The position numbers and the translations under genes are program-made. A model generated the notes under the pieces. That model was not told where the DNA came from, searched no databases, and was given only the letters and a program-made list of their open reading frames with translations. A stretch of 58,889 nt of DNA from Terriglobia bacterium (GTDB lineage Bacteria; Acidobacteriota; Terriglobia; UBA7540), in the NCBI GenBank assembly GCA_030037755.1, contig JASHQD010000092.1, forward strand, positions 1-58,889, read 5' to 3'. Of this stretch, positions 1-58,889 are shown in pieces; within the stretch, counting starts at the first letter, position 1; each line of letters begins with the position of its first letter.

Positions 1-465
1 CGCGTCATCGAGCACGCTCGCGAGCGCGTCAGGCGCGGGCCGGGAGCGCCGGCGCAATCGCGCCAGTCCCAGGAATCCGGCAGCGAGCCACAGCGCGCGC
101 ACCAGGATGCCGCCCGCGATCAGCAGCAGCGCCAAGCGCTGGATCGGCCACCCAGCGTTCAAGCGGCTCGTCCAGCGATTCAGCGAGGACGTCGCCGCTA
201 CTTGGCGCCCCATAACGGCAGCCGGCGAGGCGATCACGGCCGCTGTTTCAGCGCGCCTCAACGTAACGGGGCTTGGATTGTCAGGCCTCCAGCGCTGGCA
301 CACGGGCAGAACGAGGCAGAGTCCCAGCAGCGCCTGCCAATAGATCAGCGTGGCGGTGGAAGCGCGGAAGCGGAACAGGCCTGCCAGCAGCGCCCCGGCG
401 CTCACCAGCACGAGCGCCTGTAAAGCATAAGCAACGAGGTCGCGCAGCCAGATCGAGGAGGTCAT
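1..465 (-). CDS. BlaR1/MecR1-type M56 membrane sensor, N-terminal part
   Basis: The gene runs off the left edge, so 155 codons are visible and no stop is seen. The translation starts MTSSIWLRDLVAYALQALVL and has hydrophobic segments near residues 8-30 and 37-55 and another near 105-130, followed by an Arg-rich loop (RLRRRSR). That is the membrane topology of BlaR1-like M56 metallopeptidases before their HExxH domain, which lies outside the window. Its ATG (465-463) overlaps the blaI stop in an ATGA junction, the standard blaI-blaR1 arrangement. It is expected to sense an envelope signal and cleave the repressor; the ligand cannot be told from this fragment. Confidence 0.7.
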   Translation of the reverse strand, partial: MTSSIWLRDLVAYALQALVLVSAGALLAGLFRFRASTATLIYWQALLGLCLVLPVCQRWRPDNPSPVTLRRAETAAVIASPAAVMGRQVAATSSLNRWTSRLNAGWPIQRLALLLIAGGILVRALWLAAGFLGLARLRRRSRPAPDALASVLDDA

Positions 466-836
466 TTTTTCTTCCCCATCATGCGTGAGATCTCGCGGAG
501 TTCCGCCTCCGAGAGTTGCTTGTCTTCGAGCAGGTGGACCACCAGCGGCTCAGCCGAGCCGTTGAACACGCGGTCGACGAACTCGCGCACCATGCCCTTG
601 ATCACCTGGTTGCGGGGCTTGGTGGGCTGGTAAACGTAGGCGCGCTCCTGCTGCGCGGCGCGCAGATATCCTTTGTGCTCGAGCGTCTTCAGCGTCGTCA
701 TCACCGTGGTGTAGGCGATCTTGCGGCGCTCGAGCAGTTCCTCATAGACGTCGCGGACGGTGGCAGACTCCCGCCGCCAGATGATCTTCATCAGCTCCAG
801 TTCCTGGGCTGTCAGGGTGGTTGATCGCGGTCGCAT
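462..836 (-). CDS. blaI: BlaI/MecI/CopY-family transcriptional repressor
   Basis: This 124-residue protein has the usual BlaI length. It shows the family pattern: an N-terminal winged helix beginning LTAQELELMKIIWRRESATV, the YTTVMTTLKTLEHKGYL recognition helix and wing, and a C-terminal dimerisation segment ending SEAELREISRMMGKKK. It should repress itself and the co-transcribed blaR1. A perfect TACTA-N3-TAGTA palindrome lies 2 nt upstream of the start codon and matches the BlaI half-site type. No Shine-Dalgarno sequence precedes the ATG. Confidence 0.9.
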   Translation of the reverse strand: MRPRSTTLTAQELELMKIIWRRESATVRDVYEELLERRKIAYTTVMTTLKTLEHKGYLRAAQQERAYVYQPTKPRNQVIKGMVREFVDRVFNGSAEPLVVHLLEDKQLSEAELREISRMMGKKK

Positions 837-838
837 AC

Positions 839-871
839 TACTAAACTAGTACTAGCGAACACGGCTGTCAA
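839..871 (-). promoter_or_regulatory. blaI promoter with overlapping BlaI operator
   Basis: On the minus strand a perfect TTGACA (871-866) is followed, after 17 nt, by TAGTTT (848-843). The operator palindrome TACTA-AAC-TAGTA (839-851) covers this -10. Transcription would start near 836, which is the A of the blaI ATG, so the mRNA may be leaderless and repression would act by blocking the -10 box. The assignments are by eye. Confidence 0.5.
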
Positions 872-925
872 GCAAAATTTTTTTGGCCGCTTCTTTGTGC
901 CGCGTTTTCGGTCCGTGAGCGCGGT

Positions 926-998
926 GGAACAGCCATTCCCGGCTGTGCAAGGGGCAGGGGTTCGCGCACGGGGCACAGCCACGAGTAGCTGTGCCACC
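926..998. repeat. Pair of GGCACAGCC-type palindromes
   Basis: Two related hairpins lie between blaI and brnA: ACAGCC-attccc-GGCTGT (929-946), and the stronger GGCACAGC-N8-GCTGTGCC (972-995). They look like short dispersed palindromic repeats rather than terminators, because no T-run follows. The second could still act as a bidirectional stop after brnA. Confidence 0.5.
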
Positions 999-1008
999 GA
1001 GGCGCGAG

Positions 1009-1242
1009 TTACTTCAACGCTTCGTTGATTTCGATGTCTCGCTTGAGGACATCCGTCAGCAATTCCGACAACTCCACACCCTTCTGCTCGGCCTTGGCGG
1101 AAAAGTACTGCCACACACTTCGCTCGATGGAAGCGGGCAGGAAGACCTTCGCGTCCGGAGGAATGTGGTGCAGACCCCGAACTCCCTTGCGGAAGTCGAT
1201 TTCATCGGGCATCGGATCGTTGTCGATAGGGTGTTCGCTCAT
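1009..1242 (-). CDS. brnA: BrnA-type antitoxin
   Basis: This 77-residue protein has an acidic N-terminus and a ribbon-helix-helix-like C-terminal half (DAKVFLPASIERSVWQYFSA, then a long helix to the end). It directly follows a BrnT-like toxin with an ATGA overlap (1239-1242). Toxin first, antitoxin second is the known brnTA order. The antitoxin should bind the toxin and autorepress the operon. Identification rests on the partner and on the RHH-like pattern. Confidence 0.75.
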   Translation of the reverse strand: MSEHPIDNDPMPDEIDFRKGVRGLHHIPPDAKVFLPASIERSVWQYFSAKAEQKGVELSELLTDVLKRDIEINEALK

Positions 1243-1583
1243 AGGTTCTCTTCGTAGAAGCGAGCTTCGTTTCGTGTTGCCGGCCGAGCTGAAATCAGCC
1301 GCACGTTCGCCAGCGCCTCGTCGATTTCACGCCAGACATAAACCACGGAAAGGACCGTGCCGTTAACTGCGCATCCGACGGAAAACCAACGCTCCTCCCC
1401 TCCGCCATGCTCCAGATCGGCGACGCTGACCAACAACGGATCGGCAAATATGGATGAGGCAAGCTCAAAGCTCACACCGTGCTTCCGGATGTTCGCGACA
1501 GCCTTGTTCTCGTCCCATTCGAACTCAAATTGCCTGTCGCTCAAGGCCGAATCCCGCGTGGCATGCAAGGCCGCAAGCGCCAC
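1239..1583 (-). CDS. brnT: BrnT-type ribonuclease toxin
   Basis: The core reads FEFEWDENKAVANIRKHGVS, the BrnT signature, followed by a compact RelE-like fold ending RLISARPATRNEARFYEE. BrnT toxins cleave RNA and are neutralised by the adjacent BrnA. The frame opens with GTG at 1583, giving 114 residues. Family members are nearer 90-100, so the real start may be an internal TTG about 16 codons on, just before the FEWDE core. No ATG is available in frame. Confidence 0.8.
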   Translation of the reverse strand: MALAALHATRDSALSDRQFEFEWDENKAVANIRKHGVSFELASSIFADPLLVSVADLEHGGGEERWFSVGCAVNGTVLSVVYVWREIDEALANVRLISARPATRNEARFYEENL

Positions 1584-1801
1584 CCGCAGGGGATTTTAGC
1601 ACAGTCCCTATTGCTTTATGCGCGACGGTAGCCTGGGGGAAAACAGAAGGCATCGCCCGGGCAGGAGGAACAAGCCTGACCCGCCATAGAGACCGCGTGC
1701 TCAAGGTGCAACCGGAGCCGGAGCTTGCGATCGAACCCCGGTGCGGCCCTTGCCACTCGACTTGTCACTTGCCACTGCACGTGATAACGTAGGCCCGGCT
1801 T

Positions 1802-3151
1802 ATGAGAATTCTGGTAATCGGTTCCGGTGGTCGTGAACACGCCTTGACGTGGAAGCTGCGTGAAAGTCTGCGCATGGAGGAGATCTACTGCGCGCCGGGC
1901 AACGCGGGCATCGCGCAGGAGGCGGAGTGCGTTCCCGTGGACACGGCGAAGCCGGGCGCCCTGCTGGAACTTGCCAACTGGCTGCGGGCGGATCTCACGG
2001 TGGTCGGGCCGGAAGCGCCGCTGGTGGCGGGCATCGTGGACGATTTTGAGCGCGCCGGGCGTCCGATTGTCGGACCCTCGAAGGCTGCCGCGCGTCTCGA
2101 AGGCAGCAAAATCTTCGCCAAGGAGTTCATGACGCGCCACGGTATCCCGACGGCGCGCTGCGCCATCGCCGAAAGCTACAGCCAGGCGATCGAGGCTCTG
2201 GCGGCATTCCGCTGGCCGCTGGTGATCAAGGCTGACGGCCTGGCCGCGGGCAAGGGCGTGGTGATCGCCGCCAATCCTGACGAGGCCGTGCGCGCGCTCG
2301 ATGACTTCATGCAGCGTAAGATCCTGGGCGAGGCGGGCGAGCGCGTGGTGATCGAGGAATGCCTCACGGGCAGCGAGATGTCGTTCATTGTGCTGACCGA
2401 TGGACAGGGCGTGGTGGAACTCGCGCCCACCCAGGACCACAAGCGCCTGCTCGACGGCGACGCAGGTCCGAACACCGGCGGCATGGGCGCCTACAGCGAC
2501 GACGCGATCCTTAACCTGGCCGGCCGCAATGAGATCATGGCGCGCGTGGTGCGGCCCACACTGAAGGGGCTGGCTGCTGAAGGTATTCACTATCGTGGGT
2601 TTCTGTATTGCGGCCTGATGATGACCGCCGAAGGTCCGCAAGTGCTTGAATACAACGTCCGCCTGGGCGATCCCGAAACGCAGCCGATCATGATGCGCCT
2701 GCGGTCGGACCTGGTTGAGCTTCTGTTGGCCACCCGCGACGGCACGCTCGCTTCCCGCGAGGCCCACTGGACGCCGAATCCTGCGGTATGCGTGGTGCTG
2801 GCGTCGGCCGGGTACCCCGCGGCGCCGGAAACAGGCCGCGAGATCACCGGGTACGAATCCGCCGAAGGTCTGGGCGGAGTCAAAGTTTTTCACGCCGGGA
2901 CCCGGGTGGAGGATCACAAGCTGCTGACTGCTGGCGGGCGAGTGATGGGCGTAACCGCGTCCAGCGAAGATCTGGCCTCGGCAATTCAGAGAGCCTATAG
3001 TGCAGCGGAGAAGATTCACTTCGAAGGCGTGCAGTACCGTCACGACATCGCGAAACATGGCCTCGAGAACCGGGCGCCCAAACCGGGCGGCACGCTGCCG
3101 GTGACGCCGAATCACAGAGGGTACCCGGCGGCGAAGGTTCCGCCGGTGTGA
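1802..3151 (+). CDS. purD: Phosphoribosylamine-glycine ligase (GARS)
   Basis: This 449-residue enzyme makes glycinamide ribonucleotide from phosphoribosylamine, glycine and ATP in de novo purine synthesis. It opens with MRILVIGSGGREHALTWKL, the PurD N-domain signature. It continues with VVGPEAPLVAGI, then the ATP-grasp core (LVIKADGLAAGKGVVIA near residue 140) and EYNVRLGDPETQPIM. Length is slightly above the usual 420-430 because of a C-terminal tail of about 30 residues rich in Pro and Gly. The ribosome-binding site is weak. purE lies 0.7 kb downstream, separated by an unrelated two-gene module. Confidence 0.97.
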   Translation: MRILVIGSGGREHALTWKLRESLRMEEIYCAPGNAGIAQEAECVPVDTAKPGALLELANWLRADLTVVGPEAPLVAGIVDDFERAGRPIVGPSKAAARLEGSKIFAKEFMTRHGIPTARCAIAESYSQAIEALAAFRWPLVIKADGLAAGKGVVIAANPDEAVRALDDFMQRKILGEAGERVVIEECLTGSEMSFIVLTDGQGVVELAPTQDHKRLLDGDAGPNTGGMGAYSDDAILNLAGRNEIMARVVRPTLKGLAAEGIHYRGFLYCGLMMTAEGPQVLEYNVRLGDPETQPIMMRLRSDLVELLLATRDGTLASREAHWTPNPAVCVVLASAGYPAAPETGREITGYESAEGLGGVKVFHAGTRVEDHKLLTAGGRVMGVTASSEDLASAIQRAYSAAEKIHFEGVQYRHDIAKHGLENRAPKPGGTLPVTPNHRGYPAAKVPPV

Positions 3152-3204
3152 GGGCGGTTGGCGGATGGGCAGTTGCTGAGTTCGATCGATTAGAATGGGT
3201 GAAG

Positions 3205-3399
3205 ATGGAGCCGGTGGTCGCTAAATTTCGTACTTTCGAAGAAGCCGAAGAAGCTGACCTGAAGTACTATCGAAGCCTCTCCCCGCAAGAGCGCCTTGAA
3301 ATGCTGTTTAAGTTGCGGAGCTTGATTCATGTGGAAGGCGACAGAAATTCCAGAAGACTGGCGCGCGTTTGTCGAATTGTTAAACTCAAACGAGATTGA
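3205..3399 (+). CDS. Small protein paired with a nucleotidyltransferase
   Basis: From the ATG at 3205 this encodes 64 residues beginning MEPVVAKFRTFEEAEEADLK, with a charged helical SLSPQERLEMLFKLRSL segment. The frame is open back to 3148, but the first 19 codons look unlike protein. It overlaps the next gene by 71 nt in another frame. Pairs of this kind resemble two-gene TA or abortive-infection modules. No named family is assigned with certainty; antitoxin is an inference from position and size. Confidence 0.55.
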   Translation: MEPVVAKFRTFEEAEEADLKYYRSLSPQERLEMLFKLRSLIHVEGDRNSRRLARVCRIVKLKRD

Positions 3400-3811
3400 A
3401 TACCTGATCGTGGGCTCAGTCGCCCTGACCTATCACGGCTTTCCTCGTTATACAGGCGATCTCGACATTCTAATCCACAACACGGCTGAAAATGCGCAGC
3501 GGCTCGAAGCGACGCTCCGAGTTTTTGGGCTCGGTCCGCTTGTCCTGAAGGCGACTGACTTCGCAGGACCGTACCAGGTCGTGCAGATCGGCGTGCGCCC
3601 CGACCGGATCGATATTCTGACCAGCATCAGCGGCCTGTCTTTTGAAGAAGCCTGGGCGTCGAGAGTTGAGGGTGATCTAGCGGGTGTGCCGGCGAAGTTT
3701 ATTGGACGAGAGGCGCTGGCGAAGAATAAGGGATCGACCGGGCGCACACAGGACAGGGCCGACGCTGAACGCTTGGAGCGGGTTAACGAGACGGATCAGG
3801 CCGAGAACTAA
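3329..3811 (+). CDS. Nucleotidyltransferase-fold protein (DUF6036/AbiEii-like)
   Basis: This 160-residue protein contains IEYLIVGSVALTYHGFPRYT followed by GDLDILI. That gives the G-S motif plus paired acidic residues of minimal nucleotidyltransferases. Its end (FIGREALAKNKGSTGRTQDR then ADAERLE) is typical of DUF6036/AbiEii-like toxin-side proteins. It should transfer a nucleotide to an RNA or protein target; the target is unknown. A GGAG lies about 8 nt before the ATG. It overlaps the small gene upstream, consistent with translational coupling. Confidence 0.7.
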   Translation: MWKATEIPEDWRAFVELLNSNEIEYLIVGSVALTYHGFPRYTGDLDILIHNTAENAQRLEATLRVFGLGPLVLKATDFAGPYQVVQIGVRPDRIDILTSISGLSFEEAWASRVEGDLAGVPAKFIGREALAKNKGSTGRTQDRADAERLERVNETDQAEN

Positions 3812-3833
3812 GAACTATTCCTAAGGAGAGTGC

Positions 3834-4349
3834 ATGACCGAGACAAGCGGAGCGTTGGTTGGCATTTTGATGGGCAGCGATTCCGATCTGCCGATTATGA
3901 GCGAGGCGGCGGCGACGCTGAAAAAGTTCGGTGTGCCCTGCGAGGTGGAGGTCAGCTCCGCGCATCGCTCGCCCGCGCGCACGGCGGAGTACGCACGGAC
4001 GGCGATCGAGCGCGGGATCAAGGTGATCATCATCGGCGCGGGCGGCGCGGCCCATCTCGGCGGCGTTGTCGCGGCTGAGACCACTCTGCCGGTGATCGGC
4101 GTGCCTATGACGACCACCCTTGGAGGGCTCGATTCGCTGCTTTCCATCGTCCAGATGCCGGCCGGCGTGCCCGTGGCCTGCACGGCGATTGGCAAAGCCG
4201 GCGCGGTGAATGCCGCCATTCTGGCGGTGCAGATTCTGGCCACCAGCGACGCCGACCTCGCGCGCAAGCTGGTCGAGCATAAGCAGAGCCTGGCGCGAGG
4301 AGTGGCTGAGAAATCGGAAAAGCTTCGGCGCGAGCTGGCAGCGTCATAA
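3834..4349 (+). CDS. purE: N5-carboxyaminoimidazole ribonucleotide mutase
   Basis: A 171-residue class I PurE, which converts N5-CAIR to CAIR in purine synthesis. Visible signatures are [13 protein letters not shown] at residues 11-23, [16 protein letters not shown], and the [20 protein letters not shown] active-site loop. AAGGAG stands 7 nt before the ATG. No purK follows; the next gene on the strand is the PEP carboxykinase. Confidence 0.97.
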
Positions 4350-4486
4350 CCCCGGCGCCGGCTCGTTACAGAGTAGATAAATTCAAGTGGGTAGCGGCTC
4401 GGAGAACAAGTAACCCCCGCCTTGCTTTCACCGCCATCGACCGCTTAATCTGAAGTACTAGCCGACATTTCGCCGAAGGAGTCTCG

Positions 4487-6382
4487 ATGTCCGAAGCCGC
4501 ACGTCATGCTCCGCCTATGCCTTCGTCGCTGGAGGTGGTCGACCGTAATGGCGGGCGCTCCCTATGGGGACGCGATCCATCGCAGCCGCTGAGCATCAAC
4601 ACGCACCTCGTTCGCTGGGTCGAAAAGATGGCGCGTCTCACCAGGCCCGCGGCGATCCATTGGGTCGATGGGTCACAGCAGGAGTACGACATCCTGTGCC
4701 GGCAGATGGTGGAGAAGGGAACCTTCATCAAGCTCAGCGAGGACCTCTGGCCCGGCTGTTTCTACGCGCGTTCCGACCCCGGTGACGTCGCCCGCGTCGA
4801 GAATCGCACCTTCATATGCTCGCACTCGCGCGCCATGGCGGGTCCCAACAACAACTGGGAAGATCCCTACAAGATGCGGCGCGAGTTGAAGGAGCTTTTT
4901 GCAGGGTCCATGCAAGGACGCACCATGTACGTGCTGCCCTTCAGCATGGGTCCGACGGGTACACCGGTCTCGCAGATCGGCGTCGAGCTTACCGACTCGC
5001 CTTACGTTGTGGTGAACATGCGGATCATGACCCGCATTGGGCTGCCCGTGTTCAAAGAAATCGACAAGGACACGAAGCGTGTGGTGCCATGCATGCACAC
5101 CGTCGGCGTGCCGCTCGCGCCCGGGCAGAAGGATGTCTCCTGGCCGTGCAATCCGACGAAGTACATTGTGCATTTCCCCGAGACCCGCGAGATCTGGTCC
5201 TACGGTTCCGGATACGGCGGCAACGCCCTGCTCGGCAAGAAGTGCTTCGCGCTCCGCATCGCGTCGAATTTGGCCCGTGATAACGGCTGGATGGCCGAGC
5301 ACATGCTAATTCTCGGCGTCGAGAGCCCGTCGGGCGAAAAGACTTACGTGGCGGCGGCATTTCCCAGCGCCTGCGGCAAAACGAATCTCGCCATGCTGGT
5401 TCCGCCGGATGGGCTCGAAGGCTGGAAGGTGTGGACGGTCGGCGACGACATCGCGTGGCTTCGCCCCGATTCAAACGGGCGGCTGCGCGCGATCAATCCC
5501 GAAGCGGGATTCTTCGGCGTCGCGGCAGGCACATCGGAGAAGACAAATCCCAATGCGATGGCGACGCTGGCGCGAAACACCGTCTTCACCAACACCGCGC
5601 TGACGCCCGAGGGCGGTGTGTGGTGGGAAGGCATGACCGACGAGCCGCCGGCGGAATGCATCGATTGGCGCGGCGAGCGGTGGACCCCTGAAATCGCGAA
5701 GCGGACCGGCGCGACAGCGTCGCATCCCAACGCGCGCTTCACCGCGCCCGCATCGCAATGCCCGACGATCGATCCGGCGTGGGAGGATCCCGAAGGCGTG
5801 CCGATCAGCGCGATCGTCTTTGGCGGCCGGCGCGCGACGACGATGCCGCTGGTCTATCAGGCGTTCAATTGGAGCTCAGGCGTCTACGTGGGCGCCACCA
5901 TGGGTTCGGAGACCACGGCGGCCGCGGCCGGCGCGGTCGGCAAAGTGCGGCGCGATCCTATGGCCATGCTGCCGTTCTGCGGCTACCACATGGGCGATTA
6001 CTTCCGGCACTGGATTCTGATGCAACGCTCGCTCAGCGAAACGCCGCGCATCTTCCACGTGAACTGGTTTCGCAAGGACGAGAACGGGCAGTTTCTGTGG
6101 CCCGGCTTTCGCGAGAATATGCGGGTGCTGAAATGGATCGTGGATCGCGCGCGTGGCCGGGCGGTGGGCAAGGAAACGCCGATCGGCTGGATGCCGCACT
6201 ACGAGGACATCGAGTGGAAAGGGCTCGACTTTTCAAAGGAGCGGTTCGACAAACTGCAGGCGTTCGATCGCAGCGCGTGGCGAGCGGAAGTAATGGAGCA
6301 CGAAGAGCTGTTCTTCGATCTGCACGATCGGCTGCCGTCCGAGATCATCTACGAGCGCGAGCTGCTGATTTGTAGGCTGTAG
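4487..6382 (+). CDS. pckG: Phosphoenolpyruvate carboxykinase (GTP)
   Basis: A 631-residue cytosolic enzyme that interconverts oxaloacetate + GTP with PEP + CO2 + GDP. The GTP-type signature FPSACGKTN falls at residues 292-300, with the reactive Cys at 296 and the P-loop Lys at 298. Other conserved blocks include [33 protein letters not shown] and [17 protein letters not shown]. Length matches the GTP family (about 600-625) and not the ATP family. GGAG precedes the ATG by about 7 nt. It appears monocistronic and indicates gluconeogenic growth. Confidence 0.97.
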
Positions 6383-6551
6383 CTTGAGCCGATCGTGACC
6401 GAGCCGCAGTTCTTCGTGGCCTCCGTAGTTTTGAGTGATGTTCAAACCCAGCGTGCTCCGCGCCTCTGTGGCGTCTGTGTTAGAAAAGTCTGGCCGAGGA
6501 CACGGAGAATGACGCCGCGCGTCATAGCGGGATAAGAGCAAGGTTTTACAG

Positions 6552-7751
6552 ATGACCATTGCAGTGGCGATGAGCGGCGGCGTGGACAGTTCCACGGCCG
6601 CAGCTTTGCTCGCCGAGAACAATCCGATAATGGCTGAGGCCGCAGCCGGCGCGGATTTGAGCGGCGCTGGCGGCAACAGCGGTAGTGTATCGAGCGCGCC
6701 CGTCGTCGGCCTGACCATGCAGCTCTGGAATCAGCGACGGTTGCCGGCCCTGCAGGGCCTCGCAGAGTCGACGTCTACGAAGGGCCATGCGTCGGGACGC
6801 TGCTGCTCGCTCGATGACGTTTACGACGCGCGAAGCGTGGCGCGGTTTCTTGGGATTCCGTACTACGTGGTCAACCTCGAGGACCGCTTCGAGGCGGATG
6901 TGGTGCGGCCGTTCGTCGAGGGCTATCTTGCGGGCGAGACGCCCATCCCGTGCAGCCTTTGCAACACGCAGGTGAAGTTCACTGAGTTTTATCGCAGCGC
7001 CCAGGCCCTGGGCGCGGAGCGGATCGCCACGGGCCACTACGCGCGCGTGCGCCAGGATCCCGCGACCGGACGTTACCAGCTTCTGGCCGCCGTCGATCGC
7101 GCGCGCGACCAGTCGTACTTCCTGTTCGGCCTCGGCCAGGAGGAATTGAGCCGGACGATCTTCCCGCTGGGCGACTTGCACAAGGACGAAGTGCGCGCCC
7201 TGGCTCGCGAGCGCAAGCTGCCGGTGGCCGACAAGCCCGACAGCCAGGAGATCTGTTTCGTCTCCTCGGGCAGCTATCGTGATTTCATCAACGCTTATCT
7301 CGCTGAGCAGGGCGAGAAGCCCGCAGGTACGTCGGGCGAAGTCGTCTCAACGGACGGGAAGGTTCTGGCAGAGCACTCCGGGCTGCACAACTACACTGTC
7401 GGACAGCGCAAGGGCCTGGGTTTCGCCGGCGGCGAGCCGCTCTATGTGATCGAGCTCGATCGCAGTCACAATCGCGTAGTCGTCGGCCGAAACGAAGACC
7501 TGCTGCGCAAGCGCTGCCGCGTGCGTCAGGTCAATTGGATTCGTCCGGTAGCTGAGGGCGAGACGGTCGAAGCAGCGGTGCGTATCCGCAACAAGCACGT
7601 GCCCGCGCCGGCCCGCGTCGAGTCGCTCCCCAATGCCGAGGCAATCGTCGAATTCGCTGAGCCGCAGCGCGCCGTCACGCCGGGACAGGCCGCGGTCTTT
7701 TACGACGGCGATGAGGTGGTGGGCGGAGGCTGGATCACCCAAGTACTTTGA
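6552..7751 (+). CDS. mnmA: tRNA-uridine 2-sulfurtransferase
   Basis: This 399-residue enzyme thiolates U34 of tRNA-Glu, -Gln and -Lys. The PP-loop SGGVDSS is at residues 8-14. The catalytic pair is visible as the Cys in [14 protein letters not shown] and the Cys in SQEICFV, and [17 protein letters not shown] is the C-terminal beta-barrel start. The segment after the PP-loop (about residues 20-50) is longer and lower in complexity than usual. It takes its sulfur from a cysteine desulfurase relay, a possible link to the desulfurase at 40-43 kb. Confidence 0.95.
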
Positions 7752-7782
7752 TAGGCCGGCGGCTCGTCCCGGCGCGTCAAAG

Positions 7783-8280
7783 TCAAAAACTGACGTAGGA
7801 GACGGTAGTGCTTGGCGCGCCCTGATTCCAATCCGTGGGCATGTAGTCGAAAGTGACGCGGAAGGGCCGTGACTCGCCGGGCTTTAGTGGCGGCGCTGAG
7901 GCATTGATCGGGTGCGCGGTCCGCCGCAGCACGGTTTGATTGAGCATATCCACGAACGTCAGATCCACGTCGACCTCGCGCACGGCGCGCGTGCCGTTGT
8001 TCCTGACCTGCGCGTCCATGTAAGTCACATTGCTTCCGAGTCCGGTTTCGGCGGCGCTCATGTGGATGTCGGTCACTGCGATCTGCTGCAGGCAGGCTTG
8101 AGTTTCGGCGTTGAGGGGCGGACGAACCGCAGGACGGCTGACGCGCGCGTGCATGGTCCACGCTACGATCGCCAGCACGACGGCAATCGCCACCGAGATT
8201 CCGAAGATCATCAGCAGCGGCGAGCGGCCGTCTTCACGGCGCGCACTCGCGATCGATGGCCGGCGTTCCGGAATCACCAC
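7783..8280 (-). CDS. Membrane-anchored protein, DUF2393/FxLYD-like
   Basis: A 165-residue protein with a GTG start. A basic N-terminus is followed by one transmembrane helix (about residues 22-44, LLMIFGISVAIAVVLAIVAW). After that comes an extracytoplasmic beta-rich domain with VRNNGTRAVREVDVDLTFVD and KPGESRPFRVTFDYMP, the pattern of DUF2393/FxLYD-type immunoglobulin-like domains. Function is unknown. It lies 18 nt downstream of the TldE-family gene on the same strand. Confidence 0.6.
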   Translation of the reverse strand: MVIPERRPSIASARREDGRSPLLMIFGISVAIAVVLAIVAWTMHARVSRPAVRPPLNAETQACLQQIAVTDIHMSAAETGLGSNVTYMDAQVRNNGTRAVREVDVDLTFVDMLNQTVLRRTAHPINASAPPLKPGESRPFRVTFDYMPTDWNQGAPSTTVSYVSF

Positions 8281-8298
8281 GTCCCCCTGCGCGCGACC

Positions 8299-9663
8299 TT
8301 ACGTACCCGCGACAGTCAAGCCTTCCACGAGCAGCGTGGGCGAAGCCAGCGCGCTGCGAAACTCGAGATCGTTGCCGAGCATGGCCACGTGATTCAGCAT
8401 CTCCTGCAGGCTGCCGGCAATGGTCACTTCTTCGACCGGGTAGGCGAGTTCGCCGTTCTCGATCCACATGCCGGCCGCGCCGCGCGAGTAATCGCCGGTG
8501 ACGACGTTCACGCCCATGCCGATCAGCTCGGTCACGTAAAATCCGTTCTTAACGGATTTCAGGATTTCCGCCGGCGAATGCGTCCCGGGCTGGAGGTAGA
8601 AGTTCTTGGGGCCGACGCCCGGCGGTCCGGCGACGCCGCGCGACGCGTTGCCCGTGGTTCGCAGATTCAGCTTGCGCGCCGTGTAGGTGTTCAACAGGTA
8701 GCTCTTGAGCACGCCGCGCTCGATCACGGGCGTGATCCCGGGCGCGACGCCCTCGTCATCAAACGGACGCGAGCCGAATCCGCCCGGACGCAAACCGTCG
8801 TCGAGGACGGTGACGTTCTCGCCCGCGATGCGCTCGCCGAGCTGACCGGCGAGAAACGACGAGTTGCGATAGATCGAGTCGCCACGCACTGCTTCGAAGA
8901 TGTGCCCGACGAGCGATCGTGCGGTCTCCTGATCGAAAATCACCGGACACCGGCAGGTGGAGATTTTGCGCGCACCGAGCCGCCGCAACACGCGCGCCGC
9001 CGCTTCGCGTCCTACGCCTTCGGGATCGCCGAGCGCTGCCGCGCCGCGGCCCACCGAATACCAGTAATCGCGCTGCATGCTGGTGCTGCCGTTGTGTCCT
9101 TCCTGTGCGACCGGGACGACCGAGACCGATCCGGCCGACGAGCGGTAACTCGCCACAAATCCCAGCGAGTTGGCGTAAGCCTTGCTTCCGACGCCGGCTT
9201 CGACCCCGGCGCCTTCGGAATTCTGAATCCGCGGATCGGCATCGAGCGCGGCCTTCTCCGCGCGCCGCGCCACCGCGATTCGCTCTTCGGTCGAGATGCT
9301 GCTGAGGTCGGGCGAGTAGAGCTGCAGGTCGCCCTCGTAGCGTCCGAGTTCGGAGGCGTCCGGCAGGCCATTCGCAGGATCTTCCGAAGTCGCACGCGCC
9401 ATCTCGATCGTGCGCACCACCAAGCGTTCGATTGCGCTCGTCGAAAAGTCGCTCGAATAGGAACTGGCGCTGCGCGTTCCCAGGAACACACGCAGCCCAA
9501 GCACCTTCGACTCCGCTTCCTTCAGGTTTTCGATTTTACCCAGACGAATGGTGGTGGAGAATTCGTCGCCTTCGCGCACGGTGGCATCCGCCGCGGTGGC
9601 GCCGGCAGCCATCGCGCGCTTGACGAGGTCCTGAGCGATTTGTTCGAGCTGGTCTTGTGGCAT
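8299..9663 (-). CDS. tldE: TldE/PmbA-family metalloprotease subunit
   Basis: About 454 residues from the ATG at 9663, with AGGA 8 nt upstream; a TTG five codons earlier is also open. The protein lacks the HExxxH zinc motif found in TldD, as expected for the TldE (PmbA) subunit. It keeps family blocks such as VLRRLGARKISTCRCPVIFD, DDGLRPGGFGSRPFDDEG and TGNASRGVAGPPGVGPKNFY. TldD/TldE form a cytosolic peptidase that trims unfolded peptides and modified-peptide precursors. Its TldD partner lies 1.1 kb upstream, separated by an MCE gene and a TA pair. Confidence 0.92.
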   Translation of the reverse strand: MPQDQLEQIAQDLVKRAMAAGATAADATVREGDEFSTTIRLGKIENLKEAESKVLGLRVFLGTRSASSYSSDFSTSAIERLVVRTIEMARATSEDPANGLPDASELGRYEGDLQLYSPDLSSISTEERIAVARRAEKAALDADPRIQNSEGAGVEAGVGSKAYANSLGFVASYRSSAGSVSVVPVAQEGHNGSTSMQRDYWYSVGRGAAALGDPEGVGREAAARVLRRLGARKISTCRCPVIFDQETARSLVGHIFEAVRGDSIYRNSSFLAGQLGERIAGENVTVLDDGLRPGGFGSRPFDDEGVAPGITPVIERGVLKSYLLNTYTARKLNLRTTGNASRGVAGPPGVGPKNFYLQPGTHSPAEILKSVKNGFYVTELIGMGVNVVTGDYSRGAAGMWIENGELAYPVEEVTIAGSLQEMLNHVAMLGNDLEFRSALASPTLLVEGLTVAGT

Positions 9664-9674
9664 GGCCGATCCTG

Positions 9675-10199
9675 TCAATGGTTAAAGGGCGCTTTCAACG
9701 CATCTCCGAGCCGCGAAAACGCTTTCATGATCTGGTCGCAAGTCTGTGCGGACGGCCGGTCCGCTGTCTTGACCGTCGCGCCGCCGGGCAGCACGGGTTG
9801 ATTCACGCTGCCGCGGGTGATATCGATGTAATTCCCGCCGAGCAGGCCCGAAGTCGCCACGCTGGCTGCGGAATCGGCGCGGATCACCGGCTGAAACCGC
9901 TTTTCAATCCGCATCGTCACTTCCACCGGCTTGTCACCGGTGGGAATCAAGCCGATTTCCCAAACGCGTCCGACCTGCACGCCCGCCACTTGCACCGGAT
10001 CCTTTACGTTAAGACTGCCCGGAACCGCCAGATCCGCCTTCAGCAGATACGAGGGCGTGAAGAACTGCCAACTGTAGCGCGACCCGATCACTCCGATCAG
10101 AAATCCCAGCGCCAGCACGATTGCGTGACTGATCGCGTGGCGCTTGGCCGCAGTGACGCTGATCGTAATGATGCGGCCACCGGGTCGTGTTTCGGCCAT
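9675..10199 (-). CDS. MlaD/MCE-domain lipid-transport protein
   Basis: 174 residues with a single N-terminal transmembrane helix (about residues 24-44) and one MCE domain (YLLKADLAVPGSLNVKDPVQ, then VAGVQVGRVWEIGL). Proteins of this type bind lipids in the periplasm and work with an MlaEF-type ABC transporter, none of which is encoded nearby. It ends 11 nt before the tldE ATG. Orphan MCE genes are common, so the transporter may lie elsewhere. Confidence 0.85.
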   Translation of the reverse strand: MAETRPGGRIITISVTAAKRHAISHAIVLALGFLIGVIGSRYSWQFFTPSYLLKADLAVPGSLNVKDPVQVAGVQVGRVWEIGLIPTGDKPVEVTMRIEKRFQPVIRADSAASVATSGLLGGNYIDITRGSVNQPVLPGGATVKTADRPSAQTCDQIMKAFSRLGDALKAPFNH

Positions 10200-10243
10200 G
10201 GGAGAAACCTCACTCTCTGTTTCCCCCTTATTAGCTCGCCGGA

Positions 10244-10501
10244 TCAGCGGTAAACTTCTCTGCGGTGAGCGATCTTCATCACATCTACCGTCGCCCCAGC
10301 GTCGTCAATCGCGTAGATGATGCGGTAATCGCCTTGGCGCACGCGATAACGATTTTGCCCGGCGAGTTTCTCGCCCCCGTCCGGCCGAGGGGCATCGGAA
10401 AGGGATCTCAACCTTGCAGCTATCCTCTGGCGGTCTTTCTTCGGGAAAGCGCGAAGCTCCTTGATTGCCGAAGATGCGACAACAACCCTATAGCTCGCCA
10501 C
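10244..10501 (-). CDS. RelE/ParE-family toxin
   Basis: 85 residues, the usual RelE size. The fold pattern is clear: MASYRVVVASSAIKELRAFP, a helical KKDRQRIAARL, then KLAGQNRYRVRQGDYRIIYA and a C-terminal IAHRREVYR. RelE-type toxins cut mRNA on the ribosome. It overlaps the upstream antitoxin by 14 nt. Confidence 0.88.
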   Translation of the reverse strand: MASYRVVVASSAIKELRAFPKKDRQRIAARLRSLSDAPRPDGGEKLAGQNRYRVRQGDYRIIYAIDDAGATVDVMKIAHRREVYR

Positions 10502-10721
10502 GCCTCTTCATGTCCTTGAGCAAATCTTCCAGCGGAGTTCTCGGCTCGCGAGCGCGCTCTTCGAAGGCTGCGAGGTCTTCGGCGTCCTCAGCCAGCGCCT
10601 GCCGTACAGCGTTATTCACGATGTCAGAAACCGAACTCTCGGTTTCTGCCGCCTTCAAACGCAGTATTCTGTGAATCTGCTGGTCAAAGTAGACGGTGGC
10701 TCTTTTTTGTGCGGGCTTCAT
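10488..10721 (-). CDS. Ribbon-helix-helix antitoxin
   Basis: 77 residues: an N-terminal RHH DNA-binding segment (KRATVYFDQQIHRILRLKAA, then ETESSVSDIVNNAVRQAL) and an acidic then basic tail that should wrap the toxin. It precedes and overlaps the RelE-like toxin. Two 11-bp direct repeats just upstream are the probable operator, so the pair is expected to be autoregulated. Confidence 0.85.
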   Translation of the reverse strand: MKPAQKRATVYFDQQIHRILRLKAAETESSVSDIVNNAVRQALAEDAEDLAAFEERAREPRTPLEDLLKDMKRRGEL

Positions 10722-10732
10722 AAAGTCATCAT

Positions 10733-10759
10733 AACGTCAAGACGCTAAAACGTCAAGAC
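10733..10759. promoter_or_regulatory. Direct-repeat operator of the RHH/RelE module
   Basis: The 11-mer AACGTCAAGAC occurs twice, at 10733-10743 and 10749-10759, with 16-bp spacing. It lies 12 nt upstream of the antitoxin ATG. Short direct repeats in this position are usual targets for cooperative RHH binding. Confidence 0.5.
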
Positions 10760-10771
10760 ACGGGTTCTAGT

Positions 10772-12226
10772 CTACACGAACGATGTCGCCGCCTTCGGCG
10801 CTGTTCCTCCCACCGTCAGCCGATCCACCTTCATCGTCGGAATCCCGACGCCGACCGGCACGCTCTGACCTTCCTTGCCGCAGGTGCCGATGCCGGTGTC
10901 AAGCTTGAGATCGTTGCCGACCGCGCTGACACGCGTCAGAACAGTCGGACCGTCGCCGATCAGCGTCGCGCCTTTCACCGGCGCCGTTACCTTGCCGTCT
11001 TCGATCAGGTAGGCTTCGGATGCCGAGAAGACAAACTTGCCGCTGGTGATATCCACCTGTCCGCCGCCGAAGTAGACCGCGTACAGCCCGTGCTTCACGG
11101 AGCGGATGATGTCCTGGGGATCGTCTTTGCCGGCGAGCATGTAGGTGTTGGTCATGCGCGGCATCGGTATGTGCTCGTAACTCTCGCGACGGCCATTTCC
11201 GGTGAGGCTGGTGTGCGTCAACCCGGCGCTGAGCTTGTCCTGGAGATAGCCCTTCAGGATGCCGTTCTCGATGAGCACATTGTGCTGCGTGGGCACGCCC
11301 TCGTCATCGACATTCAGCGACCCGCGCCGGTCGGGGATGGTCCCATCGTCGACCACCGTGCAGATATCGGACGCCACGCGCTGCCCGATCCGTCCACTGA
11401 ACGCCGAGATGCCTTTGCGATTGAAATCGGCTTCGAGGCCGTGTCCGATTGCTTCGTGCAGCAGGATGCCGGGCCAGCCGGGACCGAGCACGACTTCCAT
11501 CTCGCCCGCGGGCGCGTCCTGCGCGCTCAACTGGACGATCGCCTGGCGCGCCGCTTCCTTCGCGAACCACTCCGGCGACCGGTCGCCGGTGAAGAACTCG
11601 AGCGGAACGCGTCCGCCACCGCCACTTGACCCCGACTGGCGATTCGACCCTTCCTGGGCCAGGGTGAAGACGTTCAGGCGCACGAGCGGCTGAAAGTCCG
11701 TGACCATACGGCCGTCGGAGCCGGCGATGAGCACGTGACGGATCTGGTCGGCGTAGCTCACACGCACCTGCCCGATGCGCGAGTCGTAGGCGCGCGCCGC
11801 CGCGTCCGCGCGGCGAACAAGGTCGAGCTTCGGGTCCAGACCCTCATCAGTCGGAGCGTGCACGACGGGGTAGAAATCGTGCTGCGATTCGAGCGTGCTC
11901 AGGCCAACGGTCGAGACCTGCGCCGGACCGCTGGCGATGCGCGCCGCGATCTTGGCGGCTTTCAGGATGCGCTCGGGCGCGAGATCGTCCGAGTAGGCGT
12001 AGCCGGTCTGCTCGCCGGCCACGACGCGAATCCCACAGCCGACCGAGATGCCTTCGCTTGCCGTCTTCACCAGCGACTCGTCCACGAGGATGGACGACGT
12101 GGTTGTGTGCTCGAAATAAAGGTCGGCATAGTCGCCGCCTTCGGAGAGCGCCGCGCCCAGGTAGTGCTCAAGCGCGCCCTCGTCAAGGCCGTAACGTTCG
12201 AAGAAGAAACGGTCGTTCTGGCTCAT
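10772..12226 (-). CDS. tldD: TldD-family zinc metalloprotease
   Basis: 484 residues. The zinc motif HEAIGHGLEAD lies at residues 257-267 within VLGPGWPGILLHEAIGHGLE, which identifies the catalytic TldD subunit. It continues with DEGVPTQHNVLIENGILKGY and ends in the family MKVDRLTVGG block. It should pair with the TldE homologue at 8299-9663. The complex is known for maturing modified peptides. PQQ genes lie 15 kb away, but a role in PqqA processing is only a conjecture. Confidence 0.95.
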   Translation of the reverse strand: MSQNDRFFFERYGLDEGALEHYLGAALSEGGDYADLYFEHTTTSSILVDESLVKTASEGISVGCGIRVVAGEQTGYAYSDDLAPERILKAAKIAARIASGPAQVSTVGLSTLESQHDFYPVVHAPTDEGLDPKLDLVRRADAAARAYDSRIGQVRVSYADQIRHVLIAGSDGRMVTDFQPLVRLNVFTLAQEGSNRQSGSSGGGGRVPLEFFTGDRSPEWFAKEAARQAIVQLSAQDAPAGEMEVVLGPGWPGILLHEAIGHGLEADFNRKGISAFSGRIGQRVASDICTVVDDGTIPDRRGSLNVDDEGVPTQHNVLIENGILKGYLQDKLSAGLTHTSLTGNGRRESYEHIPMPRMTNTYMLAGKDDPQDIIRSVKHGLYAVYFGGGQVDITSGKFVFSASEAYLIEDGKVTAPVKGATLIGDGPTVLTRVSAVGNDLKLDTGIGTCGKEGQSVPVGVGIPTMKVDRLTVGGTAPKAATSFV

Positions 12227-12365
12227 AATGGCTCGATTTTCACCTGGCAGGCGGCGCCGATACCGGGCCGTGTTGCGAGGCAGTGGATTGGTCCCAAGAT
12301 TTGATGATAGCGGCGGCTAAGTCTGGCGGTCAAGGCAGCGGAGTAGGAAACGAGTTCAGGGTTCT

Positions 12366-14816
12366 TCAGCGGTACCAGAACTTCGCCTGCTTCGCCCAAC
12401 TGCTTGCTGGATATTGGCGATGAAGCAGATCGAATGCCGCCTTCGAGACCTTCCAGCGATCGGGATCGGCGCATCCAAAGTGGCCTGCGCGTACCGCAAG
12501 CGCGAGCGCTTCGGGCGCTCGTGAATCGTCCGGATGTTGCCGCGCCCAGGCCAGCACATCATTCCCGAGCACGATCGAGGCAACGGGCAGCGCTCGCGTT
12601 CGAGTCCAATCGCGTTGCGCATCGGCGATTTCGGTGCGAGTCATGAATGAGGGCGGCGGGACGGTTCCTGCCGGGTAAAGCTCCGTCAGGGGAGGTTCAA
12701 GGACCGGCCACGGAACGATGTTGGGCTTCGCGCCCGGCTGCTGAGAGACGCCGGAATCGAATTGCCACGCCGGCCAGCCGCAGTACAAGCCATCGCCCCA
12801 CCAGTTCTCTCTAAAGTTGTCGATGCGCTCGGTCGGCGTGTCGCGTTCGGGGCTGCTGATGTACGGTCGCAGACCCGGGAAGCGCAGGATCGTGAGCGTT
12901 CCGGCGAAGCGGCGCTCGCCAGGCGTAGCGGCGCTCGAGAATCCGTTCAGGCTCGCCCGCAGCTCGGGCTGGAGCGACGCAAGCACCGGCGCGAGCTTCA
13001 GCGCAGCCTGATCGTCTCCGAGCAGAAACGCCCGCGTCCAGGCGCCGCGTGCGACTTCGCGACGCAGATAGACGGGTAGCGCGTTGTTCTCCGCGACTTC
13101 AGTCAGAGTAGCGGGCGTCATTTGCTGGTTGAGGACCATCAGCGCGTCGGAATCGAACCACGGACTTCCCTCGGGAGGATGAGCCGCCGCGTTGGAAGGC
13201 CAATAGCCGTAGTAACTTGTTTCGACGGGGACACGTGCCGCGTACTTGAGAAACTCTGCGAGGTTCCGCGCGTAGGTCATGCGCATGGCGAGAAACAGAT
13301 TCAACGCCGAGCGCGGCATGGTTGCGGTATCGCGCGCCAGCAGCCGGTTGAGCTGCGGCAGTACGGCGGCACGTTCGCCACCTTGCATCATCAGCCGGAA
13401 GCGATGAAACGTGACCGAAGCGTAAGCCGGTGCCGACGCTTGCACGGTCTGCGTTGCCTCGATCAGCTTCGCCGCGCGCGGATCGCTGGGGTCCATTTTG
13501 GTAATGGCCGCCACCAGCCACGCCGTCGAATTCGTCTGCTGCCACTTCTCAAAACCATGATCGCGCGCCGCCGCGTCGTTGAGCTGGAACGTCAGAATCC
13601 AGTCCGTCAGATCGTCCTGGCCGCGCAATTCGGCGAGCTTTGGATAAAACTCGCCGCGACTGGCTTGCAGCTCCGCGGGACTTTGCGAGTAGCGCTCGCT
13701 TTCCAGCCTGTCGAGCAGGAAGGTATAGTCGTGAACTTCCCGCGCGAGTTCGGCGGGCGTCGGATTCTGCATCAGCACCTGTGCCAACTCGCGGACTTTT
13801 TGATCAGGATGCAGTCGCACCTCGACGTAATCCAACAGCGCCGCGGCCGAGGCGTGCAGATCGGGTGATTTGGGATTGTCGAGGGCCTGCTTGAGCTGCG
13901 ACTCGGCATTGGCGAGCGCGGCCATGTCCGGGGAATCGTCGTCGTGGCCGACGGTGGCCTCGCGGATGTACGCGCGCGCCACCAGGTACTGGGCCAGCGG
14001 GCTCCACGGTGAGGTTCGGTCGGCGGCAATGGCTTGAAATGCCGTCACGGCCTTGGCGAAATCGCCGGCGTAAAAGTACGCGGAGGCAATTTGATAATCG
14101 CGATCGGCGCGGGCGAGGGGCGAGGCGTTGGCTTCGAGCGGTGCGGGAACGTTGTCGCCCTGCGCGCAGTTCGAGAACACCTCATCCTGAGCCGTAATCC
14201 AAGCCGCCAATTGCGTGCTGCCCGCGCCGTATTCTCGGGTCCGATCCTGAAGCGTGTCAATTGCGCTCTCGAAAGCGGGTGGCAGACAGTTGACGTAGAC
14301 CGCGAGTCGATCGCCGGGTCCATGAGCATAGCGATTGATGCCATCCGGTGTCGGCAAGCGGAAGTTCGGTGAGGGCCGCATGCCGGGCCAGGGCATCAAG
14401 TATTCTGCGTGCGCCACATTGGGAACCTGATTGCGAGCGTCAATCCAAGCATGCGGCCAATCGGGAGGCTGGGGCGGAGGTGAGATCAGGGGCGGCGCCG
14501 GACCAGGTTTGGGCGGTTGGTCAAGAAGTTCGGGGGAATCCGGCGGAAATCCCCACAACGCCAGCGCCTGTGCGCGGTCAAAGCTCCGTCCCATCAGATT
14601 GCGGTAGGCGACGTACAGGTGTACCCGTTGGTAGTCCGGCTCGAGCACGCCCAACCGGCCCCGTGTGTAGGGTCCAAGCGGAGAGTCCGGATGGTCGGTC
14701 CCGGTGAAGACCGTCGGCGCCGGCGGAGGCATGCAGCCCGGCGCGAGGCGCGTCCACTCGAACACCAGAGCCGCCGCCAGCCCGACCGTCAACAGCCCCA
14801 CGATCATTCGCTTCAT
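12366..14816 (-). CDS. Large exported helical-repeat (TPR-like) protein
   Basis: From the ATG at 14816 (MKRMIVGLLTVGLAAALVFE) this gives 816 residues with an uncleaved signal anchor or signal peptide. A Pro-rich stretch (PPKPGPAPPLISPPPQPP) follows. The rest is Ala-rich helical repeat, including DYQIASAYFYAGDFAKAVTA, a TPR-like unit near residue 250. The start overlaps the stop of the DUF3142 gene in an ATGA junction, so the two are co-translated. Function is unknown; a scaffold in the periplasm is the best guess. Confidence 0.65.
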   Translation of the reverse strand: MKRMIVGLLTVGLAAALVFEWTRLAPGCMPPPAPTVFTGTDHPDSPLGPYTRGRLGVLEPDYQRVHLYVAYRNLMGRSFDRAQALALWGFPPDSPELLDQPPKPGPAPPLISPPPQPPDWPHAWIDARNQVPNVAHAEYLMPWPGMRPSPNFRLPTPDGINRYAHGPGDRLAVYVNCLPPAFESAIDTLQDRTREYGAGSTQLAAWITAQDEVFSNCAQGDNVPAPLEANASPLARADRDYQIASAYFYAGDFAKAVTAFQAIAADRTSPWSPLAQYLVARAYIREATVGHDDDSPDMAALANAESQLKQALDNPKSPDLHASAAALLDYVEVRLHPDQKVRELAQVLMQNPTPAELAREVHDYTFLLDRLESERYSQSPAELQASRGEFYPKLAELRGQDDLTDWILTFQLNDAAARDHGFEKWQQTNSTAWLVAAITKMDPSDPRAAKLIEATQTVQASAPAYASVTFHRFRLMMQGGERAAVLPQLNRLLARDTATMPRSALNLFLAMRMTYARNLAEFLKYAARVPVETSYYGYWPSNAAAHPPEGSPWFDSDALMVLNQQMTPATLTEVAENNALPVYLRREVARGAWTRAFLLGDDQAALKLAPVLASLQPELRASLNGFSSAATPGERRFAGTLTILRFPGLRPYISSPERDTPTERIDNFRENWWGDGLYCGWPAWQFDSGVSQQPGAKPNIVPWPVLEPPLTELYPAGTVPPPSFMTRTEIADAQRDWTRTRALPVASIVLGNDVLAWARQHPDDSRAPEALALAVRAGHFGCADPDRWKVSKAAFDLLHRQYPASSWAKQAKFWYR

Positions 14817-15646
14817 CGGTGCTGCTCCTCGGAGGCCAGCGCAGGGAGCGCGCTGGGCGACCATCCTTCGGGCCTGAACATGTATCGCCGCCGCCCCGGA
14901 GGCAGATCGCGAATCGGTTCATCGGTGCTGAGCCCGACGCTCTCGCGGCAGACCGGCAGGCTGAAATCGCCGCCCTGTGCCAGAAGCAGACGAACGTCTT
15001 CTGCGTCCGGCCCCATGCGGAAGAGCATGGGCACGGCTTCGTCGACCGGCAGTCCGGCGATCCAGGAATCGTCCATGCACCAGGAGGCCAGCGCGGTGAT
15101 GGAAAGCGGCATGGCGGGCGGCAGACGGCGCCGCAGATCGCGCAGCAGGCTCCCGTAAAACGAGCGCTCGGAGACTGCAGCGTCAAAATCAACTTGGACC
15201 GCGGCAAAGCCGTCGAGATTCGCGAGGCTCAGGATCGCCGCTGATGCTGCCGCGGCCTGATCCGATGAAAGTGCCGCAGGATGCGCGGAGTCGATCTCGA
15301 TACGGGCGCAGGCGATGAGCGGCGTTCCCTTCCGGACCTGAAGAGCGTTCCGACGCGGCTGCAGCCTCACCGTGTCCCCACTCAGCGTCACAGTCCCGGC
15401 AAGAAACGAGACGCCCACGCGCCCGGCGGGCAGAAAGCGCAGATCTTCAGGACGCTCCCACGCCCACACGATGGTCGGGGGGAGCGAAGCCAGACGGTTT
15501 CCGGATGAGGCTGAAACGCGCATCAGCCTGGCACGCGCCAGAGGGTGTCGAAAGCCGGCGACAAGGGCAAGTGAGATCAGCAGCAAGCTTGCGCCCAGGG
15601 CGATAATGGTCTTGCCGGCAGCGGGAGGCGAATGCGGGCGGATCAT
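14813..15646 (-). CDS. DUF3142-domain protein
   Basis: 277 residues with an N-terminal transmembrane segment (TIIALGASLLLISLALVAGF). The DUF3142 hallmarks follow: TIVWAWERPEDLRFLPAGRV, VQVDFDAAVSERSFYGSLLR and SITALASWCMDDSWIAGLPV. The fold is thought to be a TIM barrel related to glycoside hydrolases, with Asp/Glu after the VQVDFDA strand, but no activity is known to me. It is coupled to the large TPR-like protein downstream. Confidence 0.75.
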   Translation of the reverse strand: MIRPHSPPAAGKTIIALGASLLLISLALVAGFRHPLARARLMRVSASSGNRLASLPPTIVWAWERPEDLRFLPAGRVGVSFLAGTVTLSGDTVRLQPRRNALQVRKGTPLIACARIEIDSAHPAALSSDQAAAASAAILSLANLDGFAAVQVDFDAAVSERSFYGSLLRDLRRRLPPAMPLSITALASWCMDDSWIAGLPVDEAVPMLFRMGPDAEDVRLLLAQGGDFSLPVCRESVGLSTDEPIRDLPPGRRRYMFRPEGWSPSALPALASEEQHR

Positions 15647-15747
15647 CGGAGTGCGCGCGATGTGGCAATGCAGCGTCGCGCGATGCGATGGTAAATGATG
15701 CGGAGTGCGGGGTCAAACGTTGCACGAGTGGCGGCAGCTATAGAGAC

Positions 15748-18417
15748 TCATTCCGAACGCAAAGCGACCATGGGATCGGCGTGGGTGGCTCGCCGCGCCG
15801 GAATGTAGCAGGCAACGACGGCCACACCAAGCACGAGGATTCCTACCGCGGCAAAGGTCAGAGGGTCGGCGGGACTGACTTCGAAAATCAGGCTCTGCAA
15901 GACGCGAGCCAGCACCAGAGCGCCTGCTGCGCCCAGGATCAGTCCCGAAAAGGCTAGCCGTACCCCTCGAGAGAGCACCAGCCGCAGGACGTCACTTCTC
16001 GCGGCGCCGAGCGCCATGCGCATTCCGAACTCGTGGGTTCGCTGGCCTACCGAATACGAGATCACTCCATAAGTCCCAATGGCCGCGAGCGTGATGGCCA
16101 GCGCCGCGAACAGCCCTACCAGAAATAACGAGAACCGTGCCGTGGCGACGTTGGCGTCTGCGATCTGATCCATCATACGCACGTCGGCGACGGCCAGGGT
16201 GGGATCGAGGCGATGGACCTCGCGTCGAAGTTCGTTGGCGAGTTGCGCGGTATCGGAATCCGCGCGCACAGCAACGGACATCTGCCCGAATGGTACCTGC
16301 AGCATCGACCACCAGAAGGCGGGTTCGGCTCCGGCGGCGTCCGGTCTGTCTTTCACGTCGCCGACAATGCCCACCACGGTCATCCAGTCTTTTTCTTTGG
16401 GATTGTCGGTGAATGTAACTCGCCCGCCCAGGGCATCCCTTTTCCGCCAGTAGAGGCGCGCCATGGTTTCATTGACGATCAAGGCGCTGGGCGCATCCTT
16501 GCGGTCACCTTCGGTGAAGAAACGCCCGCGCACCAGGGGGATGCCGAGGGCGCGAAAGTAATCCGGAGTGGCGACGTGATAGCGGGCGTGAAAGTCTTCT
16601 CCGGGCGCCGGCTTCTCGCCCTCGATCGTGAAACCGCCGTCGTTCTCGTCATAGCCCGTCCACGGCAGGTCGCTGCCGGCACCGGCGGCCTTCACGCCCG
16701 GAGCCGCAGCGAGACTGGCGACGAGTTGGTCGCAGAAGTGAGCAACGGCGGCATCACTCTTATAATCCGTATCCGGCAGCGAGAGGCTTGCCGTGATGAC
16801 GTGCTCCGGCCGGAAACCGGGGTCCATTCGCAGCAGATTCACAAAGCTGCGCAGCATCAGGCCGGCGCCGACCAGCAGGACGCAGGCAAGACTCACCTCC
16901 GCCACCACCAAGGCATCGCGCAATCGCTGATGATGCTTGCTGCCCGTAGCGCCGCGAGCGCCCTCTCGCAGGGCCTGCTGTACATCGACTCGCGAGGACC
17001 GGATCGCCGGCGCGAGTCCGAACAACAGGCCGGTGGCAAGGGCCACCAGCAGCGTGAAAACGAAAACCGGCGCGTTCACGCGAATGGAATCGGCGCGGGG
17101 AAATCCAGCGGGAAGCAAGGCGACCAGCGCCCGCACCCCGCCGAGCGCAAGCAGCGCGCCGAGCCCGCCTCCGATCAGCGCGAGCAAGAGGCTCTCGGTC
17201 AACGTTTGGCGGAGCAACCGCGCCCGCGCCGCGCCCAGAGCCATTCGCACAGCGATCTCGCGCTGACGCGCTGTGGCGCGCGCCAGCAGCAGGTTGGCCG
17301 CGTTGGCGCAGGCGATCAGCAGCACCAACCCTACCGCGCCCAGCAGCACCAGCAGCATGCGCTCGTCCGCACCCACGATCTCGCGATAGAGCGGTATCAC
17401 CAGCATGTGCCAGCCGCTATATCCACCGTGTTCGCGCCCGACCTCCTGAACCAGGGTATTCATCTCAGCCTGCGCCTGCGCCGGAGTCACCCCGGGCTTC
17501 AATCGCCCGATCACCTCCATATAGTGGGGGCCGCGCTGGTTCGGATTGCCGTCGAACGTGAAAGGCCACCAGGCATCCACCGAATCGCCATAGGGCACCG
17601 CGTGGTAGTCGTTACCGGGATGCTCGGTACCGGGCGGCATTACGCCCACCACCGTGAAGGGCTGCGAGTCCAGCACGATCTTGCGTCCCAGGATTTCGGG
17701 ATCGGCGGCGAACTTGTCGCGCCAGGCTCGGTCGCTCAGGATCACCAGCCTGCCGTTGCCCGGCAGCTCGTCTTGCTGCGCAAACTCACGTCCAAGAGCC
17801 GGCACGAGCCCCAGCACCCCGAAGTATCCGGCTGTAATCCGGAAACCGGTGAGCCGCACCGGCTCGCCTGATCCCGAAAGCTGGACGTCACTGCGGTTGA
17901 TGGCGGCGACGGCCTGGAACGAGTGGCTGCGGGCACGAAAATCACGGAAATCGAACGGATTGATGGGAAACTTCGGGAAATCGTTACTGCTGAAGAAAAG
18001 ACGGACGATGCGGTCCGCTTGCGGATAGGGCAGGGGCTTCAGCAGTACGCCGTCAATGACGCTGAAGATGGCGCTGTTGGCGCCGATGCTGAGGCCGAGC
18101 GTGAGCACGATCGCCACGGCGAATCCGGGACTCTTGCGGAGCGCCCGCCCGGTATATCGCAGGTCCTTGCCGAGGTCTTCGAGATAGGCGGTTTGACGCA
18201 TGTCGCGACACTCCTCTTTGATCTGCTCCGCGCCGCCGAGCCTCCGCATCGCGGCGTAGCGCGCTTCCTCCGCTGTCATTCCCGCGGCGACGTTCTCCTC
18301 GATCTGGCGCTCCAGGTGGAAGCGCAGTTCCTTATCGAGCTCCCGCTCCACGCGTCCACGCCGGGCGAGCGAGCGCAGCCGCATTTTCATCGCACCCAAC
18401 CAGCGCCGTGGATTCAT
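15748..18417 (-). CDS. ADOP-type ABC transporter permease (MacB/FtsX, duplicated)
   Basis: 889 residues. The N-terminus carries the diagnostic cytoplasmic helix pair RVERELDKELRFHLERQIEE with MTAEEARYAAMRRLGGAEQI. Two copies of a MacB periplasmic core plus FtsX permease follow: first core about 90-330 with FtsX about 360-480, second core about 520-750 with FtsX about 770-885. No ATPase is encoded beside it, hence the name orphan permease. Such genes are expanded in Acidobacteriota and normally sit next to a PadR regulator, as here. Confidence 0.93.
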   Translation of the reverse strand: MNPRRWLGAMKMRLRSLARRGRVERELDKELRFHLERQIEENVAAGMTAEEARYAAMRRLGGAEQIKEECRDMRQTAYLEDLGKDLRYTGRALRKSPGFAVAIVLTLGLSIGANSAIFSVIDGVLLKPLPYPQADRIVRLFFSSNDFPKFPINPFDFRDFRARSHSFQAVAAINRSDVQLSGSGEPVRLTGFRITAGYFGVLGLVPALGREFAQQDELPGNGRLVILSDRAWRDKFAADPEILGRKIVLDSQPFTVVGVMPPGTEHPGNDYHAVPYGDSVDAWWPFTFDGNPNQRGPHYMEVIGRLKPGVTPAQAQAEMNTLVQEVGREHGGYSGWHMLVIPLYREIVGADERMLLVLLGAVGLVLLIACANAANLLLARATARQREIAVRMALGAARARLLRQTLTESLLLALIGGGLGALLALGGVRALVALLPAGFPRADSIRVNAPVFVFTLLVALATGLLFGLAPAIRSSRVDVQQALREGARGATGSKHHQRLRDALVVAEVSLACVLLVGAGLMLRSFVNLLRMDPGFRPEHVITASLSLPDTDYKSDAAVAHFCDQLVASLAAAPGVKAAGAGSDLPWTGYDENDGGFTIEGEKPAPGEDFHARYHVATPDYFRALGIPLVRGRFFTEGDRKDAPSALIVNETMARLYWRKRDALGGRVTFTDNPKEKDWMTVVGIVGDVKDRPDAAGAEPAFWWSMLQVPFGQMSVAVRADSDTAQLANELRREVHRLDPTLAVADVRMMDQIADANVATARFSLFLVGLFAALAITLAAIGTYGVISYSVGQRTHEFGMRMALGAARSDVLRLVLSRGVRLAFSGLILGAAGALVLARVLQSLIFEVSPADPLTFAAVGILVLGVAVVACYIPARRATHADPMVALRSE

Positions 18418-18430
18418 GCCATTGCTTCCT

Positions 18431-18760
18431 TTACGCCGTCTTGATCACGAGCGCCACGGCACTCGACAGGCGCTCCCATTGCGCCAGCTCTTTATCGAGC
18501 TGAACTCGTCCGGCCCTGGTGAGCGCGTAGAACTTTGCCTCGCGCCGGGTTTCGGAGGCACGCCACTCGCCGCGAATCCAGCCCTGCTGCTCCAGGCGAT
18601 GCAGCGCCGGATAGAGCGCGCCTTGCGTGATCTGCAGCGCCTCGTTGCTGACCTGCTCAATGCGCTTGGCGATCGCCCAGCCGTGCTTCGGCTCGAGTGA
18701 GATGGTCTTGAGAATCAACAGGTCCAGCGTGCCTTGGATCAAGTCGGACGGTTTGCTCAT
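18431..18760 (-). CDS. PadR-family transcriptional regulator
   Basis: 109 residues typical of the acidobacterial PadR group: LIQGTLDLLILKTISLEPKH at the start, then GWAIAKRIEQVSNEALQITQ, GALYPALHRLEQQGWIRGEW and a basic REAKFYALTRAGRVQL wing. It precedes the ADOP permease by 13 nt on the same strand and probably represses both. Two 18-bp direct repeats upstream are its candidate operator. Confidence 0.93.
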   Translation of the reverse strand: MSKPSDLIQGTLDLLILKTISLEPKHGWAIAKRIEQVSNEALQITQGALYPALHRLEQQGWIRGEWRASETRREAKFYALTRAGRVQLDKELAQWERLSSAVALVIKTA

Positions 18761-18768
18761 AAGGGCGT

Positions 18769-18808
18769 ATACCTAAATCATCTACATTAGACACCTAAAT
18801 TACTTACA
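18769..18808. promoter_or_regulatory. Candidate PadR operator, 22-bp-spaced direct repeats
   Basis: Reading the minus strand, two 18-mers (TGTAAGTAATTTAGGTGT and TGTAGATGATTTAGGTAT) agree at 14 of 18 positions and start exactly 22 bp apart, about two helical turns. They lie 8-48 bp upstream of padR in an AT-rich patch. The rest of 18809-19077 shows no gene that I can support. Confidence 0.5.
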
Positions 18809-19077
18809 CTAGCCGCTGCCTTGCTGTCAAGCGGCAAATCGTGTTTGCCGCGGCGGCGAAGGGTCACCGCGCGGCGAGCACGGCCGGGCATGTACCAAAC
18901 GCAAGAATGGTTGCGCTTAGTGACACTATATGTAAGTGCGGCTGAATGAGGCACGTGCGGCATTTCTGGCTCCGCCCCGTCTCCTCCCTAGCGGAGCCGC
19001 GATTGAAATCATCGTCGTCTGGCACCTTCTCCCTTGTGTTCTGCGAACCGTCACGCACAGAATCGAATGGAGTCACT

Positions 19078-19830
19078 ATGCGCGGGCTTCGAGACAAGCG
19101 GATTCTGATTACTGGCGGCGCCAGCGGCATTGGCGCGGCCACGGCGGCGCGATTTCTCGATGAGGGCGCGCGCGTCGTAGTCCTCGATCGCGATGCGGAG
19201 GGCCGCCGCAGGATCGCGGCCGAATTGCCGGCGCTCGCGGGGGTTGTGGCTGCTGATGTCTCGCGGCTCGACGAGGTGCGGCGGGCGTTCGCCGAGGCTC
19301 TCCGGCTGCTGGGCGGCGTGGACGTGCTCATCAACAATGCCGGGATCAGCATCCGGCACAACTTTCTCGAAATCACGCCCGAGGAATGGGACCGCGTACT
19401 GGCTGTGAACCTAACCGGCGTTTTTTATGTCGCGCAGACGGCAGCGCGGCACATGATGGAGCGCGGGAGCGGCGTGATCCTGAATACGGCCTCCACGAAT
19501 GGCATCGTGGGGTATCCGTACTACGCCGATTACAACGCCACCAAGGCCGGCGTGATCGAGCTAACCCGGTCTATGGCGCTTGAACTCGCTCCCAAGGTGC
19601 GCGTGAACGCTGTCGCGCCGGGCTATGTTCTCACGCCCATGCAGCGCGCCGAATACACCGGCGAGATGCTGGCCGAGGTCAATCGCAAGATTCCGCTGGG
19701 GCGCCACGCGAAGCCGGAAGAAGTAGCGGCGCTGTTCGCCTTTCTCGCCTCGGACGACGCCCCGTTCATCAGCGGGCAAGTTTACACGATAGACGGCGCG
19801 GAAACGGCCGGGGGATTGGCTAGCCGGTGA
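19078..19830 (+). CDS. Short-chain dehydrogenase/reductase (SDR)
   Basis: 250 residues from the ATG at 19078; the frame is open to 18946 but the extra residues are not SDR-like. Motifs: nucleotide-binding ITGGASGIGAATAARFLDEG, VLINNAGIS, and the catalytic Tyr-Lys in YYADYNATKAGVIELTRSMA. The C-terminal GQVYTIDGAETAGG is the classical SDR end. The substrate is unknown. It opens a cluster with an aminotransferase and a second SDR, hinting at oxidation and amination of one intermediate. Confidence 0.9.
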   Translation: MRGLRDKRILITGGASGIGAATAARFLDEGARVVVLDRDAEGRRRIAAELPALAGVVAADVSRLDEVRRAFAEALRLLGGVDVLINNAGISIRHNFLEITPEEWDRVLAVNLTGVFYVAQTAARHMMERGSGVILNTASTNGIVGYPYYADYNATKAGVIELTRSMALELAPKVRVNAVAPGYVLTPMQRAEYTGEMLAEVNRKIPLGRHAKPEEVAALFAFLASDDAPFISGQVYTIDGAETAGGLASR

Positions 19831-19835
19831 GGGAA

Positions 19836-19945
19836 GTCAGAATTGAATTCAGAAGTCAGAAGCAGAGTCGGAAGACCGGATTCGGAAGACCGGATTCAGA
19901 ATTCAGAATTCAGAATTCGGAATTGAGAATTGAAGAAGTCAGAAA
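19836..19945. repeat. Heptanucleotide repeat array
   Basis: From 19869 the sequence runs in strict 7-bp phase: CGGAAGA-CCGGATT twice, CAGAATT three times, then CGGAATT, GAGAATT and GAAGAAG. The stretch 19836-19868 is also mostly in 7-mers. It lies between the SDR stop and the aminotransferase start and has no stable ORF of its own. Confidence 0.85.
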
Positions 19946-19988
19946 ACGGACTTCCTCCCTGCGATGGACGGAGATCGGCGCTAAGCCT

Positions 19989-21317
19989 ATGCACAGTCGC
20001 ACTTCTCGATCACGTCAGCTCTTCGAGCGCGCCGTCGCCAGCCTGGTCGAGGGTGGCAGTTCGCCCTCGCGAGGTCCGGCGAATTATGGCGATAATCCGC
20101 TGTTCATCGAGCGCGGCGCCGGAGCTCATATCTGGGATGCCGACGGCAACAAGTACCTTGACTGGATGATGGCGTATGGCGCCTTGCCGCTCGGCCATGC
20201 TCATCCGCGGATTGTCGAAGCCATCGTTGAAGCCGCACAAGGCGGGACGCTGTTTGCCGCCGCGACCGGGATCGAAATTGAAGTCGCGGAGATGCTCCGC
20301 AGGATGATTCCCGGCGCAGAGCGCGTGCGCTTCGCGAACACCGGCACCGAAGCCGTGATGGCTGCAATCCGCCTGGCACGGGGCTTTACCGGCCGGCCCA
20401 AGTTCATCAAGTTCGAAGGCCACTATCACGGCTGGTACGACGATTTCCTGGTCAACGCGCATCCGCAGCCCGTGGCCTCGCTCGGGCATCCGCATGACCC
20501 GGTGAAAATCGCGGACAGCTCCGGATTGAATCGCCGGGCGCTCGAGGACACTGTGGTCGTGCCTTGGAACGATCTTCAAGCAGTCGAGCGCGCGCTCGAA
20601 ATCAATCGCGGACAGATTGCAGCCATCCTGAGCGAGCCCGTCATGGCCAACATGGGGGTGATTCCGCCTGCGCCGGGCTATCTCGCGGGGCTCCGCAGGC
20701 TCGCCACCGAGCACGGCGCTCTGCTGATTCTCGATGAAACCGTGACGGGATTCCGCATCGCGCCCGGCGGTTGCCAGCAACACTTCGGCGTCGCGGCTGA
20801 CCTCGCCACGTTCGGCAAGGCGTTGGGCTCCGGCTTGCCAGTCGCTGCTATCACGGGACGAGCCGAGATTATGGACGGCTTTGCCTGGGGCGGCGTGCTG
20901 CATTACGGGACGCAGAACGCGTCGCGGATCGGCCTGGCCGCGGCGCTCGCCAGTCTTCGCGAATTGCAGCGCGATAGTGGCGCCGCGTTCACGCACCTCT
21001 GGCGAATCGGCGAGCAGCTTGTCGCGGGACTCAATGACGCGTTCCGCGAAACCGGCACGCGCGCGATCGCGCAAGGCATAGGTCCGATGTTGCAGGTTCT
21101 TTTCACCGACCGGCGCGCGATTAGCGATTATCGCGAGTTCTGCGCGTATGTCGATCGCGGCAAGTATCGCAGGCTGGCGCTGGCCCTGTTCGAGCAGGGC
21201 GTCTACATGTCGCCCTCGGCCGCGCTGCACTCCGTGAGTTCGCTCGCGCACACGGAGGACGACGTGAGATTCACGGTGGATGCGGTGAGAAAGGTCCTGG
21301 GTGATGGAGGGTTCTGA
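19989..21317 (+). CDS. Class III aminotransferase, glutamate-1-semialdehyde aminomutase-like
   Basis: 442 residues from the ATG at 19989. The frame is open to 19827, but that part is the repeat array. Signatures: GAGAHIWDADGNKYLDWMMA, MRFANTGTEAVMAAIRLA-type block (VRFANTGTEAVMAAIRLARG), EGHYHGWYDDFLV, LILDETVTGFRI and the PLP lysine in ATFGKALGSGLPVAAITG. It resembles HemL paralogues. Its placement between two SDR genes argues against haem synthesis and for a catabolic or secondary pathway. The stop lies inside the next gene (14-nt overlap). Confidence 0.88.
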   Translation: MHSRTSRSRQLFERAVASLVEGGSSPSRGPANYGDNPLFIERGAGAHIWDADGNKYLDWMMAYGALPLGHAHPRIVEAIVEAAQGGTLFAAATGIEIEVAEMLRRMIPGAERVRFANTGTEAVMAAIRLARGFTGRPKFIKFEGHYHGWYDDFLVNAHPQPVASLGHPHDPVKIADSSGLNRRALEDTVVVPWNDLQAVERALEINRGQIAAILSEPVMANMGVIPPAPGYLAGLRRLATEHGALLILDETVTGFRIAPGGCQQHFGVAADLATFGKALGSGLPVAAITGRAEIMDGFAWGGVLHYGTQNASRIGLAAALASLRELQRDSGAAFTHLWRIGEQLVAGLNDAFRETGTRAIAQGIGPMLQVLFTDRRAISDYREFCAYVDRGKYRRLALALFEQGVYMSPSAALHSVSSLAHTEDDVRFTVDAVRKVLGDGGF

Positions 21318-22089
21318 GGGCAAACTCGCGCTGGATGGCCGGGTGGCGATCGTCACCGGGGCTGCGTCTGGAATAGGGCGCGCCACGGCCGAGCTTTTTG
21401 CGCGCGAAGGCGCTCGGGTGCTGCTCGCCGATATCGATCGCGGCGCCGGCGAGGCGGCGGCCCGGAACATCGCGGCGCGCGGAGGCCGCGCGATTTTCGA
21501 ACACGCGGACGTGACGAATTCGGAGGACGCCCAGCGGCTGGTTTCGCGCGCGCGACAGGAGTTCGGCGCGCTGCACGTCCTCGTGAACAGCGCCGGAATC
21601 ATCCGGCGCGCCACGGTCATCGAACTGGAAGAGGCGGAGTGGGACCGCGTGCTCGCGGCCAATGTCAAATCGGTCTTTCTGCTCTCCCGGCATGCCATCC
21701 CGGTCATGGCGGAATCCGGCGGCGGATCGATTATCAACGTAGCCTCCGGCTGGGGGCTTGCCGGCGGCCCGCGCGCGGCGGCTTATTGCGCTTCAAAAGG
21801 TGCGGTGGTGCTGCTGACCAAAGCGATGGCCATCGATCACGGCGGGCAGAATATCCGCGTGAACTGTGTGTGCCCCGGAGACACGGATACGCCCATGCTG
21901 CGCGACGAGGCCGCGCAGGTTGCCGAGCCCGAGGCCCAATTCTTCGCCGCCGCGGCCCGGCGTCCGCTCGGACGGGTGGGCACGCCGCAGGAAATCGCAC
22001 AGGCGATCCTCTTTCTGGCGGGCAGCGCTTCGTCATTCATGACGGGAGCGGCCCTGGTGGTCGACGGAGGAGGGCTCGCGGGTGTCTGA
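21304..22089 (+). CDS. Short-chain dehydrogenase/reductase (SDR)
   Basis: 261 residues from the ATG at 21304; a GTG one codon earlier is also possible. Motifs: VAIVTGAASGIGRATAELFA, VLVNSAGIIRRA, the catalytic Tyr-Lys in AAAYCASKGAVVLLTKAMAI, and the end GAALVVDGGGLAGV. It overlaps the aminotransferase by 14 nt and the next gene by 8 nt, so four genes here look translationally coupled. Confidence 0.9.
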   Translation: MEGSEGKLALDGRVAIVTGAASGIGRATAELFAREGARVLLADIDRGAGEAAARNIAARGGRAIFEHADVTNSEDAQRLVSRARQEFGALHVLVNSAGIIRRATVIELEEAEWDRVLAANVKSVFLLSRHAIPVMAESGGGSIINVASGWGLAGGPRAAAYCASKGAVVLLTKAMAIDHGGQNIRVNCVCPGDTDTPMLRDEAAQVAEPEAQFFAAAARRPLGRVGTPQEIAQAILFLAGSASSFMTGAALVVDGGGLAGV

Positions 22090-23347
22090 CCTGAGCACCG
22101 TGGAGCGCGACCACATCTGCCCTCTGTGCGGGCAACCCATACCGGCCGGCGAGCCCGACTGTCCGCGCTGCCGCAGGAACTTCTTCCTCAAAGCCGATAC
22201 CATCCTCGGTCTGACCCTGGCGGGGCTGCTGGTGCTCTTCGTGATCACCGGATTCGCGGCGCAAGCTTATCACGCAAAGTACGCCGCGCTCGGGCAGCGG
22301 TGGTACGAGCACGGCACAGGCGATCTGAACGCGGGCCACGTGGACGCCGCCATCGTGGATTTCCGAACGGCGCTAATCTACTCTCGCGATGACGAGAACT
22401 ACGATCTCAGCCTGGCCGAAGCCCTGATTGCAGCCAGCCGCCTGGATGAAGCGAAAGCCTACCTGACGAGCCTCTGGGAGCGCGATCCCGGTAATGCGGA
22501 GGTGAATCTGGAGCTGGGACGCCTGGCAGCGCGTCAAGGGAACACTGACGACGCCCTGCGATACTATCACAGTGCGATGTACGAGGACTGGCCCGGCCGC
22601 GACCCGGCCGAGGCCCGGCGCGCCGTGCGGCTGGAGCTTTATCGCTATCTCATTCAACAAGGCGATCAGGGCCAGGCCGAGGCGGAACTGATCGCGATGG
22701 CCGCTCTGCTTCCTCCCGACCCGGCCCTTTACACCGAGGTGGGCCAGCTCTTCATGGAAGTCGGCGACCACGCGCGGGCCGCTTTCGAGTTTGAATCGGC
22801 GCTCAAGCTCAATCCGAAAGCGGGTGAGGCGGCGCTAGTCGGCGCCGGCGAGGCCGAGTACTATCTCGGAAACTACGAAGCCGCCCGGCGCCACCTGGAA
22901 CGTGCTTTGCGCGAGAAGCCGGACACGTCGCGCCGCGCAGAGCTGCGCGACATGCTGGATCTGACGGACCTGGTGCTTGGCGCCGATCCCTTTGACCCGA
23001 CTTTGCCTCTTGCGGAGCGCGACCGGCGGGTTATCGCTGCGTTCCAGCAGGCGATGCGCCGGCTCGCGGCCTGTGGTGCACCGGTTTCCACTACAGGCGC
23101 TCCGGGCGGCGCGTCACCGGCGTCCTCATCCTCCGGCAACGCACTCGCGGCGGTCGCCGATCGGGGCCGCGCGCTTCAGCCCGAGGTCAGTGCGGAGGTG
23201 CTGCGCAGAGATCCCGATTCCGCGACTGCCATCATGACTTTCGTCTTTGACGTCGAGCAATCCACGATTCAGGGCTGCATCCCGCCCCAACCTCTGGATC
23301 GCGCCCTGCTGTTGCTGGCGTCGCGCCGGGGGAGTTCCGAGAAATGA
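22082..23347 (+). CDS. Zinc-ribbon, single-TM, TPR protein
   Basis: 421 residues with a GTG start. The N-terminus carries two CxxC knuckles (CPLCGQPIPAGEPDCPRC), then one transmembrane helix (about residues 36-60, ILGLTLAGLLVLFVITGFAA). A run of tetratricopeptide-like repeats follows (NAGHVDAAIVDFRTAL; GDHARAAFEFESALKLNPKA; GNYEAARRHLERALREKP). Gene order places it with the SDRs and the ClC channel; a role in membrane-protein assembly or sensing is conceivable but unproved. Confidence 0.7.
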   Translation: MSDLSTVERDHICPLCGQPIPAGEPDCPRCRRNFFLKADTILGLTLAGLLVLFVITGFAAQAYHAKYAALGQRWYEHGTGDLNAGHVDAAIVDFRTALIYSRDDENYDLSLAEALIAASRLDEAKAYLTSLWERDPGNAEVNLELGRLAARQGNTDDALRYYHSAMYEDWPGRDPAEARRAVRLELYRYLIQQGDQGQAEAELIAMAALLPPDPALYTEVGQLFMEVGDHARAAFEFESALKLNPKAGEAALVGAGEAEYYLGNYEAARRHLERALREKPDTSRRAELRDMLDLTDLVLGADPFDPTLPLAERDRRVIAAFQQAMRRLAACGAPVSTTGAPGGASPASSSSGNALAAVADRGRALQPEVSAEVLRRDPDSATAIMTFVFDVEQSTIQGCIPPQPLDRALLLLASRRGSSEK

Positions 23348-25167
23348 GCGAGCGCACCGCCACTCCCGAGCACGACGTGCTGGCCGGTCCAAATTCCAGC
23401 GCCGTTCCAAACGAAGTGGCCGCCACGACGCAGAGCCGAAGCTGGATCCGCCGCGGCCTCGAGCTCCTGCGTCTGGTGAGGATGCGGGAGGGCCAGCTCT
23501 TTCTTGTCCTCGCGGTTCTGATCGGGGTGTTCTCGGGCCTTCTGGTCGTATGTTTTCAGATCGCGATCAATACAACGCGTATCTGGCTTCTCGGATCCGC
23601 CCTGGCTCCTTCGCCGCTACGCCTGATTCTGGTTCCGGCGCTGGCAGGCCTTGTGGTCGCGTTCCTGGTCATGCGGGTATTCCCTGACGTGCGCGGCAGC
23701 GGCGTGAATCAGACCAAGGCTGCCGTCTACGCTTCCAACGGGCACATTCCCTTCAACACCGTGGTCGGAAAGTTCATCACCTGCGCGCTGGCCATCGGCA
23801 GCGGACAGTCGCTCGGACCCGAAGATCCGTCGCTGCAGATCGGCGCCGGCTTTGCATCGTGGCTGGGGAGGCGACTGCGAATCTCGCGCGACAAGGTCCG
23901 GCTGATTGCTCCCGTCGGCGCGGCAGCAGGTCTGGCCGCCGCTTTCAACGCTCCCATCGCTTCCGTGCTTTTTGTCATCGAGGAAGTGATTGGCCGCTGG
24001 AGCGCCGGCGTGCTGGGCGCCATCGTGCTCGCGGCACTATCGAGCGTGGTGGTGATGAGAAACTTCCTGGGCGCCGAGCCGCTGTTCCGCGTGACCAGCT
24101 ACCGCCTGGGGCATCCTTCGGAACTGGTAGCCTATGCCGCGCTGGGTGTGGCCGGCGGATTCGCGGCCGTGATCTTCACGCGGCTGATCTCCTTCGTGAG
24201 GCCCCGCCTGATGCGCCTTCCGCGGCGCACACACTACTTTCAGCCCGCCATCGCGGGTCTCGCTGTAGGACTCATCGCCCTCGCGTTTCCGCAGGTGCTG
24301 GGCGCCGGCTACCAAACCATCGATCAGGCCATGCACGGGCAGTACACCTGGCAGTTACTGGCGCTGCTGGCGGGAGTGAAGATCATCGCCACCGTAATCT
24401 CGTTTTCGAGCGGGACGCCGGGCGGAATGTTTGCTCCTTCGCTTTTCATCGGCGCCATGCTGGGCGGCGCCGTGGGCGGCATCGAACACCATTTCTTTCC
24501 CGGCCTCACAGGCTCCGTTGGCGCCTACGCGCTGGTTGGCATGGGCACGGTTTTCGCGGGATTCCTGCGCGCGCCCATGACATCCGTCTTCATGGTGCTG
24601 GAGCTGAGCGGGAACTATTCCATCATCGTGCCCGTGGTGATCTCCAACGCCATCGCCTACGTCATCAGCCGCCGCTACCAGAAGGTGCCGATCTTCGACA
24701 TGCTCTCCCGCCAGGAAGGCATGGACCTGCCGTCCCTGGAGGCGCAGCGCGAAGAAGCGACTTTGCGCGTGGAAAGCGCGGTTCGGGACTACACTGCGCC
24801 GCTGCTGCACGGGGTGCAGTCGGTTGCCGACGCCCTCCGGCAACTCGATGCTTCAGCCGAGCAGCACTTCCTCATCGATCAGGGCTCTCAAGGGTGGAGC
24901 TTGATCACCAAGGAACGTTTGCAGATCCTCGCACGGGACGGTAAGGGCGTCACCTTGCTTCGCGACTTGCCCAATGCGCAACGCCTGCCGCACGTCCATC
25001 CCGATCAGCCTCTGGAAGTGGCATTGCGGCGCATGGGCGATCATCCGTTGCTCCCCGTTATCAATCGCGTTCATTTGGATACGCTGGAGGGCGTGGTGAC
25101 GCTCGAGGACGTTTTGCGCGTGTATCGGAATTCGATGGGGGGCCGTGACGCGCAAATCCTTAAGTAA
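23344..25167 (+). CDS. ClC-family chloride channel/transporter with CBS-like tail
   Basis: 607 residues. About ten membrane segments occupy residues 40-440 and a CBS-like regulatory part fills the C-terminus. ClC signatures are recognisable: VRGSGVNQTKAAVY, then LGPEDPSLQIGAG with the gating-type Glu at residue 160, and TPGGMFAPSLFIGAMLGGAV. The second motif is GPEDP where most family members have GREGP. Its ATG overlaps the previous stop (ATGA). It should move chloride, or exchange it for protons, across the inner membrane. Confidence 0.92.
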   Translation: MSERTATPEHDVLAGPNSSAVPNEVAATTQSRSWIRRGLELLRLVRMREGQLFLVLAVLIGVFSGLLVVCFQIAINTTRIWLLGSALAPSPLRLILVPALAGLVVAFLVMRVFPDVRGSGVNQTKAAVYASNGHIPFNTVVGKFITCALAIGSGQSLGPEDPSLQIGAGFASWLGRRLRISRDKVRLIAPVGAAAGLAAAFNAPIASVLFVIEEVIGRWSAGVLGAIVLAALSSVVVMRNFLGAEPLFRVTSYRLGHPSELVAYAALGVAGGFAAVIFTRLISFVRPRLMRLPRRTHYFQPAIAGLAVGLIALAFPQVLGAGYQTIDQAMHGQYTWQLLALLAGVKIIATVISFSSGTPGGMFAPSLFIGAMLGGAVGGIEHHFFPGLTGSVGAYALVGMGTVFAGFLRAPMTSVFMVLELSGNYSIIVPVVISNAIAYVISRRYQKVPIFDMLSRQEGMDLPSLEAQREEATLRVESAVRDYTAPLLHGVQSVADALRQLDASAEQHFLIDQGSQGWSLITKERLQILARDGKGVTLLRDLPNAQRLPHVHPDQPLEVALRRMGDHPLLPVINRVHLDTLEGVVTLEDVLRVYRNSMGGRDAQILK

Positions 25168-25176
25168 GCAGTAGCC

Positions 25177-25212
25177 GAGAAGCGAGAATCTAATGAGAAG
25201 CGAGAATCTAAT
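25177..25212. repeat. 18-bp perfect tandem duplication
   Basis: GAGAAGCGAGAATCTAAT occurs twice head-to-tail (25177-25194 and 25195-25212) and the first three bases recur at 25213-25215. It lies just after the ClC stop and at the left edge of the IS110 element. Confidence 0.9.
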
Positions 25213-25254
25213 GAGTGGTCATGCCGCTTTGCGGCACCCACAAAGCATGAAAAT

Positions 25255-25447
25255 GAGCTCGAGCTCGATTTATGATCGACTCGGTCTGTGCTGGACGAAG
25301 GCCAGTAATCCTTGGAGCCGCAAGCCCGTTAATGAGTCTGGCCTGGGCATCGTTCCGCACCCCAAATTGTCGTCTCGTTTCGGCGAGAGCGCGCGAAGCA
25401 GATTGCTTCCTCTTTCGATGTCCTCCAGCACAGGCCGAGAGGAGTCG
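25255..25447 (+). ncRNA. Candidate IS110 bridge RNA
   Basis: The region between the left end and the transposase start can fold. AGGCCAG (25299-25305) pairs with CTGGCCT (25338-25344) around a 32-nt internal loop, and a TGCCGC-TTT-GCGGCA hairpin stands upstream at 25222-25236. A looped RNA in this position is the known location of the bridge RNA in the IS110 group. The boundaries and the target and donor loops cannot be fixed by eye. Confidence 0.45.
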
Positions 25448-26686
25448 ATGATGGAAGAAATTTATGGTTGCTGTGCCGGTTTGGATGTCCACAAGCAGTC
25501 GGTCGAAGCCTGCGTGCGGCGGATGGAGCCGATCAGCCGGCTGCCTCAGGAAACGCGCCATTGGGGGACAATGACCCGAGACCTTTTGGCGATGGCGGAC
25601 TGGATGGCCGCGCAGGGTGTCACCCACGTGGCCATGGAATCGACCGGGGTGTACTGGAAACCGATCTACAACATCCTGGAGAGCCGCTTCACGGTGCTGT
25701 TGGTGAATGCGCGCCACCTGAAACAAGTGCCCGGACGGAAGAGTGACGTGCGCGATTGCCAATGGATCGCCCAACTGCTGCAACACGGGCTGCTGAAAGG
25801 CAGCTTCATTCCGCCGCGCCCGCAGCGCGAGTTGCGCGACCTGACCCGGTTGCGAGTGCAACTGGTGGAAGAGAAAACGCGCACCGTCAACCGCATTCAC
25901 AAGGAACTGGAAGACGCCAACATCAAACTGGCCTCGGTGGCGACGGACATTCTGGGCGTATCGGGCCGGGCGATGCTCACTGCCTTGATCGAGGGCCGCA
26001 AGGATCCAGCCCAACTGGCCGATTTGGCGCAGCGGCAGTTGCGGGGCAAGATCCCGGAGTTGGAAAAGGCCCTGGAAGGGCAGGTGACGGACCACCACCG
26101 TTTCATGCTGCGGCTGCTGTGGCAACACCTGGCCCAGCAAGAGGAACTGATTGCCGAGTTGGACACCAAGATCGAGGAGAAAACGCGCCCTTTTGCCGAT
26201 GAGATCGAGCGTCTGGACGCCGTGCCGGGTGTGGATCGGTGCGCGGCGGCCGTGGTGCTGGCGGAAGTGGGAGCAGACATGAAGCCCTTCCCCAGTCATC
26301 AGCATTTGGCTTCCTGGGCCGGGATGTGTCCAGGCAACGAAGAAAGTGCCGGGAAGCGGCGGAGGCGCCGCATCACTCCGGGGAACCGCTGGTTGAAACG
26401 GACCATGGTGCAAGGAGCTTGGGCGGTCAGCCGCCATAAGAACTCTTATTTGGCAGCCCAATATCGACGCCTGGCAGGACGACGAGGCAAGAAACGGGCT
26501 TTGGTAGCTGTGGGCCATTCGATGCTGGTGATCTTCTACCATATGCTGAAAAACGGCACGACCTACGCTGATCTAGGCGGCGACTTCTTCGATCGCCTCG
26601 AACCGGAGCGTCTCACTCGATACTACGTCAAGCGCCTGGAAAGCCTAGGTCACAAGGTTACGCTCGAATCCAAGATTGCTGCCTGA
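25448..26686 (+). CDS. IS110-family transposase (DEDD recombinase)
   Basis: 412 residues from the ATG at 25448. The frame is open further upstream, but that part is the noncoding left end. The RuvC-like DEDD domain is seen in YGCCAGLDVHKQSVEACVRR (Asp13), THVAMESTGVYWKPIYNILE and GRKSDVRDCQWIAQLLQHGL. The C-terminal Tnp domain has LDAVPGVDRCAAAVVLAEVG and the serine-bearing GNEESAGKRRRRRITPGNRW. It is full length with no frameshift, so the element may be active. Confidence 0.93.
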   Translation: MMEEIYGCCAGLDVHKQSVEACVRRMEPISRLPQETRHWGTMTRDLLAMADWMAAQGVTHVAMESTGVYWKPIYNILESRFTVLLVNARHLKQVPGRKSDVRDCQWIAQLLQHGLLKGSFIPPRPQRELRDLTRLRVQLVEEKTRTVNRIHKELEDANIKLASVATDILGVSGRAMLTALIEGRKDPAQLADLAQRQLRGKIPELEKALEGQVTDHHRFMLRLLWQHLAQQEELIAELDTKIEEKTRPFADEIERLDAVPGVDRCAAAVVLAEVGADMKPFPSHQHLASWAGMCPGNEESAGKRRRRRITPGNRWLKRTMVQGAWAVSRHKNSYLAAQYRRLAGRRGKKRALVAVGHSMLVIFYHMLKNGTTYADLGGDFFDRLEPERLTRYYVKRLESLGHKVTLESKIAA

Positions 26687-26730
26687 CCGAAATTTTCGAA
26701 GCAGGATTACAGAATATTGTGACAACATCT

Positions 26731-26963
26731 GCTGTAGCGGCGCTCTATGAGCGCCGGTTTCCCTAACCCGGCAGAGCCGGAACCAATGAGGCCACGTCGA
26801 CAGTGAACAGTCGACAGTCAGCAGGTGGAGACTTCCGAACCGTATGGACAAAGGTCCAAATCGAAGTGGCCAAAATATCCTGCCAGAAAAGGGCAGAATC
26901 TTACGATAGAGGAACTGAAGAAACTGTGCCGAAAAGCCGGCGCTCATAGAGCGCCGCTACAGC
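26731..26963. repeat. Inverted palindromic repeats bracketing a 155-bp dispersed repeat
   Basis: A 27-nt element (GCTGTAG then CGGCGCT-CTATG-AGCGCCG) at 26731-26757 recurs perfectly inverted at 26937-26963. Each arm is itself a hairpin. Between them, at 26762-26916, lies a 155-bp sequence that recurs at 56731-56887 with only scattered differences. This covers the whole gap between the transposase and pqqE; no gene is supported there. Confidence 0.9.
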
Positions 26964-26980
26964 CCGCCGCCGTTTCATCC

Positions 26981-28072
26981 TCAGAGCGCAGCGGGATCAG
27001 TTCGGTACGACCAGCTTGGCCGGGCGGAATCCCCGTTGTTGGCGCGACGAAGCACATCGTCAATCGTTTGGCGCGCCAAGGTGAGAGTGCAGACAGGATC
27101 AGTGGCCGCGGCGTCTCCGGTAAGCAGAAAAGCCTGGCAGCGGCATCCACCGAAATCGCGCCCGCGCCGATCGCAACTGTGGCAGGGCTCCGGCATCCAG
27201 CTTTCGTCGCGAAAGCGGTTGAACGCCGGCGAGTCCTCCCAGATCCACCGCAGCGGCTGATCCTTCACGTTCGCAAACTGCAGGTCAGGGATAACCCCCG
27301 CGGCGTGGCAGGGCAGAGCGCGGCCTGCCGGATCGACGAGCATCTGCTGATGCCCCCAGCCGTTCATGCAAGGCTTGGGATACTTCGCGTAATAGTCGGG
27401 TAGCACAAAGTCGATGCGCAACTGGCCGCGAAGCCGCGTCCGCGCCGCCTCGACAATTTCAATCGATCGTTGCACCTGCTCGCGCGACGGAAACAGAGCG
27501 TCGCGATTACGCAGCGCCCAGCCGTAGTACTGCACATGCGCGATCTCCAGCCGCTGCGCGCCGCTCGATTCGGCGAAAGCGATCATCTCTTCGAGGCGTT
27601 CCAGGTTTCGCCGATGCACGACCATATTGAGTGTGAAGCCGGTATGTCGCTTCCGGATCATCGCCGCGACCCGCAATTTCAGCGCATGGCTCCGCGCGCC
27701 GGCAAATTCGTTGGCAGCGCTTTCCTCGATATCCTGGAAGCTGAGCTGAATGTGATCAAGACCCGCGCGGACCAGCGCGTCGAGGCGGGGCTCGTCCAAA
27801 CCAACTCCCGAAGTGATCAGATTGACGTAGAGCTGCGCGGACCGGGCGCCGCGGACCAGTTCGACGATGTCCGCGCGGGCGAGCGGCTCACCCCCCGTCA
27901 AATGCAGCTGCAGCGCGCCCATCCCGCCGGCCTGGCGAAAGACAGCGGTCCAATCCTCGGTGGAAAGCTCTGCGGAACGGCGCTGCATTTCAAGGGGATT
28001 CGAGCAATAGACGCAGTGCAGGGGGCAGCGATGCGTGACCTCGGCGATAACGGCCTGGAGTCGATAGTTCAT
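26981..28072 (-). CDS. pqqE: PqqA peptide cyclase (radical SAM)
   Basis: 363 residues. The radical SAM cluster ligands are C16, C20 and C23 in VTHRCPLHCVYCSNPLEM. The C-terminal SPASM-type ligands are visible in CHSCDRRGRDFGGCRCQAF. PqqE joins Glu and Tyr of the PqqA peptide by a C-C bond, acting with PqqD. Its start overlaps the pqqD stop (ATGA). It is the last gene of the pqqABCDE operon. Confidence 0.96.
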   Translation of the reverse strand: MNYRLQAVIAEVTHRCPLHCVYCSNPLEMQRRSAELSTEDWTAVFRQAGGMGALQLHLTGGEPLARADIVELVRGARSAQLYVNLITSGVGLDEPRLDALVRAGLDHIQLSFQDIEESAANEFAGARSHALKLRVAAMIRKRHTGFTLNMVVHRRNLERLEEMIAFAESSGAQRLEIAHVQYYGWALRNRDALFPSREQVQRSIEIVEAARTRLRGQLRIDFVLPDYYAKYPKPCMNGWGHQQMLVDPAGRALPCHAAGVIPDLQFANVKDQPLRWIWEDSPAFNRFRDESWMPEPCHSCDRRGRDFGGCRCQAFLLTGDAAATDPVCTLTLARQTIDDVLRRANNGDSARPSWSYRTDPAAL

Positions 28073-28350
28073 CCGTATTCGAGTATGCCCCTTTCGCGCA
28101 ATTGCGCGAGCAGAGCCGCAGTCTCGGATTCAATCCGTGCCGCGTCCGCCGTAGGGTAGAGGCGCTTCAACTCCTCCAGGAGCGCCTCAAACGTGCGCGT
28201 GCCGTCACACAGCGCGATGATGGTGCGGGCAGGGCCTTTCATCTGCATCGCCCCTTCGGGAATCAGCAACACATCTTCTTGTCCCGGCACGCTGTTCACG
28301 CGGCAACCCGGAGCCAGTCTGAGGACGCGATCGCGCGCGAATTCAGTCAT
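28069..28350 (-). CDS. pqqD: PQQ biosynthesis peptide chaperone
   Basis: 93 residues. PqqD is a small winged-helix chaperone that presents PqqA to PqqE. Visible features: LAPGCRVNSVPGQEDVLLIP, the GPARTIIALCDGTRTFEALL core and a C-terminal helix ending RERGILEYG. It is coupled by ATGA overlaps to both pqqC and pqqE. Confidence 0.93.
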   Translation of the reverse strand: MTEFARDRVLRLAPGCRVNSVPGQEDVLLIPEGAMQMKGPARTIIALCDGTRTFEALLEELKRLYPTADAARIESETAALLAQLRERGILEYG

Positions 28351-29108
28351 ACCGCGCCGCCCTCGGCCGCAGGCCGAAACGCGCCGGGCGCGGGCCAGCC
28401 CGGTTCCACGTACGCGAAGTAGATCGCATCGAGCTGCGCCCAGAGGATGTCACACTTGGTGCGCAACGCCCCGATCGCCAGTTCCTGCTCAGCCCGGGTC
28501 CGTGCGTGCACGACGACAAAGGCCAGGGCGAATCGGGCGTCTTCCGGAGCCTGCGTGAGGCGGGCATCGAAGTAGGCGAGGCCGTGTGTGAGCCACGGAT
28601 AATGCCGGCGCAACCGGTCAACGCGCAGCACAATCAGGTCGCGCGAGAAGAGTTCGGTCAGCGATGAGGCCACCGCTTCGAGAAACGTGCGCTGCGACAC
28701 CAGGTCGAGATAGGCATTCACGGCGTAGCGCACGCCGGGAAGAACCTCGCGCTCCGACGTCACGCGCTCGCGATCGAGACCCGTCGCCTGCGCGAGCTGA
28801 ATCCATTTCTCGATGCCGCCCGGCCCTACGCCGTCACCATCGTGATCGATAATGCGCTTCCGCCAGGCACGGCGAAACTCCGGATCTGTGCTGCGCGAAA
28901 GAATGATTGCATCCTTCATCGGAATGATGCTCTGGTAGTAGTAGCGATTCAGAGCCCAGGCCTGAAGCTGTCCGCGCGTCAGCTTGCCTTCGTGCATCAG
29001 CATGTGAAACGGATGTCGGTGGTGATAGTACTCCGGTCCGATGGCTCGCAGGCGCGACTCGAGCTCGGCCGGCGTCAGGAGTTCCTTCTCATTGGCAACA
29101 GCGGTCAC
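28347..29108 (-). CDS. pqqC: Pyrroloquinoline-quinone synthase
   Basis: 253 residues, the standard PqqC length. The cofactor-free oxidase carries out ring closure and the eight-electron oxidation that forms PQQ. Family blocks: YYHHRHPFHMLMHEGKLTRG, LNRYYYQSIIPMKDAIILSR, IDHDGDGVGPGGIEKWIQLA and YFAYVEPGWPAPGAFRPA. Overlaps by ATGA with both neighbours. Confidence 0.96.
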   Translation of the reverse strand: MTAVANEKELLTPAELESRLRAIGPEYYHHRHPFHMLMHEGKLTRGQLQAWALNRYYYQSIIPMKDAIILSRSTDPEFRRAWRKRIIDHDGDGVGPGGIEKWIQLAQATGLDRERVTSEREVLPGVRYAVNAYLDLVSQRTFLEAVASSLTELFSRDLIVLRVDRLRRHYPWLTHGLAYFDARLTQAPEDARFALAFVVVHARTRAEQELAIGALRTKCDILWAQLDAIYFAYVEPGWPAPGAFRPAAEGGAV

Positions 29109-30016
29109 AACGCGATCTCCATGCCATCCCAGGCGATTTCCCAGCCGGCATCACGCACCGCGCGACGCTCCGGGCTCTGCTCGTCCAGGATAGGATTGGT
29201 GTTGTTGATGTGAATGAAAATCTTGCGAGCACGCTTAAGCGTGGCAAGACGCTCAAGACTCCCGCCGGAACCCGAAATCGGCAGATGACCCATGCTTCGC
29301 GCGGTCCGGCCCAGTCCTGGAATGCGCGCCGGCTCCTCGTCGTTCCAGAAGGTGCCATCAAACAGCAGAATGTCACAGCTCCGCAGACGATCGAGCAGCG
29401 AATCAGGAACGCCGCCGACGCCGGGAAGATAGGCCAGAGTCTTTCCGCCGGACTCCGGCGTTATCCCAAGGCCAATCGCGGCTTCGGCAGGATCAAGTTC
29501 GACGCGACGCGCATCGCTGACGAAGCCCGGATATGATCCGGACAGCGGCAGGGCTTCGAGGCGCGCGCTTCCCACCGTGAACGCAGCGTCAAGCGGGATA
29601 TCGTTCCAGCAGGCCTGTCCGGGGAAACGCCTCAGCACGCCGAAAAAGCTGTTGTCTTCCATCAGGATTTTGCGTATTGACGCTGTGGCGTGGACGCGAA
29701 AGGAGTGAAATTCACGGAGAAGCAGCAGACCGAGAGCCTGATCGATCTCGGCGCCCGTCAGAACCACGTCGGAAATCGGTGAATGGCGGCTTCCGCCCTC
29801 CGGCCAAAGCTCAAGAGCGGATTCAATCTGAACGCGCAGATCCGGCGATGCGTTGAGCAGCGTCCACCGATTGGGTCCGGCTTCCCAAGCAAGCTGTAAT
29901 TGCGTGCGCGCCGACCCGGGGAATCGCCGCTCGCGCCATCGGCTGCAATTCGAACAAGCGCAGTTCCACTGCGGGAAGCCACCGCCGGCCGCGCTGCCCA
30001 GAATTTTCACGCGCAT
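29105..30016 (-). CDS. pqqB: PQQ biosynthesis oxygenase (metallo-beta-lactamase fold)
   Basis: 303 residues from the ATG at 30016. The N-terminus MRVKILGSAAGGGFPQWNCA with CSNC gives the PqqB zinc-binding Cys cluster, followed by VVLTGAEIDQALGLLLLREF and a C-terminal IFIHINNTNPILDEQSPE. PqqB hydroxylates the cross-linked Glu-Tyr intermediate. In the histidine position after the metal-site Asp this copy has Gln (EIDQALG). Confidence 0.93.
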   Translation of the reverse strand: MRVKILGSAAGGGFPQWNCACSNCSRWRERRFPGSARTQLQLAWEAGPNRWTLLNASPDLRVQIESALELWPEGGSRHSPISDVVLTGAEIDQALGLLLLREFHSFRVHATASIRKILMEDNSFFGVLRRFPGQACWNDIPLDAAFTVGSARLEALPLSGSYPGFVSDARRVELDPAEAAIGLGITPESGGKTLAYLPGVGGVPDSLLDRLRSCDILLFDGTFWNDEEPARIPGLGRTARSMGHLPISGSGGSLERLATLKRARKIFIHINNTNPILDEQSPERRAVRDAGWEIAWDGMEIAL

Positions 30017-30151
30017 GACTTCGAGAACCAACGGGAGGGAACCGGCGCGCATCGGCCGGTACTCGGTAAGGAGGCACGCTCACCAAATCGACCGTGGGCA
30101 CAGGCGGACGCCCGCGCCCACAGCCTCAAACATTCCGGCGTTTCAGCGAAT

Positions 30152-30232
30152 CTAAAACTCGTCGCCGTTGCTGTAGGTATTGATTTCGCAGCTCAGGCTG
30201 ATTTCCTCAACTTGCGGCGTTTCCCACGTCAT
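30152..30232 (-). CDS. pqqA: PQQ precursor peptide PqqA
   Basis: A 26-codon gene, below most ORF cut-offs, found by reading the minus strand upstream of pqqB. The peptide begins MTWETPQVEEISLSCEINTY and ends SNGDEF. The Glu16 and Tyr20 of the E-x-x-x-Y motif are the two residues fused into PQQ. It lies 135 nt upstream of pqqB with the gap typical of pqqA-pqqB, and confirms a complete pqqABCDE cluster. Confidence 0.93.
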   Translation of the reverse strand: MTWETPQVEEISLSCEINTYSNGDEF

Positions 30233-30294
30233 CGATTTCACCCTTCCTTTTCAGCGTCTCACAACCCTCAAGCTATACTAGCAAGGGAGACGGC

Positions 30295-31581
30295 ATGCTC
30301 GCAAGCGGGACTCAAGGGGGACCGGCAGCAGCGGGGATCGCCGCAAGCTCCTCGCCGGGCGGCTTTGCCCGCATCCCCACCTTTCGGGCCCTCCAGGACA
30401 GAAATTTCCGGCGATTATGGATCGCGTTGACGGTTTCAGCCGTTGGCACCTGGATGCAGATTGTCGCGCTGGGCCTGTTGGTGCTGCAACTCACCCACGG
30501 GTCGGCGTTGGCGCTCGGAACAGTGTCCCTGGCGCAGGCGCTTTCGTTCCTGGCCTTCGCTCCTGCGGGCGGGGCTTTTGCGGACCGATGGGACCGCCGC
30601 CGCCTTCTGCTCCTGACACAGAGCATCATGATGGTGCTCGCCATTCTGCTCGGCATCTTGACGGCGACGGGCGCCATCCGGTTCTGGATGATTCCTCTGG
30701 TTGCCTTCGCGAGCAGCGCGACTTTGAGCTTCGATCAGCCCACGCGCAACGCGCTCATTGCGTCGCTCGTTTCAAAAGAAAACCTGATGAACGCCATGGC
30801 GCTTCAGTCCGCGGTGTTCAACGGAGCCTCCATCGTCGGACCTGCGCTCGCGGGCCTCGTTTTGGGCAAGATCGGTTACGCGGGCAATTTCTTCCTGAAC
30901 GCGGCGAGTTATCTCGCCGTCCTCGTGGTGCTCGCGATCATGCGAACCCCGGCCACCGATCACGGATCAAGGCCTGTGGCCCGATGGTTGGAGGCTTTCG
31001 GAGAAGCGATCCACCATATTCGACGCGACACCATATTGCCTCCCATGGTCCTCGCCTACGCAGCCCTGCTGTTTTTCGGCCCATCCGCGGCCATGATGCT
31101 GCCGTTTTTCGCGCGCCAGGTCATCCATACCGGACCGTCCGAGCTTGGCGTGTTATTCTCGGCTGTAGGAATCGGCGCCGTCTGCGGAGCTTTACTCGTT
31201 GCATCTCTTGGAGATTTTCGCCGCAAGGCGCTGCTGGTCTTCGGATCAACGTTACTCTGTGCCTCGGCCCTGGCTGTCTTCGGGCTGAGCGTCAGTCTGA
31301 GTATTTCCTTGCCGGCGTTGTTTGTTCTCGGCGGCGCGCAGAACGCCGCCGGTGCGACCACCATCACGCTGTTGCAAACACGAGTGCCGCCGCACATGCG
31401 CGGCCGCGCCATGAGTTTGAACACGCTGCTCGTGATGTCGATCCGTCCGCTCGGCGATTTTCCGGTTGCGGCCCTGATGGCGGGCCTCGGATTCCGGCAC
31501 GCCGTCCTGCTTAGCGCTGCAGTCGTGGCCATTGCGCCGCTGGCGTTGCTGTTTACGAACCCGGCCATCCGCAGTTCATAA
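30295..31581 (+). CDS. MFS transporter
   Basis: 428 residues with about 12 hydrophobic segments. The N-terminus (FRALQDRNFRRLWIALTVSA, then VGTWMQIVALGLLVLQLTHG) and FADRWDRRRLLLLTQSIMMV are typical of the MFS_3/EntS-like exporter group. The substrate is unknown. It is transcribed divergently from pqqA, so the two share the 62-bp intergenic region. Confidence 0.88.
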   Translation: MLASGTQGGPAAAGIAASSSPGGFARIPTFRALQDRNFRRLWIALTVSAVGTWMQIVALGLLVLQLTHGSALALGTVSLAQALSFLAFAPAGGAFADRWDRRRLLLLTQSIMMVLAILLGILTATGAIRFWMIPLVAFASSATLSFDQPTRNALIASLVSKENLMNAMALQSAVFNGASIVGPALAGLVLGKIGYAGNFFLNAASYLAVLVVLAIMRTPATDHGSRPVARWLEAFGEAIHHIRRDTILPPMVLAYAALLFFGPSAAMMLPFFARQVIHTGPSELGVLFSAVGIGAVCGALLVASLGDFRRKALLVFGSTLLCASALAVFGLSVSLSISLPALFVLGGAQNAAGATTITLLQTRVPPHMRGRAMSLNTLLVMSIRPLGDFPVAALMAGLGFRHAVLLSAAVVAIAPLALLFTNPAIRSS

Positions 31582-31613
31582 TCCAACTTGTTGCGGAACG
31601 CGAGGGAGGCCGA

Positions 31614-32450
31614 TTGAACACTGTCGAGTTTACGGCTCTGGTATGGGTTGGCTCGATTGTGGCCGGATTCCTGGGCGCGCTTACCGGACTTGGTGGCGGC
31701 GTCGTGATCGTTCCGCTCCTGGCGCTGGCGCTTCACGTCAACATTCACTACGCAATGGGCGCCTCACTCGTTTCCGTGATCGCGACCTCCTCGGGAGCCG
31801 CCGCCGCTTATCTCAAAGAAGGATTCTCCAACATTCGCGTAGCCATGTTTCTGGAGCTGGCAACCACCTGGGGCGCGATCTTCGGGGCGTTCCTGGTCGC
31901 CAAAGTCTCGACCCCGGCGATCGGCGTGATTTTCGGCGTCGTCCTCCTCGCATCCGCCTATCTGAGCAGCAGACCAAGAAGGCGCGACCATATGGCGCCC
32001 GAAATGGGAGCGGTGGCGCGCCTCCTGCGGCTGGACGGCTCCTTTCCGGAGGGCGCCGGCATGCGCCACTACAACGTCCGCCGCACCCCGCTCGGGTTCG
32101 CCATGATGTTCGTCGCGGGTACACTCTCCGGCCTGCTCGGCATCGGCTCCGGCGCCTTCAAAGTCCTGGCGATGGACCAGGCGATGGGCATTCCGTTCAA
32201 AGTCTCGACCACCACCAGCAATTTCATGATCGGCGTCACGGCTGCCGCCAGCGCCGGCGTGTATTTGCGGCGCGGATACATCGAACCGGGCCTCGCGATG
32301 CCCGTGATGTTGGGCGTCCTGATCGGGTCATTCGCCGGGACCCGAGTCCTGGTTACCGCCCAAACGAACAAGCTCCGGTTGGTCTTTGCTCTCGTGATCG
32401 TGGTGCTCGGAATCGAGATGGTTTACAACGGCCTGACCGGCAAACTTTGA
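31614..32450 (+). CDS. TauE/SafE-family sulfite/sulfonate exporter
   Basis: 278 residues with about eight transmembrane segments. The repeated Gly-rich motif is seen in LGALTGLGGGVVIVPLLALA and GTLSGLLGIGSGAFKVLAMD, the two halves of the TauE/SafE fold. A TTG start is chosen because GGAGG lies 4 nt upstream. Family members export sulfite, sulfoacetate or related anions. DUF1634 follows, its usual partner. Confidence 0.88.
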   Translation: MNTVEFTALVWVGSIVAGFLGALTGLGGGVVIVPLLALALHVNIHYAMGASLVSVIATSSGAAAAYLKEGFSNIRVAMFLELATTWGAIFGAFLVAKVSTPAIGVIFGVVLLASAYLSSRPRRRDHMAPEMGAVARLLRLDGSFPEGAGMRHYNVRRTPLGFAMMFVAGTLSGLLGIGSGAFKVLAMDQAMGIPFKVSTTTSNFMIGVTAAASAGVYLRRGYIEPGLAMPVMLGVLIGSFAGTRVLVTAQTNKLRLVFALVIVVLGIEMVYNGLTGKL

Positions 32451-32479
32451 AGCACACGTGAAATTCGGGACCTCTGACG

Positions 32480-32869
32480 ATGCCTGATACCCAAACGGAA
32501 CTGAACGATCAACAACTCGAAAACGCGCTGGCCAAGGTCCTGATTTCCGGCGTGGTCACGGCGGCGCTTATCGTCCTCGCGGGCGGCATCGTGTACCTCT
32601 TTCGTCACGGAGACTCGCCACTGAGCTATAGCGTGTTTAGCGGAGAATCGAGCGGATTGCGAGGTATAAGAGGAATATTGAAAGCTGTCGCCGCCGGTCG
32701 CGGCCGTGGTCTGATTCAACTCGGGCTCGTGCTGCTGATTGCCACGCCGGTGGCGCGGGTGGCCATCTCGCTGGTTGCCTTTGCGCGCGAGCGCGATACG
32801 GTCTATAGCGTGTTCACGTTGATCGTGCTGGTAACGCTGGTGATGAGCCTCGTGGGTTGGAGGTTTTGA
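32480..32869 (+). CDS. DUF1634 membrane protein
   Basis: 129 residues with three transmembrane segments (ALAKVLISGVVTAALIVLAG; RGLIQLGLVLLIATPVARVA; YSVFTLIVLVTLVMSLVGW). DUF1634 genes commonly follow TauE/SafE genes, as here (29-nt gap), and probably form part of the exporter. Biochemical role unknown. Confidence 0.88.
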   Translation: MPDTQTELNDQQLENALAKVLISGVVTAALIVLAGGIVYLFRHGDSPLSYSVFSGESSGLRGIRGILKAVAAGRGRGLIQLGLVLLIATPVARVAISLVAFARERDTVYSVFTLIVLVTLVMSLVGWRF

Positions 32870-32871
32870 CG

Positions 32872-32990
32872 GAGTCGAGAGTCAAAGGTCGAAAAGTCGA
32901 GAGTTGAGAGTTGAGAGTCAGAGGTTATGAGTCGGAAGTCGAGGAGATGGACTGAAGACTGAAAACTGACAAAACTGACCACTGACAACT
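32872..32990. repeat. Heptanucleotide repeat array
   Basis: Begins right after the DUF1634 stop: GAGTCGA, GAGTCAA, AGGTCGA, later GAGTTGA twice, then ACTGAAG, ACTGAAA and ACTGACA. The 7-bp phase is kept for most of the stretch. It contains no ORF of interest. Confidence 0.8.
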
Positions 32991-33033
32991 TCTCCGTAAC
33001 CTTTCCGCAACCCGCCAGTTTATAGGATTGAAC

Positions 33034-33603
33034 GTGGCGCCTGAGGGAGCAGCGTTGAAGACCGAAGAAGCTGACGAGCAGCTTCTGATCGAAGCGGCGC
33101 AGAAGAATCCCAGCCGCTTTGCGGAGCTTTACGAGGCGAACTTCGAGCGCGTCTATGCCTACGTTGCGAGCCGGGTCCGCAATCGCGACGAGGCCGAGGA
33201 CGTGACTGCCGACGTGTTCCATAAGGCGCTCGCGAACCTGCACCGCTTCGAATGGCGCGGCGCTCCCTTCGCGGCATGGCTTTACAGGATCGCGGCCAAT
33301 GCGATTGTGGATCGTGCTTCGCGGGCTGCGCGCGAGCAGGAGATTCCGGCGGCCGACGATCCGCCGTTTGATGATCGGGGTCTGGAGCAGGTCGAGCAGC
33401 GGGCGAGGCTCTTCCGGCTGGTGCGGAGCCTGCCGAAAGACCAGCACCGGGTGATCGAATTACGCTTCGCCCGGGAGATGAGTATCCGGGAGATTGCCGA
33501 GGCGATGGGACGCACGGAAGGAGCCGTGAAACAGCTCCAATTCCGCGCGCTCGAAACGCTGAGAGCGCGATGGGCAGGCGAGACGGGGGGTGCTCATGCC
33601 TAA
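33034..33603 (+). CDS. RNA polymerase sigma factor, sigma-70/ECF family
   Basis: About 189 residues. Region 2 is FAELYEANFERVYAYVASRV with NRDEAEDVTADVFHKAL. Region 4 is LPKDQHRVIELRFAREMSIR with EIAEAMGRTEGAVKQLQFRA. The start is uncertain: GTG at 33034 has AGGA 6 nt upstream, TTG at 33055 has GAGGGAG 5 nt upstream, and a TTG at 33028 is also open. No anti-sigma gene is seen; instead it is coupled (8-nt overlap) to the four-VOC protein. Confidence 0.9.
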   Translation: MAPEGAALKTEEADEQLLIEAAQKNPSRFAELYEANFERVYAYVASRVRNRDEAEDVTADVFHKALANLHRFEWRGAPFAAWLYRIAANAIVDRASRAAREQEIPAADDPPFDDRGLEQVEQRARLFRLVRSLPKDQHRVIELRFAREMSIREIAEAMGRTEGAVKQLQFRALETLRARWAGETGGAHA

Positions 33604-35674
33604 GCCCTCTCTGAGCGGTCAACTCGATGCCGCCCTCGACGCTATCTTCGCTCGCAAGCGTTCCGCGAGGCGCGAATCGTCCGACTTGAGCCCGGAGGCG
33701 CAGCGGTTCTACGGGCCGCCCGAAGCGGAAGGCGAGGCGCAGGAGGTCAAGGCGGTCGCGAGCGGTCTGCCGGACCGCGTTGAAAGCGTGGTAGCGGTCG
33801 CCGAGGAATTAAGCGATCTGCCGCGTGAGGATTTCCGAACCAATCTTAAGCGTGAACTGGGAAGGAGAGCACTTATGCCAGGAACAAAAGCAGCTCCGGA
33901 AAAATCCGCAGTGAGGCCGGTACCCGAGGGCTATCACACCGCTACGCCGTATCTGGTTGTGAAGGGCGCCGCACGCGCGTTGGATTTCTACAAGAACGCT
34001 TTCGGCGCGGCGGAGATCATGCGCATGCAAATGCCGGATGGAACCATCGGCCACGCCGAGATCCAGATCGGCGACTCGCGGGTTATGCTGTCAGACGAAT
34101 TCCCGGACTATGGCGCACTCAGCCCGCAATCGCTGGGCGGCTCGCCAATCCAGATGGTCCTTTACGTTGGGAACGCCGACGCCGTGCTGGCGCAGGCAGC
34201 CGCCGCCGGCGGCACGATTAACTCGCCGGCGGTGGATCACGATTACGGCGAGCGATCGGGTTTGCTGACCGATCCATTCGGGTATAAGTGGAGTATCTCA
34301 ACCCACCTCGAGGACCTGACATTCGAACAGTACCGCGAACGCCAGGCCGCAGGGACGCTGCCAGGCACCCCGGGCCAGGGAACCTCGGAGCGGAGTACCC
34401 AACCCGTCGCCGCGAGGCCGGGTTTCCATACCGCCGTCGTCCACCTGACGGTCAAGGATGGCGTCGCAGCGCTCGAGTTCTACAAACGAGCCTTCCGCGC
34501 CGTGGAGAACGAGTCGATGCGCTTCGTCGATCCGAGCGGTAGAGTCGCCCACTCCGAGATAACGGTTGGCGATTCGGGCATCATGATCGCCGGCGAGACC
34601 GCGGAGTACAACCGTTACGCTCCGGAGCATTTCGGCGGCTCGCCCATCAAGATTCACCTGTACGTCGACGACGTCGACGCATTCGCCGCACAAGCGATCG
34701 CGGCCGGCGCGAAGTTGACGCGCCCGCTGCAAGATCAGTTCTACGGCGATCGCAGCGGGCAGATCGAAGATCCGTTCGGACACCTGTGGATCGTGTCGAG
34801 TCATGTTGAGGACGTTCCCCCTGAGGAGATCGACCGCCGCGCGGCCGCTTTCATGAGCCAGCGAGCTGCCGCCTCGCAAGCGGAGCAGCCTGCCGCCGCA
34901 GGCGGAGAGATTGCCGGTCGCAAGGGATTCACCGCTGTTACGCCTTACATCACCGTCCGGCGCGGCGACGAACTCGTGGATTTTGTGAAGAACGTCCTCG
35001 GCGCCACGGAGACTTTCCGTTCTGGCGGAGGTTCCGCAGGCGGGGTGCACGTAGAGGCCAGAATCGGAAACTCGATGGTGATGATCGGCTCCGCACCGAA
35101 TGTTGAGGAGAAGCTGGCCGCCCTTCACGTTTATGTGGACGATGTCGATGCCGCTTATCGCAAGGCGCTCGAGATCGGGGCCACTTCGCTCGGCGAGCCG
35201 ACAGATCACGAATACGGCGAACGCGGCGCAAGCGTGGTGGACGTATCCGGCAATCACTGGTATCTGGCTCGCAGCCTCCGGGGTGAGGGCACGCCGGAAG
35301 GTCTGCGCTCGGTGACGCCGTACTTGCACCCGCAGAGCGCCGCGCAGATGATCGATTTCCTCAAGAGCGCATTCGGCGCTGAGGAAGTGGCGCGCTATCA
35401 GGATCAAACCGGCAGAGTCGCCCACGCGCGCGTGACCATCGATGGCGCTGCGATCGAAATGGGCGAGGCGCAGGGCCCGTACCAGCCGATTCCGATGGCC
35501 ATTTACCTGTATGTTCCCGACGCCGATGCCACGTACCGGCGCGCGCTCGACGCCGGCGCGACGTCGCTGCTGGTCCCGACCGATCAACCCTACGGCGATC
35601 GCAACGCGTGGGTTCTCGATCCGCAGGGGCACACCTGGTTCATCGCCACGCCTGTGAAAAAGGCCGGGGCGTAA
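33596..35674 (+). CDS. Protein with four tandem VOC (glyoxalase/PhnB-like) domains
   Basis: 692 residues from the ATG at 33596. A charged N-terminal part (about 1-105) ends LPREDFRTNLKRELGRRALM, like leader segments of sigma-linked proteins. Four PhnB-like VOC domains follow, each opening with a VTPYLxV-type strand: YHTATPYLVVKGAARALDFY, FHTAVVHLTVKDGVAALEFY, FTAVTPYITVRRGDELVDFV and LRSVTPYLHPQSAAQMIDFL. Most end in a DPFGHxW-type motif. VOC proteins are usually one or two domains long. Ligand or enzymatic activity is unknown. Confidence 0.85.
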   Translation: MPKPSLSGQLDAALDAIFARKRSARRESSDLSPEAQRFYGPPEAEGEAQEVKAVASGLPDRVESVVAVAEELSDLPREDFRTNLKRELGRRALMPGTKAAPEKSAVRPVPEGYHTATPYLVVKGAARALDFYKNAFGAAEIMRMQMPDGTIGHAEIQIGDSRVMLSDEFPDYGALSPQSLGGSPIQMVLYVGNADAVLAQAAAAGGTINSPAVDHDYGERSGLLTDPFGYKWSISTHLEDLTFEQYRERQAAGTLPGTPGQGTSERSTQPVAARPGFHTAVVHLTVKDGVAALEFYKRAFRAVENESMRFVDPSGRVAHSEITVGDSGIMIAGETAEYNRYAPEHFGGSPIKIHLYVDDVDAFAAQAIAAGAKLTRPLQDQFYGDRSGQIEDPFGHLWIVSSHVEDVPPEEIDRRAAAFMSQRAAASQAEQPAAAGGEIAGRKGFTAVTPYITVRRGDELVDFVKNVLGATETFRSGGGSAGGVHVEARIGNSMVMIGSAPNVEEKLAALHVYVDDVDAAYRKALEIGATSLGEPTDHEYGERGASVVDVSGNHWYLARSLRGEGTPEGLRSVTPYLHPQSAAQMIDFLKSAFGAEEVARYQDQTGRVAHARVTIDGAAIEMGEAQGPYQPIPMAIYLYVPDADATYRRALDAGATSLLVPTDQPYGDRNAWVLDPQGHTWFIATPVKKAGA

Positions 35675-35840
35675 TCGTCCGATGGAGCGCAGAGACGGGT
35701 TTGGCTGCCGCTTCAGACAGCCGCACCAAGCCCGCCTCTACAGCTGCCTTCGCCAAGGCACATGCGAGCCAAGCTGTGTTAGAATTGATGATGCGGGCAA
35801 CTATCCAGGTGACGTTGCCTGTCCTTTCAAATCGACCAGT

Positions 35841-35917
35841 CGGGGCGTAGCGTAGCCTGGTAGCGCGCTTGGTTCGGGACCAAGAGGTCCCCAGTTCAAA
35901 TCTGGGCGCCCCGACCA
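35841..35917 (+). tRNA. tRNA-Pro (CGG)
   Basis: 77 nt with encoded CCA. The acceptor stem CGGGGCG pairs with CGCCCCG. The anticodon stem CTTGG/CCAAG encloses loop TTCGGGA, giving anticodon CGG. The T-arm holds the GTTCAAAT loop. Its 3' 45 nt recur in degenerate form at 44524-44568. Confidence 0.97.
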
Positions 35918-35955
35918 ATCTTCTCAAGACGCTTATTCGCAAGATCCGGACCGCT

Positions 35956-36387
35956 TTATCTGTGATCCGTGGCTTTGGAGGAGTTTCGGAGTGCGGGGGA
36001 AGTCTGCCTGGTGCTCGACTTGGGAGCCTCCGGCGTGGCCGCGACCGGCGCCGCGCTGTATTCCGTGCCGAGGTAGTTCACGATGGTTTGGACATCCGGC
36101 TCGCTGAGTTGCACGCCGTATACCGCGATCATCTTGCGGACTTCCGGCTCCCAATGCTTGGCATCGCCGCCGGGCTGCCGGACGATGTAATCCGTTGAGT
36201 GGCAAATAGCGCAGTTGCTCTCGACGACGTCGAGGCCTGGGCCCGGCTTTAAAGTGGCCACGGCGTTGTCGGGAGGCAGTTCGATGCTTTTGAGACTTGA
36301 CGGCGGCACCTGTGCCGCATTGTGAGTGCCGCCGGCGCCAGCCACCGCCAGTGCCAGAATTGCAAGAACCAACCAGGAAGTCTTCAT
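35956..36387 (-). CDS. sorB: c-type cytochrome, sulfite dehydrogenase SorB-like
   Basis: 143 residues from the ATG at 36387, with a signal peptide MKTSWLVLAILALAVAGAGG. One haem site is present in VVESNCAICHSTDYIVRQPG, followed by a distal region with EVRKMIAVYGVQLSEPDVQT. The CxxCH-x-DYI-x-QP pattern matches SorB, the electron acceptor of periplasmic sulfite dehydrogenase. It follows sorA by 28 nt. An Ala/Pro/Ser-rich tail ends the protein. Confidence 0.85.
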   Translation of the reverse strand: MKTSWLVLAILALAVAGAGGTHNAAQVPPSSLKSIELPPDNAVATLKPGPGLDVVESNCAICHSTDYIVRQPGGDAKHWEPEVRKMIAVYGVQLSEPDVQTIVNYLGTEYSAAPVAATPEAPKSSTRQTSPALRNSSKATDHR

Positions 36388-36415
36388 GCGTATTCTTGCC
36401 TTCACGCTCTTGCCT

Positions 36416-37696
36416 TCACGTTGCGACCAAGTCCACGTGTTCGACCGCATTGTAGAGGTACCCTGACGGATTCCACAGCGTTTCGAGCGGCTGCGAATCT
36501 CCGGCCTTGCTGACGGCGCGGACCATCAGCCGGCAGGTGCCGGGCTTCTTCGCGGTCCACCTGTAGGACCACACGCGGAACGAGTACGGCCCAAGATCCT
36601 CGTCCAAGGATGCCGAGACCCAGGTCCGGGCGTTGTCTTCTGAGACCAGAACCTCGCCGATGCCGTAGCCGCCGTCAAAAGCGACTCCCTTTACAGTCGT
36701 GGCGCGTCCCACGCGGACGCGGGATCCGTTTGCCGGCACGGCAATCACCGATCTCACTTTCATGCGATTGATCGGAACCGTGTGCGCCGGCTTCGTGCCG
36801 GCCTCGACGCAGCCGCAAGCGTTATCGGGGATGCGATAGGCCGTTTTCATCCAGTAGCCGTCGAAGGCGCGGTCAAGAATGCTGATCTCCGCGAGGTTCT
36901 TCACCCAATACGTCGAGTACCATCCGGGCACCACGAGGCGCGCCGGAAAGCCGTTGAGCATGGGCAGCGGCTGGCCATTCATCTGGTAGGCAATCAGGAC
37001 GTTCGGGTCGTCCATGATGCGTCCGATGGCAAGGCTCTTGACCACCTGCGGCACTGTAGCCGCCGCAGGCCGGTCGAGACCGCTGAACGTGACGTCCACG
37101 GCCGTGGACCGCACGCCGGCCGCCTTCAAGACGTCGGCCAGGCGCACGCCCACCCACTCCGCGTTGCCCATCGCTCCGTCGCCCCACTGTCCTCCGAAAG
37201 GATGCGGCGAGACGCGTCCCCGGCTGTTCCCTGAGCACTGCTGCACCGCCACGATTTTGGCCGCCTGGAACTTGCTCTTCAGGTCGTCCATCGAGAGTTC
37301 GAGGGGCGTGTCGACTTGTCCTGTGATCTTCAAGCGCCAGGTGGCCAGATCGATGGCCGTGGGGATGGGAAACACGTGATAACGCACGTAAAAGGCTTCG
37401 TTCGGCGTGATGGCCCGGTCGAAGTAACGGACCGGAGTTTCGAGCTGCGGCGGCCTTGACGTCAGCAGGATGAGATCGGTCTTCTCGGGATAGCGGACGA
37501 GCGGGCGGCCCGCCAGGAAGGGTGCCCCGGACTGGACCGCGGTTTGGGCGTCATCGGCTTCCCACGACCACGCTCCGGCCACGTAAGTCCCCGTCAAGGC
37601 GTAAGTTGAGACCGCGCCGAGTGAGGCCAACAGCGAGCGGCGCGAAATGGCCGCGCGGGTTTCGGTGGTTCCCGGGACAGCGTCAGGTCGTTTCAT
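36416..37696 (-). CDS. sorA: Sulfite dehydrogenase, molybdopterin subunit (SorA-like)
   Basis: 426 residues from the ATG at 37696. A twin-arginine signal (AISRRSLLASLGAVSTYALT) marks Tat export. The molybdenum-ligating cysteine is C154 in VAVQQCSGNSRGRVSPHPFG. The C-terminal Mo-co dimerisation domain ends ETLWNPSGYLYNAVEHVDLV. It oxidises sulfite to sulfate in the periplasm and passes electrons to the adjacent cytochrome. It lies at the end of the encapsulin/cysteine gene run on the same strand. Confidence 0.92.
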   Translation of the reverse strand: MKRPDAVPGTTETRAAISRRSLLASLGAVSTYALTGTYVAGAWSWEADDAQTAVQSGAPFLAGRPLVRYPEKTDLILLTSRPPQLETPVRYFDRAITPNEAFYVRYHVFPIPTAIDLATWRLKITGQVDTPLELSMDDLKSKFQAAKIVAVQQCSGNSRGRVSPHPFGGQWGDGAMGNAEWVGVRLADVLKAAGVRSTAVDVTFSGLDRPAAATVPQVVKSLAIGRIMDDPNVLIAYQMNGQPLPMLNGFPARLVVPGWYSTYWVKNLAEISILDRAFDGYWMKTAYRIPDNACGCVEAGTKPAHTVPINRMKVRSVIAVPANGSRVRVGRATTVKGVAFDGGYGIGEVLVSEDNARTWVSASLDEDLGPYSFRVWSYRWTAKKPGTCRLMVRAVSKAGDSQPLETLWNPSGYLYNAVEHVDLVAT

Positions 37697-37789
37697 CAAG
37701 GCTTTCAGGAATACCTGAGAAAGTCTAGTGGATAAGTAGGCTATCTGCATTCAGAGTGCCTGTCAAGTCCCTGTGTAGGTCGTCTCCGT

Positions 37790-38005
37790 TCATCCCTTGA
37801 GCCTGTAGAGGCCGCGATCAACCCGAATGAAAAGCTCCGTCGTGGAACGGTTCCCAACCGAGTGCTTCGCCAGGAAGTTTCCACCCCAGTTGATTCTCAG
37901 GAGGAGATTAACCTCCGCGGCCGTGAACGGCTCTTTGAGGTTGCCGGACTGGACAGCCTTGCGAATCAGCCCTATCGTCATGCCCTCTCTACGTGGCTGG
38001 CTCAC
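37790..38005 (-). CDS. Small winged-helix-like protein
   Basis: 71 residues from a GTG with a strong GAGGGGAG site 5 nt upstream; an ATG at 37981 is an alternative. The sequence FTAAEVNLLLRINWGGNFLA then KHSVGNRSTTELFIRVDRGL ends in YRLKG. It looks like a helix-turn-helix plus wing and recalls small conserved proteins of unknown function. It sits between cysE and sorA on the same strand and could regulate or be incidental. Confidence 0.6.
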   Translation of the reverse strand: MSQPRREGMTIGLIRKAVQSGNLKEPFTAAEVNLLLRINWGGNFLAKHSVGNRSTTELFIRVDRGLYRLKG

Positions 38006-38053
38006 GTTCGCTCCCCTCGTGTCGGAAATACTCAGTCGAGTCGATTGTCCAAG

Positions 38054-39001
38054 TCATATTCCGGCGCCCGCAGCTTTGAAAACGCCCAGAGATTCCGGCG
38101 ACCCATTGTGAATGAGGAGTTCAGGGTCCTTCACCACCACCTTGCTGTACGGCTCCACCGAATGGGTCAACCAGACGTTGCCACCGACGACACTGTGATG
38201 CCCAACGCGAGTCTGTCCTCCAAGAATTGTCGCGTTCGGATAGACCGTGACGTAGTCCTCGAGGTCCGGGTGGCGCTTGTTTGCCTGGCCGCGGCGCAGA
38301 TGCGCGTATTCGTCTTTCATCAGCGGATTGAAAGCGCCCAGGGTCACGCCGTGATAAAGCGTGACTCTGTTCCCGATGGTGGCGGTTTCTCCGATCACAA
38401 CGCCGGTGCCGTGATCGATGAAGAACGATTCGCCGATTCTGGCGCCGGGATTGATATCGATCCCGGTATGGCTGTGAGCCACTTCGGTCATCATGCGCGG
38501 AATAAAGGGCACTTCCAGAAGGTAGAAGCAGTGCGCCAGCCGTTGTACGGTGATCGCTTCAATGGAAGGATAGCTGAGCAGCACGACTTCGATCCCGGCT
38601 GCAGCGGGATCGTTGCCAAATGCAGCGTCGGTATCTGTCGCGAGCAGCCGGGCGAGATCGGGCAGCTTCTCGAGCGCTGCTGCCACCAGTTCCCGGGCGG
38701 TCTTCTCAATCCGGGCGGGAACACGCTTGCCCTGGCAATGGCTCTGGAAACGGACGGCACGGCAGACCTGCTCCGTCAGCAGCCGCTCGATGTCCTTGAG
38801 ATAGCGCCGCGCTTGACGAGGAAAGTTGCTGCCGGCGTCGCTGTGGTAGAAGAGCGGGAACAGTCCCTCGACGTAACGGCGGCAGATCTCTTGGACCGTC
38901 GAGCGGCTGGGCAACTCGAACGACCTGTCTCCTCCGCGGAGGTTCGCGCCCAGCGCCTTGCCGAAGGTCAGGGAGAGGGCATTCATCTTTTGAGAGTCCA
39001 T
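38054..39001 (-). CDS. cysE: Serine O-acetyltransferase (SrpH-like)
   Basis: 315 residues. The left-handed beta-helix acetyltransferase domain is evident: AHSHTGIDINPGARIGESFF, then IDHGTGVVIGETATIGNRVT, LYHGVTLGAF, and NATILGGQTRVGHHSVVGGN. The N-terminal helical part is long, as in the EpsC/SrpH type rather than E. coli CysE (273). It makes O-acetylserine for the cysK product. GAGGGGAGG precedes the ATG. In Synechococcus the srpG-srpH-srpI set pairs these enzymes with an encapsulin, as found here. Confidence 0.95.
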   Translation of the reverse strand: MDSQKMNALSLTFGKALGANLRGGDRSFELPSRSTVQEICRRYVEGLFPLFYHSDAGSNFPRQARRYLKDIERLLTEQVCRAVRFQSHCQGKRVPARIEKTARELVAAALEKLPDLARLLATDTDAAFGNDPAAAGIEVVLLSYPSIEAITVQRLAHCFYLLEVPFIPRMMTEVAHSHTGIDINPGARIGESFFIDHGTGVVIGETATIGNRVTLYHGVTLGAFNPLMKDEYAHLRRGQANKRHPDLEDYVTVYPNATILGGQTRVGHHSVVGGNVWLTHSVEPYSKVVVKDPELLIHNGSPESLGVFKAAGAGI

Positions 39002-39083
39002 AGGGGCCTCCCCTCAACCTGCAACAGAGGGCCGCCCGGGGATCGGACGGCCCTACTGACGAACGCTCACCAGGCACTGGTCT

Positions 39084-40130
39084 TCAAGCCAGACCTTCAA
39101 ACAGAACCGTGGAGAGATAACGCTCCCCGGAATCGGGCAGCACGGTTACGATCGTCTTGCCGGCGAACTGGTCCTCTTTAGCGACGCGGATGGCGACGGC
39201 AGCTGCGGCTCCGCAGGAGATGCCTGACAGGATGCCTTCTTCGCGGGTCAGCCGGCGCGCGAATTCGATGGCTTCCTCGTTCGTTACCTGCTCAATCCTG
39301 TCCACCAGGGCGAGATCCAACACCTTGGGCACGAAGCCGGCACCGATGCCTTGGATCTTGTGCGGAGATGGCTGGAGAGGCAGGCCGGCCCGTTGTTGCG
39401 TCAACACCGGGCTTGCCGTGGGCTCGACCGCCACGGACACAATTGGTTTTCCTTTCGTTCCCTTGATGTACCGCGAAACGCCTGTGATTGTGCCTCCGGT
39501 TCCCACGCCCGAAACCAGCACGTCAATGGCTCCATCCGTGTCCTCCCAGATCTCGGGACCGGTGGTTCTCTCGTGGATGGCCGGGTTGGCAGGATTCTCG
39601 AACTGCTGGGGCAGAAAATAGTGCTGAGGGTCGGACTCGGCGATTTCCACCGCCTTGCGCACGGCTCCCGCCATGCCCTCCGGGCCCGGCGTCAGCACGA
39701 GCTTGGCGCCAAACGCCGCCAGCACGCGACGGCGCTCGATCGACATGGTCTCGGGCATGGTGAGCGTCAGGGGATAGCCGCGCGACGCCGCCACGAAGGC
39801 CAACGCAATACCCGTGTTACCGCTGGTGGGTTCCACAATCTCAATTCCCGGCTTCAGAATGCCCCGCTTTTCGGCGTCCCAGATCATCGAAGCGCCGATG
39901 CGGCACTTGACCGAATAGGCCGGATTGCGCCCTTCGATCTTGGCCAGCACGGTTGCCTTCAAACCCTGGGTCAGGCGATTCAGCCGCACCAACGGGGTTC
40001 TGCCGATGGTGAGGGAGTTGTCGGCGAAATACCGAGACTGGCGATCGGGACCAACGATCGGTCGGCTGCTGGTGCCTGAAGAAGTGGTCGATTCGGGGAT
40101 TTCTTCGATTAAAGCAGCTTTGGTTGACAT
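39084..40130 (-). CDS. cysK: Cysteine synthase A (SrpG-like)
   Basis: 348 residues, PLP fold type II. The cofactor Lys lies in [20 protein letters not shown], the substrate loop is [20 protein letters not shown], and [20 protein letters not shown] binds phosphate. A roughly 35-residue N-terminal extension precedes the usual start. It joins O-acetylserine and sulfide into cysteine, which the encapsulated desulfurase can then use. GAGGAG is 8 nt before the ATG. Confidence 0.95.
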
Positions 40131-40410
40131 CTCAATTTCTCCTCTCTGTGCGGCTGTCGGGCAGGCATCATCCAGTCTCCAGACCGAATAGACGCTGCTC
40201 CATCGGGCTTACCGGCGCTGCCCGGCCCGGGCTTGAACCCGCGGTCGTTACGGCATCTCTCCAAGCCTTGCGTCAGGCGCCCCATGGCCTTCGATCCGTT
40301 CCTCATGCAGTTACACCTCCCCGCCACCGGGGAAACCACGTGCCAGGCTTCTCTGTGGCCGGGATCTCGAGGGCGGCCCACGATTAGGCTGTCGCGGGCC
40401 GCCTCACGAA
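40131..40410 (-). other. 280-nt structured gap between the desulfurase and cysK
   Basis: A long gap inside an otherwise tight gene run. Just after the desulfurase stop an 8-bp perfect stem GGCGGCCC/GGGCCGCC (40372-40379 with 40396-40403) could form, without a T-run. Farther on, the minus strand has GCGGGTTCAAGCCCG, which looks like a tRNA T-arm. No complete cloverleaf and no known riboswitch was recognised, and the open frame across it is not protein-like. Confidence 0.4.
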
Positions 40411-42792
40411 TTAGAGTTTGCGGTGCCCTCGCCCGGCCTGGATGCGTAGCAAGGCCGCCACGAGTGCGTCGATGTCCTCGCGAGTGTTGTAGAGCGCCAG
40501 TGACGGCCGGACTGTGGCCTCTAATCCGAACCGCCGCAGGATCGGTTGAGCGCAGTGATGGCCGGCGCGTACTGCGATGCCCTCCTGATCGAGCGCCGAC
40601 CCCACATCCTCGGGGCGAGTCTCGTCGAGGACGAACGATATTACGCCCGCCTTTTCGGCTGCGGTCCCGATGATCCGGAGCCCGGGTACCGTCCCGAGGC
40701 CAGCAGTTGCGTAGTTGAGAAGGTCGTGCTCATGACGAGCCACGTTCTCGATGCCAACTTCGCTCAAATAATCCAGCGCGACGCCGAGACCGACGGCATC
40801 GGCGATATTGCCGGTGCCGGCCTCGAAGCGCGCCGGCGGAACGTTGTAGACGGTCTTCTCAAACGTGACGTCCAGAATCATGCCGCCGCCGCCCTGCCAC
40901 GGTGGCGTGTGTTCAAGGACGCTCTCTTTGCCGTAGACCACTCCGATTCCCGTGGGACCGAATATCTTGTGGCCCGAGAACACGAAGAAGTCGCAGTCGA
41001 GAGCCTGCACGTCCTCACGCATGTGCGCCGCGGACTGCGCGCCGTCCACGAGCACGAGCGCTCCGTAGCGGTGAGCCATTTCGATCATCTCGCGCGCCGG
41101 CGTGATGGTGCCGAGCGCGTTTGAAACGTGGCTCAAAGCCACGATGCGTGTCCGCGGTCCGAGAAGCCTCTCATATCGTTCGAGGATGATCTGGCCGCGG
41201 TCGTCGACAGGCGCCACCCGAAGGCAAGCGCCCTTTTCCGCACACAGCTGCTGCCAGGGAACAATGTTGGAATGGTGTTCGAGCCAGGTGATCACCACTT
41301 CGTCGCCCTTCTGGACGTTGCGGGCTCCCCAGCTCTTGGCCACCAGGTTGATGCCTTCCGTAGTGCCGCGCACGAAGATGATGTCTCGTGTGGAAGGGGC
41401 GTTGAGGAAACGGCGCACCTTCTCGCGCGCACTTTCGTAAGCATCGGTCGCTCGCGCCGCGAGAGCGTGGGCGGCGCGGTGGATGTTGGAGTTTTCGTGC
41501 CGGTAGAAGGATGAAAGGCGGTCGATCACCGCCTTGGGTTTTTGGGTTGTAGCGGCATTGTCAAGCCAGATCAGCGGTTTCCCGTGCACCTGCTCCTGCA
41601 GGATGGGAAAATCGCCGCGAATCAAATAGGGGTCGAAGGGCCGCTTCGATGTCCCAAGGTCCGGAACGACTTCGGGATGGACCTCGACAGACTCACTGGG
41701 ACTTCCGCCGGCCGCTGCAGGCGAGGCGGCAGCAGGAACTTCAGGCGCGCCCGGTGTTGTCACCGTGGAAGGTTGAATCGCGCCTGGGTCGCCGCCAGCG
41801 GACGGAGCCGGCGCGGAAGGCAGCGGCGGAATCCCCGGCGCCGATTGCGCACCGGGCACTCCGGGCAAGTTGAACATGTCGCCCGTTGACGGTAGTGAAG
41901 GCGCAGCACTGAACGGTCCGACGGGACCCGTCTCCGGAGTTGAAGCGGAGGACGAACCTGGCGCGCCGCTGCCGGGCAAGTCAGGGACCTCTGTTCTCAC
42001 CCCGGCCGGCGACGTGGCCTGGGCATGCAGGTCCGACTCCGATGGCAGGTCCGTTGATGCCGCTGAAGGCGAGGCCGGAGCGTCCGCCGGGTAGACCGCG
42101 CCCTCCGGGAACGAGAACAAGCCTCCTGCCGGCGGAATTACCGGAGGAATATTCAGAGGCGCGGCCCCTTGCGTGTCCAAAAAGTAGGCCGCCACTCCTA
42201 GCGACGGAGGTGCAGCGCCGGAGGGTACCGCGACCAGCGCTGTCGCCGCTCCCAGCGATGCCGGCAGTACCCGAAGCTCAGCCTCGGTCGGTGGCGCTGG
42301 TGGCGAAGGCAAGGAGGGACTGCCGGGAAGAGAATGCAGATCCGGCCCGCCCGGCACCGAGAGCAGCATCGCCGGGAAGACGGGTGGAGTATTCGGAGAC
42401 GACGGCCTGACGCCATCGAACGCGGTGACGGGTGAGCCGGGCGCCCCTTGCGACGGAACGGCGAAGGGGTTGGCAGGCGCCAGGCCCGCCGCTCCCGTGA
42501 AGGAAAGGGGCAGCGTGCGGCCTTCAGGCTCAGTTGCAGGTCCAGTCCCCGCACCCACGGGCGATTCGGCCGGCGGACCCTCTCCGTGGGCCGCCGAAAC
42601 GGGCGGCGATGACCACGGCAACGCCGCGAAGAACTCGTTCGCGAGCCTCGCGATCACGGCTGGATCTGGCGGCGCCGCCAGGCCAATCGGCAGGTTTCCC
42701 CCCGCGGGCGAAACTGGCGCAGTTGAGGTCAGTTCCGGCGTGAGCGCACCCGCCGCACCGGGATCACTTGTACTCATGGTATTGGCTGACAT
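40411..42792 (-). CDS. Encapsulin cargo: SufS-like cysteine desulfurase with giant disordered N-terminus
   Basis: 793 residues from the ATG at 42792, which has GGAGG 6 nt upstream. Residues 1 to about 383 are rich in Pro, Ala, Ser and Gly with almost no predicted fold. They hold one hydrophobic patch (AVIARLANEFFAALPWSSPP) and several LPG/IPP-type linear motifs. From about 384 a full type II desulfurase follows: PLIWLDNAATTQKPKAVIDR, PLP Lys609 in FVFSGHKIFGPTGIG, catalytic Cys747 in RAGHHCAQPILRRFG. This is the layout of the CyD cargo of family 2A encapsulins. It overlaps the shell gene by 29 nt. It should load sulfur from cysteine into the shell. Confidence 0.92.
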   Translation of the reverse strand: MSANTMSTSDPGAAGALTPELTSTAPVSPAGGNLPIGLAAPPDPAVIARLANEFFAALPWSSPPVSAAHGEGPPAESPVGAGTGPATEPEGRTLPLSFTGAAGLAPANPFAVPSQGAPGSPVTAFDGVRPSSPNTPPVFPAMLLSVPGGPDLHSLPGSPSLPSPPAPPTEAELRVLPASLGAATALVAVPSGAAPPSLGVAAYFLDTQGAAPLNIPPVIPPAGGLFSFPEGAVYPADAPASPSAASTDLPSESDLHAQATSPAGVRTEVPDLPGSGAPGSSSASTPETGPVGPFSAAPSLPSTGDMFNLPGVPGAQSAPGIPPLPSAPAPSAGGDPGAIQPSTVTTPGAPEVPAAASPAAAGGSPSESVEVHPEVVPDLGTSKRPFDPYLIRGDFPILQEQVHGKPLIWLDNAATTQKPKAVIDRLSSFYRHENSNIHRAAHALAARATDAYESAREKVRRFLNAPSTRDIIFVRGTTEGINLVAKSWGARNVQKGDEVVITWLEHHSNIVPWQQLCAEKGACLRVAPVDDRGQIILERYERLLGPRTRIVALSHVSNALGTITPAREMIEMAHRYGALVLVDGAQSAAHMREDVQALDCDFFVFSGHKIFGPTGIGVVYGKESVLEHTPPWQGGGGMILDVTFEKTVYNVPPARFEAGTGNIADAVGLGVALDYLSEVGIENVARHEHDLLNYATAGLGTVPGLRIIGTAAEKAGVISFVLDETRPEDVGSALDQEGIAVRAGHHCAQPILRRFGLEATVRPSLALYNTREDIDALVAALLRIQAGRGHRKL

Positions 42793-43690
42793 CGACATCC
42801 TCCAAGACTCCGATTGCATCTTCCGTGAGGACCGCGATCGAGCAATACAGTGAAATCAGATAAGAGGCAATCGCCTTGTGGTCGATCCCCATGAAGCGGA
42901 CCGAGAGGCTCGGCGACACTTCGCCTGGCAAACCGGGCTGGAAGAGCCCGACGACACCCTGCTTGCTCTCACCTGTCCGCAGCAGCAGGATGCTGGTCTT
43001 CTCTTTCTTGATGGGCAGCTTGTCACAGGGCACCAGCGGGACACCCCGCCAGGTCAGGAAGGGCGAACCGAAGAGCGTGGCGGTCGGAGGCGGCACGCCG
43101 CGGTACGTACACTCGCGTCCGAAGGCGGCAATGGCGCGCGGATGCGCAAGGAAGAACGCGGGCTCTTTCCACACCGTGGCAATCAATTCATCCAGATCGT
43201 CCGGCGTGGGGCCGCCCTTTCTGGTCTTGATATGCATATCCGCTGACACGTTGTTAAGGAGCCCGTATTCCTTGTTGTTGACGAGTTCCCGCTCCTGGCG
43301 CTCCTTGATCTTCTCAATGATCAGGCGCAGTTGCTCGCGGATCTGATCGTGAGGGCTGCGGTAAAGGTCGGAAATGCGGGTGTGCACGTCGAGCGTGGTG
43401 GTCACCGCGCTCAGCGTGTACTCACGCGGCTTCTCTTCATAATCGACGTATATCTCAGGTAGTAAAACTTCCTCGCCAGGCGCGCACTCGACGGTGCGGG
43501 TCCCTGGCGCCGTTGGCTTCACCTTGTTGACCCGATACTTGCCGGCTTCCACGGGTACCCAGGGCAGGAACGTGATCAGCCAGCGCGGCGTGATCTGCTC
43601 CATCATGGGTACAGTCTTGGTGACGACAGCGAGTTGCTGTGCACCTTCCACGCCCAGTGTGTGGCGGGTCGGTGTTGTCTCTTCTGGCAT
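42764..43690 (-). CDS. srpI: Family 2A encapsulin shell protein (SrpI-like)
   Basis: 308 residues from the ATG at 43690, with AAGGAG about 8 nt upstream. It has the HK97-fold family 2A sequence pattern: LGVEGAQQLAVVTKTVPMME, QITPRWLITFLPWVPVEAGK, VLLPEIYVDYEEKPREYTLS, AVTTTLDVHTRISDLYRSPH, QERELVNNKEYGLLNNVSAD and SLSVRFMGIDHKAIASYLIS. These shells self-assemble from one protein and package a cysteine desulfurase; elemental sulfur storage has been shown for related systems. The desulfurase gene follows directly. The frame is open upstream, but residues before 43690 are not conserved in type. Confidence 0.93.
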   Translation of the reverse strand: MPEETTPTRHTLGVEGAQQLAVVTKTVPMMEQITPRWLITFLPWVPVEAGKYRVNKVKPTAPGTRTVECAPGEEVLLPEIYVDYEEKPREYTLSAVTTTLDVHTRISDLYRSPHDQIREQLRLIIEKIKERQERELVNNKEYGLLNNVSADMHIKTRKGGPTPDDLDELIATVWKEPAFFLAHPRAIAAFGRECTYRGVPPPTATLFGSPFLTWRGVPLVPCDKLPIKKEKTSILLLRTGESKQGVVGLFQPGLPGEVSPSLSVRFMGIDHKAIASYLISLYCSIAVLTEDAIGVLEDVDVSQYHEYK

Positions 43691-44118
43691 GCCATTAACT
43701 CCTTTCGGGCTGATTGGAAACTGCGTTAATTTCCGAGACTCGGCTCGGACGACCTCTCGGGCGAGGCTCCCCGGCACTTGGCTGGGCTCGCAACGCGGCC
43801 CGAGAAAACACGGGAACGCGGGCGCTCCTGTTGGGTACGGAGCCCCTCTGCATCGGTTCTAGGGAACCCTCCAGTCGTCCGGTCGGGGAATAAATGACGG
43901 TCGGCGAGGTGCACTGTACAGAACGTACGGATCCGGCTGAATGCTCCCTCGCGTCCAAGCGATCGTTTCGCCTGTCACCAACAGCGTGGTGTTCGGAGGT
44001 TCCCGCGGTCTGTGACGACGGTCACACATGCCGGTGTTATGCCTGCGTACGGACTTCCGCGATGCGATCCCTTAATAGTCTACTATTTTAATGGAGTTAG
44101 TTGTAGTACGATGCTGCA
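43691..44118. promoter_or_regulatory. Divergent control region between encapsulin operon and yezD
   Basis: 428 bp with no supported gene. Two palindromes stand out: TGTGA-CGACGG-TCACA at 44011-44026 (perfect CRP-type half-sites) and AATAGT-CT-ACTATT at 44074-44087. The encapsulin leader on the minus strand can form GGTTC/GAACC (43855-43868) and a GGGCGCTCC/GGAGCCC stem (43820-43845). No named riboswitch was recognised. Confidence 0.55.
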
Positions 44119-44310
44119 ATGACCCAATCGAAGCAGGAGACCAGCGATAACGCGCCGCCCCAACAGGAGCGAGAAGTGCTGCACGCGGTTCTCGCAGCCC
44201 TCCGCGGACTGCGGTACGGGTCCGTCGTCCTCACGGTGCACGACGGGCATGTCGTGGAGATCCAGAAAACCGAGAGGCTCCGAGTGAACGAAATGAAGAC
44301 TCCGAGGTAA
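44119..44310 (+). CDS. yezD: YezD/DUF2292-family small protein
   Basis: 63 residues. The core VLAALRGLRYGSVVLTVHDG with HVVEIQKTERLRV is the DUF2292 (YezD) pattern. Such genes often accompany sulfate-assimilation and cysteine genes; their biochemical role is unknown. It is divergent from the encapsulin operon and shares its control region. No clear ribosome-binding site precedes the ATG. Confidence 0.8.
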   Translation: MTQSKQETSDNAPPQQEREVLHAVLAALRGLRYGSVVLTVHDGHVVEIQKTERLRVNEMKTPR

Positions 44311-44611
44311 GACTCACAGGTTCGGGTCGGGTCGGTTCGGTTCGACCAGTCACAGTCCTAAAGGGGGCTCGCGCACCAGCAGCTTGCCACCGTAGCACGA
44401 AATCGCATCTCTGATCTCTTACCCCAAGGGCGTGAGTCTTCCATGTCGAGTCGAGTACAAGATCGCTACAAGTTGGGCTGTTAACTGTGCCACAAAATCA
44501 GCCAGATAGACCGTAGAACGAGTTTCGGGGCCAAAAGGCCCCCAGTTCAGATTCGGGCGCCCCGACCATTCCTTCTCTTGACGGGGCTCATGCCAGCCCT
44601 GCCGTTCGTTC
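44311..44611. other. Intergenic stretch with a tRNA-Pro remnant
   Basis: 301 bp between yezD and the cytochrome P460 gene. It holds a short direct repeat (GTTCGGGTCGGGTCGGTTCG, 44321-44340) and, at 44524-44568, the 3' part of a tRNA-Pro. An open minus-strand frame crosses it but is a by-product of the tRNA sequence. Confidence 0.7.
44524..44568 (+). repeat. Degenerate copy of the tRNA-Pro 3' part (putative att site)
   Basis: 45 nt that match the 3' end of the intact tRNA-Pro (35873-35917) at 39 positions, including the final CGCCCCGACCA. The 5' half of the tRNA is absent. A partial 3' tRNA copy in direct orientation is what integration into a tRNA gene leaves at the far end of an island. Confidence 0.75.
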
Positions 44612-45166
44612 TCATCGGTGCGCGTAATCCGTGAAAACGTAGTCTCTTGTCTTGACGATCGTGTGGCACGCCAACCCGCACTTGGTGTCGTTCGCCTGTG
44701 GCGGCTTGTCTGCCAGCGTACCGGGCCTGAACGTACCGGACGCAGAGTCATACTCGAACACGCCCCATCCCCACCCGCCGCTATCCGCGAACCTCTTGCT
44801 GTCCTTCACCATAAAGTCGACGTCGTGCTGGGTGCCGGGCACCGTCGCTGAAGGGAAGGTCTCCATCTGTATCGGATTCCAGTGGACCTTCGCCATCTTA
44901 GCGCCGTCGGGAAAGGGCTTGCCGTTGCCGGGAGCGCCGGCTTGGTAGGCTGCGATCATCACAGGATTAGCGAGCGTCGCAGCCAAAAGGGGTCCGTCGT
45001 GACTGATAGAGACAACCTCCCATGACTCGTACCCCTTGAACTCAGAGAACGCAAGCCCGTTCGGCACTTGCAAACTGTACTTGTCCTGTGCCGAAAAGGT
45101 CTTGCTGGCCAACATCACGAGCATTGCCGCGATGATCACCGTCAGTCCGTATGAAAGTCTTGTCAA
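44612..45166 (-). CDS. Cytochrome P460-family protein
   Basis: 184 residues from a TTG at 45166, chosen because AAGGAG precedes it; the frame opens earlier but no better start is seen. A signal peptide (LTVIIAAMLVMLASKTFSA) leads to the P460 domain with FSEFKGYESWEVVSISHDG, VHWNPIQMETFPSATVPGTQ and a C-terminal haem site DTKCGLACHTIVKTRDYVFT. P460 cytochromes oxidise hydroxylamine or detoxify nitrogen oxides. It lies just outside the putative island. Confidence 0.85.
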   Translation of the reverse strand: MTRLSYGLTVIIAAMLVMLASKTFSAQDKYSLQVPNGLAFSEFKGYESWEVVSISHDGPLLAATLANPVMIAAYQAGAPGNGKPFPDGAKMAKVHWNPIQMETFPSATVPGTQHDVDFMVKDSKRFADSGGWGWGVFEYDSASGTFRPGTLADKPPQANDTKCGLACHTIVKTRDYVFTDYAHR

Positions 45167-45257
45167 GGTCGTTTCTCCTTCTTCGGCAAGTCGCCTCGCC
45201 GCATCCTCCGGGCTTGGCTCAGTCGAGCCATGGTATGTCTCTCTTTGAGACTTGGAC

Positions 45258-45359
45258 CTACATAGCCCCACACTCGTCAATGACTGCTGCGCCTGCCTTG
45301 CAAACTACCTCATCCTGAGAATCGGTACCGCCGGAGCATCCAATGGCGCCATGAGCTGA
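45258..45359 (-). pseudogene. C-terminal fragment of a GlcG/HbpS (DUF336)-like protein
   Basis: A minus-strand frame ends SAHGAIGCSGGTDSQDEVVC then KAGAAVIDECGAM, close to the GAIGVSGGTxxQDExVAKAG end of HbpS/GlcG proteins. Upstream (to about 45480) only patches such as AYDGKRAKDFRRSDFR remain and no intact N-terminus is seen. It is read as a decayed gene. The rest of 45167-45843 shows nothing else that I can support. Confidence 0.45.
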
Positions 45360-45843
45360 AGCTCGAAAATCGGACCGGCGGAAATCTTTCGCCCTCTTTC
45401 CGTCATATGCTTCTACCCCAATGCCGTCCCGATCAAAACAAAAACGCGGAAAGCAACCGATTGGGCTCTCGTTTCCCACCGCATTTCCGCCGGACGTTAT
45501 TCGAACTCGTCTCCTAGTAAAACAACGTCGCACCGGAGCCCGCGCCACGCTGCCGCCCGTGCCCGGTGCGCTACGTCCCTCGCTAGCGCACTCTGCATTC
45601 CAAACGAGCCTACCCGGCGCCTAAGGAAAGGCTCTAATGGGAAAAGGCTTAGCCAGAGCTGCCGGAGGTCAGAGGGGATGCTCAGGGCTTGGAGGTGCCA
45701 ATAGGTCGCCTCCAGTGCCAATACTGCGCCACGCGATCGCTCCACTGAGGGATACGCGCTGGGGACTGTCATGAACGGTCGAAGGATTGTTGGGCTCTTG
45801 TTCCAAGCCCTCGCGATTCCGAGCCTGCGCATCGTGACCGACG

Positions 45844-46317
45844 TTATGGATTAGCCGCGAAATTCCGCGGATCGTCTTTCGAGTTGACATATTCCAGGCC
45901 GAGCGGACCGATCGCCGTCACCTGCGTGACGTACTCGCCGGATTTTGCCCAGTGGAAGTGGGAGGTATTGCCCGGCAGAATGATCGCCGCACCGGGTGGG
46001 TACGCCTCCAGCTTATCGGCATCGAATTGATCGCCCAAGCCGACGTAGAAGACGCCGGAAATTACGGTGTAAATGCGGTCCTCGGGGTGCCGGTGAGGCA
46101 TCAGTTTCACGCCACGAGGCACTTTGACCCTGACCATATACGGTCCTTGCTCCGAGGGGTTGCCAACCAGGACCGCCAGGCGTGCCTCCGGTGGGAACGC
46201 CGCGAAAGCCTTCCACTCAATGTCTTCGGCCAGGATGGCTCGGAACGTCGCCTGACCCGGTTGATGACGACCCGCTGCTTCGTTGAGAGCTTGAGGCTCG
46301 CGCACTCGTTGTGACAT
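45844..46317 (-). CDS. Cupin-domain protein
   Basis: 157 residues from the ATG at 46317 with AGAGGTG upstream. The cupin motifs are GVKLMPHRHPEDRIYTVISG, with a His-x-His and following acidic residue, and a second block PGNTSHFHWAKSGEYVTQVT. It probably binds a metal in one barrel. The substrate is unknown. A 160-bp gap separates it from the acyl-CoA synthetase. Confidence 0.82.
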   Translation of the reverse strand: MSQRVREPQALNEAAGRHQPGQATFRAILAEDIEWKAFAAFPPEARLAVLVGNPSEQGPYMVRVKVPRGVKLMPHRHPEDRIYTVISGVFYVGLGDQFDADKLEAYPPGAAIILPGNTSHFHWAKSGEYVTQVTAIGPLGLEYVNSKDDPRNFAANP

Positions 46318-46477
46318 AGGCACCTCTTTCTTGTCAGGCTCTCGGCAAGCCCGCCAAATTCCGGCAATAGTTCTGGGATACACCGCGCCGGATCGAACGA
46401 GCAGATCTCCATTCGGATAGCGGTTTCGGATCCCCAATTGAGCCGACGGCACGCTTCTCGCCAGAGGCTTTACTCGC

Positions 46478-48091
46478 TCACGCTGTTTCAATCTGCGCCG
46501 CCTTCTCCAGGCCCAATCTTTCGATCTCCATCTGTCGGATCACGTACTTCTGGACCTTTCCGGTGACCGTCATCGGGAACGATTCGACGAAGCGGATATG
46601 CTGCGGAATCTTCAGATGCGCGATCCGCCCGCGGCAGAATTCGCGAATCTCATCCTCCGTTGCGTTCTCGCCGCTCTTCAGCCTGATCCAGGCCGCCACG
46701 GTCTCGCCCAGCTTCTCGTCCGGCACGCCGACCACCTGGACATCGGAGATCTTCGGGTGCGCGTACAAAAACTCTTCGACTTCGCGCGGATAAATGTTCT
46801 CGCCGCCGCGGATGATCATGTCCTTCAGCCGGCCCGTGATGCGGAAATACCCATCGGGCCGCATGGCGGCGAGATCGCCGGTGTGTAGCCAGCCCTCGCT
46901 GTCGATGGCGCGATCCGTGGCTTCCGGGTCCTGGTCGTAGCCCTTCATCACCATGTAGCCTCGCGCGCACAATTCGCCCTGCTCGCCCACGGGCGCGGTG
47001 CTGCCGTCAACGGTGACGATCTTCACCTCCGTCTCGGGGCAGGCGCGCCCGACGGTGGAGACGCGCCGGTCGAGCGGGTCTTCCACGTCCACCATGGTGA
47101 TCCCCGGCGACGACTCCGTCTGGCCATAGGCGATTGTCATCTGGGCGCAGTGCATGTCTTCGACCACGCGCTTCATGATTTCGATCGGGCAAGGCGCGCC
47201 CGCCATCAGCCCCGTCCGCAGGCTCGTGAGATCGAAGCGCGAGAATTCGGGATGCTGCAGCTCAGCGATGAACATGGTGGGCACGCCGTAGATCGCGGTG
47301 GCCCGCTCCTTCTCGATCGCCTGCAGCGTGGCGAGCGGATCGAAGGTTGGCGCAGGAAAGACCATGGCGGCGCCGGTCGTGATCGACGCCATGGTCCCGA
47401 TCACGCAGCCGAAACAGTGGTAAAGCGGCACCGCGATACAGATGCGGTCCTGTTCTGAAATGCGCATCCCGTTGGCCATGATGCGGCCGTTGTTGACGAG
47501 GTTATGGTGCGTGAGCAGCACGCCCTTGGGCGATCCCGTGGTTCCCGAGGTGTACTGAATGTTGATCACGTCCTCGCAATCGGTTGGACCCGGGCCGGCG
47601 TCGCGGCCTCCTGCAATCATGCGGTCCCATGACTCGTCGCCGAGGCAGATGACGTGGCGCAGAGCGGTGTCCTGGCCGCAGCTTGCTTCCTGCAGGACCG
47701 ATTTGTAATCGGCGCGCGCGTCGCAGGCACGCAGTACCAGCACCTTCATCCCCGATTTCTTCAGGACGTAGCGCAGTTCGTGGGCGCGATAGGCGGGGTT
47801 CACATTCACCTGCACAAGCCCAGCGCGCGCGCAGCCCAGTTGCAGATAGATCCATTCGGCGCAGTTCGTCGCCCACACACCCACGCGATCGCCGGGTTCG
47901 AGACCGAGGCCGATCAGCCCGCGCGCCGCACGCTCCACCTGTTCCACGAGGCCGGTCCACCTCAGTCGGACGTCTTGATGACGAACGACCAGCGCGTCGC
48001 GGTCCGGGAATTTGGCCGCCGTTTCGCACAGCACCTGATGCGTCGTCTTGCAGGCCAAGTCGAATTTGGGTCCGCGCGCGTAGCTGTCCAT
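46478..48091 (-). CDS. Acyl-CoA synthetase (AMP-binding family)
   Basis: 537 residues from the ATG at 48091 (MDSYARGPKFDLACKTTHQV); the upstream open frame is repeat DNA. The AMP-binding motif is NIQYTSGTTGSPKGVLLTHH. Other motifs are MTIAYGQTESSPG, GWLHTGDLAAMRPDGYFRIT and GRLKDMIIRGGENIYPREVE, with the C-terminal Lys in TVTGKVQKYVIRQ. It activates a fatty or related acid to its CoA ester. A palindromic repeat sits in its leader, so the ribosome-binding site is weak. Confidence 0.93.
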   Translation of the reverse strand: MDSYARGPKFDLACKTTHQVLCETAAKFPDRDALVVRHQDVRLRWTGLVEQVERAARGLIGLGLEPGDRVGVWATNCAEWIYLQLGCARAGLVQVNVNPAYRAHELRYVLKKSGMKVLVLRACDARADYKSVLQEASCGQDTALRHVICLGDESWDRMIAGGRDAGPGPTDCEDVINIQYTSGTTGSPKGVLLTHHNLVNNGRIMANGMRISEQDRICIAVPLYHCFGCVIGTMASITTGAAMVFPAPTFDPLATLQAIEKERATAIYGVPTMFIAELQHPEFSRFDLTSLRTGLMAGAPCPIEIMKRVVEDMHCAQMTIAYGQTESSPGITMVDVEDPLDRRVSTVGRACPETEVKIVTVDGSTAPVGEQGELCARGYMVMKGYDQDPEATDRAIDSEGWLHTGDLAAMRPDGYFRITGRLKDMIIRGGENIYPREVEEFLYAHPKISDVQVVGVPDEKLGETVAAWIRLKSGENATEDEIREFCRGRIAHLKIPQHIRFVESFPMTVTGKVQKYVIRQMEIERLGLEKAAQIETA

Positions 48092-48103
48092 CGCAGTGTG
48101 CTT

Positions 48104-48158
48104 GTGGTGCAGGCCTTTAGCCTGCCCTGCTGATCTCCAGGCTGGAAGCCAGCACCAC
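48104..48158. repeat. GTGGTGC...GCACCAC palindromic repeat
   Basis: Two imperfect inverted 21-nt arms (48104-48124 and 48138-48158, agreeing at about 17 positions) separated by 13 nt. It lies exactly in the short gap between the SnoaL-like gene and the acyl-CoA synthetase, a third palindrome family in this window. Confidence 0.8.
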
Positions 48159-48165
48159 AACGACG

Positions 48166-48609
48166 TCATCGGCCGGCGACATAAACGCCCGGGGCCGGGG
48201 CCGGGGCCGCTCCGGTCATTTGCTGGATCAAGCCGAGCATGTCCCAGTTCTGCCATGCCTCGGCAAATTTCCCGTCGTGAAAGCGAATCAGGGTCATTCC
48301 CGTCGTGCGCACTTCTTTGCCGGTCGGCGGGATGCCGAGACCGTCGCCGGTGTGGCGCGCCGTCACCGACCAGCGCAGGCTTGCGTAATCGCCTTCCGAA
48401 ATCGCCTCGTGCGGCGTAATGCGCATGTCGGAGAGCGTGGCGTTAATCCGGTCGTAGAAGATCTTGAACTCCCCGGGTCCGCGAGTGTCGTTTTCCCCGT
48501 CGTGGAGCACGGTATCGGGAAGCAGCATCTCGTCGATGGCTTCGCGCCGGCCCTTGTTCCAGACTTCTTCAAACCAGCGGACGATCATCTGTTTCTGATA
48601 GTCGGACAT
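48166..48609 (-). CDS. SnoaL-like polyketide cyclase/ester cyclase family protein
   Basis: 147 residues from the ATG at 48609 with AGGAGGGG just upstream. NTF2-like fold: MIVRWFEEVWNKGRREAIDE, MLLPDTVLHDGENDTRGPGE, HTGDGLGIPPTGKEVRTTGM and FHDGKFAEAWQNWDMLGLIQ. SnoaL-like proteins of this type are often enzymes or binders of hydrophobic ligands; the ligand here is unknown. A Pro/Ala-rich tail (GAAPAPAPGVYVAGR) is formed next to the palindromic repeat. Confidence 0.82.
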   Translation of the reverse strand: MSDYQKQMIVRWFEEVWNKGRREAIDEMLLPDTVLHDGENDTRGPGEFKIFYDRINATLSDMRITPHEAISEGDYASLRWSVTARHTGDGLGIPPTGKEVRTTGMTLIRFHDGKFAEAWQNWDMLGLIQQMTGAAPAPAPGVYVAGR

Positions 48610-49647
48610 AACCCCTCCTGGCAACGGTCATACTTTAGCTGCCTCTGTGACCGCATGCGGGCGCAGGCGGCGGCAGAGAAACGGCATACAGTTTGCATGG
48701 CAGGCCCTTCGCGAGGCAAGTCGTAGAATCGCGCTGTAGCGGCGGTGTCCCCACCGCTGAAGCGACGCTCATCCGAAGCGGCGGTAGGGAAACCGCCGCT
48801 AGAGTGGGCCCAAGTGTAACAAAGTGTAACCGGAAAGCCGGTCCCGTGAGGCTTTGCAGGCGAAAAGCTGCATGTACACTGCCCTTTTCAAAAAAACGGC
48901 CTTTTTTTCGGCGCAACCTTATGAAAATAAGTGATTTAGCCTCAATGGCTTTGGCAATGGTCATATCTGACCTAATCTTTTGATTCTATGGCAGTTAACC
49001 CTAATGGCTTTGCTGGCTTTGGAGAGGCCTCCCTGAGCCTGCCTTTTGCTGAAAACAGCCCTTTTTTCGTCGTAACTCACTGAAAACAGAGAAGATGACC
49101 TTAGTGGCTTTGGCAAAGGCGAATTCTCGACTAAATTACTCATTTTGAAGCTCTTAGCCCTAATGGCTTTGGTTGGCTTTGGGGATTCTGTCGCCGGGCG
49201 GCGTTCACGCCAGGATCTCGAACAGTTCTCTTTCAAGGTGAGCTGCAAACTCCCCTCCAGGCGCTCTGCCTTCCTGGAAATTGCCTCCAGACCGAGCTGA
49301 AGGCGGCGACGTTGACGAGTCCGAAGATGAAGACGGAATCTGATGGCTAATCACAGCAGTTTCAACGGACAGCTGGAGCCTAGCAGGCTTGTGGCGGCAG
49401 GTAAAGGTATAAGACGTTTTGCACGGTAGCGAATGTTCCGAATGTTTACAATGTTTCTGGGCCGGGCTCAGCCAGCCTTCGAGTCGCTTACCGCGACGTG
49501 CACGCGGATGTTCCTGGCACTGTACAAAAAGCCGCCCCAGCGCGAGATCAGGACACCACCCGCCGCGGCCTCGCGTTGACATGCGCCACTGGCGGTATGG
49601 GAGAATCGGCACGAGATGAAATTACAGCTGTAACTTATGGAACATTT
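48610..49647. other. 1-kb intergenic region rich in repeats
   Basis: Starts with a tandem pair of TGTAGCGGCGGT palindromes (48732-48804). From about 48885 to 49190 an AT-richer segment of about 155 bp occurs twice with many differences; both copies hold AATGGCTTTGG- and TTAGTGGCTTTGG-like words, poly-T tracts and GAAAA runs. The rest (49200-49647) holds only weak open frames on both strands. No gene is supported. Confidence 0.6.
48732..48804. repeat. TGTAGCGGCGGT palindromic repeat pair
   Basis: CTGTAGCGGCGGT-GTCC-CCACCGCT is followed, after 21 nt, by GCGGCGGT-AGGGAA-ACCGCCGC and TAGAG. Both are hairpins, and the outer TGTAG/CTAGA ends are nearly inverted. Same family as the elements at 26.7, 51.8, 57.9 and 58.8 kb. 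Confidence 0.85.
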
Positions 49648-50760
49648 ATGATCGCCGATCTCGATTTCGAGCTGCTGCCGGCGATGTCGAATCCCGCCGG
49701 AAAACACCTGGGCATCGGAGTGGTCGGCGCCGGATTCATCGTCCGCGACATTCAGCTGGTCGCCTACGCGAACGCCGGTTTCAACGTGGTGGCGATCGCT
49801 TCCGACGATCCGGAAAACTCACGGCACGTGGCCGCGCTGCGCGGCGTTCCCAAATCCTACGCGACTTATAGCGAGCTGCTGCGCGATCCCGCTGTCGAGA
49901 TCGTCGACATCGCCATTCCGCCCGACCGGCAACTCGACGTGGTTCACGAGGCGGTCTCGCAAGGCGGGCACGTCAGGGGCATCCTCTGCCAGAAGCCGTT
50001 GGCGGTCACCTACCCGGACGCGCTGGAGATCGTGCGTCTTTGCCGCGAGGCCGGAATCACGCTGGGCGTGAATCAGAACATGCGCTACGACCAGTCGATC
50101 CGCGCGCTCAAGGCGCTGCTCGATCGCGGCGAGCTGGGCACGCCGGTGATCGCGACCATCGACATGCGCGCCGTTCTGCACTGGCAAGCCTGGCTGCGGA
50201 ATTACGGCCGGCTGACGCTGCTCAACATGAGCATCCATCACCTGGACTGCTTCCGGTTTCTCTTTGGAACGCCGGAGACGGTCTTCGTGAGCGCGCGGCA
50301 GGATCCGCGCACGAAGTTCGCACACACGGACGGCATCTGCCTCTACATTCTCGAATACCCGGACGGCTTGCGGGCCGCCGCCTGGGACGACGTCTGGGCC
50401 GGGCCCGGTCCCGATGGCGCCGTCAAGGATCATCACATTCGCTGGCGCGTCGAGGGCACCGACGGCATGGCGCACGGGACGATCGGCTGGCCGGCGTATC
50501 CCAATCGCCAGCCGAGCACGATCGACTTCACCACCAAGCGGCGTCCGGGCTACCTGTTTGCGCCGCGCTGGCCCGAGGTGTGGTTTCCGGACGCGTTCTC
50601 GGGAACCATGGGCCAACTTCTCGACGCCGTCGCGCGCGGGACCGAGCCCGAAATCAGCGGGCGGGACAACCTGGAGACGATGGCGCTGGTCGAAGCCTGC
50701 TACCGGTCGCTCGAGGAGCGGCGCCTGGTCCGTGTGGGCGAGGTTCTCGAGGGCCGATAG
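49648..50760 (+). CDS. Gfo/Idh/MocA-family oxidoreductase
   Basis: 370 residues from the ATG at 49648; an ATG at 49684 (MSNPAGKHLGIGVVGAGFIV) is a strong alternative. The Rossmann motif GVVGAGFIV, the EIVDIAIPPDRQ strand and the catalytic-type KPLAVTYPDALEIVRLCREA (Glu-Lys-Pro replaced by Gln-Lys-Pro) identify the family. It probably oxidises or reduces a sugar or inositol derivative with NAD(P). A sugar isomerase and a PhyH oxygenase follow on the same strand. Confidence 0.88.
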   Translation: MIADLDFELLPAMSNPAGKHLGIGVVGAGFIVRDIQLVAYANAGFNVVAIASDDPENSRHVAALRGVPKSYATYSELLRDPAVEIVDIAIPPDRQLDVVHEAVSQGGHVRGILCQKPLAVTYPDALEIVRLCREAGITLGVNQNMRYDQSIRALKALLDRGELGTPVIATIDMRAVLHWQAWLRNYGRLTLLNMSIHHLDCFRFLFGTPETVFVSARQDPRTKFAHTDGICLYILEYPDGLRAAAWDDVWAGPGPDGAVKDHHIRWRVEGTDGMAHGTIGWPAYPNRQPSTIDFTTKRRPGYLFAPRWPEVWFPDAFSGTMGQLLDAVARGTEPEISGRDNLETMALVEACYRSLEERRLVRVGEVLEGR

Positions 50761-50915
50761 AGCCTTAAGGGGCCCACACTTCTTTCTGAGCGACCCCGGA
50801 GAGCGACCAAGACTCGAAATTGGCTCCCCCGCGGCCGGAGTGATCGAGTCAAGTTGACCCTCGGCATCCGTCTGTGAAAAACTTCTGTTATCGGCTTAGT
50901 GAGAAGGAGCCTGCT

Positions 50916-51758
50916 ATGCAACTCGGACTCATTAACTCCGCCTGGTTTGGTTCCCCGGTTGGAACCGCAGAAGGTATCCGCAAGACGCGCCAGATCGGGT
51001 TCGACAGCATCGACATTTTTGCCGATCCGCTCGAAACCGACATCAAAGAACGCCGCCTGATTCGCGATACGTGCCGCGAGCAGGGCCTGCCGGTGGTTTC
51101 CGTGGTCTGCGTGGCTCTGGGCATCGCGGATTTCAACAACACCGTGCGCCGCTTCCATATCGACCGGGCCCGTAAGCACTTCGATCTTGGCTATGACTTA
51201 AACGCGCGCAACCTGCTGCTGGTGCTCGGGGAATACATCTGGCAGCAGGAAGTGATCACGCCCGCCGATCAATGGAAATGGGGCGTAGACTCCGTGCAGG
51301 AACTCGGCGACTATGCCGCGAGCCTCGGCCTCGAGATCGCACTCGAACTCGAGCCCTTTCACCTCTCGCTGGTGAACAACGTCAAGGAAATGCGCCGATT
51401 TCTCGACGACGTGGCGCGGCCGAGTGTCAAGGCTAACCTCGACATCTCTCATCTCGCCCTCACTCACACTCCGGCGAGCGAGATCCAGGATCTGCGGGGG
51501 CGCATCGCGCACGTTCATCTCTCCGACTGCGACGGGAAGAAGCACGGCGATCTGCCGCCAGGGCGTGGAGTGGTCGAATTCATGCCATATCTCGAAGCGA
51601 TCCGGGACACGGGTTTCAACGGTGCGGTCAGCATCGAGCTCGAGTATTCGCCTGACCCGAACAAGATCGTGGATTGGGTCGAGGAAGCATATCGCGAAAC
51701 CGATAAGATGATGCGGCAGCTCAAAATGCGTGAGGCGCGGCAGGCGGCGGCGGGGTAA
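50916..51758 (+). CDS. Sugar phosphate isomerase/epimerase (TIM-barrel AP2Ec family)
   Basis: 280 residues from the ATG at 50916, with AAGGAG 6 nt upstream. The xylose-isomerase-like barrel is seen in GIRKTRQIGFDSIDIFADPL, ALELEPFHLSLVNNVKEMRR, VKANLDISHLALTHTPASEI, RIAHVHLSDCDGKKHGDLPP and GRGVVEFMPYLEAIRDTGFN. The metal-binding Glu, Asp, His and Glu are present in order. Neighbours suggest the catabolism of a sugar or polyol. Confidence 0.88.
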   Translation: MQLGLINSAWFGSPVGTAEGIRKTRQIGFDSIDIFADPLETDIKERRLIRDTCREQGLPVVSVVCVALGIADFNNTVRRFHIDRARKHFDLGYDLNARNLLLVLGEYIWQQEVITPADQWKWGVDSVQELGDYAASLGLEIALELEPFHLSLVNNVKEMRRFLDDVARPSVKANLDISHLALTHTPASEIQDLRGRIAHVHLSDCDGKKHGDLPPGRGVVEFMPYLEAIRDTGFNGAVSIELEYSPDPNKIVDWVEEAYRETDKMMRQLKMREARQAAAG

Positions 51759-51780
51759 GAGCGGGGTTCGGCAATCGGGC

Positions 51781-51852
51781 CTGTAGCGGCGGTGTCCTCA
51801 CCGCCGAAGCAGAGATGATCTGGATGCGGCGGTGAGGACACCGCCGCTACAG
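51781..51852. repeat. TGTAGCGGCGGTG large inverted palindrome
   Basis: A 26-nt arm (51781-51806) and its perfect inverse (51827-51852) around a 20-nt loop. Each arm is itself a hairpin (CGGCGGTG-TCCT-CACCGCCG in the first). The unit lies between the isomerase stop and the PhyH start and could fold into a two-lobed structure. Confidence 0.95.
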
Positions 51853-51874
51853 CCTGAACTAGGAAGGTAAGAAA

Positions 51875-52735
51875 ATGGCTAGCGGTCCTCTGAATGAGAA
51901 TCAGGTGCGGGAGTACGAGGAGAACGGGTTCGTGCTCGCCAAGGGCTTCTTCGACGCCGAGGAAATCGGACTGCTGCGGCGCGCCGCCAAAGAGGATCGC
52001 GAACTCGATCAGCATTCTTTCGGCAAGGGCGACGGCGAAGGCGGGACGGTCCGGCTGTCGCTCTGGAATCATCCGGGGGACACGTTGTATGGCATGTTCG
52101 CGCGCTCGGAATCGATCGTCAATTCAGCGGAGAAGCTGCTCGGCGGCGAGGTCTATCACTATCACTCGAAGATGATCATGAAAGACCCGAAAGTCGGCGG
52201 CGCCTGGACGTGGCACCAGGATTACGGTTACTGGTATCAGAACGGTGTGCTCTTTCCGCTGCTGTGCAGCGCATCGATTGCCGTCGATCCTGCGACAAGA
52301 GAGAACGGCTGCCTGCAGGTGATTCGAGGATCCCATGGCCTCGGCCGCATCGATCACGTCCTGACCGGCGATCAGGCCGGCGCGGATATGGATCGGGTAA
52401 ACGAAGTCCTGAAGAGGATGGAGCTGGTTTACGTGGAGATGGACCCCGGCGATACCCTCTTCTTTGACTGCAACCTGCTGCATCGTTCGGACCAGAACCA
52501 TTCGGACCAGCCGCGCTGGTCGATGATCTGCTGTTACAACGCCGCCAGCAACGATCCCTATAAGGAATCCCACCATCCCCGCTACACTCCACTTCACAAA
52601 GTGCCTGATTCCGAGATCCGGGCCACGGGATTGCGCCGCTTCGGCGACACGCAATCGGATGTCGCGTGGCTACACGAGTCGAAGGACGAGAGCGCGCGCA
52701 GCCTCAAGTCGCAGGATCAACAACAGAACCCGTAG
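51875..52735 (+). CDS. Phytanoyl-CoA dioxygenase (PhyH)-family oxygenase
   Basis: 286 residues; AGGAAGG stands before the ATG. The Fe(II)-binding His-x-Asp is in TWHQDYGYWYQN. The distal His lies in DCNLLHRSDQNHSDQPRWSM, near a 2-oxoglutarate-binding Arg. Start: VREYEENGFVLAKGFFDAEE. PhyH proteins hydroxylate diverse small substrates. It is probably part of the three-gene catabolic run. Confidence 0.92.
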   Translation: MASGPLNENQVREYEENGFVLAKGFFDAEEIGLLRRAAKEDRELDQHSFGKGDGEGGTVRLSLWNHPGDTLYGMFARSESIVNSAEKLLGGEVYHYHSKMIMKDPKVGGAWTWHQDYGYWYQNGVLFPLLCSASIAVDPATRENGCLQVIRGSHGLGRIDHVLTGDQAGADMDRVNEVLKRMELVYVEMDPGDTLFFDCNLLHRSDQNHSDQPRWSMICCYNAASNDPYKESHHPRYTPLHKVPDSEIRATGLRRFGDTQSDVAWLHESKDESARSLKSQDQQQNP

Positions 52736-52857
52736 CCCCGCCGGGCTGGCTGCCCGCAGGAGCACGGCCTCCAGCGCGCCTTACCGAAAGGCTCCGGGGT
52801 ATTTGCACTCTGTGTACACCGCGATGTACACCAACTCCAGGAGGCTTGGCCCGTTCT

Positions 52858-53117
52858 ATGACCACAGTCAAAGTCGGCGTCCGTGAACTTAGCGAATCGC
52901 CAGTTTTCTCAAGTCAGACACGCCGGTTGCCGTCACCCGCCGCGGCGAGACTCTTGGTGTGTATGTCCCGACGCGTCGCCGCCGGCGCAAATCTGCCGAA
53001 ATCTCGGAGCTCAAGGCTGCTGCCGACCGCCTCGCCCAGACGCTGGCGGATGTCGATGAAGAAGATCTGGTGAGCGATTTCAAGGTGATGCGGCGCAGAA
53101 AAACCATGACGCGTTGA
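52858..53117 (+). pseudogene. Frameshifted Phd/YefM-like antitoxin
   Basis: The first frame from ATG 52858 reads MTTVKVGVRELSESPVF and then loses sense. A second frame from about 52911 gives KSDTPVAVTRRGETLGVYVP, a run of Arg, and VDEEDLVSDFKVMRRRKTMT to a stop at 53115-53117. Together they make a typical small antitoxin broken by a 1-nt (or 2-nt) change near 52909. A sequencing error cannot be excluded. Confidence 0.6.
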
Positions 53118-53118
53118 G

Positions 53119-53298
53119 ATGGTTGTTCTCGATGTGAATATCCTGATCCGGGCCGTCCTCGGCCGCCGCGTGCGCGACCTCATCGAAACCCACGCGCCTC
53201 CAGGAGTTCGCTTTGTCATACCCGATGTGGCGTTTGAAGACGCTCAAAAGTACCTGCCCGTTCTGCTTAGGAAACGCGGTAACCTCCTTAACGCCTGA
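53119..53298 (+). pseudogene. Truncated PIN-domain (VapC-like) toxin
   Basis: 59 codons starting MVVLDVNILIRAVLGRRVRD, with the first catalytic Asp of a PIN domain (LDVN), and VRFVIPDVAFEDAQKYLPVL later. PIN toxins are normally about 130 residues, so the second half with the remaining acidic residues is missing. It follows the broken antitoxin by one nucleotide. The module is probably dead. Confidence 0.6.
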
Positions 53299-53455
53299 GC
53301 CCACCGCGTGCCATAGCATTGTTTGCGAGCGGTGTTGACGCTCTTCGCAACGCCCCGTTACAATAAGACTTCCGGCTTCGTGCAGGGCAGGGTTAATCGA
53401 AATCCTCCTTCCTGGTTCGACGCCTCATCCCACAATCGAGTTCGAGGATAACCCC

Positions 53456-54016
53456 ATGCAAGCAAACGATCTTCGCCCGGGAATGGTGATCAAGCACAAC
53501 GGCGAACTTTACTCAATCTATAAGGCCGAGCACCGGACCCCCGGCAATCTGCGCGCGTTCGTCCAGGCTAAGATGCGCCAACTGCGGACCGGCGCGATTT
53601 CCGACTATCGCTTCCGCTCCACCGACGACGTGGAGCGCGCGGTGATCGACGAAACCGAGATGCAGTACCTGTATTCCGACGGCGATTCCTACTACTTCAT
53701 GAATACGGCCAACTACGAGCAGATCCATCTGCACAAAGACGTGGTCGGCGACCGCGCGCCCTACCTGGTGCCCGATGTGGTCCTCAAGGTGGAGTACTAC
53801 GAAGGGCGTCCCATTGACATCGCCCTGCCGCAGACGGTCGATCTGAAGATTGTGGACACCGAGCCGGGCATCAAGGGCGGATCAGCCACCAACGTGCAGA
53901 AGCCGGCCACCATGGAGACGGGACTGGTGGTGAACGTCCCGCCCTTCATCAACGCCGGGGAGACCATCCGGGTGGATACGGAGTCCGGGACCTACCTGGA
54001 GCGCGTAAACAAGTAA
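53456..54016 (+). CDS. efp: Translation elongation factor P
   Basis: 186 residues, the usual EF-P length, with three beta-barrel domains. It starts MQANDLRPGMVIKHNGELYS and ends RVDTESGTYLERVNK. EF-P relieves ribosome stalling at polyproline. The loop reads EHRTPGNLRAF, so the position normally modified (Lys34 of E. coli) is Asn31 here and no epmA or earP lies nearby. The many Pro-rich proteins in this window would need it. Confidence 0.97.
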   Translation: MQANDLRPGMVIKHNGELYSIYKAEHRTPGNLRAFVQAKMRQLRTGAISDYRFRSTDDVERAVIDETEMQYLYSDGDSYYFMNTANYEQIHLHKDVVGDRAPYLVPDVVLKVEYYEGRPIDIALPQTVDLKIVDTEPGIKGGSATNVQKPATMETGLVVNVPPFINAGETIRVDTESGTYLERVNK

Positions 54017-54028
54017 CCATCGGGGGGA

Positions 54029-54883
54029 TCAGCGATCATATTCCAGCGCGAATCCGTCCGGCGCGACGTGGTACGCCGCCTCGTGCCGGATCACCTGGCT
54101 GTTGGATGCGATCGCCTGCGTCAGTTCGTCTTCCTTGAGATAACTCATGACGATCCGGCCACTGTCCGGCGTGAATGAAAACTTGCCGTCGTACACGTCC
54201 TGGATTTTCCACAGCGACTTGAGCGTCTGGCCGTCGAACGCGTAAAGCTCGGCGCTCAGGCGCGGGGCGCTCTTGCCCATCCGATTCCCATAAATCATGA
54301 ACCAGAACTGTCCGGTCACGGATGACGGCGGGGCGAAGATGTGGAATCGAAGGTCCACGTCGGGAAGGAAATGCGTCAAGGCAACTTGCTGCACGGCCGA
54401 TCCATGGACCTGGTACAGCGCCACGACGTTGACGCGATCGAAGTCGCTCCAACCGAGTGTGTATCCCGCCAGCAGAAGCTGACCGTCTCCGAACGGACGC
54501 TCGAAAGTGTTGGCGTTCGCGTACACCGGGCTGTGCAGGCCGCCAAACAGGTCCTCGATCTGACGGCGGACAGTGACCGCGTACGGCGTGCCGCCGGGCG
54601 GCGTCTGCGCCGGGGGCGGGTTCGAGGCGAACCACTGGCTCATGTGGTCGAGCACAAGCTTCTCGACCTGGCTGGTCAGCGGCTCGGACTCGTCGAGCGG
54701 CACGCCCCAAAGCTGCTGCGCAATCGACGCGATGCGGCTCGGCAGGTCCGTCGGTTGCTGCTGCTTCTTCTTTTTTGCGATGGCTATGGCCGTAACCGCC
54801 AGCAGCACCACAACCAGCAGAATCAGGCAGCGCCCGCAGAGCAGGACGGAGGGCCTTCGGTCTGGGCTCGGGTTTCTGCGCAT
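54029..54883 (-). CDS. Exported or membrane-anchored protein of unknown function
   Basis: 284 residues with one N-terminal transmembrane helix (CLILLVVVLLAVTAIAIAKK), then a basic and Gln-rich linker. A periplasmic domain follows with SQWFASNPPPAQTPPGGTPY and beta-rich segments such as QFWFMIYGNRMGKSAPRLSA. No family was recognised. The start lies 62 nt after the stop of the Hsp70-like gene on the same strand. Confidence 0.6.
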   Translation of the reverse strand: MRRNPSPDRRPSVLLCGRCLILLVVVLLAVTAIAIAKKKKQQQPTDLPSRIASIAQQLWGVPLDESEPLTSQVEKLVLDHMSQWFASNPPPAQTPPGGTPYAVTVRRQIEDLFGGLHSPVYANANTFERPFGDGQLLLAGYTLGWSDFDRVNVVALYQVHGSAVQQVALTHFLPDVDLRFHIFAPPSSVTGQFWFMIYGNRMGKSAPRLSAELYAFDGQTLKSLWKIQDVYDGKFSFTPDSGRIVMSYLKEDELTQAIASNSQVIRHEAAYHVAPDGFALEYDR

Positions 54884-54945
54884 TTAAGCGATGATGAACC
54901 GGCGGCGCTGTGGGTTGGCTGCCAGATCGCTGCTCGATCGACGGG

Positions 54946-56589
54946 CTACTTCGATTCCGTCTTCTTCCGGGTCGCCCGCGGCTTGGCGGCTTTGCGCTTG
55001 GCCGGAATGATGGGCGGCTCCTCGGCCGACCAGCGCCCCAGGCGATAGCTTCGATCGTATCCACCCGTCAGGCTGCTGATGGTCACGGTCACGCCGCCAC
55101 CGGCGTCGCAGCTGTAGCGCTCCTCCGCCTCAACCATGGTCCCGTTGCCCAGCCGCGCCACTTCGACTACCTTCAACTCCTTCTCGTCGCGCAAGGCCTC
55201 ATCAAATGGAAACCGGATGTTATCCCAGACGGTGATATCGCCGGCGGGCCGGCCTTCGTCGGTCAGGTGGCTGCACTCGAGATATCGATAATGCCCGATA
55301 TTGTGGACCGCCGCATACGAACGGCTGCGTTCTACCGGTGGATCGCCGGGCGCGGGCAGCGATGTGCCCTTGACGAACAGCGGATCGAACGCCACCGACC
55401 GTCCGCCCTCGGCCTCCCGCCAGACGCCGAAATAGCGCATGAACTTATCGCTCAGGCGATAGCCGGCCTGCGCGTCAGCCTGAATCGCCAGACCGATGGC
55501 CGTGGCCGAGCGCGTGTAAGCCGATCGCTTCACGCGTCCGCCGAACTGCTCTCGCAGAATGCGCGAAACCAGCGGCAATTCGCTCGCGCCGCCGGTCACA
55601 TAAAGCGCTTCCAGGCGCGGCTCGCCACCTCCCCCGCCGGCAGCCTGCGTGGCGCCGCTTCCGTCGGAGAAACTGAGCAGATCCTCGACCGCGTGCAGCG
55701 TCTCCTGGATCAGCGGCCGGCACCGGTCGTAGAAGGCCTCGGTCGTGAGCGAGACGTCGGGCCAGCCCTCGCGCGCCGCGCCGAGATCCACCGCCAGCCG
55801 GCGCGTGTTCGGGTGCAGAGCCTCTTTCTTTTGGCGGCACTCCTCTTGCAGCCGGAATGTCTCCGCTTGCGTGAGGCTGATGCGCTCTTCCTCGTCGATT
55901 CCAGCCGTTTCCAGCGCCAAATCCGCCAGAACCTCGTCAAAATCGTCGCCGCCCAGGGTGCTGATCCCCTCGGATGCGATCACGGCGTGCGAGGTGTCGC
56001 CCAGTTCCACCAGTGAAGCGTCAAAAGTGCCGCCGCCGAGATCGTAAACCAGGATGCGCGAACTGCCGCTGCGCGTCTTGCGATTGCGATGCCCGAATTC
56101 GATGCTAGCCGCGGAAGGCTCATTGAGCAGCCCCAAAACCTGGAATCCGGCCTGGCGGAATGCTTCGACGGTCAGAAATCGCTGATTGCTGTGCGCGTTC
56201 GCGGGCACGCCGAGCATCACTTCAAGGGGCTCGGACTTGGACGCGGCAGGCAGATTCGATCCCGTTAGCAGATTGTCCCGCAACGAGGCGACCAGTTCCG
56301 TCAGTAATTGCTGCATGGGGACGCACTGCTCCGCCAACTGGATGCGCGTTTCCGGCCCGGCTTCTTCGAGCAATCGCTTCACACTGCGGAGAATCGTCCA
56401 GCCGGACTCCTGCTGAGCCTGCCAGGCTTTCCAGCCGTACACCCGCTCGTTGCCACGCACGGCGACCAGCGGCGGAAACCAATCGCTGGAAGCGCCATCG
56501 GGCGCGTCAAACACAACCACCGGGTAATTGCCGCGGTCCACATAAGCGGTGACCACGCGAGTTGTTCCAAGGTCGATCCCAAGTCTCAT
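54946..56589 (-). CDS. Hsp70-family protein (DnaK-like)
   Basis: 547 residues, shorter than DnaK (about 640). The ATPase has MRLGIDLGTTRVVTAYVDRG as phosphate loop 1, ILVYDLGGGTFDASLVELGD as loop 2 and EALYVTGGASELPLVSRIL as the adenosine motif. The C-terminal substrate part is reduced and diverged and ends in a basic Lys/Arg tail. No dnaJ or grpE is adjacent. It may act as a specialised chaperone or regulator. Confidence 0.9.
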   Translation of the reverse strand: MRLGIDLGTTRVVTAYVDRGNYPVVVFDAPDGASSDWFPPLVAVRGNERVYGWKAWQAQQESGWTILRSVKRLLEEAGPETRIQLAEQCVPMQQLLTELVASLRDNLLTGSNLPAASKSEPLEVMLGVPANAHSNQRFLTVEAFRQAGFQVLGLLNEPSAASIEFGHRNRKTRSGSSRILVYDLGGGTFDASLVELGDTSHAVIASEGISTLGGDDFDEVLADLALETAGIDEEERISLTQAETFRLQEECRQKKEALHPNTRRLAVDLGAAREGWPDVSLTTEAFYDRCRPLIQETLHAVEDLLSFSDGSGATQAAGGGGGEPRLEALYVTGGASELPLVSRILREQFGGRVKRSAYTRSATAIGLAIQADAQAGYRLSDKFMRYFGVWREAEGGRSVAFDPLFVKGTSLPAPGDPPVERSRSYAAVHNIGHYRYLECSHLTDEGRPAGDITVWDNIRFPFDEALRDEKELKVVEVARLGNGTMVEAEERYSCDAGGGVTVTISSLTGGYDRSYRLGRWSAEEPPIIPAKRKAAKPRATRKKTESK

Positions 56590-56885
56590 AGGTAAGAGCG
56601 CTTTCTAATCACTGATTATAACATTTACGTGCGAGGTGTCAGAGATTGCCGATTGACGATTGCCGATTTTCGATTGGGCGCGTCGATCGGCAATCGCCAA
56701 TTACAAATCGGCAATTCCTGGCTCCCAATACCTAACCCGGCAGAGCCGGAACCAAAGAGGCTACACGTCGACAGTCGACAGTCAACAGTCAGCAGGTGGA
56801 GACCTCCGAACCGTATGAACAAAGGGCCAAACCGAAGTGGCCAAGATATCCTGCCAGAAAAGGGCAGAATCTTACGATAAAGGGA
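56590..56885. repeat. Repeat-filled gap: GATTGAC heptamers and second copy of the 155-bp repeat
   Basis: 56644-56720 carries GATTGCC/GATTGAC heptamers followed by their inverted version (AATCGGCAAT type). 56731-56887 is the second copy of the 155-bp repeat first seen at 26762-26916, with CTGCC-AGAAAAG-GGCAG as an internal hairpin. The peptidase stop codon lies at the very end of this repeat. No gene supported. Confidence 0.85.
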
Positions 56886-58106
56886 CTAGCACCTGACACC
56901 TAGAAACCGCCGCGCGGTTTCGATCAACACCTGTGCGCAGCTGGTGACGGAATCGAGATCAACCCATTCGACGGCTTCGTGAGCCCCGGCGCCTGCGGGT
57001 CCGTAGTTAACGGTGGGAATGCCGGCGGCGGCGAACAGTGCCGCGTCCATCCAGTAGCCGACCCCGATTTCTTCAGGCGCGCGGCCCGTCACCGCGGTGG
57101 CGGATTCGCGGACCGCAAGCGCAATCTGCGCGTCGCGATCGCAGACGAGCGGCGGACGATCCAGCAGTATTCGGATTTCAGCGTTCCCGCCCGCGCCTGG
57201 GACCGACGCGCTACAGCCGGCCCGTTCGACGACCTGCGTGACCTCGTCCAGCACAGCGGCCGTCGACTCGCCCGGCAGCGTCCGCCGCTCGACTTGCAGC
57301 ACGCATTTCTCGGCATAAGTGGACAGGCCGCTGCCGCCCGAAATCATGGAGGCATGCCCGGATGCCGGACCAAGCAGGGGATGCGTGCGCCGGCGCAGTT
57401 CGGTGCGATCGAATTCGTCAAGCGCGCTGATGATCCGCCCCATGGAAGCGATCGCGCTCACTCCCAGGTCCCAGCGACTGCCGTGCGCCGCGCGCCCCCG
57501 CGTGGTGATCTCGATCCAGACGAAGCCTTTATGCGCGAGCACGAGGCGACCCTCGCTCGGTTCGGTCAGCACGCAAGCGTCGGCCCGATGACGACGGATG
57601 AAATCCTGGGCGCCCAGGCTCGCGTATTCCTCATCGGCCACAAGCGCGGCCAGCACGCGTCCGGGGAGCGATTCCTGCGCGAGCGTCACCATCGACGCCA
57701 TGATCGCCGCGGCGCTGCCCTTCATGTCGTAAGCGCCGCGACCGTAAACGCGTCCGGCCTCGACCCGCGGCTCGAACGGCGGAATCGTCATGCCGGCGGT
57801 CGCGACGGTATCGAGATGCGCGCAAAGCACCAGCGTGCGCCCCTTGCCCTCGCCAATCCCGGCGACCGCATTCACCCGCTGTAGCGGCGGTCTATGACCG
57901 CCGGATTCGTATCGTTCCCCGTCATCGGGCCCGGCGTCCTCCGTCCAGCCTCGCACGCCGCGCGACGATAGCCATTCGCACGCCACACGAGCGATCTCGG
58001 CCTCGCCCGACCCGTGTTCGGGATCGATCGAGGGATTCACCGATGGCGTGCGAATCAGGAGTTGCAACGCGTCAAGGGCGTTTGCCTGTAAGATATCAAG
58101 TTCCAT
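56886..58106 (-). CDS. M20-family metallopeptidase (ArgE/DapE-like)
   Basis: 406 residues. The first metal ligand and base are H97 and D99 in TLVLCAHLDTVATAGM. The bridging Asp is in GRGAYDMKGSAAAIMASMVT and the catalytic Glu pair in LVADEEYASLGAQDF. It removes an acyl group from an amino acid or a residue from a peptide. Residues 68-76 (SGGHRPPLQ) are encoded by an in-frame palindromic repeat (57885-57903) and lie just before the first metal ligand. The gene otherwise looks intact. Confidence 0.88.
   Translation of the reverse strand: MELDILQANALDALQLLIRTPSVNPSIDPEHGSGEAEIARVACEWLSSRGVRGWTEDAGPDDGERYESGGHRPPLQRVNAVAGIGEGKGRTLVLCAHLDTVATAGMTIPPFEPRVEAGRVYGRGAYDMKGSAAAIMASMVTLAQESLPGRVLAALVADEEYASLGAQDFIRRHRADACVLTEPSEGRLVLAHKGFVWIEITTRGRAAHGSRWDLGVSAIASMGRIISALDEFDRTELRRRTHPLLGPASGHASMISGGSGLSTYAEKCVLQVERRTLPGESTAAVLDEVTQVVERAGCSASVPGAGGNAEIRILLDRPPLVCDRDAQIALAVRESATAVTGRAPEEIGVGYWMDAALFAAAGIPTVNYGPAGAGAHEAVEWVDLDSVTSCAQVLIETARRFLGVRC
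57882..57909. repeat. TGTAGCGGCGGT palindrome inside a coding gene
   Basis: CTGTAG plus CGGCGGT-CTATG-ACCGCCG, same loop as the elements at 26.7 kb. It lies inside the M20 peptidase gene, keeps the frame and encodes SGGHRPPLQ. Confidence 0.9.
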
Positions 58107-58137
58107 ATCAGGGGTTAGGGACTAGGGGTCCCTAATT

Positions 58138-58593
58138 ATGCATACCGAGACCAGAACCGCCTTCCTCAGCAATCCAAGTCTGGACGTGCGATATATTTGT
58201 TTCAAATTGCGCCTCGGCGAATCGCCTATTCATCGCCTGGGCGTCTACGCGGACCAGCGCATTCCGCACGGGCGCAAAGTGATCGAATATACCGGCGAAA
58301 AGATCAACCGGCGCGAGGCCAAACGCCGCGAGGACACGCACTACCTGTTCGAGCTCGACCCTTACTGGACGATCGACGGATCGGTCGGCGGTTCCGGCGC
58401 GGAGCTGATCAATCATTCTTGCGAGCCGAACCTCGAGACGCGCATCCTGAAAGCGCACATTCTCTATTTCAGCCTTCGTCCCATCCGCAAAGGCGAAGAG
58501 CTGACTGTGGATTATAACTTCGGCTGGCACTTCGAGCACGTCAAGTGCGGTTGCGGGGCGAAGAAATGCCGGGGGCTCATCAATGTCAAGTAG
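58138..58593 (+). CDS. SET-domain protein (putative lysine methyltransferase)
   Basis: 151 residues, little more than one SET domain. It has RLGVYADQRIPHGRKVIEYT, the AdoMet-binding ELINHSCEPNLE (Asn92-His93), the catalytic-type Tyr126 in ELTVDYNF and a post-SET cysteine cluster (C137, C139, C144). These features argue for an active enzyme. The target is unknown; chromatin-like or ribosomal proteins are possible. SET genes are uncommon in bacteria and are often acquired. It is transcribed divergently from the M20 peptidase. Confidence 0.9.
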   Translation: MHTETRTAFLSNPSLDVRYICFKLRLGESPIHRLGVYADQRIPHGRKVIEYTGEKINRREAKRREDTHYLFELDPYWTIDGSVGGSGAELINHSCEPNLETRILKAHILYFSLRPIRKGEELTVDYNFGWHFEHVKCGCGAKKCRGLINVK

Positions 58594-58621
58594 CGAAATC
58601 GGGACCAGGTCAGGGACTGCC

Positions 58622-58707
58622 GATTTACGATTGACGATTGACGATTGCCGATTGACGGGGCGCAATCGAAAATCGGCACTCAGCAATCGGCAATCCCCTG
58701 AACCCTG
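58622..58707. repeat. GATTGAC heptamer array with inverted arm
   Basis: GATTTAC, GATTGAC twice, GATTGCC and GATTGAC in strict 7-bp phase (58622-58656), followed by CGCAATCGAAAATCGGCA and AATCGGCAAT (inverted). Same word and layout as the array at 56644-56720, 2 kb away on the other side of the peptidase/SET pair. Confidence 0.85.
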
Positions 58708-58711
58708 GTTC

Positions 58712-58889
58712 TTGGGTCTGATCCTGCTTTTCGCGATTCCGGCCGCTGCTTCCGCCCTCTGCGGCGGTGGGGACACTGCCGCTAGAGCACCGACGCCGAA
58801 GGAAGGCGACTTCATCATCCACAATTTCCATTTCAAGGATGGCGAGACCCTTCCCGAACTGCGCATCCACTATGCCACGCTGGGGGCGC
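58712..58889 (+). CDS. Exported alpha/beta-hydrolase (homoserine acetyltransferase-like), partial
   Basis: Runs off the right edge; 59 codons are visible. A TTG at 58712 gives a short signal peptide (GLILLFAIPAAASA). After it comes CGGGDTAARAP, encoded by one arm of a TGTAGCGGCGGT-type repeat (58761-58787). Next is EGDFIIHNFHFKDGETLPEL with RIHYATLGA, the typical N-terminus of MetX-like alpha/beta hydrolases. The catalytic residues lie outside the window. Confidence 0.65.
   Translation, partial: MGLILLFAIPAAASALCGGGDTAARAPTPKEGDFIIHNFHFKDGETLPELRIHYATLGA

Follow-up and report, generated by a model that had tools for sequence, protein, structure and literature searches.

Heptanucleotide arrays with a fixed polarity in a genome of Terriglobia

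Why tandem repeats of bacteria prefer a unit of 7 bases is a question that has stood since 2007. According to the summary of a survey from that year, most repeat-rich bacterial genomes have heptanucleotides as their commonest class of long simple repeat (Mrazek 2007, via PMC4679880), and the contact length of a polymerase has been put forward as a guess for the 7-base unit (Mrazek 2007, via PMC4679880 and PMC4692102). The same question is raised by the stretch of DNA analysed here (the window, 58,889 nucleotides), which belongs to the draft genome of a Terriglobia bacterium (6.68 Mb, 86% complete) and at many intergenic sites of which a sequence-only reading had pointed out arrays with strict 7-base phasing. 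The window encodes an 889-aa ADOP permease (TIGR03434, 985 bits), a protein type that is an acidobacterial hallmark; it also holds a Family 2A encapsulin shell gene adjoining a cysteine desulfurase cargo gene (40411-43777).

Heptad arrays in the window and their period

Five of the six places named in the sequence-only reading agree within a few bases with TRF calls (Table 1), although one of them, given as 26801-26824, had been placed 5 bases too late; the sixth, 1749-1777, was undetected by TRF. Words at the sixth site are spaced 12 and 7 bases apart, and because the orthologous gap of a congener (G001) holds about four clean heptads (CTTGTCACTTGCCGCTCGCCACTTGCCACT), we regard it as a decayed array. 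The earlier reading lacked the array at 56767-56795 and the inverted arms at 56686-56725 and 58662-58695.

Table 1. Positions of heptad arrays, hairpins and element copies in the window
Feature	Position	Strand	Content	Basis; TRF calls of period 7/14
Decayed relic of CTTGCCA heptad array	1749..1777			congener comparison; no TRF call
Degenerate heptad array	19833..19944		AGTCAGA, then CGGAAGA/CCGGATT x2, then ATTCAGA x5	TRF: 19833-19861, 19868-19901, 19894-19944
158-bp element, copy 1	26762..26916	+	carries (GTCGACA)4	
Heptad array in copy 1	26796..26819		(GTCGACA)4	TRF: 26796-26819; element alignment
Heptad arrays	32872..32990		GAGTCGA/GAGTTGA, then GACTGAA/ACTGACA	TRF: 32872-32923, 32950-32990
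Hairpin	56635..56725		5' arm GATTGCC GATTGAC GATTGCC GATTTTC; 3' arm CAATC heptads	TRF: 56644-56676
158-bp element, copy 2	56731..56888	+	carries (GTCGACA)n	
Heptad array in copy 2	56767..56795		(GTCGACA)n	TRF: 56767-56795; element alignment
Hairpin	58613..58697		5' arm GATTTAC GATTGAC GATTGAC GATTGCC GATTGAC; 3' arm CAATC heptads	TRF: 58621-58657; inverted arm 58662-58695

Arrays are absent at most orthologous sites of the congener. The 19.8k array sits between an SDR gene and a gene for a class-III aminotransferase (likely ATG at 19989), and the ORF 19827-21317 spans it only if a far-upstream GTG start is used; the orthologous gap of the congener has unrelated sequence instead. Between the DUF1634 gene and the sigma-70-type factor gene that flank the 32.8k arrays, the congener carries a heptad hairpin of a different word (CGAAANT / ANTTTCG). 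The congener also lacks both hairpins at the orthologous sites: the one at 56.6k, which precedes an Hsp70-type gene, and the one at 58.6k, which directly follows the stop codon of a SET-domain gene. At the latter site the pair of flanking genes is kept, with about 110 bases fewer between them. As RNA, the two hairpins fold far better than shuffles (-45.3 kcal/mol, z -4.3, at 56.6k; -42.9 kcal/mol, z -3.5, at 58.6k), whereas the advantage over shuffles is slight for the arrays at 19.8k and 32.8k (z -1.1 and -1.6). No known RNA family matched at the arrays.

The period was scanned by self-match at lag p in 28-base frames at 74% identity or more, with one genome per species, over 495 kb of the window's genome (including 20 stretches picked because their contigs held GATTGMC matches) and 675 kb of the congener. 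Period 7 accounted for 72 arrays in the former sample and 67 in the latter, period 8 for about 10 and 9, and each of the periods 4-6 and 9-13 for 0-1 and 0-3, respectively; a dominant period 7, a minor period 8 and almost nothing else is the pattern in three genomes, and the unit is thus near-exclusively 7(-8) bases. Order-4 Markov sequence gave 0.7 period-7 arrays against the 72, so that the enrichment over background on which the sequence-only reading depended is indeed present. Its statement that words differ by site while the period is kept was likewise borne out: the main words GATTGNC, GTCGACA, TCAGCNN, CGAAANT and CGGTTGY all share the 7-base unit, and a few arrays are AGGGGTC-like. Some arrays of period 8 have similar words and also form hairpins (L234:7508-7624 and L254:4300-4396; GATTGAGT, GATCGGGT).

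Densities, which describe samples and not whole genomes, vary widely. They reached 7.1 arrays per 100 kb in 211 kb of the window's genome not chosen for arrays, and 34 per 100 kb in G106, a near-complete relative of the same class (stretches near GATTGMC matches, where most arrays are of other words); no arrays were seen in 117 kb sampled from G011, of the same family as the window's genome, or in 50 kb sampled from E. coli. Period 7 is therefore a real, strong and lineage-dependent property. An assembly artefact was rejected, since arrays occur also in G106 and in named isolates. The tandem pattern GATTGMC x2 has 82 occurrences in the window's genome and 49 in that of the congener; the reversed pattern has none. 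At least 119 stretches carry GATTGMC x3, and they come from about a dozen phyla, including Chloroflexi, Planctomycetota, Verrucomicrobia, Bacteroidetes, Nitrospirae, Proteobacteria, Spirochaetes and Cyanobacteria; picked by one word, these loci indicate breadth and not frequency. With GATTGMC masked, they still held 45 period-7 arrays of other words and 13 of period 8; most of the periods that have no relation to these two gave 0-4.

Inverted pairs, polarity and placement

Mismatches within arrays cluster by phase, and the two most variable positions are adjacent in 56% of cases compared with 36% under permutation; the unit is therefore made up of about five fixed and two free bases, as in CGATT-NN, ACAGT-YR and TCAGC-NN. 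Words drift along an array, with identity falling from 0.71 through 0.67, 0.62 and 0.53 to 0.42 at distances of one to five units, as local duplication predicts.

Beyond simple direct arrays, many of them form polar hairpins, which the sequence-only reading had missed. Core words in inverted orientation within 150 nt numbered 228, about fourfold the 57-60 of a swap control, compared with 78 against 60 for direct orientation, and two or more inverted cores lay nearby in 55 of 139 arrays. Many arrays are therefore arms of imperfect hairpins, whose loops range from a few to more than 100 bases and which can be nested, as where a GATTG hairpin encloses a CGAAA hairpin (L176:13290-13453). Arms of the same hairpin are more alike than arms swapped within the same word (0.78 versus 0.70 for GATT, 0.69 versus 0.53 for CAGT), as fold-back copying predicts.

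Each word keeps to one arm. Across the window's genome and the congener, GATTG stands on the 5' arm in 16/16 hairpins, CGGTT in 4/4, ACAGT in 3/3, AGTGG in 6/6 and TCGGG in 5/5; CGAAA and TCAGC have one exception each, which fall on a non-heptad spot and on the gap between two neighbouring hairpins. A word-blind, de-duplicated count gave 13/13 and 11/11, with 12/13 in G106, although such counts are not fully independent owing to gene duplications and element copies. The 5' arm is also richer in G than in C in most hairpins of four sets (15/19, 17/22, 18/22 and 21/29). The polarity of GATTG is reversed in a Pyrinomonadaceae MAG, in Acidobacteria MAG52, in one Verrucomicrobium and in Niastella, and polarity is therefore a habit at the level of the genome.

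Arrays are depleted from genes and from divergent promoter gaps. With genes called by a simple hexamer model, there were 0.69 arrays per kb outside and 0.055 inside predicted genes, so that the description of the sites as intergenic mostly stands; some of the "inside" cases reflect over-extended start codons. Divergent gaps held 0.32 arrays per kb, compared with 0.85 for co-directional and 0.81 for convergent ones (p 6e-5). When co-directional gaps are divided into fifths, the one adjoining the 3' end of the upstream gene contained 32 of the 89 arrays (p 5e-4). Hairpins of TCAGC and GATTG also recur just 5' of start codons in L235, L237 and L173, at genes that resemble tandem paralogues, possibly of ADOP-type permeases.

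Dispersed elements and known repeat systems

Some arrays ride on dispersed elements. The 158-bp element present twice in the window matches at 41 places in its own genome and, weakly, at two in the congener; it combines several predicted stems with an internal heptad array. Among 23 aligned copies, the array consists of 3, 4, 5 or 8 heptads, apart from one copy with 6 and an irregular unit; outside the array, the copies are gap-free bar a few single- or two-base gaps, and two have short inserts beside the array. This alignment is direct evidence that array length changes in 7-base steps, as seen between dispersed copies of one element with one genome per species.

Several other repeats were noted in passing. 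The copy at 26762-26916 lies just downstream of an IS110 transposase gene (25193-26686) and is bracketed by a REP-like inverted pair GCTGTAGCGGCGCTCTATGAGCGCCGG (26731-26760 / 26934-26963), and a copy in L284 has a similar bracket. Further REP-like palindromes (CTGTAGCGGCGGT...) are found at 48737-48803, 51781-51854 and 57877-57905; the congener has about 25 matches to the second, and G010 many copies of the third. A dispersed repeat at 48884-49182, rich in GGCTTTGG, has about a dozen matches in the congener.

REP sequences have a GTAG foot, show no 7-base phasing and are linked to a RAYT transposase. Dispersed extragenic hairpins with fixed polarity are common to REP/REPIN systems and the present genome, but the heptad hairpins have neither a GTAG foot nor common ends, counts of Y1_Tnp are unrelated to array density, and the REP-like elements of the window occur separately from the heptad hairpins. 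STRR, to which the sequence-only reading had likened the arrays, are named 7-base words that stand in tandem between genes of heterocystous cyanobacteria. The likeness holds for unit length, degeneracy and intergenic position; the class, however, is not special to cyanobacteria, and going by the description of STRR, the present arrays differ in their Acidobacteriota host and in their many words, which change between congeners.

The arrays belong to a class of heptamers that has been on record since 2007 from Xanthomonas, cyanobacteria and others. A 7-base unit repeated beyond chance and a location mostly outside genes, which define the class of Mrazek, are both found here; that work is a general survey, and degeneracy, inverted pairing and polarity do not figure in its summary (PMC4679880). 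The closest match is with the GGGAATC (GGGANTN) heptamers of Xanthomonas, reported along with GGGGA(T/C)T of Nostoc (Rehm et al. 2015, PMC4692102). Those of Xanthomonas have about five conserved and two variable bases in 2-26 intergenic copies, form 70-75 inverted pairs in convergent orientation, lie nearer the end of the upstream gene and are rare in divergent gaps, and their long arrays are unshared between related species (PMC4692102). Degeneracy, convergent inverted pairs whose 5' arm has the G-richer word, the 3' bias, the paucity of divergent sites and the lack of sharing between related species all match the present arrays. Each Xanthomonas genome, however, has one G-rich, quadruplex-capable word, whereas GGGANTN is not among the main words of the genome studied here, which has many coexisting words, some of them nested and most too G-poor for quadruplexes. 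The TAACTGA repeats of Beggiatoaceae, Cyanobacteria and Bacteroidetes (MacGregor 2015, PMC4679880) share the 7-base unit, the intergenic position and the many sites per genome, but consist of one word, almost only direct, just 5' of start codons, in contrast to the many words, the inverted pairing and the bias to the 3' sides of genes described here. New in the present case are the polarity rule, the 7/8 spectrum and the test of steps within one element. The sequence-only reading knew of no such description for the group of its host, and our search of the literature, as far as it could be carried, found no earlier heptamer report for Acidobacteriota either.

Candidate causes

The explanation we favour, and to which we give about an even chance, is slippage of replication in units of 7(-8) nt combined with fold-back copying, tolerated downstream of genes. 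As DNA is replicated or repaired, slippage that favours a unit of 7, and less often 8, would create the arrays and change their length; fold-back (template-switch) copying would turn them into imperfect hairpins; and the arrays would drift quickly in sequence and be tolerated mainly 3' of genes, where their cost would be least. We infer both causes from the step changes and arm resemblance described above, and the sites themselves appear to be neutral or slightly costly rather than useful, although the preference for 3' ends could also mean function. Plain slippage would be expected to yield units of 3-6 and 9-12 too, but these are missing, and fold-back copying gives by itself no account of the same-arm polarity of words. 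The two processes together explain neither the choice of 7 nor the fixed polarity.

A function at the RNA level is unlikely in our judgement. In that case the inverted arrays would be structures at transcript 3' ends (acting in attenuation, Rho-type termination or stability), and their arms would be able to re-pair after slippage thanks to the 7-base phasing. The stable folds of the two window hairpins and the bias towards the 3' side of the upstream gene, away from divergent gaps, would suit such a function, as would a slight surplus of G-U over A-C mispairs once hairpins are oriented by transcription (58 vs 43); yet this surplus is not significant (two-sided p about 0.16), array density is no higher between convergent genes, the congener does not conserve the sites, and two of the window's arrays (19.8k and 32.8k) hardly outfold their shuffles. 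Nor are the two window hairpins intrinsic terminators, which combine a GC-rich hairpin with a T run: no T-run terminator overlaps either of them. It is similarly improbable that the arrays are families of miniature mobile elements, whose words would have been spread by a transposase in trans and would have inherited word and polarity from one founder. The near-confinement of the 158-bp element to one of two congeneric genomes, the near-perfect polarity of each word within a genome and outer frames that recur among several GATTG hairpins, such as TCAGGGAATTGCCGATTG, point in that direction, but most arrays have unrelated loops and flanks without common ends, many words, including nested ones (as at L176), obey the same phasing, and the REP-type Y1 transposase is found 3 times in the window's genome and 6 times in G011, where no array was seen in the 117 kb sampled.

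Near-exclusive unit length and consistent polarity could also be the work of an enzyme dedicated to 7-nt steps, such as a telomerase-like reverse transcriptase that adds heptads to broken 3' ends; joining two ends extended in this way would give head-to-head polarity, and the excess of G over C on the 5' arm recalls telomere ends. We consider such an enzyme very unlikely, because no RVT_1 domain was found in the window's genome (86% complete) despite its many arrays, the variable bases within the heptad fit poorly with one fixed template, and period 8 also occurs. Least probable of all is a gain of cyanobacterial STRR families by transfer. The unit length is the same, and one word found here, GTCAACA/CAACAGT, equals what we take to be an STRR word, but a dozen other words bear no relation to it, congeneric genomes have different words, even at the orthologous 32.8k site, and similar arrays of other words exist in about a dozen phyla.

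Three further candidates were also weighed. Loss of mismatch repair is contradicted by the presence of MutS in array-rich genomes, which excludes a general slippage mutator as the cause. The SbcD hairpin nuclease (TIGR00619) scores above cut-off in only 8 of 151 relatives of the class, all of one family, and these 8 genomes have almost no GATTG arrays; SbcD is, however, also missing in the array-free G011 (117 kb sampled), so that its absence may permit hairpins but does not predict them and is at most permissive. A role in placing stop codons in three frames, for which 7 qualifies by being prime to 3, was given little weight, since periods 4, 5, 8 and 10 would be equally suitable.

Slippage with fold-back copying thus leaves the ruler and the polarity to be accounted for. 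We tentatively raise the possibility that cells have a process which measures out 7(-8) nt, lays down tandem heptamers where genes end and copies them in mirror image with one polarity; it would act in certain lineages, spread over about a dozen phyla, and not in close relatives of these. Within a single class, array density ranges sharply, from the 34 per 100 kb of G106 to none in the 117 kb of G011; with this contrast, the polarity rule and an element whose heptad count varies between copies, the cause of the 7-base preference can now be sought.

Follow-up and report, generated by a model that had tools for sequence, protein, structure and literature searches.

A predicted family 2A encapsulin locus with a cysteine desulfurase cargo and an adjoining cysK-SAT pair in a Bryobacterales-like acidobacterium

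Family 2A sulfur encapsulins, protein shells of viral origin that enclose a sulfur-extracting enzyme, have been described since 2021, are known from 12 phyla and are covered by dedicated NCBI annotation models. The neighbours of srpI in Synechococcus elongatus are presumably cysK (srpG) and a serine O-acetyltransferase (SAT) gene (srpH), and Benisch et al. (2024) are reportedly to be credited with elemental sulfur storage in the encapsulin of Acinetobacter baumannii. In S. elongatus PCC 7942 (6x8m; Nichols 2021, PMC8049743, the main text of which does not use the names srpG and srpH), the shell encapsulates a desulfurase via the N-terminus of the cargo, and the system is induced by sulfate starvation. 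LARLANEFFS is the targeting motif of this cargo, while a second motif, AASPYYFLDG, is present in most, not all, of the cargo members (PMC8049743). A total of 1281 family 2A desulfurase operons have been listed, where SAT and rhodanese are the most enriched accessory genes (PMC8346489), and both PMC12407261 and PMC10960027 cite such encapsulins as storing sulfur.

The stretch of DNA analysed here (the window), a single contig of 58.9 kb, comes from a draft genome of 6.7 Mb that is 86% complete. As judged from sequence, the window carries an entire family 2A encapsulin locus (Table 1), whose host is a soil-type acidobacterium resembling Bryobacterales. The shell ORF matches the NCBIfam model NF041162 (encap_f2a) with 499 bits (cutoff 380; E 3e-150; model positions 2–295 of 295) and Pfam PF19307 (SrpI-like), the sole Pfam domain found in it, with 353 bits, and these scores exclude a chance match. 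The first-pass annotation had taken this 308-residue protein for a family 2A shell, an assignment borne out by the NF041162 score. At 432 bits the ORF also passes the cutoff of the family 2B model (400), but the 2A model outscores it, and a Pfam search of the shell found no cyclic-nucleotide-binding domain, the E-loop insertion separating 2B from 2A. The family 2B encapsulins 9bhu and 9bje probably share the HK97 core with the window shell and differ from it by this insertion, while the shells of family 2A align with it without any large insertion. Identity with family 2B is therefore rejected; the comparison of the two models, which had been suggested beforehand as a check, decides for 2A, and the gene is assigned to the family 2A shells.

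The closest solved structures are SrpI of S. elongatus (6x8m, determined by cryo-EM), the A. baumannii family 2A encapsulin (8t6r) and Mycobacterium Mmp1 (8wol). The shell aligns with 6x8m at E 2.3e-133, where 198 of the 291 aligned residues are identical (68%), and with 8t6r at E 2.8e-130, and an HK97 fold of the shell is expected from its identity with the solved SrpI shell. No other family 2A shell gene was found in the assembly.

Encapsulins share the HK97 fold, and Foldseek gave weak fold matches to the capsids of T5 and of gene-transfer agents, which would suit a gene for a prophage capsid mistaken for an encapsulin. Such an origin is nevertheless extremely improbable, as the same search, made with a poor AF2 model of the shell (pLDDT 51.5; alignment of 25 sequences), ranks seven encapsulins, all with E of about 1e-18 or lower, far ahead of the top phage capsid (3e-3), with 6x8m in first rank (helped by 59% identity), and the neighbouring genes examined are metabolic, with no phage genes among them. 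The sequence scores, where SrpI and its relatives are the best matches, likewise refute a phage capsid. A best match to an unrelated phage capsid, named in the first-pass annotation as the result that would speak against it, was looked for, and encapsulins were found to rank first.

The phage collection contains two matches to the shell only, CAKLQH020000001.1 and CAKLQF020000001.1 (328 and 379 kb), both of which are Acinetobacter contigs named Acinetobacter phage MD-2021a. The region around the match, read in CAKLQH020000001.1 only, contains LysR regulators, transporters and a full SAT-shell-desulfurase cluster amid chromosomal-type genes. The MD-2021a records are probably host contigs deposited as phage.

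The shell belongs to an 11-member clade of Acidobacteriota, in agreement with the acidobacterial origin proposed earlier, where the nearest member is from the Bryobacterales MAG bog_159 (PMVV01000409.1; locus L014; 87% identity), followed by the shells of Sulfotelmatobacter and other Terriglobales MAGs (80–81%). Of the sampled genomes, 12 of 297 from the phylum and 2 of 40 from the order have a shell. This distribution is patchy, in part because contigs are missing from draft MAGs.

Table 1. Features of the encapsulin locus and the adjoining cysK-SAT pair in the window.
Feature	Coordinates	Strand	Details
Family 2A encapsulin shell protein (SrpI-like)	42764..43690	-	308 aa; ATG at 43690, stop at 42764
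14-nt gene overlap (CATGAGTACAAGTGA)	42764..42777	-	Desulfurase ATG inside the 3' end of the shell gene; same overlap in 53 of 80 loci
Cargo cysteine desulfurase	40411..42777	-	788 aa; SufS-type catalytic domain ~381-788; 380-residue disordered N-terminal domain
Cargo-targeting motif IARLANEFF	42628..42654	-	Desulfurase residues 42-50; inside predicted helix 39-52; matches published LARLANEFFS
GVAAYFLDTQ	42169..42198	-	Desulfurase residues 194-203; imperfect counterpart of AASPYYFLDG, read from translation; resemblance only
Clade-restricted N-terminal repeat, copy 1 (PAGGLFSFPEGAVYP)	42088..42132	-	Pattern search of desulfurase
Clade-restricted N-terminal repeat, copy 2 (STGDMFNLPGVPGAQ)	41845..41889	-	Pattern search of desulfurase
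Strong GC-rich hairpin, no T-run	40371..40403	-	Just 3' of the desulfurase stop, in the gap before cysK
Cysteine synthase CysK (srpG-like position)	39084..40130	-	TIGR01139, 456 bits (cutoff 351)
Serine O-acetyltransferase SAT (srpH-like position), long N-terminal form	38054..39001	-	TIGR01172, 137 bits

The next gene is identified from its sequence as the encapsulated cysteine desulfurase cargo of family 2A. It matches NF041166 (f2_encap_cargo1), the NCBI model for family 2A cargo, with 830 bits (cutoff 800) and TIGR01979 (SufS) with 570 bits, and the PLP lysine Lys604 (HK604) and the catalytic Cys742 do not vary across 15 aligned relatives. Residues 1–380 contain 20% proline and 17% alanine, and in the AF2 model residues 54–376 have pLDDT below 50, while an isolated helix is predicted at residues 39–52. 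The shell is thus followed directly by a desulfurase with a long disordered N-terminus, as had been noted from the sequence at the outset. The assembly contains a second SufS above the cutoff elsewhere in the genome, and it is therefore improbable that the cargo desulfurase alone fills the housekeeping role.

This cargo resembles that of S. elongatus in its SufS-type catalytic domain and in its disordered N-terminus with a LARLANEFFS-type motif. It differs in the length of the N-terminal domain (380 residues versus 225 in S. elongatus), in possessing only an imperfect match to AASPYYFLDG (GVAAYFLDTQ, which does not match the YYFL-type motif pattern) together with extra LFSFP-type repeats, and in its acidobacterial rather than cyanobacterial host.

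The repeats have the form (L/M)F(S/N)(F/L)P, often with a V-P-G-like tail, and can also be written (D/E)(L/M)FSFPGVPG; the window desulfurase contains two copies. The ten nearest acidobacterial cargos (L014–L022 and L102) contain one to three copies each (e.g. SDLFSFPGVPGVQ), as compared with about 0.02 expected in shuffled sequences, and a genome of the same family contains one copy and one near-miss. The pattern is absent from all other desulfurase N-termini of at least 100 residues in the compared set, and the 11 loci containing it form one shell clade (support 100/99). It may tentatively be regarded as a second, repeated shell- or cargo-binding element that evolved in the acidobacterial clade and replaces or supplements AASPYYFLDG, which would make loading multivalent and raise the density of cargo in the shell, although this is regarded as less likely than not. 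The LFSFPGVPG-like repeat seems to be unreported, as no mention of it was found in the available portions of the family 2A encapsulin literature.

The desulfurase ATG is situated 14 nt before the end of the shell stop codon, which backs a start at 42777 rather than at 42819, the earliest ATG in the ORF. Of 80 unbroken loci sampled across several phyla, 53 have an in-frame ATG at precisely this point, a count on which the start-picking rule bears, as it favoured the 14-nt overlap position wherever present. The shell C-terminus in the relatives has the conserved form Y-[HY]-[ED]-Y-K, where the fourth-from-last codon creates the ATG if it ends in T. This codon is T-ending in 61 of 84 shell genes (38.7 expected from the codon usage of each gene), while two adjacent control codons are T-ending in 21 of 78 and 22 of 85 (36 and 39 expected), all these counts ignoring relatedness. 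We read this bias as a sign of selection for retaining the overlapping start, for which translational coupling would be the simplest reason. The conservation of the overlap and its codon bias seem to be a small unreported feature. The identity of shell and cargo, the targeting motif, the conserved active-site residues and the overlap are thus evidenced at the sequence level, and no observation speaks against the identity.

Two genes downstream of the desulfurase and on the same strand is the SAT gene, which scores below the TIGR01172 cutoff (211 bits) and is the best of three matches in the assembly, with cysK lying in between. The order of shell, desulfurase, cysK and SAT is therefore as the first-pass annotation gave it, while its placing of all four genes in one operon holds for the shell and desulfurase with their 14-nt overlap, and is tentative for cysK and SAT. 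A single operon is firm only for the first two genes, because a gap of 280 nt with a strong hairpin precedes cysK; the 111-nt stretch 40300–40410 (minus strand) has a fold z-score of -3.9, and the hairpin could be a processing or attenuation site. That cysK and SAT also belong to this operon is tentative, because the pair is likewise present in relatives without an encapsulin.

An orthologous cysK-SAT pair was found in seven shell-less genomes of the same family (CysK 79–86% and SAT 61–66% identical), and in the four of these whose ORFs were read it is near a ThiF/MoeB-like gene. The window CysK groups in the tree with those of the encapsulin-less relatives, while CysK of the Sulfotelmatobacter-type encapsulin loci L016 and L018 is at the same position and forms a separate clade. 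By sequence comparison, the cysK-SAT pair is thus, in this lineage, an ordinary pair for cysteine synthesis rather than an encapsulin-specific one, and the two acidobacterial lineages appear to have placed shell and desulfurase ahead of cysK-SAT pairs that are not orthologous but have the same gene order. The shell and desulfurase may be an acquired module lying beside an ordinary and functionally unlinked cysK-SAT pair, as the pairing in the seven encapsulin-less genomes, the patchy distribution within the order and the gap with its hairpin would suggest. This is considered doubtful, since SAT is present alongside the shell in 48 of 61 relatives' encapsulin loci of at least 10 kb across phyla, and a different cysK-SAT pair occupies the same place in Sulfotelmatobacter. 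The same two observations favour a functional link between shell-desulfurase and cysK-SAT.

The closest known locus is that of Bryobacterales MAG bog_159, which shares with the window 87% identity in the shell, 84% in the desulfurase domain and 89% in CysK, together with the 14-nt overlap and the repeat motif. However, its desulfurase N-terminus contains two copies of the LARLANEFF-type targeting motif, its CysK is about 1.4 kb after the desulfurase, and a SAT fragment is upstream of the shell. This fragment (positions 1–551) is in broken pieces at the start of the contig, with CysK at the other end, which may reflect an assembly or frameshift problem. The Acinetobacter locus of the phage-collection contig also contains an overlapping desulfurase gene and a SAT in the cluster, but has a GlpE-type rhodanese and the SAT upstream of the shell, whereas the window has its SAT downstream and no recognised rhodanese.

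Taken as a whole, the locus very probably encodes a family 2A compartment that is loaded with desulfurase by the N-terminus of the latter and holds a sulfur reserve, with SAT and CysK feeding cysteine. Sixty copies of the shell protein would form a small icosahedral compartment, and the desulfurase, which may be translationally coupled with the shell through the 14-nt overlap, would be loaded through its disordered N-terminus, mainly the IARLANEFF helix. Inside the shell the enzyme would draw sulfur from cysteine to yield alanine and sulfur, the latter being kept as a reserve by analogy with A. baumannii, and the neighbouring SAT and CysK would supply the cysteine. Assembly, loading and sulfur storage in this organism are thus expected from the described systems.

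The same compartment may instead serve to regulate the transfer of sulfur or to protect the desulfurase, where the shell would gate the entry of cysteine and deliver persulfide sulfur to a partner. Encapsulation raises the activity of the S. elongatus desulfurase about sevenfold (PMC8049743), and selective delivery to rhodanese has been proposed by Andreas and Giessen (PMC8346489), both of which would fit such a purpose. It is nevertheless regarded as unlikely, since a rhodanese was not recognised next to the window operon and storage is the role cited by later papers (PMC12407261 and PMC10960027). The genes examined around the operon include no recognised rhodanese or other sulfur acceptor, which counts against storage too. 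Storage of sulfur drawn from cysteine is the reading preferred here.

Directly downstream of SAT, on the minus strand (35956–37750), are genes for a SorA-like sulfite dehydrogenase and a small c-type cytochrome (CAICH), which together are SorAB-like and thus related to sulfur by theme; the SorA-like protein scores 530 bits against a model cutoff of 600. No SorA homologue was found within the available flanks of the other encapsulin loci, and close SorA orthologues occur in same-family genomes without an encapsulin match, so that SorA as a part of the encapsulin system is unsupported. The cysK-SAT placement in two acidobacterial lineages and the SorA-like gene beside SAT seem to be further small unreported features. 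Upstream of the shell gene, also on the minus strand, are a cytochrome P460 (44612–45280) and a cupin protein (45844–46491), and no link of either with the encapsulin was found in other encapsulin loci. A search for riboswitches gave a tRNA as the sole Rfam match in the window, sigma-70 promoter matches did not exceed the shuffled expectation, and no upstream DNA conserved with the closest relative, the locus of MAG bog_159, was found.

With this locus, a known family of sulfur compartments gains a well-supported member from a Bryobacterales-like host, and no new class of system is opened. The association with cysteine synthesis appears to have arisen two or more times, each time with another cysK-SAT pair, in support of a compartment that would draw on newly made cysteine. 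The start codon conserved in the overlap and the repeats specific to the clade may serve as small handles on the ratio of shell to cargo and on loading.
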